Under the pieces are notes generated by a model. It had not been told where the DNA came from. It ran no database searches and saw only the letters and a program-made list of their open reading frames with translations. Source: an uncultured Pirellulaceae bacterium (lineage in GTDB: Bacteria; Planctomycetota; Planctomycetia; Pirellulales; Pirellulaceae). From it: a stretch of 49,240 nt of DNA. This document shows, in pieces, positions 1 through 49,240 of this stretch; positions within the stretch are counted from its first letter, which is position 1; each line of letters opens with the position of its first letter. Location of the stretch: contig CAKZVF010000217.1 of the NCBI GenBank assembly GCA_937921995.1, forward strand, positions 1 to 49,240, given 5' to 3'. A program made the translations under genes and the position numbers.

Positions 1-141
1 TGAAATTCGTGTTTATTAGTGTTCATTCGTGGTTCCCTTTCGCACTGAGTCGCGCATTGTTTTTAACCACCAATGCACACGAATCAACACTAATGGGCGC
101 GTATTGAAATTCGTGTTTATTAGTGTTCATTCGTGGTTCCC
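1..141. repeat. Intergenic direct and inverted repeat element
   Basis: A unit of about 37 bases at 1-37 recurs almost unchanged at 105-141. Between them, at about 65-93, lies a diverged copy in the opposite orientation. The unit itself contains the short phrase ATTCGTG twice. This is an intergenic repeat just upstream of the truncated type III methyltransferase gene. There are too few units and no regular spacers, so it is not a CRISPR array. Its function is unknown. It could have served as a recombination substrate, or it may just mark the boundary of an imported defence locus. Confidence 0.7.
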
Positions 142-184
142 CTACGCACTGACAAAACCTCCTTCCGAAAACTGAAATTAGAAA

Positions 185-602
185 ATGACGAAACTAGATC
201 CTAAGACCGACGGTTCCTCGCTGGACATTCTCGGACAGAACATCGAGTCGATGCGTGAGCTGTTCCCTGAAGTCTTCACCGAAGGATCAAATGACGACGG
301 ACCACGCTGGAAAGTCGATCTGGAAAAGCTGGGTGAGTTGCTAGGCGAGTATGTCGAGGACAAGCAGGAGCGGTACAGCTTCAACTGGCACGGCAAAGCG
401 AGGGCCAAGCGGATTGCTCAGACTCCGTCGACGGGGACGCTGCGACCGTGTCCTGAAGAGTCAGTCAACTGGGACACGACCAAGAACATCTTCATCGAGG
501 GTGACAACTTGGAAGTCTTGAAGCTGTTGAAAAGGCGTATCACAAGAAGGTCAAGATGATCTACATCGACCCACCTTACAACACGGGCAAAGAGTTCAAG
601 AG
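185..602 (+). pseudogene. mod: Type III DNA methyltransferase (Mod), truncated and frameshifted
   Basis: The start encodes the N-terminal third of a type III restriction Mod subunit, which methylates adenine and supplies sequence recognition to the complex. The reading frame from ATG 185 shows the family N-terminus, including the TPSTGTLRPCPE stretch and the FIEGDNLEVLKLL stretch before motif IV. Around 529-532 one base appears to be missing. The correct continuation (KVKMIYIDPPYNTGKEF, with the DPPY adenine-methyltransferase motif) then runs in the next frame to about 600. The sequence there switches to restriction-subunit sequence. Roughly 500 residues are absent compared with normal Mod proteins, including the target recognition domain and the remaining methyltransferase motifs. 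The product cannot be a working methyltransferase. Confidence 0.85.
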
Positions 603-623
603 ACATGCCAAACGAACTTTACC

Positions 624-3530
624 GTGGCGACAGTACAGGAAGATCGTCCGTTGTTTGAAGGCGATGGGCAAAGCGATCTAGGTGTCGGTAACCGGCTGAA
701 ATTGTTGCCCGAAAATGTGCTGGCCAACATCAACAAAATCCAACTGCACAACGGGCTGGCTCAATCGGAAAAGCTCGACAGCATGGACTTTACGGTCGAG
801 ATGGAAACGGGCACCGGCAAGACGTATGTCTACCTGCGCAGCATCTTTGAAATGCACCAGAAGGATGGCTTCACCAAGTTCATCATCGTTGTTCCCTCGA
901 TCGCGATTAAGGAAGGCGTCTACAAATCGCTGCAAATCACCGAGCAGCATTTTGCCGGCCTGTACGATAACGTTCAGTGCGACTACTTCGTGTATGACTC
1001 GCAGAAACTGGGGCAAGTGCGGAACTTTGCCACCAGCGACTATATCCAGATCATGGTGATCAATATTGACGCCTTCCGCAAAAGCTTTACCGATCCCGAA
1101 AAGGAAGACAAAGCCAATATCATCCACCGGCCTCACGATCGCATGACCGGCAGTAAGCCAATCGAGTTCATTCAGGCAACCAACCCGATCGTGATCATCG
1201 ACGAACCTCAAAGCGTTGACACGACGAAGAAGAGTAAGGAAGCGATTGCCTCGCTCAACCCGCTGTGCACGCTTCGTTACTCCGCCACCCATCGTGAGGA
1301 CGCCAAGTACAACAGGATGTATCGGCTCGATCCGGTGGACGCCTATGACCGCAAACTTGTCAAACAGATCGAAGTTGCTGGCATCGAAGTTGCCGACAGC
1401 CACAACAAGGCCTATATCAAACTGATTAAGGTCAGCAACAAGAACAATCGCTTCACGGCTCAGGTCGAGATGGACATCGTCAACAAGAGCACGGGAGCAG
1501 TCGACCGGAAGAAGAAAACGATCAAGCCCGGCACGGATCTGCTGGAGGCGTCCAACGGCCGTGATGTCTACGACGGCTACATCGTGAATGATATTCACTG
1601 CGAGGAAGGCAACGAGTACATCGACTTCACTAGCAAGCCCGACATCATCAAAACCGGCCAAGTGATCGGCGAGGTAGACGATTCGCAATACAAGCGTCTA
1701 CAGATCAAGAAAACGATCGAGGAGCACCTGGAGAAAGAACTGCAGTTACGGCCACAAGGGATCAAGGTGCTGAGCCTGTTCTTTATCGACCGCGTGGCGA
1801 ACTATCGAGCCTATGACGATGATGGCAATCAGGTCAAAGGCAAGTACGCCCAGATGTTTGAGGAAGAGTACGCGGCTGCGATCAAGAAGCCGAAGTTCAA
1901 GATCCTGTTCGAGGATGCCGACTTGGATACACTGCCTGCCGAAGTCCACAACGGCTACTTTGCGATCGACAAGAAGAAGGACAGCAAAGGAGAGAGCCTG
2001 TTCAAGGAGTCTCGGGGCGACGGCACCACTCAAGCAGACGAAGGGGCTTATCAGCTGATCATGAAGGACAAAGAGCGTCTGCTAAGCCTCGACACAAAGC
2101 TGAAGTTCATCTTCTCCCACTCGGCTCTGCGTGAAGGCTGGGATAACCCCAACGTCTTCCAGATCTGCACGCTCAACGAAACAACCTCGACGATGAAGAA
2201 GCGGCAGGAGATCGGCCGTGGGTTGCGTATTTGTGTCAATCAAGACGGCGAACGAGTCCACGGTTTTGAAACCAACCGCCTGACGATCATGGCCAACGAA
2301 TCCTACGCGGACTACGCCAATCAGCTGCAAAAAGAGTTCGAGAAGGATACTGGCATCCGTTTCGGCATTGTCGAAGAGCATCTGTTTGCCAACATCCCCG
2401 TGCTCGACGCAAACGGCGAAACAACCATGTTCGGGCTGGAGGCATCCAAGAAGGTCTACGCTCACCTGAAGGAAAAGGGGTACATCGACAGCAAGGGCAA
2501 GGTTCAAGATGACTTGCGGACGGCATTGAAGGACGAGACTGTCGATCTGCCCGAAGATGTCGCAGACCAGGCGGCTCAAATTGCCGCGACACTACGAAAG
2601 GTCGCTGGCGGTTTGAACATCCGTAACAAAGATGATCTTGCTCGGGTCAATCTGAACAAGGAGGTGTTCTTGAGTCCCGAGTTCAAGGATCTGTGGGATC
2701 GAGTGAAGTACAAATCAACGTTCCGTGTTGATTTTGATTGCGAGGCATTGGTTGCCAAGTGTGCCGAGGAGATCAAGAAGGAGATGGTCGTTGGTAAGGC
2801 GCGGTTCCACTATCGTAAAGCTGACATCGTGATCGACCGGGGCGGCGTAGAAGCTGACGAAGATAACGTGCGCGAAAGCACGTCGACCTACGAAGCCAAA
2901 GACTTTCCGCTGCCAGACATTGTTTCTTACTTACAGAACGCCACGAATCTGACGCGTCGCTCGATCGTTAAAATCCTGATCGACAGTGACCGGCTGGACG
3001 ACTTCAAGAAGAACCCTCAGAAGTTCATCGAGCAGGCGACCCGGTTGATCCGGGATCAGATGTCGTTGTTTATCGTCAGCGGGATCAAGTACCAGAAGAT
3101 TGGTAACCAGGACTACTACGCTCAAGAGCTGTTTGAGTCTCACGAGCTGTATGGCTATCTGAAGAAGAACATGCTGGAAAGCAAGAAGTCGGTTTACCAA
3201 CATGTCGTCTACGATTCGGACGTCGAACGTAACCTAGCGGTCGATTTTGAGAACCACGACGAGGTGAAGCTGTTCGCAAAGCTCCCCACCGAGTTCAAGA
3301 TTCAAACCCCCTTAGGCCCGTACAGTCCGGACTGGGTTGTGCTGATCGAAGCCGACGGCGAGGACAAGCTGTATTTCGTGGTCGAGTCCAAGGGCGGCAT
3401 GTTCGCCAACACCCTACGCCCAACCGAACAAGGCAAGATCGACTGTGCGAAAGAGCACTTCAAAGCCGTTGGCGATGGTGTGAAGTGTTTTGCAGCTGAC
3501 AACTACAACGAATTAACCAAACATTTTTAG
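624..3530 (+). CDS. res: Type III restriction subunit (Res), N-terminally truncated
   Basis: This is the helicase-nuclease subunit of a type III restriction enzyme, which needs Mod to recognise and cut DNA. From GTG 624 the 968-residue frame contains the helicase Walker A (METGTGKT, residues 60-67), motif II DEPQ (193-196), motif III SATH (220-223) and motif VI QEIGRGLR (528-535). It also has a C-terminal PD-(D/E)xK nuclease site with D903, E921 and K923. Homology seems to begin upstream of 624, near base 603, in the same frame. About 30 family N-terminal residues are missing because the gene is joined to the broken mod gene. No normal start or ribosome site is visible, so GTG 624 is only the first plausible start. 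The open frame over nearly 3 kb suggests a recent lesion or continued use. Confidence 0.85.
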   Translation: MATVQEDRPLFEGDGQSDLGVGNRLKLLPENVLANINKIQLHNGLAQSEKLDSMDFTVEMETGTGKTYVYLRSIFEMHQKDGFTKFIIVVPSIAIKEGVYKSLQITEQHFAGLYDNVQCDYFVYDSQKLGQVRNFATSDYIQIMVINIDAFRKSFTDPEKEDKANIIHRPHDRMTGSKPIEFIQATNPIVIIDEPQSVDTTKKSKEAIASLNPLCTLRYSATHREDAKYNRMYRLDPVDAYDRKLVKQIEVAGIEVADSHNKAYIKLIKVSNKNNRFTAQVEMDIVNKSTGAVDRKKKTIKPGTDLLEASNGRDVYDGYIVNDIHCEEGNEYIDFTSKPDIIKTGQVIGEVDDSQYKRLQIKKTIEEHLEKELQLRPQGIKVLSLFFIDRVANYRAYDDDGNQVKGKYAQMFEEEYAAAIKKPKFKILFEDADLDTLPAEVHNGYFAIDKKKDSKGESLFKESRGDGTTQADEGAYQLIMKDKERLLSLDTKLKFIFSHSALREGWDNPNVFQICTLNETTSTMKKRQEIGRGLRICVNQDGERVHGFETNRLTIMANESYADYANQLQKEFEKDTGIRFGIVEEHLFANIPVLDANGETTMFGLEASKKVYAHLKEKGYIDSKGKVQDDLRTALKDETVDLPEDVADQAAQIAATLRKVAGGLNIRNKDDLARVNLNKEVFLSPEFKDLWDRVKYKSTFRVDFDCEALVAKCAEEIKKEMVVGKARFHYRKADIVIDRGGVEADEDNVRESTSTYEAKDFPLPDIVSYLQNATNLTRRSIVKILIDSDRLDDFKKNPQKFIEQATRLIRDQMSLFIVSGIKYQKIGNQDYYAQELFESHELYGYLKKNMLESKKSVYQHVVYDSDVERNLAVDFENHDEVKLFAKLPTEFKIQTPLGPYSPDWVVLIEADGEDKLYFVVESKGGMFANTLRPTEQGKIDCAKEHFKAVGDGVKCFAADNYNELTKHF

Positions 3531-3536
3531 GTTTAA

Positions 3537-3662
3537 ATGGACATCTCTCCTGACAAGCAAAACGTCGACCGACTGTTTTCAAACACAACTTACTACATCG
3601 ACTTTTACCGACGTGAATATCGGTTTTTATATTTGGCGAAATTTTGTGTAAAACTTGGCTAG
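3537..3662 (+). pseudogene. Remnant of a DUF262 (GmrSD-like) nuclease gene, N-terminus only
   Basis: An ATG six bases after the res stop opens 41 codons. The first 30 or so (beginning MDISPDKQNVDRLFSNTTYY) resemble the N-terminus of DUF262 proteins, the GmrS-like NTPase/nuclease family often found with restriction systems. The similarity is judged from memory of the family. After the phrase IDFYRREYR the sequence loses resemblance and stops at 3660-3662, whereas full proteins are several hundred residues long. The close spacing suggests the intact gene followed res in one operon before deletion. A short unrelated ORF is possible but less likely. Confidence 0.55.
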
Positions 3663-3735
3663 GTTTCATTTGTTTGGCTGACTGGATTCGGTATAGTACT
3701 CCGAGAGCCATCTTTTACTTTTGGGTGAGATAACT

Positions 3736-3984
3736 ATGTCTTCAACCGAATCTTCTCATGTCTTTGACGGGCTAATTGAATTGCTGGCGAAATCCGCCGA
3801 CCCGCAACAAGTGTTAGATTTTCGCTTGCCTGAGAGCGATCAGCAGAAGCTTGACAGCCTATTAGAAAAGAATCGCGAGAACGATCTAACCGAATCCGAT
3901 CTGGCCGAACTGGAATCTTTCAAGCAACTTGAACACGTTGTTCGCCTGTTGAAAGCACGAATGCACGGTCGGCTGAACCAATGA
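3736..3984 (+). CDS. Small helical protein paired with HNH nuclease
   Basis: An 82-residue acidic protein rich in predicted helix (LDSLLEKNRENDLTESDLAE, then a Leu-rich tail ending RLLKARMHGRLNQ). ATG 3736 is preferred over the upstream TTG at 3721 because a GGTGAGA ribosome site lies at about 3724-3730. The stop overlaps the start of the downstream HNH nuclease gene by four bases (ATGA), so the two are translationally coupled. Small proteins of this type beside an HNH nuclease occur in cyanobacteria and planctomycetes as far as I recall, but no activity is known to me. It could be an antitoxin-like partner or a structural accessory; the sequence alone does not decide. Confidence 0.75.
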   Translation: MSSTESSHVFDGLIELLAKSADPQQVLDFRLPESDQQKLDSLLEKNRENDLTESDLAELESFKQLEHVVRLLKARMHGRLNQ

Positions 3985-4418
3985 CGACGCGACCGCCTGC
4001 CGAATTGCGACGATTGGTTGTTGCGCGTGCACATGATTGTTGCGAGTATTGCCTGATGCCGCAGATGTTCGCAGCGTCAACTCATCAAGCCGATCACACC
4101 ATTGCTGAAAAACACGGTGGCCAAACCGATGCGAATAATTTGGCGCTGTCGTGCATGTTGTGCAACCTGCGAAAGGCGTCCGATATCGCATCACTTCACC
4201 CTAAAACGCGAGAGCTGAACGAATTATTTCATCCACGGCGAATGCTCTGGACGAAACATTTTGTGATAAAGAACGATCAGATCGAAGGGCTTACGGACAT
4301 TGGCCAAACGACGGCCCATTTCATGCTGTTCAATGCGGCAGCGCGAATTTTAGAGAGGGCGGAACTTCGACGTGCGGGAGTAAATTTGACGTATCGTTCT
4401 CCCAACCGCCCGCGTTAA
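3981..4418 (+). CDS. HNH endonuclease
   Basis: A 145-residue protein with a complete HNH fold signature: a first zinc pair (CEYC, about residues 21-24), the ADH core (H about 39), the conserved Asn of DANNL, and a second zinc pair CMLCNLRK near residues 58-65. HNH domains cut DNA using a metal held in a beta-beta-alpha fold. The C-terminal half carries a HPR-containing segment and a helical tail seen in stand-alone HNH proteins of bacterial genomes. It is coupled to the preceding small gene through an ATGA overlap and sits next to the decayed type III locus. A role in defence or in a toxin-antitoxin pair is inferred from position only. Confidence 0.9.
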   Translation: MTTRPPAELRRLVVARAHDCCEYCLMPQMFAASTHQADHTIAEKHGGQTDANNLALSCMLCNLRKASDIASLHPKTRELNELFHPRRMLWTKHFVIKNDQIEGLTDIGQTTAHFMLFNAAARILERAELRRAGVNLTYRSPNRPR

Positions 4419-4450
4419 CATTCCTTGTCGGGTTCCTACGCAGTAATTTC

Positions 4451-5398
4451 CTACGGCGTTTCTCGATTGCTGCTCATGACCAGTTGGTCGATCACGAACT
4501 GGTAGGCCACGTTCTCGCGCAGCGATACGGCCACGTCTACGTTGGGACGCCATTCGGGTTGCTGCCGTCGGTCCAGCACCAGTACGCCGCGCGTTAGTTC
4601 GCCCTGCGTTTCGACATCCGCCGCCATGGTTTCGAACTGAAACAGCTGCGGTTCCAACACCGCCAACGCGCCGATGGCGGCGCTCAGTGGGATGCCTTCC
4701 TGGCCCAGCTGTTGCCGGTAAGCTCGAAATGCAAACGGTAAGATCTGTCTGAGAAAATCTCCCGTCCGTGTCGAATCCGGTGGCAGATCATCCATCATGC
4801 CAAAACCAAACGTAACCTGCTCTGTCGCATCCAGTGGCAACAGAATCGTTGCCGCTTTGGATTGGATGACTTCGCGGGCGCTTGCCGGATCGAAGTAAAA
4901 GTTAAATTCGGCCGCGGGCGTCACGTTGCCCTTGGCGATCAGACTGCCACCGGTAAGAACGATTCGGTCCACCAACGGAACCAACGTCGGATCGCGCCGG
5001 AAGGCTTTGGCAATATTCGTTGGTGGGCCAAGGCACAGAATCGAGACCTCGTCCGGGTGGGCGCGGAGAAGATCACCGATCAGTTTTTCAGACGGATGAC
5101 CGTGCTGGAGCTGGGAGACTTCAAAATCTGAATTTCCCAACCCGTCAGATCCATACAAGTACTGGGTGTTGACCGGCGGCGCATCTTCGGCCGGCGACGC
5201 CGTTCCCAGCCGCGGATACCTGGCGGGATCAAGTTCCGCGATAATGGCTTGCAGATTATGGTTGGCTTGCCCCGCTGTAACACAGCCTTCGGTGGCCGTG
5301 ACGGCCAAAATCTCGAACCGAGAATCGAACAGCATCATGCATAAGGCGACGGCGTCGTCGATACCCATGTCGCAATCAATGATGACTTTCCGAGCCAT
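4451..5398 (-). CDS. Nucleoside hydrolase-like (IUNH family) protein
   Basis: A 315-residue protein of the inosine-uridine preferring nucleoside hydrolase family, which splits ribonucleosides into base and ribose. The N-terminal metal-binding signature DCDMGIDDA (residues 8-16), a GSDGLGN segment (83-89) and the GGSLIAKGNVTPAAEFN block (150-166) with conserved Asn and Glu are present. The family's late His-Asp pair, where Asp binds calcium and His protonates the base, appears as Ser239-Ala240 in GIPLSAAIGALAV. The His expected before GSDGLG is Tyr82. Activity or substrate may therefore be altered. It is convergent with the HNH gene (32 bases apart) and stands alone otherwise. Confidence 0.85.
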   Translation of the reverse strand: MARKVIIDCDMGIDDAVALCMMLFDSRFEILAVTATEGCVTAGQANHNLQAIIAELDPARYPRLGTASPAEDAPPVNTQYLYGSDGLGNSDFEVSQLQHGHPSEKLIGDLLRAHPDEVSILCLGPPTNIAKAFRRDPTLVPLVDRIVLTGGSLIAKGNVTPAAEFNFYFDPASAREVIQSKAATILLPLDATEQVTFGFGMMDDLPPDSTRTGDFLRQILPFAFRAYRQQLGQEGIPLSAAIGALAVLEPQLFQFETMAADVETQGELTRGVLVLDRRQQPEWRPNVDVAVSLRENVAYQFVIDQLVMSSNRETP

Positions 5399-5675
5399 GC
5401 GGTTTCCAAATTCCTGAATAAGGGTGCTGAACGCTCAAGTTGTCGTTGAAAACTTGGCAGAATGTAAGGTATCGGCCGGATTTTAGTGGCCGCTGTTGGC
5501 CCAAACAAGGGAAAAACTCGGATCAGCCAAGCCAATCCGGCTCGAATTTGCTAAACTGTACGCTTGGCGCGACTGGCGTTGCTTAGGCATTCCATTTTGA
5601 GGAGTGTTTCGATCAACCCCGGCATTAAACCACGCCAGGCAATCTTTCCAGCGATTTTGACATACGGAGCGAGAC

Positions 5676-6686
5676 TTGATCCGCGAGGCGACAAAAACTA
5701 TCAAAGACGGCAGCCCTCTGCCGATGACCGAAATGACCGAAGTGATGGATTCCATCATGGAAGGTCAATGCAAAGACGCAGAGATCAAGGCGTTCTTAGT
5801 TGCGCTCCATGAAAAAGGCGAAACGTCCGACGAACTCGCCGGAGCAGCACTCTCTCTGCGGAAGCACATGACGCCCATACGTTCTCGCCGCGAGAACGTG
5901 GTTGACACCTGTGGAACCGGCGGCGGGAAAACAGGAACCTTCAACATCAGCACCGCCGCCGCGCTGGTCGCGGCATCGGCCGGTGCATCGGTCGCCAAAC
6001 ATGGAAACCGGCGTTCGACCAGCCTCTCCGGATCGGCGGATGTTCTGGAAGAGTTAGGCGTCAACGTTGATTGTTCGGTTGATATTGTCGAAAGATGTTT
6101 GAATACTTTGGGTATCTGTTTCTGCTACGCACCGTTGTTTCACCCCTCGGTGAAGAACGTATCCAAGATTCGTAAGAAGCTCGACCACCCGACGATTTTT
6201 AATCTGATCGGTCCGCTGTGTAATCCGGCCGACGCGAAGTTTCAACTGCTGGGTGCGGGGCTGGGATCGACGCGCGTGATTCTTGCCGAAACGCTGGCGA
6301 AGCTGGGCACCGAACGTTCGGTCGTAGTTCATTCGCGCGATGGGCTGGGTGAGATTTCGGTTTCTGATATCACCGATGTCTCTGAAGTTCTGGGACCACA
6401 AGTACGATTGGCCGAATTGGCACCGGCAGATTTTGGGCTGCAGAAGTCCGATATCAAACTGTTGCGGGCCAACAGTCCAAGCGAAAGTGCGGACGTGATT
6501 CGGCGCGTCATCGACGGACAGCTGGGGCCTCAACGCGATATCGTGGTCGCCAATGCGGCCGCAGCGCTGTGGATTTCGGGCATTTGCGACGGATTGCTGG
6601 CAGGTGCCGAACGTTGTGCGCGGGCGATTGATAATGGCCAAACCAAGGAGATTCTGGCCGAATTGGTCGAGATGTCCAATAAGTAA
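5676..6686 (+). CDS. trpD: Anthranilate phosphoribosyltransferase
   Basis: TrpD transfers the phosphoribosyl group of PRPP to anthranilate in the second step of tryptophan synthesis. The 336-residue length is typical. The helical N-terminal domain is followed by the glycine-rich PRPP loop (GTGGGKTGTFN, residues 80-90), the KHGNR motif (108-112) and the downstream NLIGPLCNPA segment. The start is a TTG at 5676 with a GGAG ribosome site at 5666-5669, six bases upstream; no better start lies in frame. No other trp gene is adjacent, which fits dispersed amino-acid genes. A 277-base gap separates it from the divergent nucleoside hydrolase gene. Confidence 0.95.
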   Translation: MIREATKTIKDGSPLPMTEMTEVMDSIMEGQCKDAEIKAFLVALHEKGETSDELAGAALSLRKHMTPIRSRRENVVDTCGTGGGKTGTFNISTAAALVAASAGASVAKHGNRRSTSLSGSADVLEELGVNVDCSVDIVERCLNTLGICFCYAPLFHPSVKNVSKIRKKLDHPTIFNLIGPLCNPADAKFQLLGAGLGSTRVILAETLAKLGTERSVVVHSRDGLGEISVSDITDVSEVLGPQVRLAELAPADFGLQKSDIKLLRANSPSESADVIRRVIDGQLGPQRDIVVANAAAALWISGICDGLLAGAERCARAIDNGQTKEILAELVEMSNK

Positions 6687-6833
6687 GCTCCAAAGGGCTC
6701 CAAAGACATGCTCAGCCGATAAAAAACCCCTTTTGAGTTCGGCACGGTGTTGTTATTCTATCGCGACGCTGGAGGCGGCCGACTTTTTGGGCGTTTCCTA
6801 ACCCACATGAAATTTTGATTCAACGAGGACATC

Positions 6834-6935
6834 ATGGCCAAACCAAGCCACAAAGTTAAAAAAGCAAACCACGGCAAACGCCCTGCGAACAACCGTGGAC
6901 GTAAGATCAAGAACAAGAAGATCAAAACTCCTTAG
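6834..6935 (+). CDS. 33-residue basic protein
   Basis: A very short ORF encodes 33 residues: MAKPSHKVKKANHGK, then RPANNRGRKIKNKK and the tail IKTP. Lys, Arg and His make up almost half of it. A GAGGA ribosome site at 6825-6829 lies five bases before ATG, and a strong terminator follows at 7002-7026, so it appears to be its own transcription unit between trpD and trmB. The composition resembles small ribosomal or nucleic-acid-binding peptides. I believe similar small basic proteins occur in related planctomycetes but could not check. No function is assigned. Confidence 0.65.
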   Translation: MAKPSHKVKKANHGKRPANNRGRKIKNKKIKTP

Positions 6936-7001
6936 AACGCTTCAGATTGAGGCTTTTTGAATGGTGCGTCGATCTACTGAGACAATTTTAAGTACAGAAA
7001 G

Positions 7002-7026
7002 AAACGGCTTTTGGGCCGTTTTTTTT
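7002..7026 (+). terminator. Rho-independent terminator after the 33-residue ORF
   Basis: A seven-base-pair stem (AAACGGC at 7002-7008 with GCCGTTT at 7015-7021) and a six-base loop run straight into a T tract at 7019-7026. It lies 66 bases after the stop of the small basic gene and before trmB. Confidence 0.8.
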
Positions 7027-7087
7027 ATGGGCACTTTGCCCGCCACGTTTGGAAACCTCTCCTTCTCACCCCGCTGCAACAGTTTTT

Positions 7088-7729
7088 ATGGGCCGCCGTT
7101 CAACACCGAAAAAAGATCCGTCGATCAACTACGACCCCTACATTGGCGAAGTCGATGATCTAGTCGCTCCTTTTTGCCCCCAAAGTCTGTTTCAGCAAAC
7201 GGCGGACTTAGAAATCGAAGTCGGCAGCGGCAAAGGGCATTTTGTACTGACCGAATCAGGGAAGCGTCCCGATCGAAATTTTCTTGGCAACGAGATCGCA
7301 AAGAAATATTGCAAGTTAGCCGCTTACCGTTTGGCCAAACATGAACGCCCCAACGGGTATATGCTCAGCGGCGACGGGCTGAAACTGTTTCGAGAATTTC
7401 TGCCGGCCGAATGTGCCGTTGCGGTCCACGTGTACTTTCCCGATCCGTGGTGGAAGGCGCGGCACCGCGTCCGCCGCGTTATGCAGCCGGGCTTCATCGC
7501 CGATATCGAACGTGTGTTGGTGCCGGGCGGGATTTTCCATTTTTGGACCGACGTCCAGGAGTACTTCGAAGAGACGATGGGGTTGATGGCCGAACACAGT
7601 TCGCTGACGGGGCCCCATGCGGTCGAAGAAACAGCCGCCGAACACGATATGGACTACCGGACGCATTTCGAACGCCGGATGCGGTTGAATCAACACGAGG
7701 TGTACCGCAGCCAATTTCACAAAGCGTAG
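7088..7729 (+). CDS. trmB: tRNA (guanine-46-N7) methyltransferase
   Basis: TrmB uses S-adenosylmethionine to methylate N7 of G46 in the variable loop of tRNA. The 213-residue protein from ATG 7088 carries the SAM-binding EVGSGKG (residues 44-50) and the family signature FPDPWWKARHRVRR (117-130). The C-terminal segment YRTHFERRMRLNQHEVYRS matches the region that usually contains the tRNA-contact residues. An upstream in-frame TTG at 7049 is less likely because homology starts near 7088 and the preceding terminator ends at 7026. No clear ribosome site is seen before ATG 7088. Confidence 0.92.
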   Translation: MGRRSTPKKDPSINYDPYIGEVDDLVAPFCPQSLFQQTADLEIEVGSGKGHFVLTESGKRPDRNFLGNEIAKKYCKLAAYRLAKHERPNGYMLSGDGLKLFREFLPAECAVAVHVYFPDPWWKARHRVRRVMQPGFIADIERVLVPGGIFHFWTDVQEYFEETMGLMAEHSSLTGPHAVEETAAEHDMDYRTHFERRMRLNQHEVYRSQFHKA

Positions 7730-7776
7730 GATGGGCACTCCTGCCCGTCCGACCTTCGCTCGAAAAATAGGCTCAC

Positions 7777-7811
7777 GTTTAACGACGAGCCGGCAGGCGA
7801 CCGTGTTTGGT
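7777..7811. repeat. Single arm of an intergenic repeat also found at 13301
   Basis: About 35 bases beginning GTTTAACGACGAGCCGG match 13301-13335 with one difference. Here only one arm is present; the complete copy at 13301-13373 has both arms. It lies in the 299-base gap between trmB and rpsT. Confidence 0.75.
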
Positions 7812-7920
7812 AGCAGGCCAACGAGCAATATGATATGTTCCAAAATTGATAATCTCCGGCGGGCAAAAGAGCCCCTTCCACGTCGTCAAACAGAGGCAAA
7901 ACGCGCTGAAGCCGACAAAA

Positions 7921-7952
7921 AAAGCAGCCCATGAAAACATGGGCTGCTTTTT
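7921..7952. terminator. Bidirectional terminator between trmB and rpsT
   Basis: A perfect 13-base-pair stem (AAAGCAGCCCATG at 7921-7933 and its complement at 7938-7950) has an AAAA loop, a poly-A flank on the left and a T flank on the right. It can stop transcription from trmB on the plus strand and rpsT on the minus strand, which converge here. Confidence 0.85.
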
Positions 7953-7953
7953 C

Positions 7954-8006
7954 GTAGTGGATCCTGTTAAAGGTCCAGCTGAAGGATCTTTAACAAGATC
8001 CACTAC
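7954..8006. repeat. Inverted repeat GTAGTGGATC...GATCCACTAC
   Basis: Two 19-base arms, 7954-7972 and 7988-8006, are inverted copies with one mismatch around a 15-base loop. It sits 22 bases after the stop of rpsT (minus strand). It looks like a dispersed palindromic element, and could also fold in the rpsT mRNA 3' end. Confidence 0.75.
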
Positions 8007-8028
8007 GCAATGACGGTATGAAACGTTT

Positions 8029-8301
8029 TTAAGCGTTCGCTTTGGCTTTCTTGATCGCGGCTTGCAAACGCGACTTACCGCGGCTGGCTTTGTTCTTGTG
8101 AATGATGCCCTTGGCACCGGCGCGATCTAGCTTTCGAGAAGCGTCGCGGTATTCAAGTTCAGCCTTCTCCAAATCGCCTGCGGCCACAGCCGCGAGTACC
8201 GACTTGATCTGAGTCTTCATCGCTGATTTGGTGGACTTGTTGCGTTGTTGAAGCTTTTCGTTTTGGCGAAGGCGTTTGGCTGCACTGCGTGTATTTGGCA
8301 T
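8029..8301 (-). CDS. rpsT: 30S ribosomal protein S20
   Basis: S20 is a primary 16S rRNA-binding protein of the small ribosomal subunit. The 90-residue basic protein starts MPNTRSAAKRLRQNEK and has the typical three-helix layout, with the central KSAMKT segment and the conserved KGIIHKNKASRGKSRL near the C-terminus. The length is normal. It is a single gene, convergent with trmB and divergent from the hemD-like gene across 213 bases that should hold both promoters. Confidence 0.97.
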   Translation of the reverse strand: MPNTRSAAKRLRQNEKLQQRNKSTKSAMKTQIKSVLAAVAAGDLEKAELEYRDASRKLDRAGAKGIIHKNKASRGKSRLQAAIKKAKANA

Positions 8302-8514
8302 AATTCTTCAGAAATATCTGTACTTGGTTCTTTTGGTTATTTTTGGACCCGATAATATCTCAATAACCGTTGATCTTGTCCACGGGTATTTTCGGCATTT
8401 TGTAAGGGATATGTTCTCTTAAATGCCATAAAACGCCCCCAAGCCGCTCGGGCGACCGATTCCCGGCTGTTATTCGCGATTTTCACCGATCATTGTTCAC
8501 CTACAATTCTGAAT

Positions 8515-9312
8515 ATGAACCTGCCTGACCAAGCATCCCCCCGCCGATCTCCGCTTGCCGGGCAAACGGTGCTGATTACGCGGGCCGCTCATCAAAGTTC
8601 AGCGTTTGCCCAGAAGATTTCTGAACGTGGGGCCACGGCCGTATTTCAACCCGCCATCGAAATCGTCGGTCCCGAGGATTGGACGATGGCCGATAGCCTG
8701 ATCAAGAATTTGTCGGAATACGCGCGGCTGGTGTTCGTCAGCACCAATGCGGTGACCTTTTTCTTCGATCGCGTCATCCATCTGGGGCAAATGGAGGCCC
8801 TGAAGGCGGTGGCTCCCGAGATCGTCGCTATCGGCGCGGGGACCGAAGCAGCGATCGAGTCTTATGGATTGACCGTTTCCAGGGTACCCGAAAACTCCAA
8901 CAGCCAATCTTTAGCCAAACTATTGATCGAAAATCCGGTCCCTTCCAACACAGCCATCTTTCGCGCCGATCGAGGCAGTGATGTGCTGAGCGACCGGTTG
9001 GCACAAGAGGGAATCGATTTCGAAGAACTGGTGATCTACCGCAGTCAGAACGTGCTGCAACCGGATCCCGCGGTGGAGGATCAAATGGCGGCAGCGAAAA
9101 TTGATTGGACGACGATTACCAGTTCGGCCATTGGAGACTCCGTCGCCAATCAGTTCGGCGGTGCGCTGCGGCAGACGAAGATCGCTACCATCAGTCCGAC
9201 GACGACGGACGCAATGGAGCGGTTGGGGTTCACCGTCGCTGCCGAAGCGGGACGATACGACCTAGACGGAATCATCGCTGCCATGGAATCCTTTGAAGAG
9301 GCACGTCGATGA
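8515..9312 (+). CDS. hemD: Uroporphyrinogen-III synthase
   Basis: HemD closes hydroxymethylbilane with D-ring inversion to make uroporphyrinogen III, the branch point to haem, sirohaem and corrinoids. The 265-residue protein shows the two-domain family pattern: LAGQTVLITRAAHQS near the N-terminus, VFVSTNAVTFFFDR, IGAGTEAAIESYGL in the first half, then LVIYRS, TITSSAIGDSVANQF and the C-terminal ATISPTTTDAMERLGF. The family has low sequence identity, so assignment rests on this order of motifs. The cmoB-like gene begins within its last codons, so the two are probably co-transcribed. Confidence 0.88.
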   Translation: MNLPDQASPRRSPLAGQTVLITRAAHQSSAFAQKISERGATAVFQPAIEIVGPEDWTMADSLIKNLSEYARLVFVSTNAVTFFFDRVIHLGQMEALKAVAPEIVAIGAGTEAAIESYGLTVSRVPENSNSQSLAKLLIENPVPSNTAIFRADRGSDVLSDRLAQEGIDFEELVIYRSQNVLQPDPAVEDQMAAAKIDWTTITSSAIGDSVANQFGGALRQTKIATISPTTTDAMERLGFTVAAEAGRYDLDGIIAAMESFEEARR

Positions 9313-10333
9313 AGGCGGAGTCTGGAAACCAACTTTGAATGCTTCCCCTCTTTTTGATCGGAGTGATTTCTTCGAACGCATGGAAGCAACAGGCCACCCT
9401 GCCCTGCTGCAATGGTCAGGGCGTTTGCGCGAAATTTGCGATCAACGTTTGGTTTCCAACAACGATGCGTTATTCGAATCTTGGAAAGCGGTGCTGGACC
9501 GGCTTCCCGCGGTCGGTCGGGGATCATTGGATGCACACGGCGAAGTGATTCGCGTGGTCGGTCAATGCCAATCAAGCGATCCAACGGGCGCTCTTCGCGC
9601 GGATCTGTTACAACTGAATCCGTGGCGTATTGGTCCCTACCATTTGTGCGGCGTCGACGTTGATACCGAATGGCGTTCGAACTTGAAATGGGAGCGGTTC
9701 GCCTCCAAGGTCTATTTCGACGACGCCAAAGTTTTGGATGTCGGCTGCAACAACGGCTATTTTGGATTCAAAGCACTTGCCGCCGGCGCTGATTGGGTGA
9801 TGGGCGTGGAACCGTTCTTGCTGTACACCGTGCAGCACGAGATCTTCCGTCGCTATCTGGCCGATCCTGCTGCGATCGGGGTGATGCCAATCAAGGCCGC
9901 TGAGATTCCCGCGGACCTGAGGATATTCGATGTTGCGCTTTCGATGGGCGTGTTGTACCACCGAAAGAATCCGATCGGACATCTTGAGACATTACACGGC
10001 GCTTTGCGAAAACGTGGCCAATTGATTCTTGAAACGATGGCGATCGAATCAGACAGCGCCGACGTGATCGTGCCCAAGAATAAATTTGCAAAGATGCGTG
10101 GGATTTGGTTCATGCCGACGGTGGGCATGTTAAAACGGTGGCTGAAGCGGATCGGTTTTGAAGAGATTGAGGTCGTCGATGTTTCGGTGACTGATGCCAG
10201 TGAGCAGCGTAAGACTCCGTTTATGCCGTTTGAGTCGCTGAGCGATTTCCTTGACCCGAACGATGCCGCAAAAACGATAGAGGGTTATCCAACGCCCGTG
10301 CGCGTGGTGATCTCAGCGGTTCGCGGACGCTGA
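9293..10333 (+). CDS. cmoB: tRNA U34 carboxymethyltransferase-like protein (CmoB)
   Basis: CmoB transfers a carboxymethyl group from carboxy-SAM to 5-hydroxyuridine at tRNA position 34, giving cmo5U. Visible family features are DTEWRSNLKWER before the Rossmann fold, the SAM loop LDVGCNNGYFGF, SMGVLYHRKNPIGHLE, the LETMAIE segment, and the C-terminal SLSDFLDPNDAAKTIEGYP. The first start is a TTG at 9293, inside the last codons of hemD; a TTG at 9335 would also give a family-length protein. No cmoA gene, which makes the cofactor, is in this window. A related SAM methyltransferase using a different substrate remains possible. Confidence 0.85.
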   Translation: MKRHVDEGGVWKPTLNASPLFDRSDFFERMEATGHPALLQWSGRLREICDQRLVSNNDALFESWKAVLDRLPAVGRGSLDAHGEVIRVVGQCQSSDPTGALRADLLQLNPWRIGPYHLCGVDVDTEWRSNLKWERFASKVYFDDAKVLDVGCNNGYFGFKALAAGADWVMGVEPFLLYTVQHEIFRRYLADPAAIGVMPIKAAEIPADLRIFDVALSMGVLYHRKNPIGHLETLHGALRKRGQLILETMAIESDSADVIVPKNKFAKMRGIWFMPTVGMLKRWLKRIGFEEIEVVDVSVTDASEQRKTPFMPFESLSDFLDPNDAAKTIEGYPTPVRVVISAVRGR

Positions 10334-10474
10334 AATCGGAACTTTCCTACATAATCGCGGTTTAAAAAATCCATCAATTAGCGGGTTTAATAGTCTCAGG
10401 CCGCAGAAAATTCCGTTTCGCGTCAATTGACGGGGCGGTGGCGATTATAAAAGGATTAAAGGCGCCTTCAAACC

Positions 10475-12397
10475 ATGGTCGATTTTAAAAAATACATCGG
10501 TCGTCGGCGCGATGTCCAACCGGCGACTCCACCTTTCAAGAAGTTGAACATGCGACAACGATCCAAGTGTAAAATAAATCGAACCGGTGCCTCAACGCCG
10601 GCGAAGATCGTCACGTTGATCATTCTGGTGATGGTTGGGATCGGCATCTATTCGTGGCTGAGTGTCGGCGACGCAGGGCCGTCCTTCGCCCCGATCACCA
10701 CCGCGGTGACCAAGGGCGATTTCGTTGCGAAAGTGCTTGACCAAGGCGAAATCGAAAGTAGCGAAAACTTTGAGATCCGTTGCGAAGTGAAGGCTCGCAA
10801 CGGGCAGATCAGCGTCCTCAACGTGGCCGCTGAAGGGATCGAGGTCAAACCGGGTGATTTTTTGGTGCAGCTTGATTCGGCTTCCTTCGACAAAGAACTT
10901 GAACAGCAGAATATTGCGATCGCGTCGGCCAAAACAAAAGTCATCAAAGCGGAGACTGTTTTGGAAACGGCCAAAGCCTCCAAACGCGAGTACGAAGAAG
11001 GGGTTTTCGTCGAAGCGCTGCAGACGGTCGAAAACGATATCTTCGACGCGCAATCTCAGATCTCCACCGCCAAGCAGGAACTGGAACAGTCCATCGCGGT
11101 GATGGAGCATAGCGAAAAACTTCACAGCCGAGGATTTATTACTCAGCGTCAACTCAACGCCGACGAGTTCGCAGTTGAGAAAGCCAAGATCGCGATTAAG
11201 AAAGCGGAGAATTTGCTGTCGCTGGCCAAACAAAAGAAAAAGGTGTTGGTCGAGGTTACTCAGGAAAAAGAACTGACGCAACTCGACGCCGAGATCCGCG
11301 CCGCGAAGGTTGATCTGGACAGCCAGCAAAAATCCTTTGAAGTCGAAAAGCAAAAGCTGGCTGATATTAATGACGCGATCACAAAATGCCGCATCGTCGC
11401 ACCCGAGGGAGTTCAAGGGCAATTGGTTTACGCCAAGGAATCACGTGGACGCGGCGATGAATGGGTGATGGAGGAAGGGGCGAGCGTTCGAGAGAATCAA
11501 GTTCTGGTACGCGTGCCTGACCCCAAAAAGATGCAGGTCAAAGCGCTTATCAATGAACAGAGTATTACGCAGATCGAGCCCAACATGCCGGCGACGGTGC
11601 AGGTCGACGCGCTCAATAGCAGTACGCTCAAAGGGATCGTTGTGAAGGTGAATCAGTATGCCGAATCCAAGGGCTGGTTCGGTTCCAACGTCCGCAAGTA
11701 CGCCGTGTATATACGTATCATTGATCCGCCGCTGAGCCTTAAACCGGGAATGAATGCGTCGGTGTCGATCCAGTCGCGATTCGAACAAGATACGTTGCTG
11801 GCTCCGCTGCAGACGGTTTACAGCGTGCAGGGACGCAGCTTTTGCTTGGTCAAAAACGGTGACAACTACGAAACAAAAGAAGTCGTCGTCGGCGGTGATA
11901 ACTCCAAGATGGTGATGTTCAAAGATGGCGTCAATGTTGGTGACGAACTGGTGATGAATCCGGGTGCCTACAAAGATCGGATGGAGCTTCCCGAGGTCCT
12001 GGCGGACGAACAGATTGAGCTGCCAGAGAACGTCACCTTGGTCAAAACTGAGGGCAAAGCCGAAGGCGGCAAGCCACGTGGGCGTTCCGAGGGCGGTGGC
12101 CGGCCCGAGAGTGGAACGCGTAGCGGAGGTGGCGGAGCTGATAGAACCAGCGGTATGGTCGATGGGATAATGTCTAAATACGATACCAACAGCGACGGTA
12201 CGATCGACGCGACCGAGATGGCAACTCTGGAGGGCCGCTCCAAGAGCTTCATCGGAGATGCTGATGCGGATTCCGATGGAACGGTGACCAAAGCGGAATT
12301 GACCAAAGCGGCGAAAAAAATGATGTCACAGTGGGGCGGTGGCGGCGGTGGAAGACCCGCAGCGTCCGGGGAAGGATCTTCCGGGAGTCAGCCATGA
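10475..12397 (+). CDS. Periplasmic adaptor (MacA/HlyD-type) with EF-hand tail
   Basis: This is the adaptor of an ABC export system, linking the inner-membrane permease to the periplasm or an outer-membrane channel. The 640-residue protein has a basic cytoplasmic N-terminus, one membrane helix (about residues 43-64), a biotinyl-lipoyl-like segment, a long Lys/Glu/Gln coiled-coil hairpin (about 135-305) and a beta-barrel portion. After a Gly/Arg/Ser-rich linker (about 530-555) come two EF-hand calcium loops, DTNSDGTIDATE (570-581) and DADSDGTVTKAE (597-608), which adaptors normally lack. The downstream ATPase gene overlaps its stop by four bases (ATGA), giving an operon with the ATPase and probably the permease. 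Confidence 0.88.
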   Translation: MVDFKKYIGRRRDVQPATPPFKKLNMRQRSKCKINRTGASTPAKIVTLIILVMVGIGIYSWLSVGDAGPSFAPITTAVTKGDFVAKVLDQGEIESSENFEIRCEVKARNGQISVLNVAAEGIEVKPGDFLVQLDSASFDKELEQQNIAIASAKTKVIKAETVLETAKASKREYEEGVFVEALQTVENDIFDAQSQISTAKQELEQSIAVMEHSEKLHSRGFITQRQLNADEFAVEKAKIAIKKAENLLSLAKQKKKVLVEVTQEKELTQLDAEIRAAKVDLDSQQKSFEVEKQKLADINDAITKCRIVAPEGVQGQLVYAKESRGRGDEWVMEEGASVRENQVLVRVPDPKKMQVKALINEQSITQIEPNMPATVQVDALNSSTLKGIVVKVNQYAESKGWFGSNVRKYAVYIRIIDPPLSLKPGMNASVSIQSRFEQDTLLAPLQTVYSVQGRSFCLVKNGDNYETKEVVVGGDNSKMVMFKDGVNVGDELVMNPGAYKDRMELPEVLADEQIELPENVTLVKTEGKAEGGKPRGRSEGGGRPESGTRSGGGGADRTSGMVDGIMSKYDTNSDGTIDATEMATLEGRSKSFIGDADADSDGTVTKAELTKAAKKMMSQWGGGGGGRPAASGEGSSGSQP

Positions 12398-13155
12398 GCG
12401 AGCCAACCAAGATGGCGGCCAGTCTCCGCAACCTGAAGAAACACTACGTCCTTAAAAGTGAAACGGTCAAAGCGCTACGTGGGATTTCGTTTGATATTCC
12501 AGAAGGTGATTACGTCGCAATTATGGGGCCCTCGGGATCAGGTAAGAGTACTCTACTGAACCTGTTGGGGTGTCTCGATCGCCCGACCGATGGGAGTTAC
12601 TTTTTGGGTGACCAAGACGTCGCGCAGATGACTGATGATCAGCTTTCGGAGGTTCGCGCGTCGCAGTTAGGTTTTGTGTTTCAATCTTACAACTTGATCG
12701 CTCAACTAAGCGTCGTGGAAAACATCGAAGTGCCGCTGTACTACATGGGGCAATTGAACAACGAATCACGCACCTTGAGCACACGATTGGCGACCATGGT
12801 TGGGTTGGGGCAGCGATTGGATCATCGACCGACCCAGTTATCCGGTGGTCAACAGCAGCGTGTGGCGATCGCCCGGTCGTTGGTCAACGATCCCTATTTC
12901 ATTCTGGCAGATGAAGCGACGGGAAATCTGGATTCGGTAACGACCGAAGAAATTTTGGCGCTGTTTCAACGGCTTAATGATGAAGGCCGTACGATCATCA
13001 TGGTCACCCATGAAAACGAAGTCAGTAAACACGCCAAACGCGTTATCTGGTTGAAGGATGGAGAAGTTCAATCGGATGAACCGGTGGAAGATCGAGCCGT
13101 CTTTACGACCCAGCGGATTCAAGAGATCTCACAGAATGCGGAGGTGAGGACTTAG
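12394..13155 (+). CDS. ABC transporter ATPase (MacB/LolD type)
   Basis: A 253-residue nucleotide-binding subunit driving the export system. It has Walker A GPSGSGKST (residues 45-53), the Q-loop FQSYN (96-100), the ABC signature LSGGQQQR (149-156) and Walker B ILADEATGNLD (170-180), followed by the VTHE switch. The order and wording match the MacB/LolD/FtsE branch. The start at 12394 is chosen because it overlaps the adaptor stop; an upstream in-frame start at 12331 would lie deep inside the adaptor. The permease is encoded separately 376 bases downstream rather than fused as in enterobacterial MacB. Confidence 0.95.
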   Translation: MSEPTKMAASLRNLKKHYVLKSETVKALRGISFDIPEGDYVAIMGPSGSGKSTLLNLLGCLDRPTDGSYFLGDQDVAQMTDDQLSEVRASQLGFVFQSYNLIAQLSVVENIEVPLYYMGQLNNESRTLSTRLATMVGLGQRLDHRPTQLSGGQQQRVAIARSLVNDPYFILADEATGNLDSVTTEEILALFQRLNDEGRTIIMVTHENEVSKHAKRVIWLKDGEVQSDEPVEDRAVFTTQRIQEISQNAEVRT

Positions 13156-13531
13156 TGAGCAGCGTACATTTTTAAAACCTTAGCCGCCGGGCGCTAGCCG
13201 CGGGTTATGGAGCCTTTACCAGAAGCACCGTGAAAACGTTACGCGACGAACCAGCGGCTGGCGTTTAATGGCACTCGCTTTCCAAAGCTATCAGACAACA
13301 GTTTAACGACGAGCCGGTAGGCGACCGTGTTTGGCGGGGCGAAAAGCCGACGCCTGCCGGCTAGTCGTTAAACTGACAAAGCATAGTCCTGTTTGACCAA
13401 ACCGATTCTAAACTCCTTAAATCTCAAGTAAGTGCTATTGGGCAACCCCCTTTAGCGAACAGTAAGTACTATCGACCCCCTCCCCTGCCGCTTGGGTTTC
13501 AGATTCTAAAAAAAAAATTTAGCCACACCCC
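13156..13531. other. Intergenic region with palindromic repeats between ATPase and permease
   Basis: No gene is seen in these 376 bases. The left part (about 13184-13262) holds GC-rich partial inverted segments around GCCGGGCGCTAGCC and CCAGCGGCTGGCG. A complete hairpin follows at 13301-13373. The last 100 bases are plainer and end in an A-run before the permease ATG, which has no strong ribosome site. The permease may have its own promoter here or be read through from the adaptor operon. Confidence 0.6.
13301..13373. repeat. Palindromic intergenic element, complete copy
   Basis: The 23-base arms 13301-13323 and 13351-13373 are inverted copies with two mismatches, around a 27-base loop. The left arm plus the adjoining loop bases match the single arm at 7777-7811. 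The full copy could fold as a long hairpin in RNA between the ATPase and permease genes. It looks like a dispersed REP/MITE-like element of this genome. Confidence 0.8.
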
Positions 13532-14872
13532 ATGAGATTATTTCGCACCTTTAAACTGGGGCTCAAAAGCCTCTTGCTACACCCGATGCGTTCGGCATTG
13601 ACGGTGCTGGGTATCTTCATCGGTGTTGCCAGTGTGATTTGGCTGCTGGCGATCGGCGAAGGCATCAGCCGAGAGGCTCAGCGGCAGATCGAGGACTTGG
13701 GAGCTGAGAACATCATCGTGCGGTCGGTCAAACCGCCATCAACATCATCTGGAGCCAGCCGAACGATCGCTGATTTTGGCGTCAAGCGCGTAGAAGCCGA
13801 AAAGATACTGGAGACGATCCCGACCATCGAGCGCGTCGTCCCCATCCGCGAACTGCTACAGAACTTCATCTACAACGGGAACCCCAATGCAAAACCGATC
13901 GACGGCCGGTTGGTGGGTTGCACGCCTGAGTATGCGGCGATCAATCGTTTAGAGGTCGCCCGAGGGCACTTCATCACGCACCGCGAGGTCGAATCCAAAC
14001 GCGGGGTATGTGTCATCTCGGCGGTGCTTGCCGATCGGTTGTTTCCCTCGGAAGATCCGATCAACAAGCAAATGTATCTGCCGGAGAAACAAGAGTATTT
14101 TAGCATTGTCGGTGTCCTTAAAAAACGCAATGCAACCGCCGCGATCGGTGGTTCTCTGTCGGCTCAGGATTTTTCGCTGGATGTGTATATTCCCATCAGC
14201 ACCATGTATCAGCGGATGGGGGATCGAGAAGTGAAACGGGCTGGCGCTTCGTTTTCGATCACCGACTTCCAACTTTCGCAAATTACGATCCAAGTCGGTA
14301 AGATTGAAGATGTTCCCCGCACGGCGAAACTGATCGAAGCGACGCTGATGGCTGACGACGCCAATCGCCAAGACATCGCCGTCGTCGTTCCGTATGAATT
14401 GCTGGAACAAGCCAAGACGACGCGGTTGATGTTCATGATGTTCATGGGATTGATTGCCGCGATCTCATTGATTGTTGGCGGTATCGGCATTATGAACATT
14501 ATGTTGGCGACCGTTACCGAAAGAACGCGCGAAATCGGCATTCGCCGCGCTCTTGGTGGCAAACGCTCCGACATCACTCAGCAATTTTTGGTCGAAACGA
14601 TTTCGCTGTCGGTTGTCGGCGGATTGACGGGAGTGCTGGGTGGTTTGTTGTGCCCGTTGGTGGTTCATTACACTCGGCAAAGCGTGCAACAATTCGCGCC
14701 AGATTTTTACTTGAATCTACCAGAGGTCGCCAAAGTGATGAGCCCCGTGATTGTGCCGGCGTCGATTCCGATCGCGTTTTTTATCTCGGTGATCGTCGGT
14801 GTCATCTTTGGAATCTATCCCGCGATTCGAGCGGCTCAAATGGATCCGATCGAAGCGCTTCGGCACGAGTAG
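13532..14872 (+). CDS. ABC transporter permease (MacB/FtsX family)
   Basis: A 446-residue membrane subunit of the export system. It has the family layout: an N-terminal helix (PMRSALTVLGIFIGVASVIWL, about residues 19-40), a long periplasmic MacB-PCD domain (about 45-305), then three C-terminal helices including LIVGGIGIMNIMLATV with the following TERTREIGIRRALGG coupling motif. The protein ends with the typical PAIRAAQMDPIEALRHE. It works with the upstream adaptor and ATPase. The substrate cannot be told from sequence; related systems move lipoproteins, peptides or macrolides out of the inner membrane. Confidence 0.94.
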   Translation: MRLFRTFKLGLKSLLLHPMRSALTVLGIFIGVASVIWLLAIGEGISREAQRQIEDLGAENIIVRSVKPPSTSSGASRTIADFGVKRVEAEKILETIPTIERVVPIRELLQNFIYNGNPNAKPIDGRLVGCTPEYAAINRLEVARGHFITHREVESKRGVCVISAVLADRLFPSEDPINKQMYLPEKQEYFSIVGVLKKRNATAAIGGSLSAQDFSLDVYIPISTMYQRMGDREVKRAGASFSITDFQLSQITIQVGKIEDVPRTAKLIEATLMADDANRQDIAVVVPYELLEQAKTTRLMFMMFMGLIAAISLIVGGIGIMNIMLATVTERTREIGIRRALGGKRSDITQQFLVETISLSVVGGLTGVLGGLLCPLVVHYTRQSVQQFAPDFYLNLPEVAKVMSPVIVPASIPIAFFISVIVGVIFGIYPAIRAAQMDPIEALRHE

Positions 14873-15037
14873 TGTTGTGCTAGAAATGGGGGCTTAGATA
14901 TCACAGCCTGATCAGCCTGAGGTAAGTCGCCTGTGAGAAACCACAAAAAAGGGGGGCAGACTGGAGGTCAACCGCCCCTACATGCGTTTGTGCGCCATGA
15001 TTACACTTCCCCCATGCTGGAATTCAATGCAAGTTTT

Positions 15038-15325
15038 CTAGGTTGCTTTCTTGACCAAGCCGATGATGAAGAGCAATAACACAGCTCCGATCGTGCCAGA
15101 GAGAATCTCGTTGACGTACGGGACCGGAATTAGGTTCAAAGAACCGAAGAGGAAAGAGAACAGGAAAGCGCCGAGGATTCCAATGATGATGTTCGGCACC
15201 AAACCCATGCTGCGGCCTTTTAAAATTTGACCAGCCAAAAATCCAGCGATCGCGCCGATGACGACCGCCACTAAAATTCCAATCCAGTTGATACCAGCGG
15301 CCTGAGCAAGAAACATGATTTCCAT
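15038..15325 (-). CDS. GlsB/YeaQ/YmgE-family membrane protein
   Basis: A 95-residue protein of the transglycosylase-associated (GlsB/YeaQ/YmgE) family, small inner-membrane proteins linked to stress responses whose biochemical role is unclear. It has three hydrophobic helices: GILVAVVIGAIAGFLAGQIL (about residues 16-35), the central NIIIGILGAFLFSFLFGSL, and a C-terminal GTIGAVLLLFIIGLV. The Gly-rich helices and the LKGRSMGLVPNIIIGILGA junction are characteristic. A GGAG ribosome site precedes the ATG. It is a single gene facing the permease gene. Confidence 0.88.
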   Translation of the reverse strand: MEIMFLAQAAGINWIGILVAVVIGAIAGFLAGQILKGRSMGLVPNIIIGILGAFLFSFLFGSLNLIPVPYVNEILSGTIGAVLLLFIIGLVKKAT

Positions 15326-15650
15326 TTTGAACTCCGATAGAAGGGTATGTGATCCGAAAAAAAATCATTTCCGAATCGCTGAGCGGCAGAGTAACAAACG
15401 ACTTTGCCTAAAAAATATGGGACTGCTTTCATTCTTAAAAGATCCCTTAGAGAGAAAAGATCCAGCGCGATGGTTTTGCTCAAGGAAGTTCTCGCTTGGC
15501 CGGGAAACGTCGGTTTTTTGAGGGAAACGTCCTGTCTGTCGCGTCAGGATTTCGGACGAATTTTTAACTCGACACTCGTCTTACCAAATTTGAAGATAGG
15601 CCCTTTGGGCGGTCTTTCAAGGAAAGGGGGGCCTTGCGTGTCTAAGGTGA
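15326..15650. other. Intergenic region with no recognised feature
   Basis: These 325 bases separate the stop of the large secreted protein from the start of the GlsB-like gene, both on the minus strand. It must hold the promoter of the GlsB-like gene. The only structure noticed is the repeated phrase GGGAAACGTC (about 15501-15531) and a short GC-rich segment near 15600-15640. No ORF with a credible ribosome site was found. Confidence 0.5.
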
Positions 15651-17591
15651 CTACTCTTCACCTTGCTTGAAGGCATCGCCTGCGGAGATTCCGACCTTAT
15701 CCAGCAAAGGGAGTAATTGCGTGCTCACAAATTCAGCGTGTTCGTCTAACAGATCTTCGACGGATTCGGACGATAGATACGTTTTCTTTTGCTGGAAAAG
15801 ATGATTGATTTTGACCGCACCACGTTTGTCACAGCGCAAGTTCATTACGGTTTCTCCGTCGTTAGAAAAAATGAAGATGGAAAAGCCCTGTTTGGGGTTT
15901 TCGCTGAGCAGATAAAACAAATCCTCCGCTTCGTCTTCAAAAAGAAACTTGAAGTAGGCGCGTTTCTTCCGCACGTCTTCCCAGCGATTGCCTTCGGGGT
16001 GGACCATCAAGGTCATCCGCAGGCCTGATTTATACATGGTTCGATTGAGTGACTTTGTTTTGTTAGAGTTAATGTCGGCAGTGTTGTCGTAAGTTTCCGA
16101 CCTGACCTTTACATTGTCGGCGATGCGTTCGAATAAAATTTGTTCGTAACCAAGCCCCGCGACGTTGTAGTCTCCGCCCATTTTCAGCCAAGATTTCGGC
16201 AGTCCCGAGTCCGCAAAGGATTGTTTGACGTCCTTGATGATTTGGCTTGGTGTTTTGCCAGCGAAGGTTTGCTTCCAATGCCCCCGGTCGATGACGATGC
16301 CGCCTCCATCGTCGAGTTTGAGCTTCAAAAGATCTTTGAGCGGTTGCTGAACTTGTTCCCGACCCGTCTTTCTTAACCGGCGGCGCGTTGTGTTTGATGG
16401 TGATTTTTTTGTTTTATCGGTTGGTGTTGCCTCCGGTTTTTCTTTGGTGCCGAATTTTTGTTGGTCCGGTGGCAGATTTTTGATCCAGGCTGACCATGCA
16501 TCAACATCATCGCCCAACCGCTGGTCGGTGCATTTTTCTAGCTGGTTGATCGTGTTGCGGATGGATTGAGCGGATGCTTTGGTTGCGATTTGCTGACTGA
16601 GTAATTTCACCAGGATTCCGGGTGACTTTGTAAGCTTCCCGTTGACGACGGTGTTGATCATCAAAACGGTGGATTCATTTTCACAGGAATCAATCGCCTC
16701 GATGAAACGAGCGCGGGTTTCCAGCGGTAGGTTCTCAGACAGTAGCATCGCCGAGACGGCTACCACGTGTTGGTCCAGTTGTTGCGCGAGGTTCTTTGCC
16801 TCTTCTTTTCGCAGTTTGAATTTCTTGGAAGCCAAATTGGGAAACGTGGCGTCGAATTTTTCACGATCTTCGTCGGAGAAATTTAGAATCGACTCGATCA
16901 ACGTTTCGATGTTCGAACGCGCGGCAACCTTGGGCACGCCCAAGCCCGCACCGCGAAAGCGATCGGTCATCGTGGCGAAATCTGAATCCGAAATCAATTC
17001 GTTGACCGTTTTCTCAGAGGCGTAGCTAAAAGAGTCGCCTTCAACGGCGACTAAAGTCAGCCTGTCTTTCGTTTGGCGGATGATGTGGATGTGCCCTTTC
17101 GCCAGATTCAACGAAACCATGGAGAGCCGTTTTTGGGCTTCGTCCAAATCAATTTTGACAAGATTAGTAGTGTCAGTCAGATCCGTCAGTTGGATGGATT
17201 TCACATCTTCTCGTTGTTGGCCCCAGCGGTCGGTGCCGGAGTTAATCACGAACTGTGCAACGTCAGATTCCGAGTGACAGTAGAAATTACCACCGCTGGA
17301 GGAATGAGAATTAGAATAAGAGTCCTTGATGATCAATTGGCCCAGTTCCGCTGCCTCGGCGTCCTTGGGGAATTCCAACTGGAACCGTCCGTCCTTGGTT
17401 TGTATTGAGATCTCCTCCGCCATTGCCGCGCGGGCTTTGCGCATGGTTTCGGCTGATTTTCCACTGCGGGAGCGTTGGCCAAACCCGAATAGTTGGGCCT
17501 GTGTTGTCGAGATCGCTGCTGTGGAAAAAGCAAACGCCAGCAAGACCACGCAGCATGAAATTTTGATTGAGGGCTGATGTTTTGGATTCAT
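15651..17591 (-). CDS. Large secreted protein of unknown function
   Basis: A 646-residue protein with a clear signal peptide (hydrophobic CCVVLLAFAFSTAAI after a basic start, cleavage likely near TTQAQ). ATG 17591 is chosen over the upstream 17621 because the signal peptide begins there. The mature part is charged and mostly soluble. An N-terminal beta-rich region (about 50-200) is followed by a helical middle with a Lys/Thr/Pro/Arg-rich linker (about 395-425), then a further mixed domain of about 210 residues. No enzyme motif or repeat family is recognised. A periplasmic or cell-surface role is inferred from the signal peptide only. Confidence 0.8.
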   Translation of the reverse strand: MNPKHQPSIKISCCVVLLAFAFSTAAISTTQAQLFGFGQRSRSGKSAETMRKARAAMAEEISIQTKDGRFQLEFPKDAEAAELGQLIIKDSYSNSHSSSGGNFYCHSESDVAQFVINSGTDRWGQQREDVKSIQLTDLTDTTNLVKIDLDEAQKRLSMVSLNLAKGHIHIIRQTKDRLTLVAVEGDSFSYASEKTVNELISDSDFATMTDRFRGAGLGVPKVAARSNIETLIESILNFSDEDREKFDATFPNLASKKFKLRKEEAKNLAQQLDQHVVAVSAMLLSENLPLETRARFIEAIDSCENESTVLMINTVVNGKLTKSPGILVKLLSQQIATKASAQSIRNTINQLEKCTDQRLGDDVDAWSAWIKNLPPDQQKFGTKEKPEATPTDKTKKSPSNTTRRRLRKTGREQVQQPLKDLLKLKLDDGGGIVIDRGHWKQTFAGKTPSQIIKDVKQSFADSGLPKSWLKMGGDYNVAGLGYEQILFERIADNVKVRSETYDNTADINSNKTKSLNRTMYKSGLRMTLMVHPEGNRWEDVRKKRAYFKFLFEDEAEDLFYLLSENPKQGFSIFIFSNDGETVMNLRCDKRGAVKINHLFQQKKTYLSSESVEDLLDEHAEFVSTQLLPLLDKVGISAGDAFKQGEE

Positions 17592-17789
17592 CGGAGTTCC
17601 AGATCGTGCTGCGGTGACCACGGTTGTGTTTGCTTTTTATTGTATGAGGTTTTACTCGCCGCCACAGGCCATTGTTGCGGTGGATCACGCGGAAGAGATT
17701 TCGTGTTACGATACCGCGAAATGTAACAGCGCCAAATATAATGGCGTTGCGGCAGAAACTGCCGATATGAAACTGCAAAACTTTCTTTT

Positions 17790-19082
17790 TTGACCGCGAT
17801 CTATCACTTGTTTTTCTACCGCGATTCGCCATCGACGAAATCTACGAAGCCAAGCCGCACGCATCGAGCCAATTTTATTCGATTGGCGGCTTATCAGGTG
17901 CTGATGCGAATCGGATGGATGTTCAAAACAGAGAGCATCATCATGCCGGCCTTCATGGATTTGATTGGCGGAGCCAGCTGGCAGCGCGGTTGTTTGCCGA
18001 TGTTGAATCGGTTGGGGCAGTCGATTCCGCCGTTGCTGTTTTCGGATCGTATTCGCAATGTGCGTTTGAAGAAGAAGGCGTTGTGCCTGTGGACAACGAT
18101 GGCCGGGAGTTGCTTTATCGTTTTGGCGATGTGCTGGTGGGCCACCGGTGGCGAAAATCGAGCTTGGTGGCCTTGGTTATTCCTGACGGTGTACGCAATT
18201 TTTTTCATCGTTTCAGGCGTCAATCAATTGGTGTTCAATACGCTGACGGGGAAACTGATCGTTGCAGATCAACGTGGTAGGCTGGCCGCGGCAGGGAGTT
18301 TGATCGGCGGGCTGGCATTTACGGTGCTCGCGTTCTTGTTCTTGCAGCCTTGGCTGGAATCGACGCCGCCTAAATTTGGTTTGATCTTTGGAACGGCCGG
18401 TCTGGCGATGATCAGTTCCGTCGGAGTTGCTTGGTGGTTCATCGAAGCTGCCGACGATCAGCAAAGCAACTTGCGGACCGGTATCGAAATTATTGCCAAC
18501 GCGCGCAGTATGGTGGTTCAGGACCGTAATTTTTGTTTGCTTGCGATCGCGGGTGCGATGTTTGGGATGTCAATTACTTTGTCTCCACACTATCAAGCAA
18601 TCGCGCGGGAAAAATTGAATACGGGGTACCACACGTTGCTGTATTGGATCGTGGCTCAGCAAGTAGGTGCGGCGTTGCTGAGCGTACCGGCGGGTTGGTT
18701 TGCCGATCGTTTTGGGAATCGGAGCATCCTGCGGATTTTGATGGGGCTGTTGTGTGTCGCGCCAACGATGTTGATCGTGCTGCAGTGGTTCGATTCACCG
18801 TTTCAGCTGTTTTATTTGGTGATCTTCTTTTTGCTGGGGCTGACGCCATTGGCGTTTCGATATTTCAACAACTATGCCCTCGAAATCACTTCGCCTGAAA
18901 ATCACCCCGCGTATCTCAGCACGATCAGTTGTTGCATCTCGATACCGGTGATCGTGTCGTCGCTGTTGGTGGGATGGCTGATCGACGCGGTTGGGTTGAG
19001 CGCCGTTTTTGGGGCCGTGCTGGCAATGCTGCTGGTGGGGTGGAGTGCGACGTTCTTGCTGGCAGAGCCACGCGAAGCGTAG
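17790..19082 (+). CDS. MFS transporter
   Basis: A 430-residue integral membrane protein with about 12 hydrophobic helices and the layout of the major facilitator superfamily. A likely MFS-type loop lies between helices 2 and 3 (PPLLFSDRIRNVRLKKK), and a second copy is in the C-half (GWFADRFGNRSILRI), which has the usual D-R-x-G-x-R pattern. The substrate is unknown. The listed start is a TTG at 17790; a later internal ATG (17903) would remove part of the first conserved segment. It is divergent from the secreted protein to its left, across 198 bases. Confidence 0.85.
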   Translation: MTAIYHLFFYRDSPSTKSTKPSRTHRANFIRLAAYQVLMRIGWMFKTESIIMPAFMDLIGGASWQRGCLPMLNRLGQSIPPLLFSDRIRNVRLKKKALCLWTTMAGSCFIVLAMCWWATGGENRAWWPWLFLTVYAIFFIVSGVNQLVFNTLTGKLIVADQRGRLAAAGSLIGGLAFTVLAFLFLQPWLESTPPKFGLIFGTAGLAMISSVGVAWWFIEAADDQQSNLRTGIEIIANARSMVVQDRNFCLLAIAGAMFGMSITLSPHYQAIAREKLNTGYHTLLYWIVAQQVGAALLSVPAGWFADRFGNRSILRILMGLLCVAPTMLIVLQWFDSPFQLFYLVIFFLLGLTPLAFRYFNNYALEITSPENHPAYLSTISCCISIPVIVSSLLVGWLIDAVGLSAVFGAVLAMLLVGWSATFLLAEPREA

Positions 19083-19185
19083 TGCGGCCTGAGCGATCGC
19101 CCGACGTGTTGAAATGATCTGGCTACTGTATCGGTGATTGGATAAACTCAGACGATTATCGTATTTGATTTTTCTGGAGTTTGAG

Positions 19186-20079
19186 ATGCCCCGTTTATCT
19201 TTGGCCGTCGTATGCGTCGCGATTATTACGATCGCATTTTCTGTGTCCGCTTCTTCGCAAGAACTGGCGGGTGTGAAATGCGTCGTCGAAGGTGACCGCA
19301 ACGCGCAGGAGCAATTCAAGGCATCTCACGCCGATGGCGAGATTTATTTTTGCTGCAAGGGATGTGCGGCAGCGTTTGCCGCCGATAGCGCGGCGTATCA
19401 AACGCGCGCCAATCACCAATTGGTGGTGACTCAACAATACGTGCAAACGGCCTGCCCGATTGCGGGGAAAGATTTTGACGTCGAAAAATCGACCAAGGTC
19501 GGCGGCGTGGAAGTTGCGTTCTGCTGCGGCAACTGCAAGACGCAAGTCGAAACGGCGGCTGATTTGCCGGCAAAGGCCGAACTGGTTTTTGGACCCGCCG
19601 CCTTCAAACGCGCGTTCTCTAAATCGGAACCCGAATCAGTTTCGTCAGTGCCCAATCTAAGCGCCGTTAAATGCTTGGTAGATCCGAAGCGTATGGCGAA
19701 AGAGAAGTTTGCGGCCGACCATCGCGATGGAAAGGTTTATTTCTGCTGTGGAGGATGTTTGAAAGCATTTCAGGCCGAACCCGCCAAATTCTCGACTCAA
19801 GCGAACCTCCAGTTAGTTTCCACGAAACAGTATACCCAGTCGGCATGTCCTGTAACCGATGGAGCCGTCGACGATTCCAAAGCGGTAACCATCGAAGGAC
19901 AGAAAGTTGCGTTCTGCTGCGGAGGTTGTCAGGCAAAGGTGCAAGCGGCCACCGAACAAGAGCGCGTCGCGATGATCTTTGAGGATGAGGTTTTCGAAAA
20001 ATCGTTTTCGAAAGTCGGGAAGGCGGAGTCCAAAGAGTATTCGGTGGCACCTGAGGAGTTGGCTGCTCCTGGAAAGTAG
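19186..20079 (+). CDS. Secreted duplicated YHS-like cysteine protein
   Basis: A 297-residue protein with a signal peptide (about residues 1-25) and an internal duplication of about 118 residues (about 27-146 and 158-277). Each half has two cysteine clusters, of the form YFCC-x-GC and AFCCG-x-C. They lie at 56-60, 113-117, 187-191 and 244-248, each preceded by a lone Cys (32, 90, 163, 221). This resembles YHS/TRASH-type metal-binding domains, giving up to four sites. ATG 19186 is preferred over 19138 because of GGAG at 19176-19179 and the signal peptide. A role in periplasmic metal (for example copper) binding is inferred; no partner gene is adjacent. Confidence 0.82.
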   Translation: MPRLSLAVVCVAIITIAFSVSASSQELAGVKCVVEGDRNAQEQFKASHADGEIYFCCKGCAAAFAADSAAYQTRANHQLVVTQQYVQTACPIAGKDFDVEKSTKVGGVEVAFCCGNCKTQVETAADLPAKAELVFGPAAFKRAFSKSEPESVSSVPNLSAVKCLVDPKRMAKEKFAADHRDGKVYFCCGGCLKAFQAEPAKFSTQANLQLVSTKQYTQSACPVTDGAVDDSKAVTIEGQKVAFCCGGCQAKVQAATEQERVAMIFEDEVFEKSFSKVGKAESKEYSVAPEELAAPGK

Positions 20080-20181
20080 TGCGATCAGACTGCTACAACC
20101 CAGTTTTTCGGACCCCAATTTGATGTTCCTTGGCTTGCCGGGAATCGTCATACTGCGGCCGATATTGATAGAGCTCTTACC

Positions 20182-21423
20182 ATGGACGGTGCAATGCGAA
20201 TTTTCTTTTCGGTCGGTGAACCCAGCGGTGACCTGCACGGAGCGAACCTGATCCGGCGAATGAAGTCAGAGATGCCCGAAGCGGAGTACGTTGGCTATGG
20301 CGGACCGAAAATGACGGCGGCCGGCTGCGACGTGCACTACGACCTGACGCAGCATGCGATCATGTTTATCTGGGATGCGATCAAGCAGTTGCGATTCTTT
20401 TTTTCGCTGGTCGACCGTGCTGATGAGTACTTTGAAAAGAATCAGGTCGATGCGGTCGTGTTGATCGACTACCCCGGGTTCAACTGGTGGATTGCCAAGA
20501 AGGCAAAACGCCGTGGCATTCCGGTTTTCTATTATGGTGTGCCCCAGATGTGGGCTTGGGCGCCGTGGCGGGTGCGAAAGATCCGCAAATACGTCGATCA
20601 CGTGCTGTGTAAGCTGCCGTTTGAAGTGCCGTGGTTTAAGCAACGCGATTGCCACGCGACTTACGTGGGCCATCCCTATTTTGATCAATTGGAAAACCAG
20701 AGTTATGACGAACCATTTTTGGAATCGGTTAAATCAGAAGGTTTAGTAGCACTGTTGCCGGGATCGCGGGATCGAGAAGTGAAAAACAACTTCCCGACCC
20801 TGATTGAAACCGCTGGGATTGTGGCACAGGAGTGTCCTGAAGCTGAATTCGCGGTCGCTTGCTTTAATCAGCGGCAAAAGCAAATGGCAGAAGAGATTTT
20901 GGAAGAGGTCTGTATTTCACGCGGCTCTGAAGACTCACAACTGCCGGAAATTCGAATGTATGTGGAACGTACGCCTGAGTTGATGGTGGCCGCACGTGCG
21001 TGTGTGGCGTGCAGTGGGTCGGTATCGATGGAGCTTTTGTATCACCGCAAACCGACGGTCATCGTTTACAAGGTGAAACGCTGGGTCATGGTTGCCCAAG
21101 CTCTGTTAATGCGTACAAAGTTCATCACATTGGTGAATTTGATCGCCGCCACCGACATTCGTAAGACGACTTGGGCTCCGTTTGATCCTGAACGAAACCC
21201 TGACGACGCCATCATGCCAGAATACATGTCCACGGGCGATGTTTCGCAAAAAGTTGCCAACCATGTCGTGGGGTGGCTTACGAACGAAGATCGGCGTGAA
21301 CAAAAAGTTGGCCAATTGGATGCCGTCGCCCAGCAGTACGCGATTCCTGGCGCGACCGCGCGGGCCGCAGACTACATCATCAGTAAGCTGCGGAAATCTC
21401 CATCTGTTTCGAAAGCGGCTTAG
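20182..21423 (+). CDS. lpxB: Lipid-A-disaccharide synthase
   Basis: LpxB joins UDP-2,3-diacylglucosamine with lipid X to form the lipid A disaccharide at the inner membrane. The 413-residue protein begins with the family signature SVGEPSGDLHGANLIR (about residues 10-25), followed by GYGGPKM, the VVLIDYPGFNWWIAKKAKRRGIP segment in shortened form, YYGVPQMWAWAPWR, VGHPYFD and the LLPGSRDREV nucleotide-binding loop. The C-half has the CSGSVSMEL motif of GT19 enzymes. It signals an outer membrane with lipid A. The start could also be ATG 20194. Confidence 0.95.
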   Translation: MDGAMRIFFSVGEPSGDLHGANLIRRMKSEMPEAEYVGYGGPKMTAAGCDVHYDLTQHAIMFIWDAIKQLRFFFSLVDRADEYFEKNQVDAVVLIDYPGFNWWIAKKAKRRGIPVFYYGVPQMWAWAPWRVRKIRKYVDHVLCKLPFEVPWFKQRDCHATYVGHPYFDQLENQSYDEPFLESVKSEGLVALLPGSRDREVKNNFPTLIETAGIVAQECPEAEFAVACFNQRQKQMAEEILEEVCISRGSEDSQLPEIRMYVERTPELMVAARACVACSGSVSMELLYHRKPTVIVYKVKRWVMVAQALLMRTKFITLVNLIAATDIRKTTWAPFDPERNPDDAIMPEYMSTGDVSQKVANHVVGWLTNEDRREQKVGQLDAVAQQYAIPGATARAADYIISKLRKSPSVSKAA

Positions 21424-21592
21424 CAGGACTTCTAGGCTTAGCCGTCAGCCTGTGCGCTGCGTCATCGTCACGATCTGCAGTTAGAAAAAATCTGCATTTA
21501 GAAAGATTCAGCCAAAAGCGCGAGTCATCTTTGTCCGTGTTCAAACGACGAGTTGTCCAGTGCCGCGTGTTGTCGAGAGTTGAGCACTAGCC

Positions 21593-21624
21593 GTGTCGCG
21601 CATTGGCGGTGTCGCGCATTGGCG
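21593..21624. repeat. 16-base perfect tandem duplication
   Basis: The phrase GTGTCGCGCATTGGCG occurs twice head to tail (21593-21608 and 21609-21624) in the 254-base gap between lpxB and the M50 protein gene. No function is apparent. Confidence 0.8.
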
Positions 21625-21677
21625 TTAAAATTGGTTTTCGCAAAAATTGTGCATCGACAATCTAACAGGGGCCAACA

Positions 21678-22433
21678 GTGTTACTTGGTGAACCGGGCAG
21701 AACAGAATTCGACTTTAACTTCAACATCCTTGGCTTCGATGTGCGCGTCCATCCTGGTTTCTTCATCATCAGTTTGCTGTTTGGGCGTGGCTTAGTCAGT
21801 GGACCTGAAATTAATACCGGCGTGGGCGTGTTGATGGGGATTGGCATTTTCTTTGTGTCGATTCTGGTGCATGAGCTTGGGCATTCATTGGCATTCCGGC
21901 GTTTTGGTTTGCATTCGAGAATTGTGCTGCACTGGATGGGAGGACTGGCGATCCCCGAACAAGGAATTGGTCGGCGACAGGGAAGGCTGAACAACTATCA
22001 GGCCATCTTTGTTTCGTTGGCCGGGCCGCTGGCGGGTTTGCTGTTAGGTTTTATCTTAATCTTGATCACACAGCAGTTCAGTGGAGGTGTGGAGCCGGCT
22101 ACGTACGCGTTTGGCGTGGTGCCGATCTTCTTCTTTGAAGAAAGGTCGCTGTTTCTTGCCGTGATGCAGGGGAGCATCTTGGTCAATATCTTTCTCAACC
22201 TGATCAACTTAGTCCCCATCTTTCCGCTTGATGGTGGACAAGTCAGCCGCAATCTTTTCGAGATTTTTGATCCGCATGATGGAACACGAAAGAGTTTAAT
22301 CCTTTCGATGGCTGCGGCAGTTCTGTGCGGTGTGCTGGCCTATCAGGGCGAGCCCTTCATCGCGATCTTCTGTTTTTATATGGCCTATCAAAACTACCAA
22401 ACGCTCAGCATGTCCGGGCAGCGTCCTTGGTAA
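21678..22433 (+). CDS. Site-2 protease-like (M50 family) membrane protein
   Basis: A 251-residue membrane protein with the zinc metalloprotease motif HELGH in a hydrophobic helix (about residues 62-66, VSILVHELGHSLAF). The third ligand motif is NLVPIFPLDGGQ (about 177-188), where Asp completes the zinc site. About six membrane segments are seen. M50 enzymes cleave substrates within the membrane, often anti-sigma factors or signal remnants; the substrate here is unknown. No PDZ or CBS domain is attached. The start is a GTG at 21678 with a CAGGGG stretch upstream. Confidence 0.9.
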   Translation: MLLGEPGRTEFDFNFNILGFDVRVHPGFFIISLLFGRGLVSGPEINTGVGVLMGIGIFFVSILVHELGHSLAFRRFGLHSRIVLHWMGGLAIPEQGIGRRQGRLNNYQAIFVSLAGPLAGLLLGFILILITQQFSGGVEPATYAFGVVPIFFFEERSLFLAVMQGSILVNIFLNLINLVPIFPLDGGQVSRNLFEIFDPHDGTRKSLILSMAAAVLCGVLAYQGEPFIAIFCFYMAYQNYQTLSMSGQRPW

Positions 22434-23413
22434 AGCGTTTTGAACGTCGGCATCGCATGAATCAATTGCATCGCGATGCTCTCTTAAGTAGGCATACAAC
22501 AGCATCGCTGGGTGACGAATGTCTTTGTTGTTGAAGTTGTTACGAGCGCGATAGAAACAAAGTTTACTTCGTTTGGTCGGCAACGAAAACAAATGGGTAA
22601 CCGCCATCCTTGTTGAAAAAACGATTTGTCATGTTAAAAGCGCGCGTTTAGGTTGCTGTTTAAGAAAAAAAATCAAAAAAAAATTTGATGCTAGAAAGCA
22701 CGTTCAGTTTGCATCATCTAAAAGCAAACTTGGAACTTGAAATTCCACAGTTGCAATTTCTTCGCGCCTAAAAATGCATTCTAAACTTTGATTGTTCAGC
22801 TTTCTTAACCCCATTTCTTGTCTACAACGGATGAGCGCTTGGTTCTATTTGCGGCGGTTGCACGTTTGTGCTTCGAAAACTGTTTTTGAGATGCTGTTTT
22901 TACCAAAAGATATAAATTTCCCGTTGTAAAAGCGAATTTTTAATCGTTCGCCGTAGCCGTTTTATGATGGTTCGATCGCGATTTGTTTGCCAAAGACGCG
23001 TGTCGAAGGCATCTTTTAAACGACGATGAGCACAAAGTGGCAAGCGATAACAAAGGTTCGATATGATTTACATTTCGGTGCAGTTGAAAGTGCTGCTTTG
23101 AATTGTGTTTGCAAAATTATTTGTTTCAGGCGAGTCACCAAAGTCAATTTCGATTGGTGTTGAAGGAAAAAAAATTTACAAAAGGTGCAAAACAATATTG
23201 AAAAGTTCTGGGGGTTCTCTAAAACTAAAAACGTTGTCAACCTGTCGGTGGAAGCATTGTGCTTACATCATCACCAATGAAGGTGTGTGGAACAGGTTTT
23301 TTCATTCGAATCACAACGTGTGATTTAATTTCGAATGGCGAGTGAGTCAAAAAGGCTTTGACGTAAAGCCAGACCGGACTCTCTCTCCACGGTCTAAAAA
23401 CGGAGGACGTCCT
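22434..23413. other. AT-rich non-coding region upstream of histone-like gene
   Basis: About 980 bases with no credible gene. The composition is clearly more AT-rich than the flanks, with A-tracts around 22665-22690 and 23165-23175. A perfect 12-base palindrome, GCATCGCGATGC, lies at 22468-22479. Short ORFs of 30-45 codons exist (for example from ATG 23027) but have no ribosome site and no recognisable sequence. The region probably holds the promoter and long leader of the Lys/Ala-rich gene, and may encode an untranslated RNA. Confidence 0.55.
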
Positions 23414-23653
23414 GTGGCCAAAAAGAAGAAGGCTAAGAAAAAAGTTACTAAGAAAAAAGCAAAAAAGAAAGTTGCTAAGAAGAAAGTAACAAAGAAGAAA
23501 GCCAAGAAAAAAGTAGCCAAGAAGAAGGCTAAGAAAAAGGCCAAGAAGAAGGCTAAGAAGAAAGTAGCAAAGAAGAAGACAAAGAAGAAAGCTACTAAGA
23601 AGAAGGCGACTAAGAAGAAAGCAAAAAAGAAAGTCGCTAAGAAGAAAAAGTAA
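23414..23653 (+). CDS. Lys/Ala-repeat histone H1-like protein
   Basis: A 79-residue protein made of little but Lys, with Ala, Val and Thr, in a repeating (K)KKAKKKV/T pattern. It resembles the C-terminal tails of histone H1 and bacterial Hc1/HctB-like or AlgP-like proteins that bind and condense DNA. GTG 23414 is chosen because GGAGG at 23402-23406 lies seven bases upstream; the longer frame from 23342 has no ribosome site and different composition. Such proteins occur in planctomycetes as chromosome-associated basic proteins (family knowledge). It is monocistronic, with a terminator right after. Confidence 0.85.
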   Translation: MAKKKKAKKKVTKKKAKKKVAKKKVTKKKAKKKVAKKKAKKKAKKKAKKKVAKKKTKKKATKKKATKKKAKKKVAKKKK

Positions 23654-23690
23654 GCTTTGACTTACGAATCTTCCATTGAAACAACGAGAA

Positions 23691-23719
23691 AGGGTCGCCA
23701 TGGGCGGCCCTAAATTTTT
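23691..23719 (+). terminator. Rho-independent terminator of the histone-like gene
   Basis: A nine-base-pair stem with one G-T pair (AGGGTCGCC at 23691-23699 and GGCGGCCCT at 23703-23711) and a three-base loop is followed by AAATTTTT. It lies 37 bases after the stop codon. Confidence 0.75.
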
Positions 23720-23890
23720 GCGCTACCGGCGATCATGATTCGTCGGCAATTATGTCGCCCATTTTCTTGTCGGCTCATGTCGCCTTCCTTCAACTCACGG
23801 CACCCTGCCCCGACCCCAAGAAGTCGCCCTTGCTTCTTTTGATCCTCACAGTGACGCTGCCGTTGAAGGCAACGGACGTGATTGACGTTG

Positions 23891-24955
23891 TTAAAGCACA
23901 GGCAGCTGTGCCTGAACCGGTTCTTTGGCGAATTTTTCCGCCAAGCATTTGGTCAGCTCAAAAGCGATCTTTTCCAGATAAGGCGCGATTTCGGCATCTT
24001 CGAAGTTGTCGGACATTTTGCCAGCATCGCCTCGTTCACGAAGCTGGATGTTGATCGGGATTTCACCAAGGAATGGGATCTTGTCTTGGGACGCATATTC
24101 TTTGGCCCCGCCTTTGCCAAAAATATCGTAGCTCTTTCCATTGTCAGGACAGAGGAAGCTGCTCATGTTTTCGATCAACCCCAGCACAGGAATTTTGACT
24201 TTGCGAAACATCCCGACCGCTTTGATTGCGTCAATCAACGCCACCTCTTGAGGCGTGCAAACAATCACAGCGCCGGTCAACGGCAGCAGCTGGGAAAGAC
24301 TCAGCGCGATGTCGCCGGTGCCTGGTGGCATGTCGATGATCAAGTAATCCAGTTCTCCCCAATCGGTGTCACGCACAAAGGTCGTCACCGCTGAATGCAG
24401 CATCGGGCCTCGCCAGATGACGGCTTCCCCGGGAGGAATCATAAATCCAATGCTCATCACGGGAATGCCGGCCGACTGCAGTGGAATGATCTTGTTGCCT
24501 TCTTTGGTGACCTGTCCGCGCGTTCCGGTTAAATGCGGAAGGCTTGGCCCGTAAACGTCGGCGTCCAATAGACCGACCGAACAACCTGCTTTCTTCAGGC
24601 CCATAGCCAGGCTGACCGCGGCGGTGCTTTTGCCCACGCCACCTTTTCCAGCTGCGACCGCGATAACGGCCTTCGCCTTGAGTCCTACTTGCCCCAAGGG
24701 CATCGCGGCGCGCTGATAGTCAGTGATGTCGACCGCAATCTTATGATCGGCAAACGCAGACGTTAGATGATCAGTCACCTGCTGCTGGAAATGGCTTTTG
24801 ATGGGCAGCGCAAACGTTGTGATGCCTACATCGGCTTTAATGGTGTCCCCATCAACTTCGACGGACTTAATTTGTTTCGATAGCGGACGTCCCGTTTCGG
24901 GATCGGGGATTTGCTGCAGAGATTCACGGACTGATTGGATAAGTTCGTCTGACAT
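23891..24955 (-). CDS. Mrp/ApbC-type Fe-S carrier ATPase
   Basis: A 354-residue member of the Mrp/NBP35 P-loop family, which binds and transfers iron-sulfur clusters. An N-terminal DUF59/MIP18-like domain (about residues 1-85) precedes the deviant Walker A AAGKGGVGKST (101-111), then DADVYGPSLPHL, the switch segment DMPPGTGD and the C-terminal NMSSFLCPDNGKSYDIFG. Canonical members have a CxxC pair in that last segment; here Cys269 is present but the second position is Asn272. The gene is last in a minus-strand series beginning at truA, with 27 bases to the gene before it. Confidence 0.92.
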   Translation of the reverse strand: MSDELIQSVRESLQQIPDPETGRPLSKQIKSVEVDGDTIKADVGITTFALPIKSHFQQQVTDHLTSAFADHKIAVDITDYQRAAMPLGQVGLKAKAVIAVAAGKGGVGKSTAAVSLAMGLKKAGCSVGLLDADVYGPSLPHLTGTRGQVTKEGNKIIPLQSAGIPVMSIGFMIPPGEAVIWRGPMLHSAVTTFVRDTDWGELDYLIIDMPPGTGDIALSLSQLLPLTGAVIVCTPQEVALIDAIKAVGMFRKVKIPVLGLIENMSSFLCPDNGKSYDIFGKGGAKEYASQDKIPFLGEIPINIQLRERGDAGKMSDNFEDAEIAPYLEKIAFELTKCLAEKFAKEPVQAQLPVL

Positions 24956-24982
24956 ATTTTCAATTCTTCAATGGGTAATTTC

Positions 24983-25444
24983 TTAAGACCAAGGCAGTTG
25001 GCGATGGATCTGATTTTCGAGGCTTTCGGCAGGCCCTGGGTAGGTTTGGTTATGCCGCGTAATCATCCGGCACAGTCTTTTTAGGTCCGCCGGCACGTAA
25101 AATACTTCGGCAATCCCTAAACTTCGAAGCCATTTTTCAGCGGACCGGATTTGCGAGTCACCGACAACAAAAATTCGTCGCGGCGGCCAAAACAGCGGCC
25201 TCAGTTTGCAAAATTGCTCGGAGCGAACCTCTGGTAACTCGACCACGACAGCCGCGCTAGGATACGCGATAGCTTCGGCGACCAAGTCGTTCTCGTCCAG
25301 TGCCCAAACGGCCGGGCATTCGAAATTGGCTCGTTTTAGCGCTGACTGCCACGAGGCTGAGAATGCGAGGATGAGGACCGGCGATGAGGATTGGCCGTTT
25401 GATGGGCGGCCGGTGATCTGTGTACTTTTTCTTGAACTATTCAT
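24983..25444 (-). CDS. Small protein overlapping the NtrC-like regulator gene
   Basis: A 153-residue protein whose ATG (25444) lies inside the last codons of the upstream regulator (eight-base overlap, ATGAATAG), so it is translationally coupled. It has a short polar N-terminus. The rest alternates hydrophobic strands and helices (SPVLILAFS, AAVVVELPEV, RRIFVVGD, EVFYVPADLKRLCRMI), like a receiver (CheY-type) fold without a clear phospho-acceptor Asp. No family is recognised with confidence. Its position suggests it works with the regulator. Confidence 0.72.
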   Translation of the reverse strand: MNSSRKSTQITGRPSNGQSSSPVLILAFSASWQSALKRANFECPAVWALDENDLVAEAIAYPSAAVVVELPEVRSEQFCKLRPLFWPPRRIFVVGDSQIRSAEKWLRSLGIAEVFYVPADLKRLCRMITRHNQTYPGPAESLENQIHRQLPWS

Positions 25445-26942
25445 CGGCTTCTTCAAATAGCGGTTCATCCAATGGCCGGAAGTCGTCGGCAGAAAGTCCG
25501 TCGGTGGGCTGATCATCCGCTGCCGGGGCCGGTTGTTCGAAGTCGAAATGCTGAATGCGCCTCAGAAGTTTCGCGCGGCTGACTCCCAGCAATTTGGCGG
25601 CTTTGGTTTTATTGCCTTTGGCCATTTGAAGCGCTCGACCTACCAATTTACGTTCTATCTCTGAAAGATAGTTCTCCAAGTCGATTTCAATGATTTCGCT
25701 GGGTGGGGATTTCAGCGCCGCGATCGCATGGCGAAACTTCTCGGGAAGGTCATCGACGCCAATTTCGTTGCCCTGACAGTTGTTTGATGCTGCGGCGATG
25801 ACCGCCGTGAGTTCCGCCAAATCGCCCGGCCATTGATGCTGGGCCAGCATCTGCATCGCAGCGGTGCTTAATCCACCAAGTTGAACCTCACGGTCGGCGT
25901 TGCAGCGTTCGATTTCGTATTGGATCAGCAGCGGTAGATCGGTCAGATGTTGCTGCAGAGCAATCGTTTCGATGGTTTGCGTTGTCAGCAAGTGGGCCAG
26001 ACCCGGATGAAAACTTTCCGTTTGAGAACAATGAATTAAATCACGTTCGGCGGTTGCCAAAATCCGTAGACGCGAATCGGGCATTTGCAGAATCGACCAT
26101 AACTCGGCCTGTGCTGTGGCGTCGAGCTGATCCGCGTCCAAGACGAGCAACCACGCCAGCGTCTTGTCCGTGCGGTTATCCGTTGCCAGCGCGACCTGCG
26201 TTGCCAATTCGGTGGCTTGAGCGGCACACGATTGTACAAGTTCGCTATCGGCGATGTACCCATGAAGCGTCACGAGGTCACCAATGCTGCTGCCTGCTGA
26301 GTTAGGTGCCTGACGCTGCTGCATAATCATCCGGGCCAGGCTCTCACGACCCGAACCTGCAGGCCCTAGAATCGTGAATTCCAACGCATGCTGAGAAGCG
26401 GCTTGGGTTTGTTTCTGCAATCGCAAGACGTACGGGCTGGTACCAACCAAAGCGCTACAGCGATGCCACGCTTCCATCGAGGCCGCCAGTTGTCTCAAAG
26501 CCGCGTGCAGCCTGTTGGTTTGATCGCGATCATTGTCAGCGATGACTGATTCGGCGGATCGGTTCAATGAAACCACGGCCAGCAGGCAGCGCTGCTCCGG
26601 CGTAACATTGATGAACGAAAAATCAGCGCGCGCTGTTTGCTGCGCGTTGGATACCTCAGCCGAAAAGGATTGCTCGCCAGCAACCCGTGCCGGCGGCGGG
26701 GCCAAGCCACATAACTGACGCTCTGGCGGGGTGAGGTCGAGACTGTTTGAGTAGACCAGGCGCGTGCCGAGTAACTGCTGGGCTGCTTCGCTGGCCGGGA
26801 CGTCCTCTGTCTCGGCACCGATCCACTGGAAAAACGCAGCATTTCCGTAAGCCAAACATTGCTGCTGATCAATGAGATAAACGGGGGTGTCCGATTTCTC
26901 GAGGACTTTGTTCAGGGCTGCTTTGGATCGTGATTTGGCCAT
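25437..26942 (-). CDS. NtrC-like regulator with degenerate AAA+ domain and Fis-type HTH
   Basis: A 501-residue protein with three parts. The first is an N-terminal PAS-like domain (about residues 10-125). The second is a central region resembling the sigma-54 activator AAA+ domain (about 165-400). The third is a C-terminal Fis-type helix-turn-helix (about 428-470: LVGRALQMAKGNKTKAAKLL then GVSRAKLLRRI). The AAA+ part is unusual: Walker A reads GPAGSGRES (193-201) with Arg in place of Lys, Walker B is LLVLDADQL, and no GAFTGA loop for sigma-54 contact is present. It probably binds DNA without activating sigma-54 polymerase. It starts three bases after the accA stop. Confidence 0.8.
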   Translation of the reverse strand: MAKSRSKAALNKVLEKSDTPVYLIDQQQCLAYGNAAFFQWIGAETEDVPASEAAQQLLGTRLVYSNSLDLTPPERQLCGLAPPPARVAGEQSFSAEVSNAQQTARADFSFINVTPEQRCLLAVVSLNRSAESVIADNDRDQTNRLHAALRQLAASMEAWHRCSALVGTSPYVLRLQKQTQAASQHALEFTILGPAGSGRESLARMIMQQRQAPNSAGSSIGDLVTLHGYIADSELVQSCAAQATELATQVALATDNRTDKTLAWLLVLDADQLDATAQAELWSILQMPDSRLRILATAERDLIHCSQTESFHPGLAHLLTTQTIETIALQQHLTDLPLLIQYEIERCNADREVQLGGLSTAAMQMLAQHQWPGDLAELTAVIAAASNNCQGNEIGVDDLPEKFRHAIAALKSPPSEIIEIDLENYLSEIERKLVGRALQMAKGNKTKAAKLLGVSRAKLLRRIQHFDFEQPAPAADDQPTDGLSADDFRPLDEPLFEEADE

Positions 26943-26945
26943 CGT

Positions 26946-27926
26946 TTAATTGCTATTTCCGGCAACCGTCTCGTTGCCGCTTTCGGTGAACACACCGATC
27001 TTTCTGAATCTTTGGTAACGGTTGTCTACCAATTCGTCGATGGTGGACTCCGACAGCGACTTCAGGGTCTTTTTGAAGTAACTGCGTAGTGTCGCGGCCA
27101 TCGAGTGATGGTCGCGGTGGGCTCCTCCCAGCGGTTCTTTGATCACATCATCAACGACCCCCATCTTCAAAAGATCCTTTGACGTGAATTTGAGTGCGTT
27201 GGCGGCTTTCTCGGCATGCTGAGCCCCCTTCCAGAGGATACCCGCGCAACCTTCTGGGCTGATGACGGAATAGTAAGCGTTTTGTAAAACGGCGACGCGA
27301 TCACCAACGCCGATGCCCAACGCACCGCCGCTGCCTCCTTCGCCGATGACGCAACAGATGATGGGGGTCTTCAGGCGAGACATTTCATACATGTTTTCGG
27401 CGATGACTTGGGCTTGCCCACGTTCTTCGGCACCGATGCCGGGATAGGCTCCGGGAGTGTCAATCAAACAAATGACGGGTAACCCGTATTTGGCCGCCAG
27501 ACGCATCTTGGCCATCGCTTTTCGGTAGCCTTCGGGGTGGGCGCAACCAAAATGCGTCTTCTGCCGATCTTTAAAGGTGCGGCCCTTTTGGTGGCCAAGC
27601 ACCATGACCTTCGTGTTGTCCAGTCGGGCAAAGCCAACCCGGATCGCCGGATCATCTCCGAACAGTTTGTCTCCGTGTAGTTCGATAAACTCATCAAAGA
27701 TCAAAGACAAATAATCAACGGTGTGGGGGCGGTCTTTGTGGCGCGCGATCTGAACGGTTTGCCAAGGCGTTAAATTTTCGTAGACGGATTTCGTCCGTTC
27801 GATCAACTCCTTATTTAGGTTCCGCAGGTACTCATCGGCTCCCGCGGCACCGCTGGAGTTCTTTTGAAACGATTCGATCTCAGTAGCGATATCGGCGATG
27901 GGTTGTTCAAAGTCAAGATAGTCCAT
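26946..27926 (-). CDS. accA: Acetyl-CoA carboxylase carboxyltransferase subunit alpha
   Basis: AccA is the alpha half of the carboxyltransferase that moves CO2 from biotin to acetyl-CoA, giving malonyl-CoA for fatty acid synthesis. The 326-residue length is normal. The coiled-coil N-terminus is followed by LTPWQTVQIARHKDRPHTVDY, GFARLDNTKVMVLGHQKG, the CoA-binding CLIDTPGAYPGIGAEERGQA and IGEGGSGGALGIGVGD, and the ISPEGCAGILWK segment. It lies in the minus-strand series downstream of a kinase gene and directly upstream of an NtrC-like regulator. The beta subunit accD is not in the window. Confidence 0.97.
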   Translation of the reverse strand: MDYLDFEQPIADIATEIESFQKNSSGAAGADEYLRNLNKELIERTKSVYENLTPWQTVQIARHKDRPHTVDYLSLIFDEFIELHGDKLFGDDPAIRVGFARLDNTKVMVLGHQKGRTFKDRQKTHFGCAHPEGYRKAMAKMRLAAKYGLPVICLIDTPGAYPGIGAEERGQAQVIAENMYEMSRLKTPIICCVIGEGGSGGALGIGVGDRVAVLQNAYYSVISPEGCAGILWKGAQHAEKAANALKFTSKDLLKMGVVDDVIKEPLGGAHRDHHSMAATLRSYFKKTLKSLSESTIDELVDNRYQRFRKIGVFTESGNETVAGNSN

Positions 27927-28002
27927 GGTCGGCTAAGCTTCTTCAGTGCAAATGTAGGTGTTAAGAACGACAGTCGTTGGTGTGAATTTGATTCGGTTTT
28001 TT

Positions 28003-28869
28003 TTACCGTCGGAAATTTTTCGGACGCATGCTGTGGCGATAGATTTGGATTTTGTCCAGTTCGTTGATGAACTCTCTCATCGTTTGAATTCGTTTGTCGG
28101 GGTCCTTGGCCAGCATCATGCGAACCAGCGCGGCAAAGTCCTTGGACGCGCCGCTGACGGCCAGCAGATTGGGGATCGGTGCGCTGAGGTGTTTGCTGAG
28201 TAATTGTTCCGGCGATGCCGCGTTGTAGGGCGTTTTGCCCGACATCATCTCAAACAGCATACACCCAAATCCGTAGATGTCTGCCCGCACATCGAGGTGT
28301 TTGCGGCGGATTTGCTCGGGCGAGATATAGCTGCGGGTGCCCATGATCGTTTTGGCTTTGTTCGATCCCAGTCCCAAGAAACCTTTTTTCTTGTCCTTCA
28401 CAGCGATCGAAAAGTCAATCAGTTTTACATTGGCCTGTTCGTCGACCAGATAGTTATCAGGTTTAATATCGCAATGAATCCAACCCACATCGTGAAGGTG
28501 CGCCAGACCCTCGGCTGCGGCACGCATCACGATGCCCATATTCTCCGCCAGTACCTCAGGCCGTTCGCGAATTTCGATCTTCAAGTTACGCGCCTGATAC
28601 AGCTGCATGGAGACCAAAGGAAATCCTTGGTCTTCGTGGTAATCAAAGATCTTAATGACGTTCGGATGGTTGACGTACTGACCGACCATGGCCTCGTGTT
28701 TGAGTTGGCCAATTTCATCTTTGTCGGTGCGAAAGTCAGACAACAGAACCTTAAGGGCGATGCGCTCCTTTTCGTTGATGCGTTTGGCTTCCCACACCGC
28801 AGTGGTGGTACCACTTCGAATCAATCGCAACAATTGAAACGGTCCGATGAAGCTTTTTCCGATTGACAC
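28003..28869 (-). CDS. Ser/Thr protein kinase, atypical glycine loop
   Basis: A 288-residue protein that is almost entirely a Hanks-type kinase domain with no membrane segment, so it is cytoplasmic. It has the ALK lysine (K40), a catalytic loop HCDIKPDN (residues 132-139, Asp134 present), a metal-binding DFS in place of DFG (152-154), and SPE for APE (183-185). The N-terminal loop reads IRSGTTTAVWEA instead of GxGxxG, so ATP binding may differ. It lies 71 bases after truA and 76 bases before accA, in the same direction. A role in controlling fatty acid synthesis is a guess from position. Confidence 0.88.
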   Translation of the reverse strand: MSIGKSFIGPFQLLRLIRSGTTTAVWEAKRINEKERIALKVLLSDFRTDKDEIGQLKHEAMVGQYVNHPNVIKIFDYHEDQGFPLVSMQLYQARNLKIEIRERPEVLAENMGIVMRAAAEGLAHLHDVGWIHCDIKPDNYLVDEQANVKLIDFSIAVKDKKKGFLGLGSNKAKTIMGTRSYISPEQIRRKHLDVRADIYGFGCMLFEMMSGKTPYNAASPEQLLSKHLSAPIPNLLAVSGASKDFAALVRMMLAKDPDKRIQTMREFINELDKIQIYRHSMRPKNFRR

Positions 28870-28940
28870 TTGAACAATCCGTTGGGTTGGTTTCGCTAAA
28901 ATAAAAATACGTTCGCGGCGACGACGGGGCGGTCGTTATT

Positions 28941-29705
28941 TTACCCCAAATTATCATCGCGATAAACAACGTGATCCAGAAACAGTCCATGAGCGGGGGC
29001 GGTTTGTCCGGCTAATTTGCGATCTTTTTGATCTAAAAGCCATGGAATCCACTCGGGAGATTCCAGCCCCCTGCCAACAGGCACCAGCGTTCCCACGATA
29101 TTTCGAACCATGTTGTACAAAAAACCGTTGGCGGTGACGGTAACGGTGATATCCTCGAACGGCCCTCGACGGTTCATTTCAACGCGGCACTCGGTCACCG
29201 TGCGCACCGTACTTTGGCGCACCGAACCGGTGGCCTCGAAGCTGGCGAAATCATGCTCGCCCACGAAAAGACCCGCCGCTTCATGCATCGCAGTGGCGTC
29301 CAAGTTGTAAGAAACGAACCAAGCATAACGCTCGCGCAGCGGATCCAGAATCCGACCTGACTGAATGTAGTATTGATAGGTTTTCTGGACCGAGTGAGTG
29401 ATGGCGTTGAAATCGGCGTCGACCTCTTGTGCCGATAGGATCGAGATGTCCGTTGGCGAATTTGCGTTGACCGCCCGGAGAAGCCGACTGCAATCAAGCG
29501 CCGATTGCGTCACCAAGGAGCAAACCTGATGTCGCGCGTGAACGCCCGAATCGGTTCGTCCGCTGCCGGTGATGGTGATTTCTTCGCCGGTAATTTTTTT
29601 CCAAGATTCCTCCAGCGTTTGTTGAATCGAAGGCGCATTTTTTTGGCGCTGCCAGCCGCAGTAGTTCGTTCCATCGTAGGTGATGGTGAGTTTCAAAGTT
29701 CGCAT
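28941..29705 (-). CDS. truA: tRNA pseudouridine(38-40) synthase
   Basis: TruA converts uridines 38-40 of the anticodon arm to pseudouridine. The 254-residue protein starts MRTLKLTITYDGTNYCGWQRQ (split here as the TYDG and GWQRQ motifs) and has the catalytic ITGSGRTDSGVHARHQV (Asp in RTD, about residue 52). Further on are the KTYQYYI strand, the DFASFEATGS segment and the C-terminal NGFLYNMVRNIVGTLV. The length is normal. It is the first gene of the minus-strand series toward accA and mrp. Confidence 0.96.
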   Translation of the reverse strand: MRTLKLTITYDGTNYCGWQRQKNAPSIQQTLEESWKKITGEEITITGSGRTDSGVHARHQVCSLVTQSALDCSRLLRAVNANSPTDISILSAQEVDADFNAITHSVQKTYQYYIQSGRILDPLRERYAWFVSYNLDATAMHEAAGLFVGEHDFASFEATGSVRQSTVRTVTECRVEMNRRGPFEDITVTVTANGFLYNMVRNIVGTLVPVGRGLESPEWIPWLLDQKDRKLAGQTAPAHGLFLDHVVYRDDNLG

Positions 29706-30056
29706 CGCGGGATTTTAACGAGCGACTGCCAGAGGTTCTAGCGGCTATTTTGGGGTGCGATGTGCTAAATACTGCGTGAGCGCCATCGTTTTGGATGGCT
29801 CAGCGGTCAAACTGAAACATTTACAATCACTTCCAACAGGGGCCATGCTGGCATGGGTGTGAAAGCGATCGGTGGTAGCGGAGTTTGATGCCGCGAATAT
29901 CGGAGTAAGGCCTGTTTTTAAAATTTCGCAGTGCTCTGGCACGCCGATTGCTGTGAGTAGATTCTGTTGCAAAAGACATTTGCAACGATTGTCAAAACGA
30001 CATCAGCCGCAGCGATGCCACCGGCGTTGTTGCTTCCAAGAATAAAGGGAATTGAA
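29706..30056. other. Intergenic region between truA and a small ORF
   Basis: The 351 bases separate divergent genes and must contain the truA promoter and that of the small plus-strand gene. No ORF with a ribosome site, hairpin terminator or known RNA motif was noticed. An AGGGA stretch near 30046 serves the following small gene. Confidence 0.45.
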
Positions 30057-30293
30057 ATGGTCGCTACGCTAAAAAAATTGAACACGGGCTCGTCCGAAAC
30101 CAAAACAAAATCTGCCGAGTCATTTTTGAAGGTTGCAAGACTTGGAGATCTCATGGACGACGCAACGATGGACGCGCTCCGCCGTGCGGCTAAGATTCGA
30201 AGCGCTTGGTCTGCTGATGAGGTGGCTCGTCGGAAGCAGGTCGGCAGAGAACGCCTTTGCGAACTCAAAACCCTCTTGGCCATCAACAATTAA
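30057..30293 (+). CDS. 78-residue basic protein of unknown function
   Basis: A small protein with a Lys/Ser/Thr-rich start and a helical, charged second half (DDATMDALRRAAKIRSAW, then SADEVARRKQVGRERLCEL). ATG 30057 is chosen over the upstream in-frame start at 29967 because an AGGGA ribosome site lies just upstream and the upstream extension looks non-coding. The spacing of Leu, Arg and Glu could suit a helical bundle or a DNA-binding segment, but no family is recognised. It stands alone between truA and the HTTM gene. Confidence 0.6.
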   Translation: MVATLKKLNTGSSETKTKSAESFLKVARLGDLMDDATMDALRRAAKIRSAWSADEVARRKQVGRERLCELKTLLAINN

Positions 30294-30363
30294 GTAAACC
30301 CGGTCGCGGGTTGGGCGCTCAGCCTGATTAAAACATTGCAGGGGGCGGGCTAAGAGCACATCA

Positions 30364-31320
30364 CTAGTTTACAGGCCTGTCTTGGGGCTTCCGTTGAAAC
30401 CATTCTGGCGAAACGAATGCCAGGTTCGCGATCAGCATCACCAGTCCGAACGTCATCATGCCCATGCAGATACCGATGCCTAAATGCATGGGGATCGCAA
30501 GCATCAGCATGATCGGCCGCGTTAGCTTTGGCCAGATCAAAGCCGCGTAACCGACCTCCCAAAACAACGTAAGCAAAGTGATCACCGCCACGATGCTCAT
30601 CTGATCGGCCATGAAAGTCATGTCAACAGTTTGGTATTCGTAGCTGGCGAAGGCACCCCAGAGAGCTTCGCCATTCCACCATGTATCGCCTTGGCATTTG
30701 CCCAACCCTGCAAACAGATACACCACGCACAGGTGGATTTGAATCAAACGCGTGGCAATCGAATTCCAAGGGCTGACCTCCGGTGCGGCGTGCGTCTGAG
30801 ATTTGCGTGAGGCGAACCAGCGGTCAATTGAGAAAGCGTCTCCGCAGTTGCCCACCGCTAAGTACAAAGTCAAAAAGGCAAGAATCTGATCCAGTCCGAA
30901 CAGGGCTCCGGTCGCGCGGTTGGCATACGAAATGACCAGTGCCGCCGTGATCCAAGAGAAAAACTTCGTCTGCCAACCGACCACGTAGCACGCCACCGCC
31001 AGCAGCCCCAAAATGTGCACCGGCATCCACAGCTCCGCGGGCAGCCAATCAAAATGGCTCCACGCAAACGTCGATTCCAGCGGGTTTGGGAACAAGTGCG
31101 TTCGGTAGTCCAAGGGCAGTAATTTCCCGCCGATGAATCCGTCGAACTCTAACGTCCAGACGGCGTGCGAATACAGCACCATCAACCCTGTGAGAATTCT
31201 TATCACCGCCAAAGTTTGCGGGGCGCTGGGGCGAAACCAAAATGCATTCCAAGCCGCCGACCATTGCTGGGCGAAGGCGCTTTGCTGCCGATGATCTAAG
31301 TTGGTGTTGGAATCGCTCAT
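30364..31320 (-). CDS. HTTM-domain membrane protein
   Basis: A 318-residue protein with about seven hydrophobic helices, resembling the HTTM (horizontally transferred transmembrane) domain related to vitamin-K-dependent gamma-carboxylase. Typical features are an early AVIRILTGLMVLYSH helix, LFGLDQILAFLTLYLAVGN, and the IHLCVVYLFAGLGKCQGDTW segment with the conserved lysine, followed by WNGEALW. Its function in planctomycetes is unknown. Its ATG overlaps the stop of the upstream gene by four bases, so the two are coupled. Confidence 0.82.
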   Translation of the reverse strand: MSDSNTNLDHRQQSAFAQQWSAAWNAFWFRPSAPQTLAVIRILTGLMVLYSHAVWTLEFDGFIGGKLLPLDYRTHLFPNPLESTFAWSHFDWLPAELWMPVHILGLLAVACYVVGWQTKFFSWITAALVISYANRATGALFGLDQILAFLTLYLAVGNCGDAFSIDRWFASRKSQTHAAPEVSPWNSIATRLIQIHLCVVYLFAGLGKCQGDTWWNGEALWGAFASYEYQTVDMTFMADQMSIVAVITLLTLFWEVGYAALIWPKLTRPIMLMLAIPMHLGIGICMGMMTFGLVMLIANLAFVSPEWFQRKPQDRPVN

Positions 31321-32156
31321 TGTGCCGACTCCTTAGCATCGCCGGATGCTACAAAGTCGGATTTTTTGAAGCGGCCGATAACACGATTGGTGGGATAACG
31401 CAAAAACACGTCATCGTCCAGATCAGCGCCTTGGCGGACTTCGACGGGAAACGGAATGGTGCGGGTGACAACGGAGATCTCAATTTCGTCACCATCGTAT
31501 CTTCGCAGCAGAAATTCTCCTGTTGTTCGAACCAAGGCTTTGATACGCGCGATCGTCCTTTTGTATTCGGATTCTTCTTGAGCGCGCTGTTTCTCTAGCT
31601 CCGCCGCCAGTTTTAGTTTTGCATTTTTCTTGAGTAACGCGACACGTTCACTTTTTTCACGATTCAGTTTTTCGAATTCGTTAGGGCTGGGCGTTTGCGC
31701 GTGTTCTGCAAAGATGGTTTCGCTGAGCATGAACCAGCGGTGGTACAGCAGGCGTGGCCATGCATTGTCACGATCGGGGAACGTTCCTTCGATCTGCGTG
31801 CCGTCGTTTTTAGTGATCTTGTATTGCACAAGATGGCTGTCGCCGGGGTTGGGCGCGAAGAAACGGTAGCCGTGACCCATGAATAGGCCACGATGTATTG
31901 GTGCAATCGTACGGGCGATCGGCGCGGTCAGGTGTTGTGAATTGATTGGATTGGATAAGGGGCCAATCAGAAGAACGAACAGGTACGCCAAAATCACCAC
32001 CGACCCGACCGCACGTTTCAGCGGCGACCATGGCAAACCGGTAGCGTTGGAGGTTACGGAAGGATGGGGTGAAGCGACGTGGTCGGCGTTAGACATTGCC
32101 GGTGGCGTAGATGCTTCCGTCGTGCTTCGTTTCTGTTTTCTTTTTTTCGAACTCAT
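31317..32156 (-). CDS. Single-span membrane protein coupled to the HTTM protein
   Basis: A 279-residue protein with a basic cytoplasmic N-terminus (SSKKRKQKRSTTEA), one membrane helix (AVGSVVILAYLFVLLIGPL, about residues 49-67) and a soluble C-terminal domain with a Lys/Glu-rich coiled segment (about 165-205). The segment HGYRFFAPNPGDSHLVQYKI after the helix is conserved, as I recall, in proteins encoded beside HTTM genes. The four-base overlap with the HTTM gene supports a shared complex. No catalytic motif was seen. Confidence 0.75.
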   Translation of the reverse strand: MSSKKRKQKRSTTEASTPPAMSNADHVASPHPSVTSNATGLPWSPLKRAVGSVVILAYLFVLLIGPLSNPINSQHLTAPIARTIAPIHRGLFMGHGYRFFAPNPGDSHLVQYKITKNDGTQIEGTFPDRDNAWPRLLYHRWFMLSETIFAEHAQTPSPNEFEKLNREKSERVALLKKNAKLKLAAELEKQRAQEESEYKRTIARIKALVRTTGEFLLRRYDGDEIEISVVTRTIPFPVEVRQGADLDDDVFLRYPTNRVIGRFKKSDFVASGDAKESAQ

Positions 32157-32187
32157 GACTCTCTAATTTTAGTTGTCGACAGCCCAC

Positions 32188-32224
32188 AAAAAGAACCCGT
32201 TTCTACCACGACGGTAAAAACGGG
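32188..32224 (-). terminator. Terminator of the TIGR03000-type gene
   Basis: Inverted arms CCCGTTT (32196-32202) and AAACGGG (32218-32224), extended inside by TACC and GGTA, form a hairpin. On the minus strand it is followed by TTCTTTTT (32188-32195), as expected for termination of the gene ending at 32295. Confidence 0.75.
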
Positions 32225-32294
32225 CTAAAATGAAATGTCATCATCGGCACAACCGATCGCCCGAATGTGCGATTGGGCGGGCCTTGCCAGCGTT

Positions 32295-33833
32295 CTATTT
32301 TTGAGCGATCGCCGTGTGTTGCGCTTTGCGATCGGAGCCATAACCGCCCATGGCGATCATTTCTTTGGCTCCGGCAACCAAATCAAGTGTCTTTGTTTCA
32401 ACGACTTGTTTACCGTCCTTGAAGTAGCGGACTTCGATTTTGTAGTCATTCCAAGACTGCTCGTTAGAGAGCTTGCGTGTCGAAAACGTGCGGATTTTGC
32501 CTTTGGCCTTCGTCTTTTGGCCGTCCAGCAAAACTTCAGCGTCAGCGGGAACCTTTAATACCAACGTGGTGATCTGTGGCTGGTCGAATTTGAATCGGAC
32601 CAAACGATCTTGTCCCGGGCGCATGCTGACCAACCGCGTCCGCACGATTTCACGTCCGTCTTTGTTGATGACGGCTTTGACACGGTAGCGGTAGTTTTTG
32701 TCTTTTGAAAGGTTCCGAGAGACATATTGCCGAAGCGTTCCCTCGGTCTTGGTCAGTTTCCCATTGATGTAGACTTTCGCTTCGCGAGGCAGTTTCAAAG
32801 ATAGGATGGCTTTGGACTTGCCTGTACGGAATTCAGTTGAGTCCGCATCGGCATCGGGAATGGGAGCATCCGGTAATCCATCGCCAAAGCTTGGGCCAGA
32901 GCCTGGAGCATCACCGGGATCGATCGGACCAAAAATAGTGCCAGGCTGTGGCTCCGACGAATTGTTGAACGAGGGATCAAATTCCGATGCACCGTAATCC
33001 AAGACAGGCGCGTCGTAGCCTGTTTCGACAGCACCGGGGATGCCGTAGCTGTCTGTAGTGCCGCCGATGATGGAACCACTGTCATAGGTAGGGACTTCTA
33101 AACTGTTGACGGGGCTGCTGTAAGCGTCTTCGATGGTGCCGTAGACCAGTCCGCTGTCGTAGGATAACGGGCTGTTATAAGTTGCCACCGGATAGGAGCT
33201 ATCGAAGGAACTGATCGGGTAGCTGAGATCCGAAGCGCCGCTTAAGTAACTCGATCCCCAGTCGCCGTAATAGTTTTCTGTTGCTTCGCCGGAATAGAGT
33301 CCGCCGAAGGATAGTCCGCCGGTGGATCCGTAGCTGTCGGCAGCAGCGTAGGTGCCACCGGAACTCCACGTTGAGTAACCGGGACCTCCACCGACAGATC
33401 CGGCGGAGCCTCCTGCGATCGCGAATGAACCTGTCGATCCCCAGCCACCGGTGGAACCACCACCCAATAATCCGCCGCCGAACAAACGGTTGCGTAGGGC
33501 GCCTCCGCCCAATCCACCGCCTAAGAGGCCGCCGCGACTGCCGGCGGAGCCCATGCTGCCTCCGCCAATGTTTGCGATTCTGTTGCCGATAAGGCCGACG
33601 CCATCACCGACGATGCCTACACCGTTGCCCACGATGCCCAGCAGGTTTCGTAGCGGGCGTCTTCCGGCGAGTAAACCGCCGCCACCGCCCCAGCTGCCAC
33701 CACCTGAACCAAATCCACCGCGCGAACTTCCCCAGCTACCGCCGTAAGCGTTGGCCGTTTCAGAAATCCCCAGCGACAAAACGATCATCAAAGCGACGAT
33801 CGCTCCGAATTTGCCTGTCCATTGCTTGATCAT
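32295..33833 (-). CDS. Secreted Gly/Ser-rich protein with two TIGR03000-type domains
   Basis: A 512-residue exported protein. A signal peptide (about residues 1-29, IVALMIVLSLGISETANA) is followed by about 115 residues of Gly/Ser/Leu-rich repeats. A Tyr/Ser/Gly-rich low-complexity stretch (about 120-310) and two copies of a beta-rich domain of about 75 residues (about 340-415 and 418-495) follow. Both copies share the core L.LP..A.V.(I/L)(N/D)G..T...G..R.(Y/F)..R.L, which is the TIGR03000 pattern typical of planctomycetes. A strong AGGAGAG ribosome site precedes the ATG. A cell-surface structural role is likely but unproven. Confidence 0.88.
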   Translation of the reverse strand: MIKQWTGKFGAIVALMIVLSLGISETANAYGGSWGSSRGGFGSGGGSWGGGGGLLAGRRPLRNLLGIVGNGVGIVGDGVGLIGNRIANIGGGSMGSAGSRGGLLGGGLGGGALRNRLFGGGLLGGGSTGGWGSTGSFAIAGGSAGSVGGGPGYSTWSSGGTYAAADSYGSTGGLSFGGLYSGEATENYYGDWGSSYLSGASDLSYPISSFDSSYPVATYNSPLSYDSGLVYGTIEDAYSSPVNSLEVPTYDSGSIIGGTTDSYGIPGAVETGYDAPVLDYGASEFDPSFNNSSEPQPGTIFGPIDPGDAPGSGPSFGDGLPDAPIPDADADSTEFRTGKSKAILSLKLPREAKVYINGKLTKTEGTLRQYVSRNLSKDKNYRYRVKAVINKDGREIVRTRLVSMRPGQDRLVRFKFDQPQITTLVLKVPADAEVLLDGQKTKAKGKIRTFSTRKLSNEQSWNDYKIEVRYFKDGKQVVETKTLDLVAGAKEMIAMGGYGSDRKAQHTAIAQK

Positions 33834-34070
33834 TAATCTCTCCTAACAGTTCATCGGTTGCAAAATCATAGTTGCCGGTCTCAAAGAGCCAAACAATCAG
33901 AACGCCAATCCTGTACGGACCTTCGTCCAAGCCCACATTGTCCCACGAAGCACTGGCAATTCAATTCGACACGACCTGACAATCGCAGAAAAAGCAGAGA
34001 TATTTCCGCCGGTCCCGAGAATCGCTCGATCACGGGGGGCTACTGGAAAAAGTCGACAAAATTTGCTCAG

Positions 34071-35183
34071 ATGCAGCTTATGAAAGGCACCGTTCACGTT
34101 TTCGATTTTCTAGAATCCGCCAATCCGGCGTCTGATTCTGCCACCGAGCCTGGCGGTTTGCCGACAGGGCTGTGTCCGGTCTTTGGCACCGACCGCTTTT
34201 TGAAACGACTTTCATTGGCGGCGTTGACGGCGCGGTTTGGTGCTGGCGAAGAAGATTTCGCGCCCTCGACCTACGACGGGAACCAAGCGACTTGGCCAGA
34301 TATCCAAGACGAACTGTTTACCCGTTCGCTTTTTGGTGGTGACGGCCCGAAACTCATCATCGTCGATGATGCCGAACCGTTCGTCAAAAACTACCGAGAT
34401 CGGTTGGAGGATCTGGCGAAAGAAGATCTTGCCGGTCTGCTGGTAATCGTGGTCGACAAATGGGCCAGCAACACGCGCCTGTTCAAGGCGGCGGCGAAAA
34501 ATGGATTGCAGATTAAGTGCACTCCGCCGCTCAAGGGCAAGAGCAAAAAGATTGATGAGAAAAAAGTCCAACAATGGTTAGTCGCTCGCGCCGCGAACCA
34601 GTACCAATACACGCTGCCCACCAACGGCGCTCAAACGGTGATCGATCTGACCGAATGTAATTTTGGGCGGATGGATCAAGAGCTGCAAAAGATCGCCTTG
34701 TACGTCGACAAAAAAGGCAACGTCACCAACGAAGTGATCAAACAGGCCGTTGGTGGTTGGCGGGCGGAGACGATGTGGGCGGCGCTCGATGCGGCCGTTG
34801 ATGGCGAAGCGGGCAAAGCGCTGACGTTGCTGGACCAGATGCTGCGTGGCGGCGAGTATCCGTTGGCGTTGTTCGGTCAGATGGCTTGGTCGCTTCGGCG
34901 ATACGGGCAAGCAACGGAGATCGTTTATCAACAAATGCGTGCAGGCAAAAAGCCAAGGATCGGTGATGCGGTTCGAGAGGCAGGATTTAACGCTTGGGGT
35001 GGCGAGATCGAAGCGGCCGAAGATCGGCTGAAGAAAATGGGCAGCAAACGCGCCGGGCAATTGCTCGATTGGCTGTTAGAAGCGGACATGGCGCTCAAGC
35101 GTTCTCATTCTCACGAATCACGCGGGCGTTTGGTTTTGGAAACGCTACTGGTTCGCTTGGCCGATGAACTCGCGCCGGCGTAG
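34071..35183 (+). CDS. holA: DNA polymerase III delta subunit
   Basis: HolA is the clamp-loader delta subunit that opens the sliding clamp. The protein from ATG 34071 has 370 residues (34080 is an equally good start). The AAA+-like N-domain begins HVFDFLES and FGTDRFLKRLSLAAL, followed by the LFGGDGPKLIIVDDAE strand, and the C-terminal helical region (WRAETMWAALDAAVDGEAGKALTLLDQMLRGGEYPLAL in parts) matches the collar domain. The longer frame from 33858 lacks homology in its first 71 residues and is not used. Delta does not need a functional P-loop, and none is seen. Confidence 0.88.
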   Translation: MQLMKGTVHVFDFLESANPASDSATEPGGLPTGLCPVFGTDRFLKRLSLAALTARFGAGEEDFAPSTYDGNQATWPDIQDELFTRSLFGGDGPKLIIVDDAEPFVKNYRDRLEDLAKEDLAGLLVIVVDKWASNTRLFKAAAKNGLQIKCTPPLKGKSKKIDEKKVQQWLVARAANQYQYTLPTNGAQTVIDLTECNFGRMDQELQKIALYVDKKGNVTNEVIKQAVGGWRAETMWAALDAAVDGEAGKALTLLDQMLRGGEYPLALFGQMAWSLRRYGQATEIVYQQMRAGKKPRIGDAVREAGFNAWGGEIEAAEDRLKKMGSKRAGQLLDWLLEADMALKRSHSHESRGRLVLETLLVRLADELAPA

Positions 35184-35249
35184 GCCCGACCCGCCCGAGG
35201 GACGCTGTTTGGGCATCGCGCGGTGAGAGTTCAAAGACTGCCTTTTTTC

Positions 35250-35837
35250 TTATTCGCCCAGTTCGAAATCTTCGATGCCGAGTTCTTCCATCGTTTTGGT
35301 CAGTTCGTCATCAGGTTTCGCGTTGTCAGAATCCGGCGAGTCGCCTCCGCCGGTGAACTTTTGGACTTGTAATCGGTTGCCCTCCACCGAGACGACTCTG
35401 ACGGATTCGCCCGCTTCAATCGGAAAGCCCTTGGTCACGGCGTCGAATTTCTTTTCGTCGATGATGATGATTCCACTGGGATACATCTTGGTGTATGCGA
35501 TGCCAATTTTCCCGATCTGATCAGCCACGCGCTGGTAGTGACTGCTTTTGGGCATGACGTCCTCTTTCTTGATGTCGCCGATCAAAATCATGCGTCCAAT
35601 CGGCGTATGAGGCCAGATTTTAACGGCCGCGGCAAACAAGAAAGGAATCGCCAGGACGATCACCAGCAGAAAAATGGAACCATACATCACACTGTGTAGG
35701 AACGCCGCGGCAACGGCCGCGATCGTGACCAGCAGCGCTATAATTCCGACCGTCCCAGCGGTGGGCAGGAATACCTCGACCGTCAGAAGCAGCACTGCAA
35801 CCAGAATGCCGATGATGGACAAAAGCAAGTATGACAT
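35250..35837 (-). CDS. Short NfeD-family membrane protein
   Basis: A 195-residue protein with an N-terminal group of three to four membrane helices (about residues 3-85) and a soluble OB-like domain (about 105-165: GKIGIAYTKMYPSGIIIID, ending GESVRVVSVEGNRLQV), the NfeD C-terminal fold. It ends in an acidic tail. It lies 64 bases downstream of the long NfeD gene in the same direction. Such pairs of a long protease-like and a short NfeD protein, often with a flotillin, organise membrane domains; no flotillin is in this window. Confidence 0.85.
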   Translation of the reverse strand: MSYLLLSIIGILVAVLLLTVEVFLPTAGTVGIIALLVTIAAVAAAFLHSVMYGSIFLLVIVLAIPFLFAAAVKIWPHTPIGRMILIGDIKKEDVMPKSSHYQRVADQIGKIGIAYTKMYPSGIIIIDEKKFDAVTKGFPIEAGESVRVVSVEGNRLQVQKFTGGGDSPDSDNAKPDDELTKTMEELGIEDFELGE

Positions 35838-35901
35838 GGAAAGTAGCTGTTGCTGGATTGAGTTTGCAGAGGCGTTGTGCAGAGGCGTTGTTAAAAGCAG
35901 T

Positions 35902-38178
35902 CTAAGTCAAAACCTTTTGAACGACGACTCGGTTGGCGATCGCCTCAATGACTTCGATCGCTTCGCCTTTTTCGACAACTTGACCTTGCGTGATGACGTC
36001 GCAAACCTGATCGCCGAACTGGGCTCGGCCTGAGGGCATTAATTTTGTGACCGCGATGCCCTGTTGCCCCATCAGGTAAGCAAGATTGGCGGTGGCTTCG
36101 GAGTCGGTCTGGTTGCCGAGGTCAAGTTCAGGCTTTTTCGGCGGAGCGAGAATCACGTTCCTTAGAAAAGGCGTGTCGGGGAGCAAACGCGGCAGCAGTA
36201 GCACTGCTGCAACAATTCCAAACCCGGCCCCCACCAATGGGAACAGCGAATTGGGTAACTTTTCAAAGTCTCTTACATTTAGCGGAATCAGAAACGATTG
36301 GGCGGCCAACACGACAGAGATCGATACCATGACGATTCCGCCGATCCCGAAAATGCCAAAACCGGGAATGACAAAAACCTCCATCGCAATGAACGCGATT
36401 CCGATCAAGAACAGCAGTATCTCAAACCACTGAGCGTTGCCATCAAAGTATTGGGCCCAGAAGAAACCTACCAGGCACAAAGTCCCTAAAAATCCTGGCA
36501 CTCCCAAACCGGGAGCCGACATCTCCGCTGAGATAAAGAAGAATGCTCCCATGATCAGCAAAGACGCAACCGTGGGCGATGTCAAAAATGAAGCCAGCGA
36601 CTGAATCCAACGATCTGAGGAAGTCTGAGTCAGCACTTTGGGTTCTTCGGTCAGCTGAAAGATTGTCTCGATGTCCGCAGGGCTTTCAATGACATTGGAT
36701 GCGATCCCCAGCAGCTTCAATTGCTTGGCCTCGATTCCACTGACGGTATCTATTGGGGCCAAGAGTTCCCATTGCTTGCTGTCATCGAGCGACTCCCATT
36801 GCTGGCCAGAGAGAAGTCTTGTTTCGTCGGTTTCTGCGTTACGATACCGTGAAATGTCGATCTCGGCGTCGATCATCGCCGCAAACAGTGACCAATCGCG
36901 CTGCTTTTTGGCGGCGATCGACTTGGCGTCGGCGAGGTAGCTGCTGCGGTACGCCGCCGCGACGGAGTTTGGTCGCGGATCGCCCGGATTTTCAGCCGGC
37001 TCGAAACCACCCAAGGTCGCCGAATTTTGCACCAAAATTTGATCGCACGCTAAAGCCGCAAACGCCGACCCTGATCTGGCTGATTGATTGATGACGGCAA
37101 CGGTACGAACCTTAGCCGAATCCAATTCCGCGATAACACGTGCGAGGTCGACGCCGGCTTCGAGGTCGCCGACTGAATCATCTATCTCGAGGAACAACAG
37201 GCTTACGTCGCGGCGAGCGATTGCGGGTTTGATCGACCGGATGATCCAACGCACGGTCCGCTGATCTAAGACCTCGGGGACTCTGATGGAGATTGCTTCC
37301 CACGCTCCGCCGCCCGAGGCGTCCAGATTCAGTTGGTCGGCGGCAATGTTCAGTTTTCGCGCCAGTTCAGATTTTGATCGCACGCGATGGCTGATTAATC
37401 GGAACTCTTCAAGTTTTTCGCTGGTCAGTAGGGCGCGCTGATTGGCCGGCGCGAGCGTGGTGGTTTCGGTTTCCGCATTTTCAATTTTATCAAGTTGTTC
37501 TGAACTGGCGAAAATGATTTTTTCTGGCGTCTTCACCCGAAACAAGCCGCGCTCCTTCTCCAGCATGCTCAGCACGACTTCCACCGGCAGCGCATAACGT
37601 CGAGAAGCAATGTCTTTATAGATGTCCACAACGATCGGGTCTTTTGAATCTTCAGCCGATCCCGCATTTCCGATCGCGGTGTCATATTCCATGGCGATCT
37701 CTGAGCACGCGATTGCGACAAGCACAGCGTGGCCGTTGAGCTGGCCTTTGATCTTTTCGGTGCTGCTTAAATCGGCGGAAATGTAAGCGATCGTCTGGAT
37801 GCGGGCCATCTCTGGGGAGGTAAGAAATCGGGCAAGGCCGAAGGATGCGGTCAGATCGCTACCGCTGCCGTTGTTGATCTTGCCGGTTGCAAATTCTAGC
37901 ATCACCACCGGACGCGTCTCGATCGTGTTGCCTTGCTGGGCCTCGACCGCCGCATCCTGTAAAGCGCGTTGAACTTTCTGTCTCGTTGCGGACGTGATTG
38001 GCAGCGGAACGCGAATAACGCTGCAGCTGCGAGTTTCGGCCGGCGTGTCAGATTTTGAATGGTTCGGTGTGCTTCCGGCTTCGACTTGGGACAACGCCTG
38101 CGGCGATAGCGACAAAGTCGCAATCATCATCAGCGCAACCTGTCTGGCGAAGGTGGAGATGTTGTTGTGAAATTGCAT
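35902..38178 (-). CDS. Long NfeD protein with two ClpP-like domains
   Basis: A 758-residue protein from ATG 38178, chosen because a signal peptide (VALMMIATLSLSPQALSQ) starts there; the longer 38334 start adds unrelated sequence. After the signal come two serine-protease-like (ClpP-type) segments, about residues 90-173 and 324-393. The second contains SARSGSAFAALACD (Ser369/Ser371) where the NfeD catalytic serine lies. The first has GHAVLVAIACSEI without a serine in that place, so it looks inactive. About five membrane helices follow (about 530-690), then the NfeD OB-like domain. Its role is probably membrane quality control. Confidence 0.87.
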   Translation of the reverse strand: MQFHNNISTFARQVALMMIATLSLSPQALSQVEAGSTPNHSKSDTPAETRSCSVIRVPLPITSATRQKVQRALQDAAVEAQQGNTIETRPVVMLEFATGKINNGSGSDLTASFGLARFLTSPEMARIQTIAYISADLSSTEKIKGQLNGHAVLVAIACSEIAMEYDTAIGNAGSAEDSKDPIVVDIYKDIASRRYALPVEVVLSMLEKERGLFRVKTPEKIIFASSEQLDKIENAETETTTLAPANQRALLTSEKLEEFRLISHRVRSKSELARKLNIAADQLNLDASGGGAWEAISIRVPEVLDQRTVRWIIRSIKPAIARRDVSLLFLEIDDSVGDLEAGVDLARVIAELDSAKVRTVAVINQSARSGSAFAALACDQILVQNSATLGGFEPAENPGDPRPNSVAAAYRSSYLADAKSIAAKKQRDWSLFAAMIDAEIDISRYRNAETDETRLLSGQQWESLDDSKQWELLAPIDTVSGIEAKQLKLLGIASNVIESPADIETIFQLTEEPKVLTQTSSDRWIQSLASFLTSPTVASLLIMGAFFFISAEMSAPGLGVPGFLGTLCLVGFFWAQYFDGNAQWFEILLFLIGIAFIAMEVFVIPGFGIFGIGGIVMVSISVVLAAQSFLIPLNVRDFEKLPNSLFPLVGAGFGIVAAVLLLPRLLPDTPFLRNVILAPPKKPELDLGNQTDSEATANLAYLMGQQGIAVTKLMPSGRAQFGDQVCDVITQGQVVEKGEAIEVIEAIANRVVVQKVLT

Positions 38179-38743
38179 AAGCCGTAAATTAGTGTGGATC
38201 AAGAATTGATGGTGGACAATCCTCGGTTCCGCCATCAACTTTAGATTATAGAGCAACGATGGAAGCTCCAAGTACACAACAGCCCTAAAATGTTGATCTT
38301 CGAGCAGCCTGCCGCGGCCTTGGCACGTTGACACATTATCGCTTGTGCGAACGGCTTGATCCTTCGCGGCATCATTTGCGGCAGTTTCATGTCAACCGTT
38401 TTCCTAAGCCAACTTTCACTTGCAGATCTGTCGCCGGAGGTGGCAGCGGACGATTTTATCCCACGTCATTAGAAAGACGGTCCCCTCCCCTGCCATGGAA
38501 GGCCAAGCAGGAATTCTTCCGTCGCGGCCCGCAGGAAAAGTGAAGTGCGAAACCGCGTCAACAAGCTGCTCGCCAGCATCTCATTCGCGGCATAAAACCT
38601 GATGCTTGCGCAAATTGTGAGGCTGATTGCAGTTTTTTAACACCGGCAAGACCTGCGGATGAAGGTTTGCTCATTCCTATAAGTGCGTAATTTTGATAGT
38701 TTGCATTGTCAGACTGCACACAGTATTACCTTAGTGATTCGCG
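38179..38743. other. Intergenic region between divergent NfeD and TIGR03790 genes
   Basis: The 565 bases hold the promoters of both divergent genes. No gene, hairpin terminator or repeat was recognised. The part nearest the NfeD start lies in the alternative upstream reading frame extension, judged non-coding because it lacks signal-peptide or family sequence. Confidence 0.45.
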
Positions 38744-40828
38744 ATGGAAAATCAGGTTCGAAAGTTTTTTGCATTATTTCTGTTGAGCCTGTCATTGTCG
38801 ACGTGGGCGGTAACAGATGCTATCGCAGGAGGCGGCCCGGAAAATTTGTTTTTGGTCGTCAACAGCGAATCGCGATCCTCCAAGGTGATTGCAAATCACT
38901 ACATCGCGCTGAGGAACATTCCGCCCAGCCATGTGCTGTATCTTTCGGGCGTATCTGATCGCGAGATCATTAAACTGGTCGATTTTCGCAAACAGATTCT
39001 CGAACCCGTTCTAACGGCAATGGTGGCCAGGAAGATCAGCGACAACATTGACTATATCGTTTACTCATCCGATTTTCCGACGCGCGTAAATATCCAGAAG
39101 CATCAGGATTTATTGAAGGAAGCTTTTGCTGGGAAACTCCAGGCAAGAATCTACGCACCGATCGCTTCGATAACGTCGATGACGTATTTCGCGGCTCATG
39201 TTTTGGCGGATGACCCGAACTATATGGCGCTGAATTCTAATCACTATTACCGGGGGCCCTATCGTTCGGGGTTGAACAAGCCGTTTGAAGGCGAGCTGCA
39301 GGATGAATATCGGCAAGCCGTTGCGGCGCTGGGCAAGACGGGCGAGGAGTTCGCTGCAGCGCGGAGGAAGCTGTTTGATTTATCAAAAAAGTATCCCGGG
39401 CAAGCAGCCGTTCACTATCAGTTGGCCAAGTTCCGCGCCAAGGCTGACGAACCCGATCTGGCGGTACAATCATTGAAACTCGCCGTCGCCATGGGGTGGC
39501 AGGATGTTTCGCAAATGAAACGAGAGCGGAGCTTCAGCGTACTGCAAGAGAACCCGGAATTTGAAAAACTGATTCAGCGGATCAGCAAAATAGACTCGCC
39601 ATTCATTCCCCCGCACGGATTCCGCAACGCATACGCGTGGGGCCCCAATGGAATGATCAACCGAACCGGCGATGGTCGACGATATTTCCTCAGCGCGATG
39701 CTGTCGGTCACACGCGACTACGGTATCAGCGACAGCGATTCGCTCGCGTACCTCAGCCGCGCGGTTTCTGCAGACGCTACTCACCCCAAAGGAACGATTT
39801 ACTTCGCGCAGACGAAGGACGTACGTTCCACAGTACGAGAAGCGAATTTTAATCCCACGATTAAAGTGTTAAAGCAGATGGGACAACCCACGCGAATTGA
39901 AAAATCGCGATTGCCCAATCGACGTGATGACATTTTGGGACTGATCTGTGGTAATTCTGCCTTTGACTTCGAAGCCAGTGGCAGCAAATTCGTTCCGGGG
40001 GCTTTTGCGGATAACTTGACCAGCTACGGAGGCTATTTTAAGAGCAAGTCACAAACAAAACTGACAGAGTTTCTCCGATTTGGTGCCGCAGGAGCCAGTG
40101 GCACGGTGGTCGAACCGCTCGCGATTCAGGCCAAGTTCCCCCACCCCATGTTGCACGCCCATTATGTGGCAGGGTGTTCGCTGGCGGAAGCGTTTTACCA
40201 ATCCGTTGCCGGCCCCTATCAAATCATTTTGGTGGCCGATCCGTTATGTCAACCTTTCGTGAAGCGACCGAAAATCGCCATCACCTCTCCCGAGCCGATG
40301 GCGGAAGTCTCTGGCGAGGTGAAAATTGAATTGTCGCGCGAAGGATCTGAAGTGGCCGCTGCGGGTGTCGAGATCTTTATTGATGGCGTGATGATTCATC
40401 GTGCGTCTAACATAAAATACATCAACTTGGATACGAGTGATTTGCAAGACGGATTTCACGAATTGCGAGTCGTGTCGGTGGCACGAAACGGCATTGAGGC
40501 ACGATGTGCTGCCGTGTTGCCGATGATGATTAACAACCAAGAGTTTTATACGAAGCTCTCGATCGAAGAAACGACGAACGAGTTTCCCAAGCCGGTTAAG
40601 ATTTCCGCTGAAACAAATTGTGGTGAAAGAATTATCATTCGGCAAAACTCAAAAACCGTTGGCGTCATCACATCCGAGAAAGGCTCGATCGAAGTTTCCA
40701 CCGGAGCCTTAGGCGTCGGAGAGACCAAGCTACAAGCGGTCTCCCTGCGTGAAGGAGAAACCGTCGGTGTCGCGTCGCCGCCGATCCCCGTGACGGTCAA
40801 AGGAACGGTGTCGTCGATTGTCGAATAA
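38744..40828 (+). CDS. TIGR03790-type secreted protein
   Basis: A 694-residue protein with a signal peptide (FALFLLSLSLSTWAVTDAIA). It opens with the family phrases ENLFLVVNSESRSSKVIANHY and IPPSHVLYL, and has the DYIVYSSDFPTRV and YRGPYRSG segments later on. A helical, TPR-like insert (about residues 190-280, with FAAARRKLFDLSKKYP and AAVHYQLAKFRAKADEPDLA) divides the domain. The central SGTVVEPLAIQAKFPHP and AEAFYQSVAGPYQIILVADP lines match the peptidase-C25/caspase-like fold seen in this family, though catalytic residues are not clear. Two Ig-like segments end it. The function is unknown. Confidence 0.82.
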   Translation: MENQVRKFFALFLLSLSLSTWAVTDAIAGGGPENLFLVVNSESRSSKVIANHYIALRNIPPSHVLYLSGVSDREIIKLVDFRKQILEPVLTAMVARKISDNIDYIVYSSDFPTRVNIQKHQDLLKEAFAGKLQARIYAPIASITSMTYFAAHVLADDPNYMALNSNHYYRGPYRSGLNKPFEGELQDEYRQAVAALGKTGEEFAAARRKLFDLSKKYPGQAAVHYQLAKFRAKADEPDLAVQSLKLAVAMGWQDVSQMKRERSFSVLQENPEFEKLIQRISKIDSPFIPPHGFRNAYAWGPNGMINRTGDGRRYFLSAMLSVTRDYGISDSDSLAYLSRAVSADATHPKGTIYFAQTKDVRSTVREANFNPTIKVLKQMGQPTRIEKSRLPNRRDDILGLICGNSAFDFEASGSKFVPGAFADNLTSYGGYFKSKSQTKLTEFLRFGAAGASGTVVEPLAIQAKFPHPMLHAHYVAGCSLAEAFYQSVAGPYQIILVADPLCQPFVKRPKIAITSPEPMAEVSGEVKIELSREGSEVAAAGVEIFIDGVMIHRASNIKYINLDTSDLQDGFHELRVVSVARNGIEARCAAVLPMMINNQEFYTKLSIEETTNEFPKPVKISAETNCGERIIIRQNSKTVGVITSEKGSIEVSTGALGVGETKLQAVSLREGETVGVASPPIPVTVKGTVSSIVE

Positions 40829-41311
40829 ACGGAATCAACGATTGCCGATCCGCATCTGAGCGGCGACCCGCATTTCAACAGCGGCCCGCATCTAAACAGC
40901 GGCTGGCCTTTGGTGTTGTATCGAAAACGGAACTTATCGCTACGCGTTTGATCGTTAACATTTGCTCCAGCGTGGACGAATGCGGCCCCGTTTTGCTAAT
41001 GGCTTGGATAAGTGTTGGCAAATGTTAATTTTTATTTAATGTTTGGGCGGGCGGCTCTAGGAAAAGCAGAACGCGATTGTCTAAAGGAGTGTTGCTTGCC
41101 ACTCGGGCGTGTTATTGGTCGTTAAATCGTCATGAGCTATGCCACTTCGTTTTTGCGAACTCATCAGAGGTTGAGCCGGTGAGTTTGGTGAATTCATGGC
41201 TGCAATCAAGGCGTGATGTTTGCTATCATCTTCCAGTCCTGAGCGACCACCTGATGGACACACTAGGAAGCAAGTACTAGGTCCGTTCTCAAGTTGTGCG
41301 CTCGTCAACAT
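40829..41311. other. Intergenic region upstream of the orphan response regulator
   Basis: These 483 bases carry no convincing gene. Near the left end are three imperfect tandem copies of about 18 bases. The rest should contain the regulator promoter. The T/A-rich stretch near 41024-41045 may be part of it. A 67-codon frame at 41077 has no ribosome site. Confidence 0.5.
40847..40902. repeat. Three imperfect tandem 18-base repeats
   Basis: The phrases CCGCATCTGAGCGG (40850-40863), CCCGCATTTCAACAGCGG (40867-40884) and CCCGCATCTAAACAGCGG (40885-40902) follow each other closely, 20-75 bases after the stop of the TIGR03790-type gene. This may be slippage-derived intergenic sequence. Confidence 0.65.
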
Positions 41312-42040
41312 ATGTCAAAAATCAAAATATTGGTCGTTGAATCAGACCTCTCCCTCTCAAACGTTCTCGAATTCAATCTCTCCAACGCTGGCTACGAGGT
41401 GGATTGTGCTCATGATGGGCAAGATGGGCTCAATCAAGCTCGATCCAAAAGGCCAGGTTTGGTCATCTTGGCCGATGTGCTGCCTGTTGTGGACGGTCTT
41501 CAAATTTGCCGGCAATTAAGAGCCGATCCTTCGACCCGCGAAACGCCGATCATGATGCTCACGGCGAAAACGGAAGAGGCTGATCAGTTGAACGCTTTTT
41601 CTGTGGGTGCCGATGACTACGTCATCAAGCCCTTCAGCGTCAGAGTGCTGGTGGAACGCGTCAAGTCATTGCTTAGACGCCGCGACCTTGAACTTGGTGG
41701 AGCTGACGTCGTGACCGTCGGACGTGTCTCGGTTGATCGCATCAAACATCTTGCCTCGGTGGACGAAGGCCCGCTAGATCTTACGCCCAGCGAATTTCGC
41801 CTGTTGGATACAATGATTCGACAGCCCGGCCGTGCTTTCGATCGGACTGAGCTGATTGATCTGGCCTTGGGGGCCGATACGATGGTGCTTGAACGTACGA
41901 TTGATGTTCATATTCGTTCTCTGCGAAAGAAGATGGGCGACGCTGCCCAAGCCGTCGAAACAGTCCGAGGTATCGGATATCGCTTCAGTGATACCAAGAC
42001 CTTCCAGGCGTCCGAGACCTCTGAGGCGTCTGAGACCTAG
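41312..42040 (+). CDS. OmpR/PhoB-type response regulator with atypical receiver
   Basis: A 242-residue protein with an N-terminal receiver (about 1-120) and a C-terminal OmpR/PhoB winged helix (about 145-232, with LTPSEFRLLDTMIRQPGRAF and ERTIDVHIRSLRKK). In the receiver, the acidic pair is Glu10-Ser11 instead of Glu-Asp. The position aligned with the phospho-acceptor Asp is Ala54, with Asp55 one place later (VILADVLPVVDG). The conserved Thr84 and Lys106 remain. It may not be phosphorylated in the usual way. No histidine kinase gene is adjacent. The tail repeats ASETSE. ATG 41312 is chosen because the receiver begins there. Confidence 0.9.
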   Translation: MSKIKILVVESDLSLSNVLEFNLSNAGYEVDCAHDGQDGLNQARSKRPGLVILADVLPVVDGLQICRQLRADPSTRETPIMMLTAKTEEADQLNAFSVGADDYVIKPFSVRVLVERVKSLLRRRDLELGGADVVTVGRVSVDRIKHLASVDEGPLDLTPSEFRLLDTMIRQPGRAFDRTELIDLALGADTMVLERTIDVHIRSLRKKMGDAAQAVETVRGIGYRFSDTKTFQASETSEASET

Positions 42041-42222
42041 AGGCTTGGAGGATTTTCGAATTCGCACGGGAAAAGTAAACCGAAAACCGAAGCGCGTAAG
42101 TGTTTCTGTTGGTGTCCGTGAAAGTCTTTTTTTGAGGGAATCTTCTAGTTGTGATGGGCTGTAGCCGAGGGTAAACAGAAGTTATAATTCGGTTTTTGTC
42201 ACGCTCCTATTCGAAGCCGAAC

Positions 42223-42858
42223 ATGAACCTCATTGATGCCTTTAATTGGCGATATGCGACCAAGCAATTTGACCCATCAAAAAAAGTAAGCGCCGAAGAT
42301 TTGGAAACAATCCTTGTCGCGGGAAACTTGGCCGCAACTTCTTACGGTTTGCAGCCCTTCAAATTCGTCGTCGTCTCGGACCAACAAACGCAAGACGAAT
42401 TGGTGCCCTTCTCCTACAACCAGCCGCAAGTTTCGCAGGCGTCCCACGTGATTGTCCTGGCCGCACGCACCGACGTTGACGAAGCGTTCATCCGCACGAT
42501 GGCGCGGCTGACCGAGAAAGTCCGTGATTTGCCCCAAGGTGAACTTGATGGATATGCAAAGCAGATGATTGGCGCGGTGATGTCGATGTCAGACGAACAG
42601 CGTATTCACTGGGCCCAAAAACAAATCTATATCGCGCTGGCAAATATGATGGCCGCTTGCGCAACGGTCGGCGTAGACAGTTGCCCAATGGAAGGCTTTG
42701 TACCGGCTCAATATGATCGGTTGCTGAACTTGGGCGAACACAATCTGACCGCGACGGTTGTGTTGCCTGTTGGATATCGTTCCGATGACGATGAACAGCA
42801 AAATTTCGCGAAGGTAAGAAATCCGATTGACCAAATGGTCATCCATCACGGCGTTTGA
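42223..42858 (+). CDS. Nitroreductase-family NAD(P)H oxidoreductase
   Basis: A 211-residue flavin-dependent nitroreductase-family protein, likely an NfsB-type enzyme that reduces nitro or quinone compounds using NAD(P)H. FMN-binding features are the N-terminal FNWRYATKQFDPSKKV (Arg and Lys contacts), the LAATSYGLQPFKFVVVSD segment, and the C-terminal AACATVGVDSCPMEGF and VVLPVGYRSDDD lines. ATG 42223 is preferred to the longer 42196 start because family homology begins at MNLIDAF. It stands alone between the regulator and the glycosylase. Confidence 0.9.
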   Translation: MNLIDAFNWRYATKQFDPSKKVSAEDLETILVAGNLAATSYGLQPFKFVVVSDQQTQDELVPFSYNQPQVSQASHVIVLAARTDVDEAFIRTMARLTEKVRDLPQGELDGYAKQMIGAVMSMSDEQRIHWAQKQIYIALANMMAACATVGVDSCPMEGFVPAQYDRLLNLGEHNLTATVVLPVGYRSDDDEQQNFAKVRNPIDQMVIHHGV

Positions 42859-42914
42859 GCTGCATCGACAGGAGCGGCCAACATTGCCGACCTAGGTTCG
42901 GCTCTGGCAAGTTT

Positions 42915-43724
42915 TCAGCGCTGACATTTGGGGCAAGCGTACATGGTCCTAGCCCCAAGGGTCCATTTTTTGACCGGACTGTTACAGAATGAACAATTCT
43001 GTTTCTTATAGATCATCAGTCGTTCGTCTTTGTTCAAACGGCTGATCGGTTTGTCGATCGCACTGAGATCGACGGTGATGATTTTATTTTGCTTGACGCC
43101 GATCTGCAATAGATCGACCGTCAACTGCCACATGTCCTCTAGCTGTTGCCGAGAGAGTTCCTGACAACGTTTTTCGGGATCAATTTTTAACAAGTGCAAG
43201 ATTTCGGCGCGGTAGATATTACCGATGCCCGCAATCAGTGACTGATCAAGCAATGCCGAACCGATTGCTTTTTTGGATTTGCTGATTCGAACAAACGCGG
43301 GCTCAGGATCGGCGTCGCGGCGAAGAGGATCGACACCCAACCGATCATTCAATTTTTGAAATTGCGGTGCGGTCAAGATTTCACACTTGGTTGGGCCGTT
43401 GAGGTCGATCGTCCGTGATTCACCGATCATTCTCACTCGCACTGCTCCACGCGGAGGCGGCGGAGGATTTTTGTGGATTCGAAATTTGCCGTACAGTCCC
43501 AAGTGAACGTGCATTACCGTTGCGCGTCCGCCGCGCGTCTTGGGGTTTAACCAGCGATAAAATAAATGCTTGCCATGCGCCGACACGGAAGTCAAGCGTT
43601 TGCGATCAAGCCGTTTGGCTTCGGCGGCGAATCTGCCTTGGGGGGAACAAAGGCGAATGGCTTGGCCGGCAAGATGCTTCGAATGATCTCGCGCCATGCG
43701 GTGAACGGTATGGCCTTCAGGCAT
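42915..43724 (-). CDS. Fpg/Nei-family DNA glycosylase
   Basis: A base-excision repair enzyme that removes oxidised bases and cuts the abasic strand. From ATG 43724 the 269-residue protein starts MPEGHTVHR, whose processed N-terminal Pro2-Glu3 pair is the catalytic residue set; HTVHR suggests the Nei rather than Fpg side. The helix-two-turn-helix contains LIAGIGNIYRAEIL, with the expected Asn. A C-terminal zinc finger (CSFCNSPVKKW and YACPKCQR) completes the fold. The longer upstream start is rejected because catalytic Pro must be near the N-terminus. It follows a membrane-protein gene by 64 bases. Confidence 0.9.
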   Translation of the reverse strand: MPEGHTVHRMARDHSKHLAGQAIRLCSPQGRFAAEAKRLDRKRLTSVSAHGKHLFYRWLNPKTRGGRATVMHVHLGLYGKFRIHKNPPPPPRGAVRVRMIGESRTIDLNGPTKCEILTAPQFQKLNDRLGVDPLRRDADPEPAFVRISKSKKAIGSALLDQSLIAGIGNIYRAEILHLLKIDPEKRCQELSRQQLEDMWQLTVDLLQIGVKQNKIITVDLSAIDKPISRLNKDERLMIYKKQNCSFCNSPVKKWTLGARTMYACPKCQR

Positions 43725-43788
43725 GCAGGTGCTTTCATAGAACACAGGCCCGAAGAAATCGGCATTACGCGCCTCCACCGTCGGTCTG

Positions 43789-44490
43789 TCAAATCAGTTT
43801 CCAGCCGATCGCCAACAAAACAATAGCGATCAACGGGATCAAGCATAAGATGATCGCCAAGGTTTGCAAACGACGTGAGTAGAAATGTCGCGTGGCATTA
43901 TCCACTCGCAGATAGCCGTACGCCGCCGCCAACCAACATAGCGCCAGGACGCCCCCCAGCGCTGTCCGTTGCAGTCGCCGGGCTTTGAAGTTCAGTTGAT
44001 ATTGATCATTGACAATTTCCGCAAAATCTTCATCAAATCGCAGCCTTGCGTAGCCGATATGCCGCCGAACGGATTTGCTCGATTCAGGATCCGTGATCGT
44101 TTTTTCGATCACGATTTCCTCATCAACGATTTCGCGCTGCAGGAAGTGATCGTCGAGTTTGACAAAGCGATATCCTCCGGCCCCCACGATGCCATCGATC
44201 TGATTGTTAATGGTGTCTTTGATTTTGCCCATCAAAACCATCGAAGCTTCCGAACGCAGATAGAAATCTTCCGTCTCCACCAGCAAGAAGCTTACCTCGC
44301 CGTCTTCAAAACTGCCTTGTTGGATCCAGTCCGGTTGGGCGGGTTGGGCTGGTTCGGCTTGAGCCCCGTCGGATCCTCTACCGCAGGCTACGACGACGAA
44401 AATCATCAACGCCAGCGGCATGAAGAATTTCCAAACGCTGGTATACAACAGCATCGGTACATCGCAAACGGGTTTCATCGTCAATCGCAT
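43789..44490 (-). CDS. Membrane protein of unknown function between kinase and glycosylase
   Basis: A 233-residue protein with an N-terminal hydrophobic segment that could be a signal or anchor (MPLALMIFVVVACG, with a possible lipoprotein Cys), a soluble region of about 130 residues, and two C-terminal membrane helices (LGGVLALCWLAAAYGYL, LAIILCLIPLIAIVLLAIGW). ATG 44490 lies 22 bases after the kinase stop, which supports it over the longer start at 44658 inside the kinase gene; 44478 is also possible. No family is recognised. Confidence 0.72.
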   Translation of the reverse strand: MRLTMKPVCDVPMLLYTSVWKFFMPLALMIFVVVACGRGSDGAQAEPAQPAQPDWIQQGSFEDGEVSFLLVETEDFYLRSEASMVLMGKIKDTINNQIDGIVGAGGYRFVKLDDHFLQREIVDEEIVIEKTITDPESSKSVRRHIGYARLRFDEDFAEIVNDQYQLNFKARRLQRTALGGVLALCWLAAAYGYLRVDNATRHFYSRRLQTLAIILCLIPLIAIVLLAIGWKLI

Positions 44491-44512
44491 TGTGAATGGG
44501 TTGCTCAATTGG

Positions 44513-46765
44513 CTATCGTTGCTGTCCAGCGGAGGAGACGATTTTGTTGCGCTGACCTTCGCCGATCCATGGCGCTGAAAGCTGCAGCGACGTCGACACC
44601 ACAACCGCAAACAAACCATGCGTGATCGACGACCGCCCCAGAACGTGGCTGAAGACAACCGCCCAGACGAAACACAGCCCCACCGTCCACAGGCTCAACC
44701 GCGTCTTCCTCAACGGGTCGACTTGATACCACCACCGTAGCGCGCCAAATAGCACTATAAAGAACAGCAGGTAAGCCGGAATCACGGGGATGCCGCTGAT
44801 CTGGAATTCGGCAAGTTCAGTTGAAGGTATGTGATTGAGGTCCGATAGTGGGATCCGATAAAAATCGGCTGCCGTCCAGCCAGCGATTCCGATCCCCAAT
44901 CCAATGACGGCCATCGCGACCCGTCGTAGCCAAACCTCGCCGCGGGTCAGTTCCCACATTTTTCCGGTGGTCAATACGACCCAGCATGCGAAAACGCTGA
45001 TCGTCGTCACAAACGCATAGCGTCCCCAAAAATTGACCAACGGTTCGATGTTCGATCCGTCAGTAGTTTCAGGCGTTAATAAGGAAAACGGAATCAGATT
45101 CAACACGATGCAGGATAAAGCGGCGATCAGCAGCGCCCCTAACAACTCAGTCAGCCGCTCTCGCCAGCTCCGTTCGCTGATCCAGGCGCGAATCGTTGTT
45201 AGTTGGTTTGAGCTGAGCCCGAAAGTGCAAAGCGTCTTTTTCCTCTCAAGTGAGTTTGAAAGATTGCCCTTTGCCGACATCCCGGTCGCGAATCCGGTTG
45301 CGGCATCCACTGTTTGGCCCGACATGGGGCCGCGGAGCCGGCCGTGCCGTCTGACGTAGCTGATCAGATAAAACAGCCCACCGACGAACGCGCATTTTAA
45401 AAGCAAGCCTGGCTTGAATAAAATTGCGACCAACGCCAATCCCATGAGAACCAATTTTGACATCGTCGCCGCCGACCCGTGCGTCCACCAGTGAATAATC
45501 GGATGGGCGGCGGCGATTTTTTCGTCAACGAGCAAAACACTTGCGTCGATTTCCGGGCGGCGGCCGACCGATGTGATACGCTCCGAAACGTGAGGGTCGG
45601 CGGCGACGCTATCGCCGGCCGCTGTTTCAATGCCATTGGTACGCAGAACTTGGATGGGTTCTGCGGTGACCGTCGCATCTTCGGAATCAGCTTCTAAAGA
45701 TTTTTTTTCGTTTGGGTGCGGCGATGTCGATTTGTGGATGGCAGGATTGGGGACGATCACGCGATCCATCTGCCCCGCGGTTTGCGATGGTTCGACTTCG
45801 CCGAAGACAATGTCTTCACGCAAGATCTGAAGCGCGTCGCCGCTGACGAAGATCGGCGCAATCTTCGCCTTGCCGTAGCTGACTGGAGGCTGGCTATCGC
45901 ATCCGGCAGAAGCCATCAGCGAAGGGTGACCCATCGCATACTGGGCGGTGATCGTTTCGCTGTTGGTCGCAAGGTCACGCCATGGCAGTTCTTTAACCAT
46001 CGCTTGTACTGATGAATAACGGTACTGAGGATCCTTATTCAGCGATTTGAGCGTCACGCGGTGAAAGGCAGGAGGGATTTTTTCAAGCGGGACGTTGGCC
46101 GTTAGATGCTTCATGATGATCTCTTGCGAGCTTTCACCATTGAAGGGCACGTCGCCGGTGAGCATCTCGTAGAGAAGAATCCCCAACGCGTAGATGTCGA
46201 TTTCTTTCCCGTAAACGCCTTTGCCAATTTCGGGGGCCATGTAGTGGAACGTACCCACGGCTTCGGTTTGCCCCGATTTGCGATTGCAGGCGATGAATTT
46301 TGAGAGCCCGTAGTCGCCGATTTTTACGATGTGCTGATCATCGTCGCGAAAGATGTTACCGGGCTTAAGATCGCGATGGACAATGCCGTGCTTGTGCAGG
46401 TACGCCACGCCCGACGCGGTGGCGGCGAACCACTTCTTGATCTCCGTTTCGGGCATGCCCTTTGGAAATGCCTCGATCACATCGCGCAATGAAACGCCCG
46501 GCACGTATTCCATCACGACCCAGCTCTCACCGCGATCGTTGGTCTTAATGTCCCACAGCGAAATCAGGTTCACGTGGTTCAGGTTCAAGCATTGACGAAC
46601 GCCGCGCAGTTCCACATCCAAATTGCGTTGGATCTTCTTAAGCGCCACTTCCTTGCCGGCGTCGCTGATCGCAAAATAGACTTCGCCAAAACCGCCTACG
46701 CCGATGCCGCGCTTGATCGTGAATCCCTGCAGCGGTTTGGCACCGCTTGGATAGGAAAATTTCAT
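44513..46765 (-). CDS. Membrane Ser/Thr protein kinase
   Basis: A 750-residue receptor-like Hanks-type kinase. The kinase domain (about residues 14-275) has the ATP loop GIGVGGFGEV (20-29), Lys43, the catalytic HRDLKPGN (130-137), DYG in place of DFG (151-153) and MAPE (176-179). A charged linker (about 285-440) follows, then several groups of hydrophobic helices (about 443-485, 545-630 and 665-735), giving around nine membrane spans. The membrane-bound C-half may sense a signal. The next two genes (membrane protein, glycosylase) read on in the same direction. Confidence 0.9.
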   Translation of the reverse strand: MKFSYPSGAKPLQGFTIKRGIGVGGFGEVYFAISDAGKEVALKKIQRNLDVELRGVRQCLNLNHVNLISLWDIKTNDRGESWVVMEYVPGVSLRDVIEAFPKGMPETEIKKWFAATASGVAYLHKHGIVHRDLKPGNIFRDDDQHIVKIGDYGLSKFIACNRKSGQTEAVGTFHYMAPEIGKGVYGKEIDIYALGILLYEMLTGDVPFNGESSQEIIMKHLTANVPLEKIPPAFHRVTLKSLNKDPQYRYSSVQAMVKELPWRDLATNSETITAQYAMGHPSLMASAGCDSQPPVSYGKAKIAPIFVSGDALQILREDIVFGEVEPSQTAGQMDRVIVPNPAIHKSTSPHPNEKKSLEADSEDATVTAEPIQVLRTNGIETAAGDSVAADPHVSERITSVGRRPEIDASVLLVDEKIAAAHPIIHWWTHGSAATMSKLVLMGLALVAILFKPGLLLKCAFVGGLFYLISYVRRHGRLRGPMSGQTVDAATGFATGMSAKGNLSNSLERKKTLCTFGLSSNQLTTIRAWISERSWRERLTELLGALLIAALSCIVLNLIPFSLLTPETTDGSNIEPLVNFWGRYAFVTTISVFACWVVLTTGKMWELTRGEVWLRRVAMAVIGLGIGIAGWTAADFYRIPLSDLNHIPSTELAEFQISGIPVIPAYLLFFIVLFGALRWWYQVDPLRKTRLSLWTVGLCFVWAVVFSHVLGRSSITHGLFAVVVSTSLQLSAPWIGEGQRNKIVSSAGQQR

Positions 46766-46959
46766 GCCGTTGCTCCATAGGCTGAAGCAAGTGCGAAATC
46801 CAGCGTAGGTAAACCGTGCCTTGGAGGAATTGTCACTACCATGATTCGATTAAACACCATCAGCCAAACTCTCCAAAAGATCACCGCCTATTATAGCTTA
46901 AAATAGCGACCTCCGAGCGGACTTTGCAGGTGGATAGATAGCCGTTTGTCGTTTGATGT

Positions 46960-47598
46960 TCACACGGCCTCAATGGAAAACGAAAAATCGTCGCCTTCGA
47001 TACGACTTTTGTCCTCTAAAGCCGAACCCGTTGCCAATGGCTGCCCGTTAAGGAATGCCTTGGCCTTGGTTTTGCAAAACCATTGGTTCCGGCGACGAAA
47101 AAGAATCAGTTCGTGTTTCCACCGCGGGCACACAATGTGATTTCTCGATTGATTGCCCATCACAATAGAATCACCCGCAAGTAGCACCGCATCCGACCAA
47201 GGAAACGTGCGATGTCTGGAAACAAAATCCAGTACAGCGGTCGAGCTTAAAGGGTGAGGTTTGCGGTACCCAACGGCAACGGTATCGCCGAGTTGAATCG
47301 TCTGGCCATGGATTAATACCGCCGGTTCGCGCAGCCGATACCCATCGACTGACACCGATCCAACGGAATGTAACAAGTGGCGGTCTTCGATCGTTTCGAT
47401 TCGCGCGTGGACCCGATCAAGATCCCCACGCAGCGGAATGGTGACTTCCGAATCGGGGATGGCTTGACCAAGATTATTCAGCAGACCGCCGCAAACGAGA
47501 AATCCGCCAACGCCATCGACCCAGATGGTAAAGTCACTCAACGTGCTGGATTGCGTCGGCGTATTGGCGTTGGAATCGTGTGATGAATCTGCGGTCAT
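46960..47598 (-). CDS. FHA-domain protein
   Basis: A 212-residue soluble protein with an FHA-like domain (about residues 25-110): the PLRGDLDRVHARIE segment carries the phosphothreonine-contact Arg and His, and VDGYRL and GQTIQLGDTVAVGY follow in the right order. A second, weaker FHA-like stretch (about 135-210: DSIVMGNQSRNHIVC, FLNGQPL) may be a duplicate. FHA domains bind phosphothreonine, so it could read the output of the neighbouring kinase, whose gene ends upstream on the same strand with a 194-base gap. That link is inferred from position. Confidence 0.82.
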   Translation of the reverse strand: MTADSSHDSNANTPTQSSTLSDFTIWVDGVGGFLVCGGLLNNLGQAIPDSEVTIPLRGDLDRVHARIETIEDRHLLHSVGSVSVDGYRLREPAVLIHGQTIQLGDTVAVGYRKPHPLSSTAVLDFVSRHRTFPWSDAVLLAGDSIVMGNQSRNHIVCPRWKHELILFRRRNQWFCKTKAKAFLNGQPLATGSALEDKSRIEGDDFSFSIEAV

Positions 47599-47660
47599 GG
47601 TTTGTAGTCTATCGGTTTGTAACGAAGGCTTCCAGTCACCGCCGGAATGACTGTTTGACC

Positions 47661-47689
47661 AAAAAAAGCCGCACGAGAACTCGTGCGGC
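47661..47689 (-). terminator. Terminator of the coiled-coil gene
   Basis: A ten-base-pair stem (GCCGCACGAG at 47668-47677 and CTCGTGCGGC at 47680-47689) has a two-base AA spacer in the printed strand. On the minus strand it is followed by seven T residues (47661-47667). It lies 52 bases after the stop of the coiled-coil gene at 47742. Confidence 0.82.
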
Positions 47690-47741
47690 GGATTCTTTGG
47701 CTGACATGATTCTTGAATTCAATTGTCCGTTGGAAGCCGTA

Positions 47742-48617
47742 TTAGCTGGCAACTAACTCGGACTTCAAGTTTGTCACCTCTTCGGCTTCTTCGCCGGTCG
47801 ATTCAGGTGAGTCTTGGACCTGCTCAACATCGCCGGATGAGTTGAAGTAAGCATCCAATTCTTCCAATAGATTTCCAGCTGACCCATTTGCATCATCGTT
47901 GACCGGAATCTGACCAAAGGCAACCGGAGCCATGTTCAGCATTTCCTCCTCGGTCTCAATACGAGCGCTGATGTCATCGACCATCGTGCGCGTCCGCGCC
48001 AGTTGGCTGTCATCGAAATCGTAGTGCGTCGTTGTCTTCACCAAGTCGTTCATGCGATTGCGGGCGTTGAGCGTTTCGATTTTGACTTGAAGTTCGCGCT
48101 GTTGCGCCTGAGCTTTCTCTAGACTTTCGAAACCATTGTTGAGCGCAGATTCACGCAGAGCCAATGTTTTCTCAGCCGTCTTGAGTCGTTGTTCTGCGGT
48201 TCGATGCAGTGTGAACCGGTGCCGTAGATCTTCTTTGACTCGTTCGCTGGTGTAGGCTTTTGAGTTCGTCGCGACGAAAAACTCTTTGCCCGAATCTAAA
48301 TGTTGACGCAAAGCAAGAATTTCGGAGCGGCTTTTCTCAAGCTCCGATTTCTGTTTGGCTAACTGCTGTTCGAGTCGTTTTACTTGCACCTTTTCTTTGG
48401 CGATTTGGTGATACTTATTGTTTACCTCAGGACCAATCTTTGCCAGCTGTTGCTTGGCGGCGTCGATCTGAAAGGAAATCGGCACCGCGTCTTGGGCCGA
48501 ATCGGTCAATCGCTGATAGGCGGTTTGGGTGTAAGGGACGACGTTGCTGCCAAAGAGCAGACCGCCCACTAAAACGGTACCCAAGGTGCCGACAACTATT
48601 TTCTTGAATATCTTCAT
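47742..48617 (-). CDS. Membrane-anchored coiled-coil protein
   Basis: A 291-residue protein with a short basic N-terminus, one hydrophobic segment (VVGTLGTVLVGGLLFGSNVV, about residues 8-27) and a long coiled coil of charged heptads (about 50-200, with VKRLEQQLAKQKSELEKSR). The acidic C-terminal tail is Glu/Asp/Ser-rich. The layout recalls PspA-like or envelope-spanning coiled-coil proteins but no family motif is clear. It is a single gene with its own terminator. The FHA gene lies downstream on the same strand. Confidence 0.78.
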   Translation of the reverse strand: MKIFKKIVVGTLGTVLVGGLLFGSNVVPYTQTAYQRLTDSAQDAVPISFQIDAAKQQLAKIGPEVNNKYHQIAKEKVQVKRLEQQLAKQKSELEKSRSEILALRQHLDSGKEFFVATNSKAYTSERVKEDLRHRFTLHRTAEQRLKTAEKTLALRESALNNGFESLEKAQAQQRELQVKIETLNARNRMNDLVKTTTHYDFDDSQLARTRTMVDDISARIETEEEMLNMAPVAFGQIPVNDDANGSAGNLLEELDAYFNSSGDVEQVQDSPESTGEEAEEVTNLKSELVAS

Positions 48618-48761
48618 CTTAAACTCCCGTAACTAGATTGCTGCTAACGCCGGTGATTTCTGCCCATATTGGAGCCGTGGCGGTAGAGGACTGAGGAGTT
48701 TTCGCCGATCGAGCGCGGATATTTGAAAAGAAAAAAGTATTTTTTGCGGAAGTTTGAAAGC

Positions 48762-48799
48762 AAAAAAAACGCCGCGCCAAAACCTTATTTTGACGCGGC
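48762..48799 (-). terminator. Terminator for the gene at the right edge
   Basis: Arms GCCGCG (48771-48776) and CGCGGC (48794-48799), extended by CAAAA/TTTTG inside, form a hairpin. On the minus strand it is followed by a run of eight T residues (48762-48769). It lies about 110 bases beyond the stop of the partial gene at 48910. Confidence 0.7.
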
Positions 48800-48909
48800 T
48801 AATTCCCTGTGTTCAGTTGAGAATAAATACAAAGCTGCAAAGCTAACTCAGGAAACTGAAGGCCAGATTAGTTGCCACAATTCCAAAGTCTACACACGCA
48901 CTGGGAATT

Positions 48910-49240
48910 TTATCGTGGGTTCAAAAAGTCGCCGCGCGGCACGTATCCGGAAGAAGTGCGTCTGCTCGGCTGAGACACTTTGGGCGGAGTCCGAACGACG
49001 TGACGAGTGGTTGTTGAAGCCGTTTGTGAAGGTTTTACGCGGTATCGCACCCGCTTTTTCGAGGTCGCCGAGTAGCTTTTTGGCTTGGGGATTGGCTTGC
49101 TTTCTAGCTTAGTTTTGGAGGCGGATTTTGAGCCCCTTCGTTTTGCTGGCGTGACCGATGGCCGTGTTTTTGAACCAACCGATTCGGGATTTTTCATAGA
49201 AGAGGACTGGCCAGCATCCATCCGGCGGGCCCTCTCTTGC
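48910..49240 (-). CDS. C-terminal end of a protein with a basic low-complexity tail (partial)
   Basis: The frame is open to the right edge, so the gene is cut by the window end; the ATG at 49221 is probably internal. The visible part (about 109 residues) is dominated by Lys, Arg, Ser, Pro and Thr, for example KTRPSVTPAKRRGSKSASK and KSYSATSKKRVRYRVK, ending FLNPR. Such tails occur on nucleic-acid-binding or cell-wall proteins, but the folded part lies outside the window. No family can be named. Confidence 0.6.
   Translation of the reverse strand, partial: QERARRMDAGQSSSMKNPESVGSKTRPSVTPAKRRGSKSASKTKLESKPIPKPKSYSATSKKRVRYRVKPSQTASTTTRHVVRTPPKVSQPSRRTSSGYVPRGDFLNPR

Follow-up and report, generated by a model that had tools for sequence, protein, structure and literature searches.

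NtrC-type proteins that lack the GAFTGA motif are already known. In the portions of one report that concern them (PMC10274813), the NtrC proteins of Caulobacter and Rhodobacter, along with VpsR, are described as regulating sigma-70 promoters, with some GAFTGA-less NtrC proteins needing no ATP hydrolysis; Caulobacter NtrC still requires Walker A and Walker B, both alphaproteobacterial NtrCs make use of a receiver Asp on their own chain, and for Rhodobacter capsulatus NtrC the binding of nucleotide has been reported as a signal or oligomerisation cofactor. A further precedent is the FleQ-FleN pair of Pseudomonas, in which the partner that controls the NtrC-type protein is a MinD-class ATPase; according to the relevant passages of PMC10723142, stable binding needs both the receiver and the AAA+ parts of FleQ.

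FleN itself is not an Mrp, unlike the ATPase encoded at the locus described here. In TadZ/CpaE, a receiver-like domain is fused to a MinD/ParA-type ATPase, which it is thought to place or regulate. A regulator is also known within the Mrp family, namely SalA of B. subtilis. SalA appears in a table line of PMC4992311. For the Mrp/ApbC/NUBPL proteins more generally, the CXXC motif is given as essential for Fe-S biogenesis in the pertinent part of PMC6345978, and abstract lines tie the NUBPL/Ind1 branch to complex I.

Here, we describe a planctomycete locus that brings such elements together. A sequence-only reading had picked out its NtrC-like regulator and overlapping small gene, and had suggested that the pair might control fatty acid synthesis. 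The observation is real and wider than first noted, and is in part reinterpreted: we propose that the regulator forms one part of a module whose other members are Mrp and a pseudo-receiver, and that it is unlikely to be a regulator of accA. What is new is the combination; each part has known relatives.

Layout of the locus

The window, i.e. the whole stretch of 49,240 nucleotides that was analysed, comes from an uncultured member of the Pirellulaceae. On its minus strand run truA, a Ser/Thr kinase gene, accA, the regulator, the overlapping small gene and mrp, so that the pair lies between accA and mrp, as originally noted. The features concerned are as follows.

26946..27926, minus strand: accA, which adjoins the regulator upstream only in the window's own subclade
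25437..26942, minus strand: regulator gene encoding 501 aa, with a PAS-like region, a degenerate AAA+ domain, an AAA lid and a Fis-type helix-turn-helix (HTH)
26568..26921, minus strand: PAS-like N-terminal region, residues about 8-125, from the alignment and a weak PAS_8 match
25953..26462, minus strand: degenerate AAA+ core, residues about 161-330, without GAFTGA loop or L2 loop
26343..26366, minus strand: Walker A remnant GPAGSGRE, with R199 replacing Lys
25719..25952, minus strand: AAA+ lid domain, residues about 331-408 (AAA_lid_14, 54.2 bits)
25545..25679, minus strand: Fis-type HTH, residues about 422-466 (HTH_8)
24983..25444, minus strand: small pseudo-receiver gene, 153 aa, likely ATG at 25444, with a longer reading from 25516
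25238..25240, minus strand: codon of Glu69 in the small gene, at the end of beta-3, the receiver acceptor-Asp position
23891..24955, minus strand: mrp, FeS_assembly_P plus NUBPL/ParA P-loop NTPase

Like VpsR and the NtrCs from Caulobacter and Rhodobacter, the planctomycete regulator is of the NtrC type and has no GAFTGA; where it differs, its family has also lost L2, the arginine fingers, sensor II and often the Walker lysine, and has an N-terminus that is PAS-like. The likeness to FleQ-FleN lies in the set of encoded parts (an AAA+/HTH protein of the NtrC type, a receiver domain and an ATPase of the MinD class), whereas FleQ keeps GAFTGA, its ATPase activity and a receiver on its own chain. 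As in TadZ/CpaE, a receiver-like domain is paired with a MinD-class ATPase, a likeness echoed by weak TadZ_N and CpaE2 matches, but the small gene and mrp are separate and the ATPase is an Mrp/NUBPL protein with an FeS_assembly_P domain. That protein shares its FeS_assembly_P and NUBPL/ParA P-loop domains, and a deviant Walker A, with the Mrp/ApbC/NUBPL Fe-S carriers, and differs from them in that its CXXC has become CPDN.

Domains and fold of the regulator

The proposed order of PAS, AAA+-like and Fis-type HTH domains is borne out by Pfam, in which AAA_lid_14, HTH_8 and Sigma54_activ_2 all score above the cut-off, PF00158 (Sigma54_activat) falls below it (18.1 vs 20.2 bits) and PAS_8 matches weakly. 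By sequence, its closest match in the PDB is FleQ (6.6e-16), although FleQ and FleN top such lists partly because few bacterial enhancer-binding proteins and MinD ATPases have been solved. In the predicted structure (mean pLDDT 73, with the PAS-like region at low-to-middling confidence), the AAA+ region matches NtrX, ZraR and FleQ in tied rows at Z 20-21, and VpsR structures are also among the listed matches; these fold searches give listed neighbours only and leave room for unlisted families. Thus, both the AAA+ fold and the Fis-type HTH of enhancer-binding proteins are kept.

The PAS-like part carries a family cysteine pair, Cys62-x-[YF] and an LCPPP motif at 81, with both cysteines present in 47/81 members. 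The pair is gone from the window's regulator (Leu62 and Ala81 instead), and is suggestive of a redox- or metal-sensing role for many members, the window's excepted.

A family of the class, beside sigma-54

The regulator was searched for in 147 relatives, with 80 of the best-scoring places taken for detailed locus study, and a search that covered 297 genomes from the class supplied a further 40 places. The alignment comprises 121 members: the window and its order (82) and 39 from outside the order. When 69 genomes sampled from the phylum were searched, full-length matches came only from the 3 that belong to the class, 3 other matches covering just the AAA+/HTH portion, and the family therefore looks restricted to the class. 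By name, the nearest public loci belong to uncultured Pirellulaceae and Mariniblastus.

Mean pairwise identity (81 members) is 0.56 in the HTH, against 0.35 in the AAA+ and 0.29 in the PAS region. In close pairs, dN lies well below dS for both the regulator and the small gene, i.e. both are under purifying selection (the small-gene row L071/L075 is invalid and left out, the mrp frame having been taken for L075). A pseudogene or sequencing error is ruled out by this selection and by the recurrence of intact frames; with the same features found in scores of other genomes, chance is likewise no explanation.

Sigma-54 is present in 38/40 genomes searched, including 29/29 of those of good quality, so that the regulator family works beside an intact sigma-54 system and loss of sigma-54 itself is ruled out as an explanation. 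A search by DNA-binding-domain match did not find the sigma-54 family in the window's own genome (G000, 77% complete), which, given its presence in those 38 genomes, is probably an assembly gap. The same genome holds canonical GAFTGA regulators.

A 2004 survey reportedly dealt with enhancer-binding proteins in Pirellula. Titles and abstract openings, with thin coverage of the subscription literature, yielded no account of this regulator family or of a receiver-like partner for planctomycete Mrp; a printed account of the family may exist.

Loss of sigma-54 and ATPase motifs

In the window's regulator, the Walker A segment has the sequence GPAGSGRES, R199 standing where a lysine is expected; H and L replace the arginine fingers and A the sensor II arginine. 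The distance from Walker B to sensor I is 28 residues (family medians 28 and 29) compared with 39 in seven canonical GAFTGA relatives from the window's own genome, which served as controls, and the second sigma-54 loop, L2, is 11 residues shorter. A whole-protein pattern search found a GAFTGA-like motif in 7/7 of these controls and in 0/121 family members, which rules out a hidden GAFTGA elsewhere in the regulator. The loss of GAFTGA and of the Walker A lysine claimed from the single sequence is thus upheld, with L2, the arginine fingers and the sensor II arginine to be added to it, and the alignment of homologues that had been suggested makes the absence of GAFTGA a family trait.

Within the order (n=82), the Walker A residue is R in 55, K in 18 and another residue in 9, and outside it (n=39) K in 28 and R in 11; the sensor II arginine is kept in 2/82 and 9/39, respectively, and the Walker B pattern is also degraded. 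On a quick tree, from which the count is taken, the K/R/other label changes 27 times, with K and R switching repeatedly, and the lysine accordingly looks dispensable. Its retention in 18/82 and 28/39 members means, however, that nucleotide binding may survive in many. As sigma-54 and ATPase features have been lost family-wide, the suggestion that the regulator works by a non-standard mechanism stands.

The small gene and its receiver fold

The ATG of the small gene at 25444 falls inside the regulator's stop (ATGAATAG), giving an overlap of 8 bp, and is the likely start in preference to 25516. In relatives, the two frames commonly share 4 or 8 bases at this stop, and overlapping frames have been kept in many loci of the order. 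Pfam has no family that matches the window's small protein. AlphaFold2, run with 12 homologues, predicts, at a mean pLDDT of 82, the (beta-alpha)5 fold of a receiver, which matches KdpE at Z 14.0 (rmsd 2.6, 117 aligned); TadZ (4lda) is also among its matches, as are others that share this general fold. A profile built from 39 small proteins of two other families of the class (f21 and f22) matches the NtrC receiver in the PDB at 8.5e-7, making the receiver ancestry sound, and CpaE2 at 2e-4. Weaker signals come from TadZ_N, in 2/12 of the order's small proteins (best E 0.013), and from Response_reg, in 3/39 outside the order (best 0.005).

The residues of phospho-transfer have gone from the window's small protein, which has E69 at the acceptor position, at the end of strand 3, A27/F28 for the acidic pair and V117 for the lysine; the prediction of a receiver fold without an acceptor Asp was thus correct. 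One residue of the acidic pair, lost here, is kept in most small proteins. W32 is invariant in 81 members from the order.

A reading in which the AAA+ domain still binds nucleotide, as signal or oligomerisation cofactor with Arg standing in for Lys, and in which the small protein is a receiver with unusual chemistry that can be phosphorylated, would account for two of these patterns: Walker A holds K or R, and not random residues, in 73/82 members from the order, and the acceptor is Asp in 19/24 small proteins from f21 and 7/16 from f22 (one of the 16, L299, being an ordinary receiver). That reading has, however, to contend with the decay of the arginine fingers, sensor II and Walker B together, and with an acceptor that within the order is Glu in 62/81 and Asp in only 2/81, accompanied by Ser at the lysine position in 55/81; we regard it as improbable.

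Gene order and the tie to mrp

Downstream of the regulator, the neighbourhood is steady, with the small gene directly following in 61/80 loci and mrp lying downstream on the same strand in 60/80. Row L103, where the frame was wrong, was discarded from the small-gene profile, and longer mrp frames picked up as the small ORF were excluded by length. Upstream, it is not: nuo genes are found in 25/80 (nuoLMN, on the regulator's strand), ruvB and fab genes as a divergent cluster in 22, other genes in 29, and accA in 4, each of these belonging to the window's own genus. Pfam confirmed representatives of the Nuo and RuvB clusters, and the Nuo subunit letters and the names FabD and FabG are what we take these neighbours to be from their sequence. 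By eye, no shared inverted repeat could be defined in the regions upstream of the regulator; promoter-like stretches are present. In L147 and L149, from outside the order, nuoM/nuoN lie a few genes upstream of the regulator.

These upstream neighbours bear on the proposal that the regulator acts on fatty acid synthesis, by way of accA and, by extension, the fab cluster. In the window, accA lies a mere 3 bases upstream, and the divergent ruvB/fab arrangement keeps the idea faintly alive. Set against this, nuoLMN is as common a neighbour and sits on the same strand, the 29 ‘other’ loci show how freely the upstream side varies, and no fab/acc linkage was seen among the loci from beyond the order. 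The accA reading is set aside because the upstream neighbours change; we consider it very improbable, the lasting partner being mrp.

The tie between the small gene and mrp extends beyond the regulator's own loci. Seventeen genomes have a regulator that is not followed by the small gene and mrp, and all 17 nevertheless contain the small gene, which in 15 lies upstream of mrp (within 400 bases in 14, and at 891 bases in one). The small gene is also directly upstream of mrp in 24/30 mrp loci from f21 and 15/30 from f22, with none upstream in the remaining 21/60; at 6 of the first 14 outer small-gene matches, mrp is absent within about 3 kb. From the unlinked genomes and from f21 and f22, we conclude that the small gene is physically tied to mrp. 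No small gene was found near the regulator in any of the 39 loci fetched from outside the order (0/39), and the physical trio is therefore a trait of one order.

The small gene also follows the regulator by genome. In 21 regulator-less genomes of the order, hand-picked by their weak best regulator matches in the 297-genome search, the small gene gave just one weak match (E 0.0015). Compared with the genomes in which the regulator is unlinked, this yields Fisher values of 6e-10 by genome and 3e-7 by genus, which ignore relatedness and are not true probabilities, the counts not being independent of phylogeny. Similarly weak genomes were left out of the 21 (e.g. G065, G249, G302, G307, G312 and G344), none of which is among the matches of a shallow class-wide small-gene search; as that search scored 12 candidates per genome and missed G048 and G105, it is no basis for absence. 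G115, also left out, has a weak or partial regulator match and yet a small-gene match. Unlinked homologues had been named in advance as evidence against a joint role for the two genes: in most of the 17 genomes they do indeed lie apart, but both are still held there, and this co-occurrence even without linkage supports the view that regulator and small protein are functionally tied.

One may ask whether these are simply two unrelated units sharing an operon: a sigma-54-independent regulator answering to a signal of its own (e.g. one sensed by its PAS-like region), and a small receiver-like protein that serves Mrp only, by placing or regulating it. The 15/17 unlinked genomes in which the small gene stays with mrp and not with the regulator, and its position beside mrp in f21 and f22, would fit such an arrangement, as would the TadZ-like signals (TadZ_N in 2/12, the CpaE2 profile match and the 4lda fold match). 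It leaves unexplained, however, why genomes lacking the regulator lack the small gene as well (1 weak match in 21) and those in which the two are unlinked keep it (17/17), and why the overlapping frames of the two genes are kept in so many loci of the order; we consider this explanation possible, though on balance doubtful. A small gene both linked to mrp and co-occurring with the regulator is what would be expected if its product connects the two.

The neighbouring Mrp

The window's Mrp matches PF10609 at 315 bits and keeps the deviant Walker A, GKGGVGKST. Its PDB matches are to the Mrp family, followed by FleN (2e-8), with the same caveat of few solved structures as for FleQ. CPDN replaces CXXC, with the loss of the second cysteine; in 62 relatives from the order, CXXC is kept in 26, the first cysteine alone in 33 and the first cysteine is absent in 3. 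With CPDN in the window and CXXC in only 26/62, a regulatory role for Mrp is conceivable.

A model for regulator, small protein and Mrp

Putting these findings together, we tentatively propose, with a probability of roughly 0.45, that the regulator is independent of sigma-54, does not hydrolyse ATP and works together with a trans-acting pseudo-receiver and the MinD-type ATPase Mrp, in a manner somewhat like that of FleQ-FleN. This NtrC-type family would have become uncoupled from sigma-54, with no need of ATP hydrolysis, and would bind DNA through its Fis-type HTH, the AAA+ fold being retained as a scaffold for folding and oligomerisation. Judged by its sequence, the regulator would most likely act as an activator or repressor at sigma-70-type promoters. 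The small protein, as a receiver fold without standard phospho-chemistry, is most likely a module for protein-protein interaction, and since its gene sits beside mrp and co-occurs with the regulator, its likeliest role would be to connect the regulator with Mrp; we infer that the three proteins may form a complex.

We also speculate that the nucleotide or iron-sulfur state of Mrp may be passed on to promoters, much as FleN acts on FleQ. The nuo neighbours, and the link of NUBPL/Ind1 to complex I, make respiratory or Fe-S genes (nuo, mrp) likelier targets than accA. Because the parts of FleQ-FleN resemble the regulator, small protein and Mrp, an analogue assembled in trans is what we have in mind. 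A bolder form of the idea, in which the three genes make up a dismantled FleQ-FleN-like switch, with an ATPase-dead regulator, a receiver-like domain supplied in trans and an input from Mrp, such that Fe-S or nucleotide state sets respiratory transcription and Mrp proteins without CXXC are mainly regulators, strikes us as rather unlikely.

Were the model to hold, the class would offer a natural experiment in which an ATP-driven sigma-54 activator has been kept as a plain DNA-binding regulator, with the repeated exchange of the Walker A lysine suggesting that hydrolysis is dispensable. Mrp, a widespread and poorly understood Fe-S/MinD-type ATPase, would gain a dedicated receiver-like partner and, possibly, a route into gene regulation.

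Further observations around the locus

The Ser/Thr protein kinase gene between truA and accA (28869-28003, minus strand) keeps this position in the subclade L039-L042. In L192, a Rhodopirellula metagenome-assembled genome, a divergent regulator has a small-gene-like ORF approximately 2.5 kb upstream, with no mrp within the examined stretch. Finally, just past the 3' end of mrp in the window lies a 103-aa ORF of Lys/Ala repeats (KKKA-type, with a histone H1-like make-up; 23342-23653, plus strand), and such an ORF is also seen on the complementary strand near mrp in relatives, e.g. L114.
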